Shown here: positions 1 through 20,977 of the stretch, in pieces
How the letters are laid out: each line of letters starts with the position of its first letter
Numbering within the stretch: the stretch's first letter is position 1
Translations under genes and position numbers: made by a program
Notes under the pieces: model-generated
Databases searched by the model: none
What the model was told of the DNA's origin: nothing
What the model saw: only the letters and a program-made list of their open reading frames with translations
Origin: a virus
IMG/VR virus record: IMGVR_UViG_3300049595_001567
Location: 1 to 20,977 of that record
Length of the DNA: 20,977 bases
Strand: one strand, 5' to 3'

Positions 1-507
1 TCCCTCACCGAGGCTGCTAGAACCGATTGACTCTGCATGAGCTTTCACCTTCGCTAACACATCCGGGTTCGCCCCAGCCTGCTGTGCTTCTGCCCATAGC
101 ATACGCAACAAGTCAACATCGGTGAGGCTCATTGCTTCGGTCAACCAGTCACGCGATTTCTGTGAACCCTCATGACGTGCAACCTTCTGCATCTCCTCCG
201 CGCTTGGCCGCTTAGCACCCGTGAAAGCCCCACCCAAGTCTGCAAGAGCCCTACCTATGGCACTGGTAGCGCAATTTTCGACCATGCTCACACGGTTCAC
301 CGGGGAGCTGTCAATACGCTCCTCCGCGTAATCCACTGTCACCGGCCTGGCATCGTCACGATCTAGATACACCTCGGCACGAATCACAACCTGCTCCGGT
401 GAGAAATGCACCAACTCAGTGTGCAACCGCCCATCAGGATACTTAGCCCAGAACGCATCAATACGCTCCGCCACAGTCGAATACTGGGATAAATCAAACC
501 GCGCCAT
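1..507 (-). CDS. Possible single-strand annealing / recombination protein (C-terminus off the window)
   Basis: The gene starts at ATG 507 behind a strong GGAGGAG Shine-Dalgarno and runs off the left edge; 169 residues are visible. The centre carries the segment ENCATSAIGRALADLG (residues about 77-92), followed by a basic KRPSAEEM stretch. From memory, ENxATSAIGRAL-type segments recur in phage ERF/annealing-like proteins and in uncharacterised actinophage proteins. The gene lies three genes downstream of a YqaJ-type exonuclease, so a nuclease plus annealing-protein pair is a reasonable reading, but no catalytic motif proves it. It overlaps the preceding 48-residue ORF by 14 bases. Gene reality is very likely; the function is an inference. 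Confidence 0.6.
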   Translation of the reverse strand, partial: MARFDLSQYSTVAERIDAFWAKYPDGRLHTELVHFSPEQVVIRAEVYLDRDDARPVTVDYAEERIDSSPVNRVSMVENCATSAIGRALADLGGAFTGAKRPSAEEMQKVARHEGSQKSRDWLTEAMSLTDVDLLRMLWAEAQQAGANPDVLAKVKAHAESIGSSSLGEG

Positions 508-640
508 AATTCTCCTCCACATAGTTAGCAATCAAAGCCTCGGCATACTCAGACACCGGGACACCCACCTCGTTCGCAGCATTCAAAAGCCGAACATACA
601 CTTCCGCCTCGAGCTCCACTGTCACAACAACTTCAGTCAT
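494..640 (-). CDS. Small ribbon-helix-helix-like protein (48 aa)
   Basis: Reading from ATG 640 to TGA 494 gives 48 residues. An alternating hydrophobic N-terminal strand (TEVVVTVELEAE) is followed by a helix (VYVRLLNAANEVG), a short turn (VPVSE) and a second helix (YAEALIANYVEEN). That is the layout of ribbon-helix-helix (CopG/Arc-like) DNA-binding proteins, which bind operators as dimers through the strand. The start lies 3 bases after the stop of the HTH gene upstream, with GGGTGAG as a possible ribosome site, and the 3' end overlaps the next gene by 14 bases, so it fits the operon. It could be a small regulator or an antitoxin-like protein, but no toxin gene is adjacent. Fold assignment is by pattern only. 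Confidence 0.6.
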   Translation of the reverse strand: MTEVVVTVELEAEVYVRLLNAANEVGVPVSEYAEALIANYVEENYGAV

Positions 641-643
641 CAC

Positions 644-934
644 TCACCCTTTCGCGATCACAGTCACACCAGACCGAACCCAAGCCCCGACAGTCTTCAC
701 CGGAACCTCAAACATTTCCGCAATAGCCTCATGATCTACGCCAAGACCATCCAACCGTTTCGCACGCATCTTGCAACACGTCAACAACTCCGTAGCCTCA
801 CGCTTCGCCCGCTTATACTGTGCCGACAAAGTTTGCACCTCCGAACGAGTCAACGCCCTAAGACGATCCTCCTCAGACTGCTCCAACAACTGCTCAATCA
901 GTGTTGGTGTTATTTCATGCAACTGTATTGTCAT
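644..934 (-). CDS. HTH DNA-binding protein (96 aa)
   Basis: This is a short basic protein. Residues about 22-62 are helical and charged, and residues about 66-87 (GVDHEAIAEMFEVPVKTVGAW) form a helix-turn-helix of the sigma-region-4/transposase-like kind, with a recognition helix around VPVKTVGAWVRSG. It probably binds DNA, either as a regulator or as a replication/recombination accessory. ATG 934 lies inside the end of the YqaJ nuclease gene (20-base overlap), with GAAAGGG upstream as ribosome site, so the two are translated from one message. The DNA target is unknown. The HTH is well supported; the role is not. Confidence 0.7.
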   Translation of the reverse strand: MTIQLHEITPTLIEQLLEQSEEDRLRALTRSEVQTLSAQYKRAKREATELLTCCKMRAKRLDGLGVDHEAIAEMFEVPVKTVGAWVRSGVTVIAKG

Positions 935-1511
935 CGTTCACCCTTTCCCATAAATCGTCAGCCACCCTGACCAACGAAACAATCATCTCCTCATCACGCT
1001 CAATCCGAAGCACCTTCGGGTCAAACCAGGCCGGCATAAACGCCCCATCCCGTTCCTCCCGCAACAACCACGCAAAATAACAGAACTCAGCCTCCGTCAC
1101 AAACAGTTGCCATTGCACCTGCCGCCGATACTGTAACGGGATTTTCACCGGGTTCCAATCCTTCCCCGTAGTCTTCACCTCAGAGATCGCGTGATGGTCA
1201 AGCGTCAGCCCGTCAGGTGTGCACAAATAGTGGTCGGACACCCGAGATGAAATCAGCCAATCATTCGGCATCACACCATGCTTGTCTTTCAGAAACATCG
1301 AGATTGGGCCTTCCCAGGCACGACCAAACGCCATGTAAGGGTTATCGTTCTCCACAAAGTCGGCACGGTAATCCTCCACCGCCTGCTCAAACCCGCCCGG
1401 CCCCGAGGCAGCCTTCGCCACCTGCGTAGCCGTCACACCCTCACGCCTAGCCGACAACCAGCGTTCAGTGTTCACCGACTTAGATGCCACAAACTGGTCA
1501 GGACTTAACAT
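915..1511 (-). CDS. YqaJ-type viral recombinase / PD-(D/E)XK exonuclease
   Basis: The 198-residue protein has the layout of YqaJ/lambda-exonuclease-like nucleases: RREGVTATQVA near residue 22, FGRAWEGPI (Gly63, Glu67) near 62, the acidic pair Asp100 (CTPDG) and Glu111-Val-Lys113 (EVKTT), and the glutamine-rich helix YRRQVQWQL near 128. Asp100, Glu111 and Lys113 are the expected metal-binding and catalytic residues. Such enzymes resect double-stranded DNA 5'-3' to give single strands for an annealing protein in phage recombination or replication. ATG 1511 overlaps the upstream 71-residue ORF by 14 bases. The length is typical for small phage members. Family assignment is confident. Confidence 0.85.
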   Translation of the reverse strand: MLSPDQFVASKSVNTERWLSARREGVTATQVAKAASGPGGFEQAVEDYRADFVENDNPYMAFGRAWEGPISMFLKDKHGVMPNDWLISSRVSDHYLCTPDGLTLDHHAISEVKTTGKDWNPVKIPLQYRRQVQWQLFVTEAEFCYFAWLLREERDGAFMPAWFDPKVLRIERDEEMIVSLVRVADDLWERVNDDNTVA

Positions 1512-1713
1512 TGAACATCTTCTTCCATCTCGCGTGAGCTATCTGCAAAGCCTCACGAAAGACTTCCTCCGGGTTTTCCGTCTTAGCCAGTTTCAAAGCA
1601 GCCCAAGACTTCTCCCAGATCGCACCCGAATCCGATTGCGAATCCAACCACTCAGCCATAATCAGGTCAGCCAACCTAGCCGCCCGAATATCCGTCACAT
1701 TGTTCTCAACCAT
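1498..1713 (-). CDS. Hypothetical protein (71 aa) preceding the YqaJ nuclease
   Basis: ATG 1713 is preferred over the GTG four codons earlier because GGAGG sits 5 bases before this ATG and would lie inside the coding sequence otherwise. The 71-residue product is helical, with tryptophans (AEWLDSQ, IWEKSWAALKLAK, HARWKKMF) and a basic C-terminus, but no motif I recognise. Its 3' end overlaps the nuclease gene by 14 bases, so it is probably co-translated with it. It is the first minus-strand gene after the antisense WhiB gene, with only 25 bases between the two start codons. Confidence 0.7.
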   Translation of the reverse strand: MVENNVTDIRAARLADLIMAEWLDSQSDSGAIWEKSWAALKLAKTENPEEVFREALQIAHARWKKMFNVKS

Positions 1714-1725
1714 TGAAACCTCCAC

Positions 1726-1731
1726 TAACCT
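1726..1731 (+). promoter_or_regulatory. Candidate -10 element for a leaderless WhiB-like gene
   Basis: TAACCT fits the actinobacterial TANNNT -10 pattern and ends 7 bases before the ATG at 1739, which would place the transcription start at or next to the A of ATG. No Shine-Dalgarno precedes this ATG, which agrees with a leaderless mRNA. No good -35 is seen (TTCTCA 16 bases upstream at best). Confidence 0.4.
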
Positions 1732-1733
1732 TT

Positions 1734-1739
1734 ACTGTA
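1734..1739 (-). promoter_or_regulatory. Candidate -10 element for the minus-strand nuclease operon
   Basis: On the minus strand this reads TACAGT, a TANNNT match that would start transcription about 12-15 bases upstream of the GGAGG site for the gene starting at 1713. It lies beside the WhiB -10 on the opposite strand. The match is short and no convincing -35 was found, so it is tentative. Confidence 0.25.
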
Positions 1740-1990
1740 TGAGCAACCGGGGACAAAGCTACCGCGACTTCAGTGCAGCCATAGTCAAAATCGGTGGTGT
1801 GCCATGTCAAGACATCCCCGACATTTTCTTCCCCGAAGACTTCCCTGACAAACAGACCAGGGAGTACGCGATCCGAACCGCCAAAGCGTTGTGTAAAGAG
1901 TGCCCGCTGCTGATCCAATGTTTCGCCTACGCTATCGAAGCGCAAGAACCCTACGGAATCTGGGCAGGCACCCTTCCACACGAGCGTTAG
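1739..1990 (+). CDS. WhiB-family iron-sulfur transcription regulator
   Basis: The 83-residue product carries the four cysteines of the Wbl family (Cys23, Cys52, Cys55, Cys61; spacing C-x28-C-x2-C-x5-C) that hold a 4Fe-4S cluster, followed by the GIWAG turn at 73-77 (family form G-[VI]-W-G/A-G). Wbl proteins are restricted to Actinobacteria and their phages and act with sigma factors; phage copies can alter host or phage transcription. ATG 1739 is chosen because the conserved region begins after it and a -10-like TAACCT lies just upstream; an in-frame ATG at 1700 would add 13 unsupported residues. The gene runs opposite to its neighbours, and its stop overlaps the stop of the 56-residue minus-strand ORF by 3 bases. 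The C-terminus is short, without the basic tail of many host Wbl proteins. Confidence 0.9.
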   Translation: MSNRGQSYRDFSAAIVKIGGVPCQDIPDIFFPEDFPDKQTREYAIRTAKALCKECPLLIQCFAYAIEAQEPYGIWAGTLPHER

Positions 1991-2157
1991 CCGTCTTCAG
2001 GCTCGTCATAGAACGCCGCATCGAGCGCATTCAAGTGAGCCCGCAGGAAATAAGCCTGCTCCCGAGTGATGCACAGTGTCCCAGGTTCCCCTATCTGCCA
2101 AACATCATCGCGTAGGCGTACGCAAATGTCACGCCCATCCATCCGCAAATCCATCAT
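1987..2157 (-). CDS. Hypothetical small protein (56 aa)
   Basis: Start ATG 2157 is fixed by AAGGAGG 7 bases upstream and by the ATGA overlap with the preceding gene; longer readings with an upstream start are not supported. The product begins MMDLRMDGRDICVRLRDDVWQIGEP and has an REQAYFLRAHLNALD helix with an acidic C-terminus. It looks like a small soluble alpha/beta protein. I do not recognise a family. It closes a three-gene coupled set (2620 to 1987) and is convergent with the WhiB gene. Confidence 0.7.
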   Translation of the reverse strand: MMDLRMDGRDICVRLRDDVWQIGEPGTLCITREQAYFLRAHLNALDAAFYDEPEDG

Positions 2158-2291
2158 CGAACCGCCTCCTTCACCGTCAACATCCACAAACCAACCACGA
2201 CCATGAAAGCGCCCCACACAACACTGTCTAAATGTTGGAACCACAACGCACTACCAACACCTAAGACAACAAGAACCCACCCGGCCCTCAC
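2154..2291 (-). CDS. Small membrane protein (45 aa)
   Basis: GTG 2291 overlaps the TGA of the upstream gene (GTGA), and the stop overlaps the next ATG (ATGA), so the three ORFs are translationally coupled. The peptide has two hydrophobic stretches, WVLVVLGVGSALWF (about residues 5-18) and VVWGAFMVVVGLWML (about 24-38), separated by QHLDS, and a short charged C-terminus. That suggests a two-pass hairpin in the membrane. No function can be assigned; it could be a lysis or exclusion accessory, but it is away from the lysis cassette. Confidence 0.6.
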   Translation of the reverse strand: MRAGWVLVVLGVGSALWFQHLDSVVWGAFMVVVGLWMLTVKEAVR

Positions 2292-2620
2292 AGTGACACC
2301 ACAATCACAGTCACACCGGCCACCAACGCTGAAACAATAAGCGCCCACCCGACCACACACATCGGGTTCTTCTTAGGTCGAAGGTCACGCCGCCGAGGAA
2401 GCAAAGCAACATGATCGCTAGCCTGCTTCGGCAGTGGCAAGGACATTTCGTTCTCCCACAGTGTGAGAGCCCGTTCCATCTTCACCTCATCCGTCATAAC
2501 CGCCCACAGTTCTTCGGCAGTCATCAAATGTTCGTGAGCACGCTTCCACAACACAACCGCCCTCATATGGGGGTCACGGATGTCCTGCAGCTCAATCTCT
2601 AACTGTTGAAAGTAACCCAT
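2288..2620 (-). CDS. Membrane-anchored hypothetical protein (110 aa)
   Basis: ATG 2620, with AAAGGTGG about 9 bases upstream, is preferred to the in-frame ATG at 2665, which would put the ribosome site inside the gene. Residues 1-75 are soluble and helical (RAVVLWKRAHEHL, AEELWAVMTDEVKM). A basic stretch (RRRDLRPKKNP) then precedes a single C-terminal membrane segment (about residues 86-110, VGWALIVSALVAGVTVIVVSL). This is a tail-anchored layout with the soluble part predicted inside the cell. It is the first gene of a coupled three-gene set divergent from the plus-strand HTH gene. No family recognised. Confidence 0.65.
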   Translation of the reverse strand: MGYFQQLEIELQDIRDPHMRAVVLWKRAHEHLMTAEELWAVMTDEVKMERALTLWENEMSLPLPKQASDHVALLPRRRDLRPKKNPMCVVGWALIVSALVAGVTVIVVSL

Positions 2621-2651
2621 TGTCTTCCACCTTTCATTCGGGTTGTCTAGC

Positions 2652-2657
2652 ACGATA
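2652..2657 (-). promoter_or_regulatory. Weak candidate -10 element for the 2620-1987 gene set
   Basis: On the minus strand this reads TATCGT (TANNNT), giving a leader of about 25 bases that includes the AAAGGTGG ribosome site. No good -35 is visible. It is listed because a divergent promoter is expected between the starts at 2620 and 2692. Confidence 0.2.
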
Positions 2658-2678
2658 CACCACAACCCTGAAAAAGTG

Positions 2679-2684
2679 TATACT
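2679..2684 (+). promoter_or_regulatory. -10 element of a leaderless HTH gene
   Basis: TATACT is a near-consensus -10 hexamer ending 7 bases before the ATG at 2692, so the message should begin at or beside the start codon. There is no Shine-Dalgarno in the gap. The hexamer lies in an imperfect 12-base dyad (AAGTGTATACTT, 2674-2685, 10 of 12 positions symmetric) that could be an operator for the product itself. No -35 match stands out. Confidence 0.55.
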
Positions 2685-2691
2685 TCTGAGC

Positions 2692-2895
2692 ATGGATTAT
2701 TTAGGAAAATATGACGAACTATCGGTCGAGCAACTTGGCGACCTTCGTGTCTGGCAGTTACAACGCCTAGAACGGGTCACACAAGCCCTCAGAGCCCGTC
2801 TACGGGCCGAACATACCCAGGGAGATAACATTAGGCACCTGGCAAAGAAACTAGGCGTGACAAGGGCCACAATCTATTCGTGGTTAGGGGAATGA
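2692..2895 (+). CDS. Small helix-turn-helix regulator (67 aa)
   Basis: The N-terminal half (residues 8-42) is a long charged helix (LSVEQLGDLRVWQLQRLERV), probably for dimerisation. The C-terminus is a clear HTH, NIRHLAKKLGVTRATIYSWL (residues 46-65), of the resolvase/MerR-like kind, with the recognition helix VTRATIYSWL ending almost at the C-terminus. It most likely binds DNA as a small regulator. ATG 2692 is chosen because TATACT lies just upstream and the in-frame ATG at 2620 would span that promoter. It is one of only two genes on the plus strand, lies between the lysis and early modules, and ends at a hairpin. It may control one or both divergent gene sets. Confidence 0.75.
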   Translation: MDYLGKYDELSVEQLGDLRVWQLQRLERVTQALRARLRAEHTQGDNIRHLAKKLGVTRATIYSWLGE

Positions 2896-2897
2896 GA

Positions 2898-2927
2898 AAC
2901 TCCCCGCCACCTAGATGACGGGGAGTT
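2898..2927. terminator. Hairpin between convergent genes, candidate bidirectional terminator
   Basis: AACTCCCCG (2898-2906) and CGGGGAGTT (2919-2927) form a perfect 9-bp stem with a 12-base loop. It begins 2 bases after the stop of the plus-strand HTH gene and lies downstream of the minus-strand lysis genes. There is no long T run: on the minus strand TTTCTCATT follows, on the plus strand AGCCCCC. A strong stem between convergent genes makes termination likely, but efficiency is uncertain. Confidence 0.55.
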
Positions 2928-2968
2928 AGCCCCCATGAGAAGAAGCGTTCACCACGAACGCATTGATT

Positions 2969-3049
2969 CTACTGACAGCTGTCGCAGGAAAGCAAATCCA
3001 TCGGATCTACCGGCACAGCGAAACCATCCACAACCTCACGCTCACTCAC
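2969..3049 (-). CDS. 26-residue mini-ORF ending in a CxxC motif
   Basis: GTG 3049 overlaps the TGA of the holin gene (GTGA), the same coupling used elsewhere in this genome. The ORF ends at TAG 2969 and encodes a peptide ending PVDPMDLLSCDSCQ, with Cys22 and Cys25 placed just before the C-terminus. It would be the last gene of the lysis operon. The peptide has no membrane segment; the CxxC could bind metal or form a disulfide. It could be a chance ORF, but the exact overlap and the non-random ending favour a real gene. Confidence 0.5.
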   Translation of the reverse strand: MSEREVVDGFAVPVDPMDLLSCDSCQ

Positions 3050-3246
3050 GATAAGTCAGCCTTATCGTAGGTCAACACCGAAGTGAGCAACGACATCAGA
3101 CCGGCCAGCAGGGACACTGAAGCGATCTGCAACCAGTCCACATCAAGAATGCCGGAACCCGCCAACATTCCGGCCAAAGCAACCTGAGCAACAGTTTTCA
3201 CTGCACGCTCCGTTGCGAAATCCCAATACTTCTTCCACTTATCCAT
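3046..3246 (-). CDS. r1t-type holin
   Basis: The 66-residue protein has a charged N-terminus (MDKWKKYWDFATERAVK), a first membrane segment around residues 15-33 (TVAQVALAGMLAG), a short loop LDVDW, and a second segment around 39-59 (IASVSLLAGLMSLLTSVL), then a polar end. The RAVKTxAQ ... DVDW ... LAGLxSxLTS pattern is that of the r1t holin family, common in phages of Gram-positive hosts. It would open the cell membrane to release the endolysin, which has no signal peptide. AAGGAG lies 7 bases before ATG 3246. The start overlaps the end of the two-TM gene by 8 bases. Confidence 0.8.
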   Translation of the reverse strand: MDKWKKYWDFATERAVKTVAQVALAGMLAGSGILDVDWLQIASVSLLAGLMSLLTSVLTYDKADLS

Positions 3247-3460
3247 CTTGATTCTCCTTCATCGATTTGTCCTCCCACACTGCAGCGAAACAGTATGACG
3301 TTGTAATCAAAGTTACCAAAGCAACCCCACCCGTAATCAGGTCGCTGGTAGCACTGTCGTTATTCATCAGCACTGCTACGGAACCGCTGAGAAGCATCAG
3401 TGAGCCGAGTGTGAACGCTGCGAAAATATATCTGCGCCGAATCTTCCATGACGGTTTCAT
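3239..3460 (-). CDS. Two-TM membrane protein of the lysis cassette
   Basis: ATG 3460 overlaps the TGA of the preceding gene (ATGA) and is preferred to the upstream in-frame start. The 73-residue product has a basic N-terminus (KPSWKIRRR), a membrane segment at about 11-32, a polar loop NNDSATSD, a second segment at about 41-62 and a charged tail (EDKSMKENQDG). The size and layout suit a second holin, an antiholin or a lysis accessory acting with the holin encoded immediately downstream. No family signature confirms which. Confidence 0.65.
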   Translation of the reverse strand: MKPSWKIRRRYIFAAFTLGSLMLLSGSVAVLMNNDSATSDLITGGVALVTLITTSYCFAAVWEDKSMKENQDG

Positions 3461-3696
3461 GTGAGGATCGCCACCATCGGACTGATGATTGCGGCCAAGA
3501 ATCCGAACACACCGATGACCTGCCACATCCGTTGCTCTAGTTTGCGAATCCGCATCTCATGATCGTCAACCTTGCTCTCTTGGGTAGGCAATGAGGAGGC
3601 GATTTGTTCCAGCAGTTTTCCTTGGCGCTGCACTTCCAAATAAATGTCCCTCATAGACACTTTCACGCCAGCGGACTCAGGGTGCTCCTCGGTCAT
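3457..3696 (-). CDS. XhlA-like coiled-coil membrane protein
   Basis: The 79-residue protein has a helical soluble part (RDIYLEVQRQGKLLEQIASSL, then EMRIRKLEQRMWQ) likely to form a coiled coil, and one C-terminal membrane segment (about residues 58-78, VIGVFGFLAAIISPMVAIL). This is the layout of XhlA/hemolysin-type proteins that accompany holins and amidases in Gram-positive phages. ATG 3696 overlaps the stop of the endopeptidase gene (ATGA) with GGGGGAG just upstream. Assignment rests on layout and neighbours. Confidence 0.65.
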   Translation of the reverse strand: MTEEHPESAGVKVSMRDIYLEVQRQGKLLEQIASSLPTQESKVDDHEMRIRKLEQRMWQVIGVFGFLAAIISPMVAILT

Positions 3697-4106
3697 GACT
3701 CCCCCAGAAAATCCACTGGGTTTGCAGTGTCACCCCACTTGGCAGATTTGCGAACCTCCCAATGCAAATGTGGCCCAGTGCTCTGTCCCGTATTGCCCGA
3801 CAAAGCTATTGGATCGCCCTCAGCGACCTTCGCCCCCAACGCTAAATGTGAAGCCTTCTGTAGGTGATAGTAAACAGTGTGAATCTTGTTTGCGTGCTCC
3901 AGAATAAGTGTGTGACCTGCCGAATCACTCCGGCCCTTCTTCACCACAACCCCGAAAGCTGGAGCCCTCAACTGTGTTCCCACCGGCAAAGCCACATCCA
4001 CACCATGATGAAAAGTGCGCTTTTTGGTTATCGGGTGAACCCTGTTGCCGTAAGGCGATTTCGCGTTGATCGCGTACCCGTCAGGCCAAGGCTTCTGAAG
4101 TTTCAC
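3693..4106 (-). CDS. M23-family endopeptidase (endolysin)
   Basis: A LytM-type zinc endopeptidase that would cut peptidoglycan cross-links at lysis. The family motifs are present: HxxxD (His33...Asp37 in HHGVDVALPVGT), the histidine in YYHL (His81) and HxH (His113, His115 in GPHLHWEV), with the SGNTGQSTGPHLHW run typical of the family. At 137 residues it is a bare catalytic domain with no signal peptide, no second catalytic domain and no recognisable wall-binding domain, so export must depend on the holin. A structural role as tail-tip hydrolase is possible, but the position directly before the holin genes favours endolysin. The start is GTG 4106, 2 bases after the preceding stop, with GAGG upstream. 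Confidence 0.85.
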   Translation of the reverse strand: MKLQKPWPDGYAINAKSPYGNRVHPITKKRTFHHGVDVALPVGTQLRAPAFGVVVKKGRSDSAGHTLILEHANKIHTVYYHLQKASHLALGAKVAEGDPIALSGNTGQSTGPHLHWEVRKSAKWGDTANPVDFLGES

Positions 4107-4108
4107 CG

Positions 4109-4459
4109 CTAAGCCTCAACAGGTTCCCAGGTGAAAGTTTCCTCATTCAAAACCCAGTCAGCAAACTTATCCGTAGGCGAAGGCTTAGGTGCGATGAAAG
4201 CATCAAGCGCCTCGTCATAGGTGTAACCGATACCAGCATAATTACCTCGAAGCGCTTTGGACTGGTCAGCAGAAGGCTCCCGATTACCGTCAGCGGCTGT
4301 GGTGTAGTGGACACCGCCCATAGTGTTGTAGGAGGTCTTCAGCCAAGTGCCACCCAGGTTTTGTTCCAGGAAGGCATAGCCCTCATCCGGCTCATCATTA
4401 TTGCCTACAGTGACCCGAAGGACAACACCGTTATCATCAATCTCAGCCCATGAACTCAT
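4109..4459 (-). CDS. Tail-fibre-associated protein (SWAEID family)
   Basis: The 116-residue product begins MSSWAEIDDNGVVLRVTVGN and contains NLGGTWLKTSYNTMGGVHY, LRGNYAGIGYTYDEALDAFI and a C-terminal SWVLNEET-like end (DWVLNEETFTWEP). From memory, this combination is found in small proteins next to tail-fibre genes in cyanophages and other aquatic phages; no exact function is known. ATG 4459 overlaps the stop of the glycine-rich fibre gene (ATGA), so the two are translated together, which suggests a fibre-tip, chaperone or host-attachment role. Confidence 0.65.
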   Translation of the reverse strand: MSSWAEIDDNGVVLRVTVGNNDEPDEGYAFLEQNLGGTWLKTSYNTMGGVHYTTAADGNREPSADQSKALRGNYAGIGYTYDEALDAFIAPKPSPTDKFADWVLNEETFTWEPVEA

Positions 4460-5499
4460 AGTGGATACCTCACAATCACAATTCCGGAACCTCCAGCGCG
4501 AGTGTCCGCCTCACTTGCCGCGCCACCAGCCCCAACGGTAACAGCATGATCCCCAACCGCAATAGTGGCAAAACCATACAAGAGGCCACCGGCACCTCCA
4601 CCACCACCGGCAACAGAAGAGTCAGCCGTACCCTGACCACCACCACCACCCCCACCGGTGTTAGTCGTGCCAGCTACGGCCGTAAATCCGCTACCGCCGC
4701 CTCGACCTCCGCCGCCTATTCCACCGAAACCTGGCTCTTTAGCTGTGCTCCCACGAATACCACCGCCACCACCACCAGCGTAATAAGTCATTGTGCCAGA
4801 AATATCGAACTGTCTGCCAGCGCCACCATCACCTGCCCGTTGGGGCGTAGCCGCAGCGCGAGGAGTGCCGCCACTTAGACCGATAGCAGCAGCACCACCA
4901 CCACCACCACCGGATCGGTCAGTTATAAGGGAGCCTGCAGAGCGCCCACCGTCGTTACCCTGCCCAGCAGTTCCAGTACCACCCGAGCCCGTATCTGAGC
5001 CACCACCACCACCAGAACCGCCGGTGTTTCCGGCAACATTCAAATAATCTCCACCAGCCCCACCGCCCGTAGCCGTTCCCACAGTAGCCAAAATTGAATT
5101 AGTGCCATCAGTTCCCTTTAGGTTGCCGGAGCCACCACCACCGCCAGCAACAATCAAATACTCAATCTCGCCACCAGCAGTCACCGACACAGTTCCATTG
5201 CTAGTGAAAGTGTGAACCCCATACTCCACACCCTGAACAGTTACTGTCCCGAAAGTTCCACCCGTAGCCACAACAGAACCAGGGCTTGTAGAAAACTCCT
5301 GCCACTGCGAACCGGAATAGTAGGTGAGCTGGTCGGAGTCTTTTAAAAAAGCAAACTGGCCCTCAACCGCAGTCCCAATCGCTGAACCACGCGCAGCAGT
5401 CCCAGCAAACACCAGAACACCCTGCATCAGATAATCGTTGATGTCATCCTCGTCAAGAACCTCACCAGCGACAAACTCTTTGTAACCGCCTGCAGCCAT
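4456..5499 (-). CDS. Glycine-rich tail fibre / receptor-binding protein
   Basis: The 347-residue protein has an N-terminal module (residues 1-70) shared with the next upstream gene (ending EGQFAFLKDSDQLTYYSG), a short beta linker (GTVTVQGVEYGVHTFTSNGT), then YLIVAGGGGG and about 200 residues rich in GGGG-type runs, ending SGIVIVRYPL. The glycine-rich domain with an IVIVRY end is characteristic of phage tail-fibre tips, where polyglycine helices form a rigid receptor-binding tip. It follows the hub gene and precedes the small fibre-associated protein. ATG 5499 directly follows the upstream stop. Confidence 0.8.
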   Translation of the reverse strand: MAAGGYKEFVAGEVLDEDDINDYLMQGVLVFAGTAARGSAIGTAVEGQFAFLKDSDQLTYYSGSQWQEFSTSPGSVVATGGTFGTVTVQGVEYGVHTFTSNGTVSVTAGGEIEYLIVAGGGGGSGNLKGTDGTNSILATVGTATGGGAGGDYLNVAGNTGGSGGGGGSDTGSGGTGTAGQGNDGGRSAGSLITDRSGGGGGGAAAIGLSGGTPRAAATPQRAGDGGAGRQFDISGTMTYYAGGGGGGIRGSTAKEPGFGGIGGGGRGGGSGFTAVAGTTNTGGGGGGGQGTADSSVAGGGGGAGGLLYGFATIAVGDHAVTVGAGGAASEADTRAGGSGIVIVRYPL

Positions 5500-5709
5500 T
5501 TAGAAATCTCCCCAACTTGTAGTGAAAACCGTCAACTTGTCATCATCTTTTAGAAACGCGAACATACCCTCCGAAGGCGAAAGAATCGCAGCATCCCGAG
5601 CCGCAGCCGAAGCAAACACCATAATCATCTGATCCATCATGAAAGTGTTTACCTCCGAGGCAAGAAGGACATTCCCATCCTGGAACACCTTGAACCCTGC
5701 ACCAGCCAC
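5500..5709 (-). CDS. Short tail protein duplicating the fibre N-terminal module
   Basis: The 69-residue protein aligns by eye with the first 70 residues of the adjacent fibre protein: G(F/Y)K-F--G-VL---(V/I)N--(M/L)M, then VFA--AAR--AI and EG-FAFLKD-D-LT. Modules of this kind occur at the start of tail-fibre and minor tail proteins in actinobacteriophages. The start is GTG 5709 with AGGAGG 4 bases upstream. It probably sits at the tail tip, perhaps as a spacer or adaptor between hub and fibre. Confidence 0.65.
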   Translation of the reverse strand: MAGAGFKVFQDGNVLLASEVNTFMMDQMIMVFASAAARDAAILSPSEGMFAFLKDDDKLTVFTTSWGDF

Positions 5710-5717
5710 AACGCCTC

Positions 5718-6923
5718 CTAGAAACCAAGAACGCCTGGAGCGCCCTCACCTATTGTACCGAACTCCGGGTCACCGATAACGAACAAGGATGTCTGCAACG
5801 AACCCAGTCCGAACGTCACCTGATGGCTCCCAGGGGACACATCATGCGCGATCTGAATAATCTGCCCGTACCGTTCCACCTTCGCCCCCACCGGAGGATT
5901 ACCCGGTGTGAGTTTCACCTGAGCAACATCACCAATCTCCAACGCAAACACTTCAGCACGTTGCACCGGCGTGATCGCATCAATATCGACCCGCACTGTT
6001 TGGAAACGCAACTGGGGCTCCTGGAACCGCGAGAGCAACAAATCTGCTAAACCCTCGACCGTCACCGAATCATCAATCAGAGTGTCCACCGTCAACTCAA
6101 CAATCCCATAACGGGTTTGTGACAAAGCACCATTAGCTACAGCCGTAGACCCAGGGCTCGTCACTGTAATCGAGTTGTAAAGTTGCTCAGTACCGTAATC
6201 GAGTGTGGCAGGGGCAAACGGAATCCCAATCCCATCATCCGCAAACACTGTCACGTTATCCACTGTTGGTGTGGTGAGCCGGTCAACAAACGCAACGCGC
6301 CCCGACTTATCAATAAACAACAGTCCACCCTCAGACTGCTCCACCTGTTGCAAATACGACAGCACGTTACCGTCAAACACGTCAGCACCCAGCAGAGAGT
6401 TTCCGGCATCTATCGCACGATCCGCTAACGGCCAATCCACTGAAGGTTGCGACAACACTGCCTCAACGCGGGCACCCGTCAACTGTGCCACCGCAGTGCC
6501 CGGAGTCAACTCCTGTTGTGCAAGAAACGTGAAACCATCCGCAGCCTCCAACGAAGCAGACTGCCGACCATTCGGCTCGAAATCAAAATTCCAATCAAGA
6601 ATCTTCCCCACATACTGAACCGCCGTACCATTAGCCAGCACGCGCACATCACGGCGAGGCACAATATCCCCGAAAAAAGGTGAACTCGTATACAAAGGGT
6701 CGAACGCACGATCCTCATTATTCACTGTCACCGACAACGTGCCAGCATTGAACCTGTCAAGGTCACGGTTCTTACCCCGAACGAAAGACACGCCCGTCAC
6801 CCTCGAAGTGATGTCCGTGAATGAAATTCCACCAATCGTGAACTCGGTAGAACCGATAACACCCGCCACCGGGTCATCTAACGTGAACGCTTTAGACAAC
6901 CCCAGCTCAACCGTTACAGACAT
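5718..6923 (-). CDS. Minor tail protein / tail hub
   Basis: The 401-residue protein follows the tape measure with a one-base stop/start overlap (TAATG), the usual place of distal tail or hub proteins. It opens with MSVTVELGLSKAFTLDDPVAGVIG and has an early beta-rich part with RGKNRDLDRFNAGTLSVTVNN and NEDRAFDP, then a hub-like middle (GLLFIDKSGRVAFVDR). This arrangement is familiar from actinobacteriophage minor tail proteins that carry an N-terminal Dit-like part and a gp27-like part. No enzymatic motif was seen. It would connect the tail tube to the fibres encoded next. Confidence 0.75.
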   Translation of the reverse strand: MSVTVELGLSKAFTLDDPVAGVIGSTEFTIGGISFTDITSRVTGVSFVRGKNRDLDRFNAGTLSVTVNNEDRAFDPLYTSSPFFGDIVPRRDVRVLANGTAVQYVGKILDWNFDFEPNGRQSASLEAADGFTFLAQQELTPGTAVAQLTGARVEAVLSQPSVDWPLADRAIDAGNSLLGADVFDGNVLSYLQQVEQSEGGLLFIDKSGRVAFVDRLTTPTVDNVTVFADDGIGIPFAPATLDYGTEQLYNSITVTSPGSTAVANGALSQTRYGIVELTVDTLIDDSVTVEGLADLLLSRFQEPQLRFQTVRVDIDAITPVQRAEVFALEIGDVAQVKLTPGNPPVGAKVERYGQIIQIAHDVSPGSHQVTFGLGSLQTSLFVIGDPEFGTIGEGAPGVLGF

Positions 6924-8665
6924 TACGCGCTCGCAAACACTGGGCCGCTAGACCGTTCGTAACGTTTTATAGCGTTGACAACCACTTCCCCGAGGCGCGC
7001 ATCAGCTACGTTCGCGTTGATCGTAATGTTGTACGTGTTCCCCATCGACCCCATCTTGCTCAACGGGATAACCGCTTCGGGGCCAGCCTCACCAATCAGC
7101 GCACTCGTTGGGCCGGTCACAATGCCACCGGCGGCCAACGGCACCAACTCCGGAACTTCCACCCGCCCAAACTTCACCTCAGCCACCAAAGCAAACTCTG
7201 CCTTGCCAAGCTCGCGCTGTACCGCATTTACGGCTCGGATGATGACATTGAAACCTCGCACAAAAAAGTTGATGAAGTTCTCGAACCCAGTAATCATGCC
7301 GTTGATTACATTGGCGAACACAATCTGCAAGCCGATGAAAATGTTTTTGAATATCGGGCCGAACTCCTCAAAGAAGGTTTGAACATTCTCAAACGCTGCA
7401 ATGAAAAAGCCGACCGCAGCAACAAGAACAACCCCAATAAGTTCTCCAATGAACACAAGAATCGGCGTGAGGAACTCGATAAGGCTGATGACGTGAGGCA
7501 GAATCTTCTCAATCAAAGGCAGGAACGCCTGAACCAAAGTGATGATGACCGGAGCCAACGCAATAATCAGTTGTGCAAGCACCGGAAGCAAAGCTGTGAC
7601 AATCGGCATCAACGCCTCAATAATTTGCATGAACACCGGCAACAGCGCTTCCAACACTTGCAAGAACACATCTGCCAGAATCGGTGCCAGCTCGAGGATG
7701 ACTGGCAACAACTGCTCGAACAGTTGAACAAACACAGGTAATAGTTGTGCCACTATCTCCAAGAAAAGGCCAGCCAACACACCAAGAATCGGAATCAAAG
7801 GCAAAAACGCCTGCAACAACCCTGGAAGCATTTTCACAATTTCAGTAAGCGCAGGGCCAAGCTCAACAAACACTTTGCCAATCTCAACACCCAAAGTTTC
7901 GAGAACTGGCTGCAACCCAGTCACAAGGTCTGCAAAAATCCCAAGCAATGGATCGCCCGCAGTTTCCATCAGGTTTTCCATAGCGTTAGCAAAACGCTCA
8001 GAACCCTTAGCCGCAGCCTCCGCAGCGCCACCAAACTTGCCCTCAACAACACCGAGGATTACTTCTTGTGCGCCAAGCAAATCACCGGACTCAACAAGAC
8101 CTCTAATCATGTCCTGCTGAGATTCGGAAAACTTTACAGTGCCCTTAGCAATACCGCCCAAAGCACTAAGCGGATCCTCCAAAGCTTTACCCAAAGCCAG
8201 CGACATCGCGCCAACATCTTTACCACTAACAGCAGCCAGGTCGAACGCTGCCGAAAGACTCCTATCGAAAACCCCACCGACCTCATTAGCAGATGACGCC
8301 AGATTGCTAAACCCAAGCAACTTTGCCTGAGTGCTCTTGATAATTTCACCATCAATACCAAGTAGAACTTCCTGCGAATCAGCAAACTTAATCATTCGCT
8401 CAGTAGCAATACCAAGATTCGTGCCAACCGGCAAAGTGTTCTTCGCAACCTGAACTAGAACATTATTGACAGCCTGTGCTTCTTCAGCAGCTAACACAGC
8501 GCTCTTGATAAAGCCGCCAATAGCGCCCACAGTGAACGCGCCAGCAATAAGCCCGCCCATCCCCTTCAGCTTCTTGCCGAAGCCATCCATGGCACTACTA
8601 GCCTGATTCAACCCCGTGAGGTCAGCCTTATATGTAATTGGGAGAGTTATGCCTTTAGAAGCCAT
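6923..8665 (-). CDS. Tail tape measure protein
   Basis: The 580-residue protein is the longest here. It has a Gly/Ala-rich N-terminus with a hydrophobic segment (about 35-60), a helical middle, a very hydrophobic section of twelve 11-residue units (about 276-407), further hydrophobic helices to 480, and the C-terminal signature GGIVTGPTSALIGEAGPEAV (about 513-532) followed by NITINANVADARLGEVVVNAIKRYE, a common end of phage tape measures. It sets tail length and helps DNA entry at infection. Using the rule of about 1.5 angstrom per residue gives a tail near 90 nm, an estimate only. No lysozyme or peptidase domain was seen. Start ATG 8665 overlaps the preceding stop by one base. Confidence 0.92.
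   Translation of the reverse strand: MASKGITLPITYKADLTGLNQASSAMDGFGKKLKGMGGLIAGAFTVGAIGGFIKSAVLAAEEAQAVNNVLVQVAKNTLPVGTNLGIATERMIKFADSQEVLLGIDGEIIKSTQAKLLGFSNLASSANEVGGVFDRSLSAAFDLAAVSGKDVGAMSLALGKALEDPLSALGGIAKGTVKFSESQQDMIRGLVESGDLLGAQEVILGVVEGKFGGAAEAAAKGSERFANAMENLMETAGDPLLGIFADLVTGLQPVLETLGVEIGKVFVELGPALTEIVKMLPGLLQAFLPLIPILGVLAGLFLEIVAQLLPVFVQLFEQLLPVILELAPILADVFLQVLEALLPVFMQIIEALMPIVTALLPVLAQLIIALAPVIITLVQAFLPLIEKILPHVISLIEFLTPILVFIGELIGVVLVAAVGFFIAAFENVQTFFEEFGPIFKNIFIGLQIVFANVINGMITGFENFINFFVRGFNVIIRAVNAVQRELGKAEFALVAEVKFGRVEVPELVPLAAGGIVTGPTSALIGEAGPEAVIPLSKMGSMGNTYNITINANVADARLGEVVVNAIKRYERSSGPVFASA
7445..7840 (-). repeat. Coding repeat: twelve 11-residue units in the tape measure
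   Basis: Residues 276-407 of the tape measure divide without gaps into twelve 11-residue units, such as LPVFVQLFEQL, LPVILELAPIL, ADVFLQVLEAL, LPVFMQIIEAL and MPIVTALLPVL. Hydrophobic residues recur at fixed positions, with LP or AP pairs often at the unit border. The DNA itself is diverged, so the repeat is at protein level. Confidence 0.7.
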
Positions 8666-9240
8666 TAGACGGAACCTCCGCGCCCGATGCCCCTAGAGAT
8701 CTGTTCCGCATAAGTTGCCAAACTAGCCTCAACTTTTCTGATAAGCGCAGGCCGTTCCCGCATAAAGTTCGCCCAAACAAAACGGCCACCCTTACCGCCG
8801 GCACTCAACCGGCTCACCTTCGTCAACCGGCTCACCAAATCCTCACCCTGACCATTGATGAAGTACGGCTGAAGGCCACCCTTGCTGTAGTTGCCGTTAT
8901 TGTATTGACCTTTAGTTCCTGCCAAGTCAGCAATCTTCAACGCTGCCTGATTAGGGGAAGTGTAAATCTCAAAGCGAGCAACAGCACCCTTACCGCCACC
9001 GGGAGTGATATGAGTCGAAGCTTTCACGTTGCCCCAACCCGTGCGCCCCTTATGCCCAAACCCTCGAACAGAACCAGGAACACCAAGGCGGGGAACAAGC
9101 GCCGCAATGCGCGCACCCGTAGGCGCGAGATCCGATTTCAAACCCTGAATCAAACGTTTGCGAATGTCAGGGTCAATCGCCTTGACCTGCTTAGCCGCTA
9201 GACGTAACGCAGAAGAATCAATAACGGGATACACAGGCAT
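8665..9240 (-). CDS. HK97 gp10-like / minor structural protein
   Basis: The 191-residue protein is basic, with a helical N-terminus (LRLAAKQVKAIDPDIRKRLIQGLK), a Gly-rich middle and a C-terminal helix (ALIRKVEASLATYAEQISRGI). The general pattern (N-terminal helix, APTGARIAALVP segment, C-terminal helix after WANFMRERP) resembles HK97 gp10-type head-tail proteins. Its place between the chaperone genes and the tape measure is unusual for gp10, which normally precedes the tail tube gene, so it may have another tail role. GAAGGAG lies 8 bases before ATG 9240, a strong independent ribosome site. Confidence 0.55.
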   Translation of the reverse strand: MPVYPVIDSSALRLAAKQVKAIDPDIRKRLIQGLKSDLAPTGARIAALVPRLGVPGSVRGFGHKGRTGWGNVKASTHITPGGGKGAVARFEIYTSPNQAALKIADLAGTKGQYNNGNYSKGGLQPYFINGQGEDLVSRLTKVSRLSAGGKGGRFVWANFMRERPALIRKVEASLATYAEQISRGIGRGGSV

Positions 9241-9264
9241 AGGGAAAACTCCTTCACCCCTATT

Positions 9265-9683
9265 CTACCGCCGGCCCCGCTTACCACTCTGGGCCTGAGA
9301 ACGCGCCACAATGTAACGGCTCATAGTCCAAAGCATCCGAGGTTCCTGCTCCATTAGGACACTGGGAGCAATCCCGGTTTCAACAGCGAGAGCAGCGATC
9401 TCCCAATGAAGGCTCGAATCACCGAGCCCGACTATTTTTTTGCGGAAGCCTCAGAAACCATCGAAACAGACTCAACCCACTTGTCAAACTCGTCAGTGGT
9501 TTGCGCTGTGCGCTTCAGAGCGTGCCACGCCAGGAAGAACATATGCGTCAAGCGCACTTCTTTTTCCAGGCGGGCAACACTCAAATCGAAGCGTGCCTCG
9601 AACGCAATGAGATCTGCAGCAATCGCTGAACACTCAACCGTGGTTTCGTCAATGTAGGTTACTCGTAGGTTTATTGGATTCAT
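9265..9683 (-). CDS. Tail assembly chaperone, long form made by -1 frameshift
   Basis: The long product joins the 83-residue upstream reading frame to a 56-residue extension in the -1 frame, giving 139 residues. After the A7 slippery site the -1 frame continues IVGLGDSSLHWEIAALAVETG and ends GKRGRR before TAG 9265. The extension contains IAPSVLMEQEPRMLWTM, matching the usual second-frame pattern of chaperones (a short helix, xxPxxhh, then PRMLxTM). These gpG/gpGT-type proteins bind the tape measure and recruit tail tube subunits; the short:long ratio is set by the frameshift. The extension has no start codon of its own in a sensible place, so frameshifting is its only likely route. Confidence 0.8.
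9432..9683 (-). CDS. Tail assembly chaperone, short form
   Basis: The 83-residue product of normal reading ends ...VSEASAKK at TAG 9432. It lies directly after the major tail protein gene (2 bases between stop and start) and before the tape measure, the conserved position for the gpG-like chaperone. The helical content (AADLIAFEARFDLSVARLEKE, MFFLAWHALKRT) and aromatic pattern (FLAWHALKRTG-like) agree with the family. It contains the slippery heptamer at its 3' end. Ribosome binding is weak (AGGGG about 17 bases upstream), suggesting coupling to the tail tube gene. Confidence 0.8.
   Translation of the reverse strand: MNPINLRVTYIDETTVECSAIAADLIAFEARFDLSVARLEKEVRLTHMFFLAWHALKRTAQTTDEFDKWVESVSMVSEASAKK
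9435..9441 (-). other. A7 slippery site for -1 ribosomal frameshift
   Basis: On the minus strand the sequence reads GCA AAA AAA TAG in the zero frame. A AAA AAA fits the X-XXY-YYZ slippery rule, with the zero-frame stop right after it. Shifting back one base reads ATA GTC GGG and stays open for 57 codons. Confidence 0.8.
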
Positions 9684-9685
9684 GC

Positions 9686-10099
9686 TTAGACAGTACCCCT
9701 AGTGACAGTACCTGAGCTCAATCCCCACGAGGTGCTGAACGTGGCTAAATCCCCGACACTGGAAGCCAACGGGCTGTACTCAGTGACCAAAAAAACTCCG
9801 GAATAAGACGGGTTGCTCGAAGTAACAGCAGAACCGTTAGGAATTACCGTGACGGTTGCGCCGGTTCCCAGAAGCGGGAAGATGACAGCATCCACGCCAC
9901 CCGAAGCGGCGAAGTCCTGGTGCCAGTCAAGAGTCACAGAAGCATCCTTCAGGCCAGAAATACGCTGAACGAAGGTGTTACCGAAAGCGGTGGTTTCCTG
10001 CTCGGCTGCGGACATCTCAAAAGTGACCGCGGCAATATCGGAACTGAAATCAGTACCGTTGATTGTGATGTTGTAGTTAGTAGCGACAAACTTTGCCAC
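9686..10099 (-). CDS. Major tail (tube) protein
   Basis: The 137-residue protein is beta-rich, beginning MAKFVATNYNITINGTDFS and containing ETTAFGNTFVQRISGLKDAS, the motif EQETTAFG...GLKDASVTLDW that marks tail tube subunits of siphoviruses. The C-terminus (GVFLVTEYSPLASSVGDLATFSTSW) fits the same fold: S-x-x-VGDLATFS is recurrent in these proteins. It polymerises around the tape measure to form the tail tube. The start is GTG 10099 with a strong AAGGAGA 6 bases upstream. The gene follows the tail terminator and precedes the chaperones, the conserved order. Confidence 0.85.
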   Translation of the reverse strand: MAKFVATNYNITINGTDFSSDIAAVTFEMSAAEQETTAFGNTFVQRISGLKDASVTLDWHQDFAASGGVDAVIFPLLGTGATVTVIPNGSAVTSSNPSYSGVFLVTEYSPLASSVGDLATFSTSWGLSSGTVTRGTV

Positions 10100-10109
10100 A
10101 GTTTTCTCC

Positions 10110-10511
10110 TTATAGTGCGAACACGGTCACGGCAAAATCTGCCGATAAATATGTGATATCTCCAATTGTAACGGAGGTCACGTTAGTCATCTCAGAAACC
10201 CTCGTGTCAAAAGCGTTCCCGCCCAGAGTGCGATCTATCTCAATGGCTGTCTTCAACGAACCCGAACCAGTCGAAATGAGTGCATCCAAGTTTTTCTGCG
10301 CCTGCACTGTCGCAATGCGCCCGAAAATCACTGTCACCACGAAACTGTATTCGGTCAACCCTTTAGCGAAAGCACTGTTGTAGGTGACTGAACCCAACTG
10401 CACAACAGCAGCGGGCATCATCGGATCGTCAGGAATCTCCGCATAAGTGCGAAGGCCCGTAATCGTGTTCATGTTGGTTGCGAGGCCAGCCCGCATCAGG
10501 CTAATGCTCAC
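10110..10511 (-). CDS. Tail terminator / tail completion protein
   Basis: The 133-residue protein starts at GTG 10511, which overlaps the upstream TGA (GTGA). It has the pattern of small tail terminator proteins: an N-terminal helix (SLMRAGLATNMNTITGLRTY), a central segment with PDDPMMPAAVVQLGSV, a long strand (YSFVVTVIFGRI), a helix (ATVQAQKNLDALIS) and C-terminal strands (LSADFAVTVFAL). Such proteins cap the tail tube and join it to the head. Position between the connector and tube genes agrees. Confidence 0.7.
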   Translation of the reverse strand: MSISLMRAGLATNMNTITGLRTYAEIPDDPMMPAAVVQLGSVTYNSAFAKGLTEYSFVVTVIFGRIATVQAQKNLDALISTGSGSLKTAIEIDRTLGGNAFDTRVSEMTNVTSVTIGDITYLSADFAVTVFAL

Positions 10512-11128
10512 GCGAAACGAATCTTCCTGTAAGGCTGAATCAGCCGTTCCACATCAGGGTCAAGCCTGCCGATTCTAACCACTCCGCTGTCGCTAAATCC
10601 GAGCACCCCCGTTGGAGATTCGTACCGCTTGTAGGCCCTAAGTGAGCTGAGGATGGTTGCCTGTTTGATAGCGGAAGGAATCGAAGCAAACCCGAACACA
10701 CCCGTCACCTGCACGCTCGCCTGATTACTGTTCACGTTCCTTGGCTCATACACCGGCCACAGATAGTCACCGATCGCCCGAATCCTGGTCGCTGGTGTGG
10801 AAATTCCACCAGCCAAACCATTCAACGGCTCCAATTGGTAATCCTTAGCAGCCCAAGTGATATCAAACGTGCCGTTGCCGGTGCTGTCAGACTTCAACGT
10901 GGTCACCGAAATGATGTCATCCGTTTCCACCAAATAAATGTCCTGCGGAATATACACACGAGCCACAGCTGTTGCACCCGTGCTGAAAAACACGCGCTCA
11001 GTGTAAGCATCAATGTCGCGAGAGCTGGACTCAATCGCCATCTCCAACAACCCGTCATCAATCGTGTCGGTGATGCGGGCTGCAGCCTTCACCTCGGAAA
11101 GTGTCGCGTACCCATTCACAATCGCCAA
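10508..11128 (-). CDS. Head-tail connector (gp6-like adaptor)
   Basis: The 206-residue protein starts at TTG 11128 with GGAGG 6 bases upstream. The N-terminus (YATLSEVKAAARITDTIDDGLLEMAIESSSRDIDAYTERVF) is the helical core of gp6/gp15-type adaptor proteins that bind the portal ring. A beta insertion follows, then a C-terminal helix (IPSAIKQATILSSLRAYKRYESP) and a tail ending RLIQPYRKIRFA. It forms part of the neck. It is the first classic structural gene after the sugar-modification cassette, 21 bases from its last gene, so it is probably on the same transcript. Confidence 0.8.
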   Translation of the reverse strand: MAIVNGYATLSEVKAAARITDTIDDGLLEMAIESSSRDIDAYTERVFFSTGATAVARVYIPQDIYLVETDDIISVTTLKSDSTGNGTFDITWAAKDYQLEPLNGLAGGISTPATRIRAIGDYLWPVYEPRNVNSNQASVQVTGVFGFASIPSAIKQATILSSLRAYKRYESPTGVLGFSDSGVVRIGRLDPDVERLIQPYRKIRFA

Positions 11129-11149
11129 AATAAACCTCCAACCACCATT

Positions 11150-11818
11150 CTACCGCCCGGCCTCCCACCCGTTCAGTCTGCGCCGTTCCACATCCCAAAA
11201 CCCTGCGCTGAAATCCGCTCGTGCCACCTTGTCGTAATACAGGGCCGCGTTCGTGGGAAAAGTGCGAGCGTTCTTCTCAAACAAATCTGAGTCGGAATTT
11301 ATTGTCGAACTGTTGTCATGAATCATCGGCACCTCGATTGACCGGATCGTAACCCCAGCCTGCTCCGCACGAAACGTATAATCGTTGTCCTCACAGAATG
11401 CTGGAAAGAAACGCTCATCAAACAAACCCACACGCCTGACAGCCTCATAGCCGAGCGCAAACGTCTGCCAGTTAGGGAACATCTTAGACAGGGTTATCTC
11501 GTCTGTACGGGCCTCTGAGAGCCTCTGAAGGGCACCAGGCTCGAAACGCACGTCATTCGAGGCAAAAAACCAGCGTTCAGCATACGGAAACGACTTTATC
11601 CCCAAATTCCATGACGCTGCCACCCCCAAGTTAGCTGGCATCGGCAGGTAGGTGGTGTGCTCCACACACGCCGGCACATCAATCGCCATATCCTCGAGCA
11701 CGGAGCTGGCCCCGTTGTCAATGATAAGCAAATGTTCTACCGGGTAGTCAATGCTCGACACCATGCGATCCAGTAGGTCGTAACGGTTTAGCACCGGCAC
11801 AATCAGGTTCTCCAACAC
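11150..11818 (-). CDS. Family 2 glycosyltransferase
   Basis: A GT-A fold transferase. After an initial strand (NLIVPVLNRYDLL) come LLIIDNG (about 30-36) with the nucleotide-binding Asp, the NLGVAASWNLG motif (about 63-73), the SNDV metal-site region (about 87-90) and a late EDNDYTFRAEQAG motif (about 143-155) holding the likely catalytic base. It would move a sugar from a nucleotide-sugar onto an acceptor. The start is taken as GTG 11818 because GAGGTGG lies about 5 bases upstream; the longer reading from 11908 overlaps the methyltransferase gene by 80 bases and adds sequence outside the fold. The product is 222 residues. Donor and acceptor are unknown. Confidence 0.82.
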   Translation of the reverse strand: MLENLIVPVLNRYDLLDRMVSSIDYPVEHLLIIDNGASSVLEDMAIDVPACVEHTTYLPMPANLGVAASWNLGIKSFPYAERWFFASNDVRFEPGALQRLSEARTDEITLSKMFPNWQTFALGYEAVRRVGLFDERFFPAFCEDNDYTFRAEQAGVTIRSIEVPMIHDNSSTINSDSDLFEKNARTFPTNAALYYDKVARADFSAGFWDVERRRLNGWEAGR

Positions 11819-11828
11819 AGAAACCACC

Positions 11829-12368
11829 TCACTGTTTGCGAATACCCAGGAACAATGTTTCTTCCTTGTAATAGCTCCCCGTAGGCATTGTGTATTGCTC
11901 CAACTCAAACCCTGCAGCCGTCACCGCATCCGCAATGACCTTATGAGGCACCGCAATATCAGGAACATCAAGCTCCTCGGTGTAACCAATCTGCTCACCG
12001 TCACCATCGGGAGTGAACACAACGATCGCAATGCGTTCCTGCGCTGAAGCCACCGCGTTGTCAAGCACAAGCTTCCAGTCCCGGTTGTGCTCAATCACCC
12101 CTCGGATCCACAAGCCCGGAGTTTCCGAACGGTACACACGCAGGTCGGCCACAATGTCAGCGTGCTCCGAAGCCGTGCCATCAATGCCAACATAAGGGCC
12201 GTCATGCACTGTTTTGAACCAGCCACGACCACAACCCCAGTCCTCTACAGCTAAACCCTTCAGGAAGTCAGCGCCAATCTTGTAAGTAACCTTGTCCCCG
12301 TATTCTGCGAGCGTGGAGTCGTTGCGATACCAGGCACCCCAACGGTCAAGGTAAGAATCTTTAGTCAT
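11829..12368 (-). CDS. SAM-dependent methyltransferase (second of two)
   Basis: The 179-residue protein has a class I methyltransferase core: EDWGCGRGW (about 42-50) for SAM binding, YVGIDG (about 59-64) as the acidic second strand, and GVIEHNRDWKLVLDNAV (about 90-106), equivalent to the LEH motif of ubiE-like enzymes. The C-terminal half (GFELEQYTMPTGSYYKEETLFLGI) completes the sheet. ATG 12368 overlaps the stop of the first methyltransferase gene (ATGA). Placement between sugar transferases suggests methylation of a sugar or glycan. The substrate is not visible from sequence, and protein or small-molecule methylation remains possible. Confidence 0.75.
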   Translation of the reverse strand: MTKDSYLDRWGAWYRNDSTLAEYGDKVTYKIGADFLKGLAVEDWGCGRGWFKTVHDGPYVGIDGTASEHADIVADLRVYRSETPGLWIRGVIEHNRDWKLVLDNAVASAQERIAIVVFTPDGDGEQIGYTEELDVPDIAVPHKVIADAVTAAGFELEQYTMPTGSYYKEETLFLGIRKQ

Positions 12369-12889
12369 AACGTGTTTTCTTTCGGCTCAAAAACGAATAT
12401 GTGTGACAGCTCCTCTGGCTGGTCTTCCAAGTGTAGAACCTCACACCCGGCAAACAATGACAACACATCATCCACCGTGAAATCGTGCAAATGATACGGA
12501 TTGAAATGCTTGGTTGGTCTTGTCGGGACAGACACGATCACCAACCGTTTCGCCTTCACCAGTTGCGCTGCTAAATGTTGCGGGTTTACTAAATGCTCCA
12601 ACGTTTCAAAACACACAGACACATCCCACCCGAACCCAGGCACCCACTCGTCAAGGTTCACCTCGGCATGAAACTTTCCCAACCCGGCGAACTCCTGCGC
12701 CGGCACAACCTTATCCACGCCCACATACTTCACCGGCACAATGTCGGTCATAACTTTCGCCCCATACCCGACACCGCACGCGACATCCAACACACGCTCA
12801 CCCGGCTCCAACCAACCCGCAGCGAACTCGTAACGGTACACATGGCCCGGCTGGTCAGAAATCTGCTCAGAGGTTATACGCTCAAACAT
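12365..12889 (-). CDS. SAM-dependent methyltransferase (first of two)
   Basis: The 174-residue protein is a clear class I methyltransferase of the Methyltransf_11/25 kind: RVLDVACGVGYG (about 32-43) for SAM, KYVGVD (about 54-59), and FETLEHL (about 94-100). The N-terminus (MFERITSEQISDQPGHVYRYEFAAGWL) resembles methyltransferases of polysaccharide clusters. ATG 12889 overlaps the preceding gene by 8 bases and its stop overlaps the next methyltransferase. No DNA-methylase motif (such as NPPY) is present, so a DNA target is unlikely. O-methylation of a glycan added by the neighbouring transferases is the favoured inference. Confidence 0.82.
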   Translation of the reverse strand: MFERITSEQISDQPGHVYRYEFAAGWLEPGERVLDVACGVGYGAKVMTDIVPVKYVGVDKVVPAQEFAGLGKFHAEVNLDEWVPGFGWDVSVCFETLEHLVNPQHLAAQLVKAKRLVIVSVPTRPTKHFNPYHLHDFTVDDVLSLFAGCEVLHLEDQPEELSHIFVFEPKENTL

Positions 12890-13541
12890 CTTTCGGGTGC
12901 TCCCGCCAAGTCAGGTAAGGGTTATGAAACTCGTGTGCAGGAAACACACCAAAGTTCGGTTCCAACTTCCACACCAAATACGGGAACGACACCTGGTCTT
13001 GAATCGACCAACGCAGATTCTCCTCATGCCAAGCGTGACCGAAGCTTCTAGCCTTGTCACTGTTACGCCACACAATCGCTCCGCAAGCCCACAACCCGAA
13101 ACCCTCCGGCATCCCCTCAGCCCGGTAATGCTCAGTCTGTCCCCTAATAGGCCAATCCTTATATTTCGGCCAGTCCTGACAATAAGCGGCCTCCTTGTAA
13201 AGGTCATCCCTATGCCATAAATCCGGGTGCTCCCACACAACAAAGTCATGATCGGCCAGGCTGTCCTCACAGAAGCCCCTGAAGTCTGGTGACACCACCT
13301 CAAACGCAGCGTCAATCCACACCACGATCTCCGCCTTCACCAAATCAAACGGAAGCATCTTCGGAAGTTTCGCCGCCAACCTCGGATGATGCACACTAGG
13401 CAACACCACCACACGCCAACCGTCAGCCACCAGGTCAGGGTCATCCGTGAAACACACAGCATCATCAAACCCGTGGTCGGCAGGTAACGGTCGCACCGGC
13501 TCAAAATCACCGTACAACGCTGTGACTAAGACGGTTCCCAA
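12882..13541 (-). CDS. TOD1/MUCI70-like (DUF616-type) glycosyltransferase-like protein
   Basis: Around 219 residues. The N-terminus reads VLVTALYGDF, then VCFTDDPDLV (about 29-38), HPRLAAKLPKMLPFDL (about 52-67) and IVVWIDAAFEV (about 72-82). The order FTDD, then HPR-AK-PK, then WIDA is what I know from the TOD1/MUCI70-type glycosyltransferase-like domain, a GT-A-like fold with WIDA near the sugar-nucleotide site. The C-terminal part (EGFGLWACGAIVWRN, IQDQVSFPYLVWKL) fits acceptor-side residues. The start is uncertain: TTG 13541 with GGGGGA 4-5 bases upstream is preferred; TTG 13553 is the alternative. It overlaps the upstream gene by 16 bases. Confidence 0.7.
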   Translation of the reverse strand: MGTVLVTALYGDFEPVRPLPADHGFDDAVCFTDDPDLVADGWRVVVLPSVHHPRLAAKLPKMLPFDLVKAEIVVWIDAAFEVVSPDFRGFCEDSLADHDFVVWEHPDLWHRDDLYKEAAYCQDWPKYKDWPIRGQTEHYRAEGMPEGFGLWACGAIVWRNSDKARSFGHAWHEENLRWSIQDQVSFPYLVWKLEPNFGVFPAHEFHNPYLTWREHPKDV

Positions 13542-14137
13542 AAGTTCCCCCAATACGAATAGCCTTCACGCATAATCTTTACCGAAGGTTTCCCCAAACC
13601 AACCCAGCCCTCAGCCTGAAACCGATTCTCTAAACCCACCGGCTCGAGGGTGCGAACATAATCGGATCGCGCCCACCAAAAATTGCCTGCAAAAAACGAT
13701 TCATGATCAACGTGCTCCGGCTCCCACGACTTCAACCAAAACGGGCCCGCACACTGAAACTTCTCCAACGCATAAACACACTCACGCCACCGTGTCACAA
13801 CATCATGAGTCATCGAAACCCGCCACACCCTAGCCAGCTCACTCTGCGACCAAGCCCCTTTAGTGTGCGCGTACAACACCACCCCATCATCGGTTTGGCA
13901 GAAGTCACGGAGTTTATTCAACGTCACCTGCTCCCAACCCTCAACAGCCTCCACCGTCACATGATGACGTAACGCCCGTTTCACCTTCCGCCGGTTCTCA
14001 CGCGACCCCACCACACCCAAATAAATTCCGTCAAGCTCATCCAGTAAACCTGAAACGCGAAGCTCCTCAAAGTGCTCCGTGGCCGGTGTGAGCCAATCCC
14101 CATCCGCAAACACGTGATAGAAGTGTGACAACCTCAC
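13526..14137 (-). CDS. Probable glycosyltransferase-like protein of uncertain family
   Basis: GTG 14137 overlaps the stop of the upstream GT4 gene (GTGA) and gives a 203-residue protein beginning MRLSHFYHVFADGDW. Its features are LDGIYLGVVGSRENR, EGWEQVTLNKLRDFC, VLYAHTKGAW, WRVSMTHDVVTRWRECV and ESFFAGNFWWARSDYVRTL. The HTKG motif followed later by F-x-G-(N/T)-x-(F/W)-W-x-R recalls rhamnan-synthesis (RgpF-like) and related sugar transferases, where such elements line the active site. That similarity is by eye and distant. Its place between two transferases and the tight overlaps support a sugar-transfer role. Confidence 0.6.
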   Translation of the reverse strand: MRLSHFYHVFADGDWLTPATEHFEELRVSGLLDELDGIYLGVVGSRENRRKVKRALRHHVTVEAVEGWEQVTLNKLRDFCQTDDGVVLYAHTKGAWSQSELARVWRVSMTHDVVTRWRECVYALEKFQCAGPFWLKSWEPEHVDHESFFAGNFWWARSDYVRTLEPVGLENRFQAEGWVGLGKPSVKIMREGYSYWGNFWEPS

Positions 14138-15327
14138 GCAAAATAACCCTTCAGGAACGGCATCCAATAGTCAGACCACACCTTCTCCTCATCGAAGTCG
14201 AGTGCAAACTTTCGTGACACAGCTGAGAAGCCGCGCTCCTTATCCGCCAACACTAGAGCTGACAGCACAGAATCAAGCAGTGGCACTTGGTAGAACGCCT
14301 TCTGTGGTTCATCCCAGAACGGTTGCCCCTCCACCAACCAGCCATCCTCCGCCACCAGGTCGGCTGTGGCAGCCCAACTCGAACCAATCACCCGAGTCCC
14401 ACAAGCCTGAGCCTCAATAGTAGGAACCCCAAACCCTTCCCCATAAGACGGAGCCAACAGAACATCCGCAGCCGAATACAACGCCGCCAACTCTGCCTGC
14501 GAATACCCCACCCGATACTTATCCCGATTAGCGAACGTAATCTTCTCTGGTGGAATCCCACACACCCTAGCCAACAACCCCAAATCAAACCCGCCCACAT
14601 TAGCCGCCGGATCCGCGTGAACATACAAATGAGAATCCGGGTGCGAACGAAGGTGCGCTGAAAACGCCATAAAGTTCACATCGTAAGCCTTCCGATGGAT
14701 AATCCCGTTAGCCTTATTCGCTGCCACCATCGCCACCAAAAACGTGTCATCACTCACACCCAACAGTTCACGGGTCGGCATCATCCCATCCGGCCCCATA
14801 ATCTTCGGAGTCTTAGCAAACACCTTCGTGTTCACAGCGTGAGGAATATAAACGGAATCTATCCCAGCATTATCCAACTGTCGTTTCCCATGCGGGGCCA
14901 TCGCCACCGGGGTCACATTCTCCCGCCGAAGAAACTGGGCAACCCCAGGAGGCAACGTCACATGATCCAACGGCACCCACGAAATAACCGGCAGCTCATC
15001 TTTCCACCCGTTATAAACCCACACATCATAAAGAGTCATGATCGCGTGCTTCAGGTCGGGTGCAGACTGCCGATGAAATTCATGCCACACCGTCAAAACA
15101 TCCTGCGAATAAGGTGCAACACCCTTCGGAAAAACAGGCACAGCACCAAACTCAGTGCGATGCTCCCCAATAGCACCCTCGAGGCCGTAGTTCGACAGCA
15201 CACCAACATTCATGCTGTGACGTTTCATGTAACGCACCAGGAACTCGGCTTGCACCCCGTAGCCCGTTGGAGAGTTTGGATTGTTTGTTGCTAAAGAAAC
15301 AACACCCTTAAGTTTTTCGTAGGCCAT
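14134..15327 (-). CDS. Family 4 (GT-B fold) glycosyltransferase
   Basis: A 397-residue retaining transferase. The C-terminal domain carries the EX7E motif (EGFGVPTIE, about residues 297-305), then AQACGTRVIGS and DGWLVEG; YSAADVLLAPSYGEGFG is typical of GT4 donor-binding halves. The N-terminal half has SPTGYGVQAEFLVRYM, an acceptor-side helix with the Gly-rich start seen in GT4. It is the first gene of the six-gene cassette, after the capsid terminator. ATG 15327 is chosen because TATTAT lies 6 bases upstream and no Shine-Dalgarno is visible; GTG 15333 would add two residues. The GT4 call is secure; the sugar is unknown. Confidence 0.88.
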   Translation of the reverse strand: MAYEKLKGVVSLATNNPNSPTGYGVQAEFLVRYMKRHSMNVGVLSNYGLEGAIGEHRTEFGAVPVFPKGVAPYSQDVLTVWHEFHRQSAPDLKHAIMTLYDVWVYNGWKDELPVISWVPLDHVTLPPGVAQFLRRENVTPVAMAPHGKRQLDNAGIDSVYIPHAVNTKVFAKTPKIMGPDGMMPTRELLGVSDDTFLVAMVAANKANGIIHRKAYDVNFMAFSAHLRSHPDSHLYVHADPAANVGGFDLGLLARVCGIPPEKITFANRDKYRVGYSQAELAALYSAADVLLAPSYGEGFGVPTIEAQACGTRVIGSSWAATADLVAEDGWLVEGQPFWDEPQKAFYQVPLLDSVLSALVLADKERGFSAVSRKFALDFDEEKVWSDYWMPFLKGYFA

Positions 15328-15333
15328 GCCCAC

Positions 15334-15339
15334 ATAATA
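15334..15339 (-). promoter_or_regulatory. Candidate -10 element of the glycan cassette, inside the terminator tail
   Basis: On the minus strand this reads TATTAT, a TANNNT match differing from TATAAT at one position and ending 6 bases before ATG 15327. No Shine-Dalgarno is present, as expected for a leaderless message. Its -35 region would fall in the hairpin that ends the capsid transcript, so terminator and promoter are interleaved. Confidence 0.45.
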
Positions 15340-15342
15340 GCG

Positions 15343-15379
15343 AAAGCCCCCGCCGTGAAACCTACAACACGGCGAGGGC
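15343..15379 (-). terminator. Terminator after the major capsid gene
   Basis: On the minus strand GCCCTCGCCGTG and CACGGCGGGGGC form a 12-bp stem (arms 15368-15379 and 15346-15357) with one T-G wobble and a 10-base loop, followed by TTTCGCTATTAT. The wobble pairs only in the minus-strand RNA, showing the intended direction. It lies 23 bases after the capsid stop. The T run is short. Confidence 0.75.
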
Positions 15380-15401
15380 CTTCAGCCCGTTCTACTTCAG
15401 C

Positions 15402-16538
15402 CTATGGCTGGAGCAAGAACTTGATGTGACTGGCACCGTTAGCGACACCGGCTCCAAGTCTTTGGATATACCTAAACGCGGTGATGTCGTTCTCAAAGAA
15501 CGCCTCGGTGGACGTAGCGAATTGGAGGCCAGTCGTGCTGATTTTCACCGAAGGCCAGTGTCCGAAGAACACTGCCTTGTTACCAGCGCCAATCGAGTCC
15601 ACAGCAGGGTTCTCAAACACTGGGCGACCCAGGATTGTAGAAACACCTTCAGGGCCAACGGGGTCAAGAATGTATGATCCGTTGTTGTCCTTCAGCCTAC
15701 GGATTGCACCGAGGGTAGAAGTGTTGACCATATAGCCCGAACCAGGCAACATTCTGACTAGGCCATTAGCACTAAATTGGAGCGAAATCAGCTCGTCTGC
15801 CGTGATAGCGGTTGCGGTTCCAGCAGTTCCACCGACAGTCGCAACAGCCGTGACAGCTGCGTGGACAAGGGTGTTGATGCGAGTACCGATAGCGTTACCG
15901 GCCTGCTCAACAAGCGTGCTCTCTAGATCGAACCCCACATCAGTTATCAGCTCATTTGCAATCTTCGACACATAGCCATTTTTTGACATCTGAATTAAGA
16001 GTGACGAATAGGTGGCTTCGGACTCACTGAGTGCTGAACCGGCAGCTGTTTCAGAAGCCGTTGGGTACGCAGTGAACACGGGGATACGCAGGTCTTCACC
16101 AGAAGTACGCTGGATTACTTCGCTTGTGGCGAGATAAGGGCCGACAAGACGAGCCAGTGCGTAGATCCGGTCAAGGAACGCTACGGGGACAGTGTTGACA
16201 GAGGGAACCAGTGTGGCACGCTTTTCGAAGTTGAACGTGTGCTCGCGGATTTCACCACGGGCCATAGCACGGAAAATCTCGGCAGTGTCAGTTGGCATTT
16301 CAGTGACAACCTCAAAACCACGCGAAGCAGCAGCGACCTCAGCGGCACGCTCCTCATTCTTAGCGGCAGTTTCGATGCTGCGCTGTGCTGCGACAATATC
16401 GGATTCGATACGGTCAATTTTTTCTAGCTCAGCAGAATCCAGGCCACGACCCTCAGCTTCAGCATCGTCAATAACGGTGCGAATCTGCATGGTCAAGTTA
16501 GCCTTAAGCTCCTGCTGGCGCTTAATAAACTCGGACAT
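15402..16538 (-). CDS. Major capsid protein, HK97 fold
   Basis: The 378-residue protein has an N-terminal coiled-coil delta/scaffold region (residues about 1-75, rich in E, K, A: LKANLTMQIRTVIDDAEAEGRGLDSAELEKIDRIE), a linker, then the HK97-type shell domain: TFNFEKRATLVPSVNTVPVAF, IQRTSGEDLRIPVF, SEATYSSLLIQMSKNGYVSKIANELITD (the E-loop and spine helix region), and LGRPVFENPAVDSIGAGNKAVFFGHW near the C-terminus. The delta domain is probably removed by the S78 protease encoded just upstream, with cleavage before or near the FNFEKRATL segment. AGGAG lies 8 bases before ATG 16538. It is its own transcription unit between two terminators. Confidence 0.93.
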   Translation of the reverse strand: MSEFIKRQQELKANLTMQIRTVIDDAEAEGRGLDSAELEKIDRIESDIVAAQRSIETAAKNEERAAEVAAASRGFEVVTEMPTDTAEIFRAMARGEIREHTFNFEKRATLVPSVNTVPVAFLDRIYALARLVGPYLATSEVIQRTSGEDLRIPVFTAYPTASETAAGSALSESEATYSSLLIQMSKNGYVSKIANELITDVGFDLESTLVEQAGNAIGTRINTLVHAAVTAVATVGGTAGTATAITADELISLQFSANGLVRMLPGSGYMVNTSTLGAIRRLKDNNGSYILDPVGPEGVSTILGRPVFENPAVDSIGAGNKAVFFGHWPSVKISTTGLQFATSTEAFFENDITAFRYIQRLGAGVANGASHIKFLLQP

Positions 16539-16606
16539 TTGTGTTTCTCCTAAATGGAATTGAATAAATAGATCGCAACCGTGCTAACACAGAATTACTC
16601 GCCGTA

Positions 16607-16616
16607 GCGTTAACGC
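16607..16616. other. 10-base palindrome in the capsid leader
   Basis: GCGTTAACGC is a perfect palindrome between the candidate capsid promoter and the ribosome site. GTTAACGC recurs at 16735-16742, at the end of the preceding small ORF. It could be an operator or chance. Confidence 0.3.
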
Positions 16617-16632
16617 ACACCAGCTACCTCTA

Positions 16633-16638
16633 ATTGTA
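16633..16638 (-). promoter_or_regulatory. Candidate promoter of the major capsid gene
   Basis: On the minus strand TACAAT is a good -10, with TTGGAA 19 bases upstream as a possible -35 (a long spacer). The resulting leader would be about 90 bases before ATG 16538. A promoter is expected here because a strong terminator lies directly upstream at 16662-16709. Confidence 0.45.
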
Positions 16639-16661
16639 AACCAGGCCGTGCAACCCGTTCC

Positions 16662-16709
16662 AAAAAGAAAAGCCCCTACCAGGGAAAGGGTGGAATACCT
16701 GGCAGGGGC
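16662..16709 (-). terminator. Strong intrinsic terminator upstream of the capsid gene
   Basis: On the minus strand GCCCCTGCCAGG and CCTGGTAGGGGC form a 12-bp stem (arms 16698-16709 and 16672-16683) with one G-T wobble and a 14-base loop, followed by TTTTCTTTTT. It ends the terminase-portal-protease transcript after the 48-residue ORF. This is the clearest terminator in the window. Confidence 0.88.
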
Positions 16710-16735
16710 AAACCCGTCAACGGCGCTCTAAACTG

Positions 16736-16882
16736 TTAACGCTTTTCGGCAACCGTCATAACGCGGGTTTCTTTAGTCGGCTCGTCATCGAGTCCAACAA
16801 TCCGGCGGGCCAACATTTCAGCCACACCAACATCCTCAACAACATCAAAAAGTAGTGACGCAATCTGCTCAACCGTTGCCAT
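16736..16882 (-). CDS. Small hypothetical protein (48 aa) after the protease
   Basis: ATG 16882 shares a base with the protease stop (TGATG) and the ORF ends at TAA 16736, just before the strong terminator. The peptide, MATVEQIASLLFDVVEDVG followed by VAEMLARRIVGLDDEPTKET and a basic end, is helical and acidic in its first half. It could be a scaffold-like or capsid-assembly helper given its place, but there is no recognised family. The exact overlap and the terminator right after it support a real gene. Confidence 0.6.
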   Translation of the reverse strand: MATVEQIASLLFDVVEDVGVAEMLARRIVGLDDEPTKETRVMTVAEKR

Positions 16883-18345
16883 CAGTACCCCATCAGGAGT
16901 TGCAGCTTCTTCTTCTTCAAAGCGAGCATCTCCAAACTGTTATCCACCACCGGAGCTTCAGGGGTCGGGGCCAGCTCGTCAATCACTGTCTGCAACAAGG
17001 TGCGGTCATCCGAAGAAATGTCCTCACCGTTCTCAATCTTCAACAACGCATCAGCGAGAGCATCAGCATCCACGTTCGCCCGCTGTGCAATCTTGTCCAA
17101 CCCGCGAACTGTAGCCGTGCCATTCGTCGCAGGGTAAGCCGGGAAAGCAACCAGCGAAACCTCGTGCAAACGCACAGACTTCAAAACACGTTCAGTACCG
17201 TCAGAACTCCACTCATCCCCACCACGGGCAGGCATCGAAAACCCGAACGAAAACCCGGTCACATCGCCACGGCGAACAAGCTCACGAGCATCACGCCCAT
17301 AGGTTGTGTCAGGCAGGGTTGCGGAAACTTTCAGGCCACGCTCATCCTCAGTCAACGTCAAAGTGCCTGCACGAGTCGAACCCATCACAGCACCCGAATC
17401 ATGGTTCCACAACAGTTTCACATCGTTGCGCGATCGTAGGGAAGCACGGAACGCACCAGGCTGAATAGTTTCAGTAAACCCGCCCAAGTTCTCACTGCGA
17501 GAATTGAACAGTGCAGCGTAACCCTCCAAAAACATCCCGGAGGCATCCTCACGGATTTCAAACTTGTCAACCTCAACAATACGGGTTTCTAACTTGCTCA
17601 ACGCTTCGCCCTTCGCTCGGCCTTCATTCTCAGCTTCTAGTCTACCAACCACACCATCCGCGTACTCGAAAGCGCGTTGCGCACTACGCTTTGAACCGCC
17701 ACCACCCCACAACGCCATCGCCACAGCACCAGGCCCAGGATAGTTATCGTCACCAGGAGTGTTCTGTGGTGCATCCATGTCAACAAGGTGACGGGCAATC
17801 CACGCACGCAAACGAACCCACTTGTCAGCCGTCACATTACCTTCAGCCATAGCAGCAGCCTCACGGATTGTGCGATCCACAACACCATCACCCGACAAAC
17901 CTTCACGATGCCATTCCAGGCCACGCCTAGCGCTCGCCCTCATATACGCCGGTGGGCTCAAATCAACCTGACGAAGCTCATCATCCTCGTCATCGTCATC
18001 ATCGGCTCGAGGCTCCCAAGCGTTGCAATAATTCCCACCCTCAACATATTCTTCCCAACGCTCACAAAACGCACGACCCTCATCGTCAAGATTGTCCTCG
18101 TTGAAAAAGATGCAGTTACCGCAAGCACGACCCTCCGGCACATCATCCGAAGTCGCGGGCCGGTAATTGTCTGGCAGGTCACGGCGCTCACCCTCAAAAG
18201 TGGAATCCTCAGCCTGAGCAATAGCCAGCCCCTGATCTATCGCATCCTGCTTCGTGGTGTGGCAACCCATCACCTCACCGTCATCCTTCACGGTAGCCCA
18301 ACCATCACAACCCTCAGCTGTGTCAGAAATGAAATACGGGGCCAT
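16882..18345 (-). CDS. Prohead protease (S78 / HK97 gp4-like), multidomain
   Basis: The 487-residue protein has several parts. Residues 5-50 contain DGWATVKDDGEVMGCH with a helix (QDAIDQGLAIAQ). Residues 70-112 hold four cysteines (Cys75, Cys78, Cys94, Cys107; CGNC...C...C) ending YCNAWEP. An acidic linker (ADDDDDEDDE) follows. Residues 130-230 are a helical module (MRASARRGLEWHREG, RLRAWIARH, YPGPGAVAMALWGG). Residues 255-415 are the S78 protease domain with GYAALFN, His315 (LLWNHD), Ser366 (GFSFGFS) and Glu395 (LHEVSLVAFPAY), the expected catalytic set. It would cleave capsid delta domains. At 487 residues it is far longer than HK97 gp4 (about 225). Start ATG 18345 shares a base with the preceding stop. 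Confidence 0.85.
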   Translation of the reverse strand: MAPYFISDTAEGCDGWATVKDDGEVMGCHTTKQDAIDQGLAIAQAEDSTFEGERRDLPDNYRPATSDDVPEGRACGNCIFFNEDNLDDEGRAFCERWEEYVEGGNYCNAWEPRADDDDDEDDELRQVDLSPPAYMRASARRGLEWHREGLSGDGVVDRTIREAAAMAEGNVTADKWVRLRAWIARHLVDMDAPQNTPGDDNYPGPGAVAMALWGGGGSKRSAQRAFEYADGVVGRLEAENEGRAKGEALSKLETRIVEVDKFEIREDASGMFLEGYAALFNSRSENLGGFTETIQPGAFRASLRSRNDVKLLWNHDSGAVMGSTRAGTLTLTEDERGLKVSATLPDTTYGRDARELVRRGDVTGFSFGFSMPARGGDEWSSDGTERVLKSVRLHEVSLVAFPAYPATNGTATVRGLDKIAQRANVDADALADALLKIENGEDISSDDRTLLQTVIDELAPTPEAPVVDNSLEMLALKKKKLQLLMGY

Positions 18346-18620
18346 CAGTCGTTTTGCCTTATATCCAAAACGCCCACCACAACACCGGCAGGGTCAGACA
18401 CCGCAAACATACGGTCATCAGGGCCAAGAGTGAACTGGATTGTTTCACCCGGATCAATGTGAGGCGCGTTAGCAGTACCCACAGCGGAACCACCGAAATA
18501 AACATAATTGTTGCCGGACTTGCTCATGTTATGCAAAATCACTTCATGAGGCATATTGTCGTGACCAACAATCTCAGTGGCAGCTGTGCCAAGCGTTACC
18601 TGACGATGAACTATCGGCAT
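18345..18620 (-). CDS. Small virion-associated candidate (91 aa)
   Basis: The 91-residue beta-rich protein (HRQVTLGTAATEIVGHD, HEVILHNMSKSGNNYVYFGGSAV, HIDPGETIQFTLGPDDRMFAVSD) lies between portal and protease. The pattern of strands with a PGE turn resembles small phage structural or decoration proteins; in other phages such proteins bind the capsid or portal. I do not recognise a family. ATG 18620 shares a base with the portal stop (TAATG) and its own stop shares a base with the protease start, so it is coupled on both sides. Confidence 0.55.
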   Translation of the reverse strand: MPIVHRQVTLGTAATEIVGHDNMPHEVILHNMSKSGNNYVYFGGSAVGTANAPHIDPGETIQFTLGPDDRMFAVSDPAGVVVGVLDIRQND

Positions 18621-19978
18621 TATTGCACCTCGTAAACAGCACCAGGGTTCTCAGGGTCAACCTGCGCGACCGGCTGCAACTGTGTCGAAGCCAAACCAGT
18701 ATGAGCAATCGGACTCAATCCCACAGCCACCAACGCTTCAGCCGGATCGTAACCCGATAACACCAATACCTGAGCCATACGGACACGCTTCTCATCCGCA
18801 ACCAAATCAGCACCATCAATGTTGATGTTCGCTAACGGCACCCGCACATTACTTGCAGCAGGATCGTCAATATCGCTCATGTCCTCCAACCGGCGAACGT
18901 CATTGATTGACATGAATCCGGCCTGAATGCCAACACTGTAAGCGCTCATCCTCGAGGACAGGTCTGCGCGTGCAAGCCCGTCAAGGTTCCATTTGATGAA
19001 AGCTGTCTGCCCACCAGGGTAACGAGTCATCAAAGGTGAGAACGCATCCTCAAGCTTTTGAACGATAGGTCGCAACGTGTGAGTGATGAACTGGATGTTG
19101 TTTTGCTCCACGCTCGCGTAAGTCGTAGTCCCAGGAATGTTCAGCATATTTGCCGGAATGTTGAACGCGCGGGCCACATCCTCCACAGCCAACCTGCGGG
19201 CCTCAATACTTTGCGAGGACTCGGGGTCTACCTGTGTGGTCTTGAACTTCGCACCACCCGACAGAACGCCAGTCCGGTGCCCTCTACGCCAACCACGATG
19301 CTTCGAATCGAAACCGTTGCGCAAATTCTCGGCCTGCTCCGCCGTCAAATTCTGGTCAACCTCAATGACACCCGATAGGTTCGTGCCATTACCGAAGAAG
19401 GTTGCAGCGAACTTCTCCAACGCCAACGCCAAACCAAAGTTTTCTTTCAAAGCCTCGACACGCGAAACACCGCGCATCTGCCCAGGTCGCAACACATCCG
19501 GGATAAAGATGATGTCCTCAGACGTTAGTGTCTTCGTTTCGTTCTCCACCGTGAACACGGCTTCGCCTCGAGCGTTACGTTTCACCTCAACCGTCAACGG
19601 GTTAAGCACAACCAGGTTCACGATTTCGCCCCGCTGGTTACTGAACACGCGCACGAATAAATTGCCATCAAGCAAAAGACTTACGATCGCGGAGTTGTAG
19701 AACGCTGTCCTCGGTAACGCAATGTCCGGTTTGTCCACCCATGCGGGTCGAGGCCGGAACGCCCGCCGTTGTCCGTCAATGCGAATGTAAGCATCCAACG
19801 GGAGCGTGCTGATTGTGTCAGCGATCAACGACACCGCCGAGAACACAGCGTTGACCTGAAACACCGTTTTGGAGTCAATGAAAGTGTCCGACAAATTACC
19901 GAACGCAAGGTCATCGCCTGCCTGGAAAATCGTTTGGAACGATGTTGCCCGCTGCTCAAAAAGCCGATTCAAAACCAC
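18620..19978 (-). CDS. HK97-type portal protein
   Basis: The 452-residue protein shows the HK97 portal pattern: VNAVFSAVSLIADTISTLPLDAY near residue 42, LDGNLFVRVFSNQRGEIVNLVVLNP (about 103-127), EDIIFIPDVLRPGQMRGVS, the helical stem region, and AFNIPANMLNIPGTTTYASVEQNN (about 271-294), the conserved FxIPxxML...TYxxxEQ motif, followed by FITHTLRPIVQKLEDAF. Portals form the dodecameric DNA channel at one capsid vertex and bind the terminase and the neck proteins. The start is GTG 19978 just after the small membrane ORF, with GGAAAG as a ribosome site. Confidence 0.92.
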   Translation of the reverse strand: MVLNRLFEQRATSFQTIFQAGDDLAFGNLSDTFIDSKTVFQVNAVFSAVSLIADTISTLPLDAYIRIDGQRRAFRPRPAWVDKPDIALPRTAFYNSAIVSLLLDGNLFVRVFSNQRGEIVNLVVLNPLTVEVKRNARGEAVFTVENETKTLTSEDIIFIPDVLRPGQMRGVSRVEALKENFGLALALEKFAATFFGNGTNLSGVIEVDQNLTAEQAENLRNGFDSKHRGWRRGHRTGVLSGGAKFKTTQVDPESSQSIEARRLAVEDVARAFNIPANMLNIPGTTTYASVEQNNIQFITHTLRPIVQKLEDAFSPLMTRYPGGQTAFIKWNLDGLARADLSSRMSAYSVGIQAGFMSINDVRRLEDMSDIDDPAASNVRVPLANINIDGADLVADEKRVRMAQVLVLSGYDPAEALVAVGLSPIAHTGLASTQLQPVAQVDPENPGAVYEVQ

Positions 19979-19981
19979 AGG

Positions 19982-20110
19982 TTACTTTCCTAACGCAAAT
20001 CCGATAACCAACAAAAACACGCCACCCACAATGAAACCCACCGGCACACTCAACAACAACGCGCCAACTGTGACCCCGACCATACCCGCAACCTGCAAAA
20101 CCGTAGCCAT
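19982..20110 (-). CDS. Small membrane peptide (42 aa) between terminase and portal
   Basis: ATG 20110 to TAA 19982 encodes MATVLQVAGMVGVTVGALLL followed by SVPVGFIVGGVFLLVIGFALGK. Almost the whole peptide is hydrophobic, with a Pro-Gly near the middle, suggesting one or two short membrane passes. The gene starts 7 bases after the terminase stop and ends 3 bases before the portal start, so it fills the gap neatly. The function is unknown; similar hydrophobic mini-ORFs occur between terminase and portal genes in some actinophages. Confidence 0.6.
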   Translation of the reverse strand: MATVLQVAGMVGVTVGALLLSVPVGFIVGGVFLLVIGFALGK

Positions 20111-20117
20111 CAGACCC

Positions 20118-20977
20118 CTAACCAAAAAACTCGGGCACAACCGTTTCTTCTATCTTACCGGAGGCCCGGTCAACAGCGAGGATAGCCGCCACAGCAGCAT
20201 CAATCTTGCGAGGGCTGTTCGGGTTTTCTTTCTTGATATGAGGGCCGGCAGGAGTCAACTTGATAGCCGTGTTACCGATATGGCGGGACAGCAACGGATC
20301 ACCGTCATGCACCAACCGTTTCTCGGCAACCAAATCGAAGAACCCGGCGCACGCCTTTATCATTCGCTGTGGGGACTGCGGAAACGCCACCACCGGCAAC
20401 CCCTGATTCTCCAAGAACTCCATAGACCGTTGCCAACGGAACGGGTCGCACGCGATCTCCTTCACATTATGTTTCTGACAGAAATCCAAAACCGTTTGCT
20501 CAACCTCCCCAATGTCCACCCGCCACTCAGGGCCGTCATGCTCCAAATCTTTCTCCCACGCCTTCACCATAAACACCTTCACCGGCTCATCATTCTTGGG
20601 AACCACAGCGCCCACAATCACCGAAGCATCACCGTTATATGACCCGTCAAACCCGAGCACAATCTCATCCTCGGGAGTTAGGTTCACCTCACCAGCGCAC
20701 TCATCCCACGACCCCGCAGGCAACCAAGTTTCCACACTAGACACCCACTGATTACAACGCTTGATACGGAACTCCGCCTCGGGTGTGCGCTTGATAGCAG
20801 AATGGAAATCTGACTCAGCATTCAAATCCCCAAACCCAGGGTTAGCGGCCCGCCACGTTTCAGGGTCACGATGGTCAGCGCCCTCGGGTGCCTCCCACCA
20901 CGCCATAAAGAACGTGTCATCCTTCTCCTCACCCGAAGCCAAACGCTTGCCATAGTTATACAAGTTGAAAGCGATGG
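20118..20977 (-). CDS. terL: Terminase large subunit, C-terminal part (N-terminus off the window)
   Basis: The frame is open to the right edge, so the ATPase part lies outside; about 286 codons are visible. The visible part starts at the end of the ATPase (IAFNLYNYGKR, FFMAWWEAPEGADHRDPETWRAANPGFG) and contains the RNase H-like nuclease: EIVLGFDGSYNGDASVIVG with the first Asp, EIACDPFRWQRSMEFLE with the second, and SPRKIDAAVAAILAVDRA with the third. These three acidic residues hold two metal ions for cutting concatemeric DNA at packaging. The pattern is that of the Terminase_1 family. It precedes the portal gene, the conserved order. A TTG within the frame at 20963 is not the true start. Confidence 0.9.
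   Translation of the reverse strand, partial: IAFNLYNYGKRLASGEEKDDTFFMAWWEAPEGADHRDPETWRAANPGFGDLNAESDFHSAIKRTPEAEFRIKRCNQWVSSVETWLPAGSWDECAGEVNLTPEDEIVLGFDGSYNGDASVIVGAVVPKNDEPVKVFMVKAWEKDLEHDGPEWRVDIGEVEQTVLDFCQKHNVKEIACDPFRWQRSMEFLENQGLPVVAFPQSPQRMIKACAGFFDLVAEKRLVHDGDPLLSRHIGNTAIKLTPAGPHIKKENPNSPRKIDAAVAAILAVDRASGKIEETVVPEFFG

Follow-up and report, generated by a model that had tools for sequence, protein, structure and literature searches.

A probable –1 frameshift in a presumed two-frame tail chaperone gene of a putative aquatic actinophage, with a stop codon abutting the slippery heptamer

Between the tube gene and the tape measure gene of a tailed-phage record, two reading frames meet at a run of seven A residues that is followed at once by a stop codon, and the question is whether this arrangement represents two genes, one broken gene or a single gene whose halves are joined by slippage of one base. 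The window analysed here is the whole of this virus record, 20,977 bases in length. Its structural genes lie on the minus strand, with packaging and portal genes followed by head, connector and tail genes (Table 1). The tail genes are arranged in the order tail terminator, tube, two-frame gene, ORF and tape measure, and the identical order was found in the Pontimonas phage phiPsal1 (MG835450), which carries an ORF of similar size where the window has its 191-aa ORF. The usual order of tail genes has no extra ORF between the chaperone and tape measure genes; here, the two overlapping or abutting frames follow the tube gene and are separated from the tape measure gene by one extra ORF.

Table 1. 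Tail genes and candidate frameshift elements of the window
Feature	Position	Strand	Evidence
Tail terminator	10511-10110	–	phrog_17840
Major tail (tube) protein, immediately 5' of the chaperone gene	9686-10099	–	phrog_4574, E 2.9e-29
Zero-frame ORF of 83 aa, the putative first half of the chaperone gene (short product, gpG-like)	9432-9683	–	frame-0 pN/pS 0.23; phrog_6889, E 1.1e-6
Slippery heptamer A AAA AAA	9435-9441	–	A7 or CCCAAAA at the same place in 157/161
Zero-frame stop TAG, abutting the heptamer	9432-9434	–	TAA/TAG within 0–4 codons in all 92 distinct heptamer contexts
8-bp stem-loop, 5 nt past the heptamer	9410-9429	–	fold, pairing counts, covariation, independent changes, synonymous shuffles
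–1 frame, downstream half, 56 codons (IVGLGDSS...GKRGRR), TAG 9267-9265, fusion product only	9265-9435	–	–1-frame pN/pS 0.23
191-aa ORF between the chaperone and tape measure genes	8665-9240	–	no PHROG, Pfam or NCBIfam match
Tape measure protein	6923-8665	–	phrog_1535 and others, E down to 1.6e-17

We analysed the two frames and their conservation. The zero frame opens with ATG at 9683 and runs for 83 codons to ...TCC GCA AAA AAA TAG, while the –1 reading continues as AAA AAA ATA GTC GGG CTC GGT GAT... up to its own TAG. A preliminary description of this DNA had claimed a –1 frameshift at the A7 run, with the zero frame ending in GCA AAA AAA TAG, a –1 frame of 57 codons and a joint peptide AKK-IVGLGDSS. 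The zero-frame end was confirmed at 9441-9432, the codon count agrees if the stop is included, and the peptide follows from the sequence. Using the fused protein as query, a first IMG/VR search gave 75 loci, and both halves were matched by tblastn in 72 of them, with the second half read in frame –1 with respect to the first in all 72; in L054, L055 and L062 the second half alone was matched, and the heptamer is present in all three. Next, pN/pS was calculated for 41 distinct A7 relatives over 532 sequence pairs of 70–97 % identity. Upstream of the heptamer, pN/pS was 0.23 in frame 0, while the two alternative frames gave 2.09 and 1.26; downstream of it, pN/pS was 0.23 in frame –1, as against 1.68 and 2.03. 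This switch of the selected frame at the heptamer is as expected for one protein encoded in two frames, both under protein-level selection and the second made as a –1 fusion only, and supports the frameshift that had been described.

When ten fused proteins were aligned and the alignment was used as the query of a second scan, this detected at least 539 relatives among 600 candidate stretches, and 80 of the stretches were kept (three of these lie on contigs also returned by the first scan and were counted twice). The census comprised 164 sequences (L002–L164 and the window), 161 of them with a downstream match; those without one were L079 and L081, which are distant named phages, and L152, whose contig ends there. 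A canonical heptamer of the form X XXY YYZ, correctly phased with the zero frame, was present at the homologous codons in 157 of the 161 sequences, as AAAAAAA in 55 and as CCCAAAA in 102. The four sequences that lack it are distant named phages: MooKitty, Schiebs, EBPR siphovirus 6 and Adaia (with GGGTTTA at this place). An A7 run in itself is not rare in the window, where two were observed against approximately six expected from shuffles. Traced on a tree of the fused protein (66 distinct sequences), the heptamer changes three times and the stop distance at least four times, and the protein joint I-x-G-L-G-D stays while the heptamer changes. Since CCCAAAA replaces A7 at homologous codons, tandem tRNA slippage, rather than a homopolymer as such, fits the site. 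A T7 run was also observed on the minus strand within the tube gene (9789-9795; GTT TTT TTG, a slippery-like T TTT TTG). Its –1 frame soon stops, a T7 occurs at this place in one of the 69 sequences with enough upstream DNA, and the run is probably meaningless.

The 3' RNA structure of –1 signals lies at about 5–9 nt from the slippery site. In the window RNA, UAGUC forms a 5-nt spacer, which is followed by a predicted stem of 8 bp (9429-9422 with 9417-9410) closed by a 4-nt loop. For the window alone this hairpin is not exceptional, as 8 % of synonymous recodings fold equally well or better, and it is retained as a feature because of the support from relatives. In a pairing test on 41 A7 relatives (29 distinct rows, 500 shuffles), 89.2 % of cells were paired, compared with a mean of 85.9 % in the shuffles, none of which rose to the observed value (0/500). 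The covariation score, which rests on a single base pair, was 0.092 as compared with 0.045 in shuffles (0/500 reached it) and 0.081 in the best slid register, and the numbers of both-side-changed pairs and of pair types were no higher than in shuffles. The covarying pair, C9424-G9415, connects the third position of a Leu codon with that of a Ser or Ala codon: Leu CTC occurs with a codon ending in G 22 times and Leu CTA with Ser TCT 11 times, without a mismatch in the 33 main-clade rows. The pair is absent from eight of the 41 A7 relatives, and the group L048–L051 has a shifted hairpin with a GNRA-like loop instead. On a tree built without the pair columns, each side of the pair changes five times, with a compensatory change deduced five times, and of the independent pairs whose branches are supported, four of four agree (p 0.125 by sign test).

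Folding of the stretch past the first two –1 codons was then compared with that of synonymous recodings by z-scores. All 30 A7 contexts fell below zero (median z –2.28). Among the CCCAAAA contexts, values below zero were obtained for 21 of 25 with an abutting stop (median –1.35), for 16 of 16 with the stop three codons on (median –1.97) and, weakly, for four of seven with the stop four codons on (median –0.95). No structure was seen in this comparison in the CCCAAAA clade whose stop lies one codon later, with one of its 14 distinct contexts below zero and a median z of +0.53. The sequence in this hairpin-less clade is CCCAAAA GCA TAA (for instance in L107, L112 and L124). In an alignment of CCCAAAA genes, A2 (19 rows with the stop three codons on, together with L062, in which it abuts), a longer hairpin was 96.2 % paired, with weak covariation that was reached by 66 of 500 shuffles. 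A downstream stem, which the preliminary description had proposed looking for, was found in the clade of the window and in some of the CCCAAAA clades.

The explanation that we consider highly probable is a two-frame tail assembly chaperone gene, whose fusion product is made by a –1 ribosomal slip at A AAA AAA with the aid of the hairpin. Most ribosomes would translate the 83 codons and halt at the TAG that abuts the heptamer, releasing the short chaperone. A minority would move back by one base at A AAA AAA, where the two Lys-tRNAs would re-pair with AAA AAA and the RNA hairpin 5 nt downstream would assist the slip, and these ribosomes would produce a fusion of 139 residues. By analogy with gpG and gpGT of lambda, the short form may coat the tape measure protein, and the tail of the fusion may bring in tube subunits.

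The position of the zero-frame stop was analysed in the same set of relatives. In all 157 heptamer-containing sequences the stop is TAA or TAG and lies no more than four codons from the heptamer: at zero codons in 90, one in 37, three in 20 and four in 10, corresponding to 55, 14, 16 and 7 of the 92 distinct contexts. A universally abutting stop is ruled out by the many CCCAAAA relatives in which it comes later. The earlier suggestion of a termination pause, by which an abutting stop could increase slippage, is unsupported as a general rule, given that 67 of the 157 stops lie one, three or four codons on. In 69 of the 92 distinct contexts, the stop overlies the codon for the conserved Ile, which is then ATA with an A or G after it. 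In the other 23, Ile is encoded by ATC or ATT, and a stop over the conserved Leu-Gly codons (CTA or TTA, then G) is present in 23 of 23, as against 28 of the 69 contexts whose Ile site already holds a stop (Fisher p 7e-8, a value that ignores shared descent). Among the 41 A7 relatives, Ile is ATA in every case, as against 25 of the 299 Ile codons of the window, and the –1 codon after it always starts with A or G, its residue varying among A, E, K, R, T and V. This stop placement, together with the constraint on ATA and on the following A or G, points to selection on a stop very near the slip site, not on abutment itself. The nearby stop is best read as fixing the end of the short product. TGA does not occur as the zero-frame stop, because it would turn the conserved Ile into Met or change the Gly after Leu; RF1-specific control, considered as a reason for its lack, was rejected on the same grounds.

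The stop could itself be a working part of the signal, in that a release factor waiting in the A-site sets how many ribosomes slip and the ratio of short form to fusion follows release factor supply. This would refine the ribosomal slip reading and is compatible with it, and we regard it as doubtful. The stop abuts in all 42 distinct A7 genes on the tree of 66, including L054 from the other subfamily, and the next –1 codon, free to vary over six residues, keeps its A or G, as would be expected of a functional stop; the same pattern would arise, however, if selection merely prevented extension of the short product. The CCCAAAA lineages with later stops indicate that the stop is not needed for the shift, and the missing TGA is accounted for by the –1-frame residues. 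Published tests of stops beside a slip site point both ways. In a bacterial test, a stop after the HIV slippery site lowered –1 shifting, and extra matching release factor abolished the frameshift, which demonstrates the competition with release factor that such a role would involve; in human cells, a stop at that place reduced apparent frameshifting by ~70 % (PMC4373837). In plant viruses, stops 0 or 3 nt past the slippery site recur, with one tested case stimulating, and in pea enation mosaic virus the stop 3 nt downstream stimulates, its replacement by a sense codon having reduced shifting by 72 % (PMC4737148). A more far-reaching proposal is that throughout this phage family the stop, which abuts the slip site or occupies one of two fixed places (on the Ile or on the Leu-Gly codons of the –1 frame), has a conserved function within a bacterial –1 signal, that the A-site release factor tunes the ratio of short form to fusion, and that in the hairpin-less clade the stop 3 nt on stands in for the hairpin, given that a stop so placed stimulates in pea enation mosaic virus; we consider this unlikely.

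The fusion could also be read in frame from an edited mRNA, if RNA polymerase slipped on A7 and added one A. This reading appears very improbable to us. A single added A would yield the identical fusion, and some relatives have A8 (GAAAAAAAATAA, e.g. L007). Runs of more than seven A residues are listed in transcriptional realignment (PMC3711429), reportedly by Antonov et al. However, 102 of the 157 relatives with a heptamer use CCCAAAA, which is not a single-base run and holds only four A residues in a row, so that ribosomal slippage is likelier than polymerase slippage. The hairpin, being base-paired and constrained at the level of RNA, suits a stimulator of ribosomal slippage, and polymerase slippage on an A run fails to explain how A7 arose or was replaced while the protein joint stayed. 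Nor is the second frame at all likely to be a separate small gene with its own start or with translational coupling at the first-frame stop, which it does overlap: the first ATG of the –1 frame lies inside ...SVLMEQ, 3' of the conserved IxGLGDSSxHW block, so that, as the preliminary description had stated, the frame has no useful start of its own, and frame –1 is conserved both in this block and in the codons that lead to the heptamer. The relatives refute a broken gene, as well as an indel from sequencing or assembly, as the 72 loci that share the frame change come from different metagenomes, the change also occurs in a named phage genome and most of the family has a heptamer that is not one of the error-prone homopolymers in which such errors are common.

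Assignment of the product to the tail chaperones, made in the preliminary description, was supported solely by gene position and by weak similarity; searches of Pfam and NCBIfam gave no match above cut-off. The upstream half matches a PHROG family of unassigned function, phrog_6889, as do 21 of 25 first halves. By tblastn, Arthrobacter genes annotated as tail assembly chaperones were matched weakly (E 0.09 to 2). A Foldseek search against viral models (BFVD) yielded 15 matches at ≤1e-3, none functionally named, and rows named tail assembly chaperone at a weak E of 0.14–0.67. Sub-cutoff matches alone were obtained with Pfam (GDH_HM3, E 0.15) and NCBIfam (E 0.014), the best E in a PDB sequence search was 1.6, and a PDB fold search with the predicted upstream half (pLDDT 88.7) gave weak rows and no convincing chaperone match. 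Homology to the lambda proteins was not found by the PHROG, Pfam and NCBIfam searches. The place and size of the gene, its two-frame form and its short second half match the tail assembly chaperones of the lambda G/GT kind, and by this analogy a chaperone role is suggested.

A WhiB-family regulator is encoded at 1700-1987 (+), on the strand opposite to the structural genes (PF02467, E 7.5e-14). Taken with the close relative in Pontimonas salivibrio, this domain suggests that the host is an actinobacterium. For prophage relatives, one scan of genome contigs yielded a single locus, in a pond MAG. Two further regions of the minus strand were noted. Between the major capsid and connector genes lies a cassette of glycosyltransferase-like and methyltransferase genes (11150-15333), with a similar cassette at the equivalent place in phiPsal1; as a guess, its products decorate either the capsid or the surface of the host. 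A glycine-rich protein of 347 aa without a Pfam match, encoded downstream of the tail genes (4456-5499), is perhaps a fibre or receptor-binding part.

Chaperone frameshifts of the lambda G/GT type are already known, and this locus adds a member with an unusually tight and well-conserved signal. What is unusual is the tight and partly interchangeable placing of the stop, and the variation of heptamer and hairpin around a fixed protein joint. In the literature searched, which consisted mostly of papers free of subscription, we found no paper on an abutting stop, or on CCCAAAA, in phage chaperone frameshifts. Two forms of a protein that assists tail assembly are probably made by this phage of aquatic actinobacteria, and a large family of aquatic actinophages, with at least 539 related stretches in one viral collection, would join those with frameshifted tail chaperones. 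The family is a natural experiment, in which the protein joint is constant and the heptamer, the stop distance and the hairpin change. It could show which effect, if any, a stop next to a bacterial –1 slip site has on the shift, helpful or adverse, a point on which published results disagree.

Finally, we compared the locus with known systems. Signals of plant viruses (BYDV, RCNMV, groundnut rosette and pea enation mosaic) resemble the present one in having a heptamer, a stop 0 or 3 nt later, a 5-nt spacer and a hairpin beside the stop, but they operate on eukaryotic ribosomes in RNA virus polymerase genes, with long bulged hairpins and long-range pairing, and no homology is claimed (PMC4737148). 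The BYDV/RCNMV type of arrangement, with a stop directly after the heptamer and a hairpin beside it, is seen in the window, and the stop abuts in 55 of the 92 distinct contexts. The two-part chaperones of the Arthrobacter phages Adaia and MooKitty share the gene order and, within their second halves, an IAPSVL/IPPSVL motif; the match is weak (E 0.09 and 2), MooKitty has no heptamer at the homologous place and Adaia has GGGTTTA.

The one named close relative is phiPsal1, of which the authors state that the phage is not discussed further (PMC6106888). Its gene 16 is 58 % identical in the first half and reads TCA AAA AAA TAA; the –1 frame and the gene order also agree, including the glycosyltransferase and methyltransferase genes between the capsid and connector genes, whereas the predicted hairpin is different and lies further downstream. 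The first half is annotated there as hypothetical and the second half carries no feature, in line with the expectation that annotation would miss the second frame. Frameshifts of the lambda chaperone type were reportedly described in other dsDNA tailed phages by Xu, Hendrix and Duda in 2004. The lambda heptamer is GGGAAAG; the present heptamer differs from it, being A7 or CCCAAAA, and the present locus differs further in the 191-aa ORF before the tape measure gene. Compared with the SEA-PHAGES training set and the set of Xu et al., in which the mean distances from heptamer to stop are 26 and 36 nt, respectively, as given in PMC10885494, the stop is much closer here, at 0–4 codons. The –1 frameshift of the lambda tail assembly chaperone gpG/gpGT, with its relatives in dsDNA tailed phages (PMC5009743), is nevertheless like the present one in its main features, namely a two-frame gene after the tube gene, a heptamer near the end of frame 0, a –1 fusion and a short second half.

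Follow-up and report, generated by a model that had tools for sequence, protein, structure and literature searches.

A modular glycosyltransferase and methyltransferase cassette beside the capsid gene of uncultured, probably actinobacterial phages: a candidate system for virion glycosylation

Results

Gene content and organization of the cassette

The window analysed here, an incomplete virus record of 20,977 bases from IMG/VR, carries on its minus strand, in this order, a terminase large subunit, a portal, a protease, a capsid gene, a block of six genes, a connector, tail genes, an M23 peptidase and a YqaJ recombinase. The six co-directional genes span 11150-15327 (-) and lie between an HK97-type major capsid gene and a head-tail connector gene, a location put forward in the original prediction and borne out by family matches of both flanking products. 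The capsid gene preceding the cassette (15402..16538, (-)) encodes a protein of 378 aa (Phage_capsid PF05065, E 9e-31), which is the presumed acceptor and is 46% identical to the capsid protein of Pontimonas phage phiPsal1; the product of the connector gene following the cassette (10508..11128, (-)) matched Phage_connect_1 (PF05135, E 1e-6) and phrog_442 (E 5e-18). All six reading frames were found where they had been placed, and the tight packing with overlaps or short gaps was confirmed, there being ATGA-type 4-base overlaps at the GT4/RgpF-like and MT1/MT2 junctions, an 8-base overlap at the TOD1/MT1 junction, an overlap of 16 to 28 bases between the RgpF-like and TOD1 genes, depending on the choice of start codon, and a gap of ~1 base between MT2 and GT2. 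Every gene was under purifying selection in comparisons with relatives (dN/dS, 0.06 to 0.22); this selection and the recurrence of the block in related phages indicate that the arrangement is above chance. No membrane segments were predicted in any of the six genes. As the window contains a WhiB gene and phiPsal1 is the nearest isolate, the host is probably an actinobacterium; one contig of bacterial origin that shares this layout carries a Microbacteriaceae label, and this is probably the family of the host.

The first and constant gene of the cassette (14134..15327, (-)) encodes a GT4-type (GT-B) glycosyltransferase (PF13692, E 8e-12; phrog_2170, E 7e-39). The E-x7-E motif of this enzyme is GEGFGVPTIE, with E299/E307 being invariant, and its closest solved relative is chlorovirus B736L (PDB 3oy2; profile match, E 4e-13). 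The last cassette gene in the window (11150 to about 11827, (-)) encodes a GT2-type glycosyltransferase that matched a 'galactosyl transferase' family (phrog_29879, E 7.5e-50) and, weakly, Pfam (1e-3) and has an invariant EDND motif. A TOD1/MUCI70-like glycosyltransferase is encoded at 12882..13541 (-), with a possible start at 13553; a family search with this gene gave TOD1_MUCI70 (PF04765, E 1.4e-9), with a score exceeding the curated cut-off, and phrog_26101 (E 1e-6). The RgpF-like protein (13526..14137, (-)) had no match in Pfam, PHROG or NCBIfam. An AF2 model built from 18 aligned relatives predicted a GT-A fold with confidence (pLDDT 91.6), and Foldseek searches with this model returned GT-A and nucleotidyltransferase folds, the viral homologues (TM about 0.8) including a protein of Synechococcus phage S-SRM01, Klosneuvirus glycosyltransferases and a 638-residue viral protein. 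HTKG and GNFWWA motifs were conserved, and the protein was assigned to an unnamed family of GT-A-fold glycosyltransferases. Of the four glycosyltransferase-like genes originally predicted, GT4, the TOD1-like gene and GT2 were thus recognized by profile, and the RgpF-like gene by its structural model.

Two SAM methyltransferases had also been predicted. MT1 (12365..12889, (-)) is a class I enzyme (Methyltransf_23 PF13489, E 1.8e-11). MT2 (11829..12368, (-)) is a candidate by virtue of a motif I-like WGCGRG...YVGIDG and had no family match in Pfam, PHROG, NCBIfam or PDB; an hhalign comparison with methyltransferases gave a probability of 3.9% over the SAM motif. Homologues of MT2 were present on three contigs in the scan, all at least 92% identical, and the structure model from these three near-identical sequences had a pLDDT of 45. 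The gene has a dN/dS of 0.06. At the level of a guess from its motif, MT2 is probably an SAM methyltransferase.

Recurrence and exchange of the cassette in related phages

The site was surveyed in related phages, in which the block was recurrent and few sites were empty. IMG/VR scans returned at least 600 candidate stretches each for GT4 and GT2, from which the analysis took the best 80 per enzyme. Within these best 80 of at least 600 per scan, GT4 was the next gene after the capsid gene in 125 of the 132 non-redundant loci with both and was no more than two genes away in the remaining 7. As this sample is weighted towards phages close to the query, an independent survey was started from the capsid sequence alone. 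Of the readable loci (about 71, excluding loci that ended too early or were unclear), 64 had GT4 behind the capsid gene, and in seven (L248, L249, L250, L280, L287, L288 and L292) the capsid gene was followed directly by the connector, indicating that loss of the block is possible but rare. A search of 84,980 genomes of bacteria and archaea detected three GT4 relatives, and for at least two of these the gene order was that of the phages.

Phage phiPsal1 (MG835450), which is itself lost and is not discussed in the Pontimonas genome paper (PMC6106888), has the order capsid-GT4-methyltransferase-GT2-neck at the same site. GT4 and GT2 of this phage are 52% and 48% identical, respectively, to those of the window, and the capsid, connector and tail genes are homologous; the RgpF-like and TOD1-like enzymes are absent, and the methyltransferase is of another family and on the opposite strand. 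As in phiPsal1, GT4 lies right behind the HK97-type capsid gene in the window, and GT2 and other sugar enzymes precede the gp6-like connector. In short, the block is a long version of a glycan island that recurs between capsid and neck genes rather than a unique insertion. The shorter form in phiPsal1 shows that the block is not peculiar to this phage, and the capsid-connector site, where phages were supposed normally to have no room for enzymes, is in this lineage the usual enzyme site.

Among the matches listed, 99 loci were complete from capsid to connector and exhibited 28 layouts, including GT4 alone (n = 10), GT4-GT2 (n = 9), GT4-GT2-cytidylyltransferase (n = 15) and GT4-MptE-like-GT2 (n = 14); the layout of the window, GT4-RgpF-TOD1-MT1-MT2-GT2, was the longest of those listed. 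GT2 was the next most constant gene after GT4. The variable genes of the listed matches almost all encode glycosyltransferases, methyltransferases or nucleotide-sugar enzymes, the cargo families comprising cytidylyltransferase (PF01467), MptE-like (PF01973, a weak match), GT17 (PF04724), epimerase (PF01370), RmlD, methyltransferases, GT2 and a 170-aa unknown. As a rule, no transmembrane segments were predicted across these families, and no flippase, polyprenyl-phosphate glycosyltransferase or other membrane protein was found among them. Makers of sugar donors are included in the cargo, in line with a virion glycan.

Comparisons of DNA detected exchanges with a boundary at the start of GT2. Identity of 91% between the window and L008 ended with the RgpF-like gene; the two were wholly different over TOD1-MT1-MT2, with similarity resuming at the GT2 start. 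The sole difference of L006 from the window was the absence of MT2, and the exchanged stretch in L041 extended from the end of GT4 to the start of GT2. Contig 3300036398_001164 had GT4 alone beside the capsid gene (L065) and RgpF-TOD1-MT1-GT2 at its other end, a site corresponding to the position just before the terminase in L199. With the other enzymes placed near the terminase in this phage, the tie to the capsid gene holds for GT4 alone.

Distances between GT4 sequences correlated with those of the capsid (0.52), the connector (0.52) and g10110 (0.54), and in close relatives GT4 identity was kept at 90% while capsid identity was 60 to 63%. As GT4 tracked capsid divergence no more than that of other neighbours, co-divergence was rejected as an indicator that enzyme and substrate are matched, and a private enzyme-capsid pair is disfavoured. 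A check for localized recombination within the capsid gene gave no sign of it.

A conserved hairpin at the capsid-GT4 junction

The gap between the capsid gene and GT4 is filled by a hairpin located after the capsid stop codon (15342..15383, (-); z of -5.5 relative to shuffles), which has a 16-bp stem and the loop UUGUAGGUUU (15358-15367) and had no match in Rfam. Among the matches listed, a hairpin was present at the same place in 92.5% of 161 relatives (z < -2), including those without GT4. A -10-like box, TATTAT, lies 6 nt before the GT4 ATG (15334..15339, (-); TATTAT-GTGGGC-ATG) and is a putative leaderless promoter. The pattern TANNNT-N6/7-start, a signature of leaderless genes in actinobacteria (PMC3160421), followed the hairpin in 52 of 70 non-redundant relatives compared with 4.7% of shuffles; a sigma-70 promoter scan gave no excess over shuffles. 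From these sequence patterns, GT4 seems to have a leaderless-type promoter and its expression seems to be tuned at this junction, with the conserved hairpin possibly ending the capsid message.

The loop of the hairpin is complementary to the starts of two genes. At the 5′ end of GT4 (15317..15325, (-)), GGCCUACGA and UUGUAGGUU can form nine pairs, three of them G-U. The second target, AAACCUACGA (9663..9672, (-)), comprises codons 4 to 7 of a gene for an 83-aa protein (9432-9683) and can form 10 contiguous pairs, one of them G-U. The 83-aa gene sits behind the tail tube gene. On the sense strand of the window, positions 9663-9672 were the best complement of the loop, and the GT4 site was among the strongest by energy. 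The typical loop, UUGUAGGUUG, was complementary to the GT4 5′ end in 44 of 70 loci, a score attained in 5.9% of shuffles; this count was based on the capsid stop codon, as the count from called starts (20%) was too low due to the gene caller sometimes missing GT4 starts.

The target on the tail tube side was anchored by its protein alignment, independently of the loop. Across relatives, 81.7% of cells paired between the loop and the start of the 83-aa gene compared with 76.3 ± 1.2 in shuffles, 25 cells were changed on both sides compared with 10.9, and the covariation score was 0.225 compared with 0.145 (0/500), figures that overstate the certainty because the shuffles keep relatedness in, although several independent paired replacements were visible nonetheless (for example, UCGCAGGUUU/AAACCUGCGA, AGCUAGG/CCUAGCU and GCGUAGG/CCUACGC). 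The signal collapsed when the alignment was slid by one column. The loops of L280 and L287 had perfect or near-perfect complementarity to the beginning of the gene that follows the tail tube gene, indicating that GT4 is not the sole target of the loop. A simple cis pseudoknot for GT4 alone does not account for the hairpin: L280, L287 and L288, which lack GT4, have no GT4 pairing, and another target exists.

Discussion

The conserved hairpin with a loop pairing to two gene starts is the most unusual feature of the site and has the appearance of a previously undescribed RNA-RNA regulatory element. Base pairing of the loop with the gene starts is supported by the compensatory changes; the main alternative, that a shared DNA operator is read by a co-evolving regulator, is opposed by wobble-compatible or compensated changes in the helix core, which speak for pairing. 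From the pairing we infer a regulatory effect: the hairpin of the capsid transcript may act as a built-in antisense RNA whose 8- to 10-nt loop pairs with the GT4 start, as a cis pseudoknot or in trans, and with the distant gene start on the tail tube side, such that the level of capsid message would set the output of glycosyltransferase and tail assembly protein. We regard the case for this proposal as evenly balanced. If confirmed, the pairing would represent a new phage way of tying enzyme and chaperone levels to the capsid message.

The cassette is a real observation, and its interpretation is plausible. The best reading is of a glycan, sometimes methylated, that is built in the cytosol, and we consider it moderately probable that the block is a modular virion glycosylation cassette in the late structural operon, with the capsid protein as the simplest acceptor. 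The original proposal is partly borne out: a virion glycan of several sugars, possibly O-methylated, is the best-supported reading, in view of the tie of GT4 to the capsid gene (132/132 non-redundant loci with both), the soluble enzymes and the makers of sugar donors; the acceptor is a presumed one, and MT2 is a putative contributor. A cytosolic acceptor fits with enzyme families that, as a rule, are without predicted membrane segments. The soluble enzymes would be produced along with the capsid protein. As GT4 is constant and keeps its place beside the capsid gene, it is most likely the enzyme that initiates or anchors the glycan; it would attach the first sugar to a protein of the virion, the capsid protein being the simplest candidate. 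GT2 and the RgpF-like GT-A and TOD1-like enzymes would extend the chain, and MT1, perhaps with MT2, would add an O-methyl cap. Addition of several sugars in sequence is plausible. Exchange of the middle genes between phages would lead to different glycans on related phages, with the swapped genes setting outer sugars and methyl groups, and the surface would probably be varied under selection from host or grazers. Gene content, fixed position, modular swapping, purifying selection and the absence of membrane proteins are observed; which enzyme acts when, on what acceptor, with which sugars and to what benefit is inferred.

Authors working on freshwater actinophages have proposed DNA or the cell wall as targets of phage glycosyltransferases (PMC10202952); both fit less well here than a virion glycan. 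Modification of a glycan on the host surface, such as wall polyrhamnose, for phage exclusion or easier release and with the late-operon site being incidental, is unlikely, though it draws some support from the polyrhamnose-based wall glycans and many glycosyltransferases that Pontimonas is thought to carry (PMC6106888), from the likeness of swappable cargo to wall-glycan variation and from the superinfection exclusion suggested for glycosyltransferases of freshwater actinophages (PMC10202952). Seroconversion of the gtr type, acting on wall or O-antigen, employs a membrane flippase or polyprenyl-linked glycosyltransferase, whereas the cargo of this lineage has, as a rule, no family predicted to be membrane-bound and contains no flippase, polyprenyl-phosphate glycosyltransferase or other membrane protein. 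The link of GT4 to the capsid gene also holds in divergent phages, GT4 has relatives in only three bacterial or archaeal genome contigs, and late expression would presumably leave little time for exclusion. The high turnover, the sharp boundaries and the presence of part of the set upstream of the terminase could alternatively reflect a hotspot for selfish or loosely useful genes, in which sugar enzymes accumulated by history and have mixed targets (tail fibre, capsid or host); the near restriction of the cargo to carbohydrate enzymes, the purifying selection on every gene and the almost invariable retention of GT4 make this still less probable. Glycosylation of hypermodified bases in phage DNA for nuclease protection, a known role of phage glycosyltransferases that was suggested for phages E7 and F5 (PMC10202952), is very improbable, as the complete phiPsal1 annotation has no base hydroxymethylase or other hypermodification gene, the block adjoins the capsid gene in the structural module and cargo genes for cytidylyltransferase, epimerase and RmlD are suited to glycans attached to proteins or polymers.

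If the virion glycan is on the capsid, then a large group of uncultured aquatic actinophages would have variable sugar coats, with the first enzyme fixed and the finishing enzymes swapped, and would provide a comparative system for why a phage decorates its particle and a parallel to the self-made capsid glycans of chloroviruses. The capsid is the likely acceptor by virtue of the position of the cassette and by analogy with mycobacteriophages and chloroviruses. In mycobacteriophages, phage glycosyltransferases are reported to modify the capsid and the tail tube (PMC12619734, PMC12363180), and virion glycosylation is described for Che8, Corndog and Myrna (Freeman et al. 2023, via PMC12619734, PMC12363180 and PMC11256854). 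These are, as here, actinobacterial phages with their own glycosyltransferases, the virion sugar being proven there and predicted here. A tblastn search detected no GT4 homologue at E ≤ 1e-5 in the mycobacteriophages with proven glycosylation, and searches with GT4 and GT2 against 50,697 phage records gave no mycobacteriophage match; in Maravista, an F1 relative of those phages, the glycosyltransferases lie close to the genome's 3′ end (PMC11256854), unlike in the window.

In chloroviruses, the major capsid protein carries an O-methylated glycan made by the viruses' own glycosyltransferases and methyltransferases, with A064R both building and methylating it (PMC9614988). The set of A064R, A061L and B736L (PMC9614988) parallels that of the window in combining virus-encoded glycosyltransferases and methyltransferases. 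B736L, whose own acceptor is uncertain, is similar by profile to the GT4 of the window; the fold of the RgpF-like protein resembles the 638-aa viral protein, which is linked to A064R by shared length alone. Chloroviruses differ from the window phage in being eukaryotic giant viruses with an N-glycan and an unrelated capsid. Sugar enzymes are also found inside the structural modules of Synechococcus phage S-CBS4 (portal-GT-galactosyltransferase-MT), in which, unlike in the window, the site precedes the capsid gene, and of Microcystis phage Mae-JY09 (capsid-GT-epimerase-adaptor). Both belong to other phage lineages, and their glycosyltransferases are only 31 to 33% identical to those of the window.

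Divergence at the capsid gene and the capsid-GT4 junction

The capsid protein (15402-16538) has diverged faster than its neighbours. Comparison of the window with the related loci L041 and L042 gave 60-63% identity for the capsid protein versus 90% for the glycosyltransferase GT4 and 97-99% for the product of the neighbouring gene g10110. A 343-base gap without an obvious gene (16539-16881) precedes the capsid gene, and close relatives retain one of about 325 bases at this site. A conserved hairpin is located 3′ of the capsid gene (15342-15383, minus strand), with a loop complementary both to the start of GT4 (15317-15325, minus strand) and to the start of the small gene behind the tail tube (9663-9672, minus strand); the loop and target pairs exhibited compensatory changes across relatives. 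This small gene (9432-9683, minus strand) is, judged by its position, possibly a tail assembly chaperone gene. Near its start, AACCTAC is present twice, in two reading frames, and the start itself carries a promoter-like TACTGT-N6-ATG.

Cassette and cargo genes in other loci

The RgpF-TOD1-MT1(-MT2)-GT2 set was also detected apart from the capsid gene (L194-L203, e.g., L199 and L202), lying directly upstream of the terminase genes in L199, while in contig 3300036398_001164 GT4 is still at the capsid gene, alone. The commonest cargo gene between capsid and connector encodes a glycerol-3-phosphate or heptose-type cytidylyltransferase (L152, 5251-5676; L008, 9370-9825; and 43 more). An unnamed 170-aa family often adjoins this gene, and the combination suggests a non-hexose decoration. 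The unrelated cyanophages Mae-JY09 (L036) and S-CBS4 (L037) also have glycosyltransferase clusters inside the head module.

Other genes of the window

A glycine-rich 347-aa protein of the tail region (4456-5499, minus strand), for which no Pfam match was found, is possibly a receptor-binding fibre tip. A WhiB-type transcription factor gene (1736-1990) is on the plus strand, opposite to that of the structural genes.
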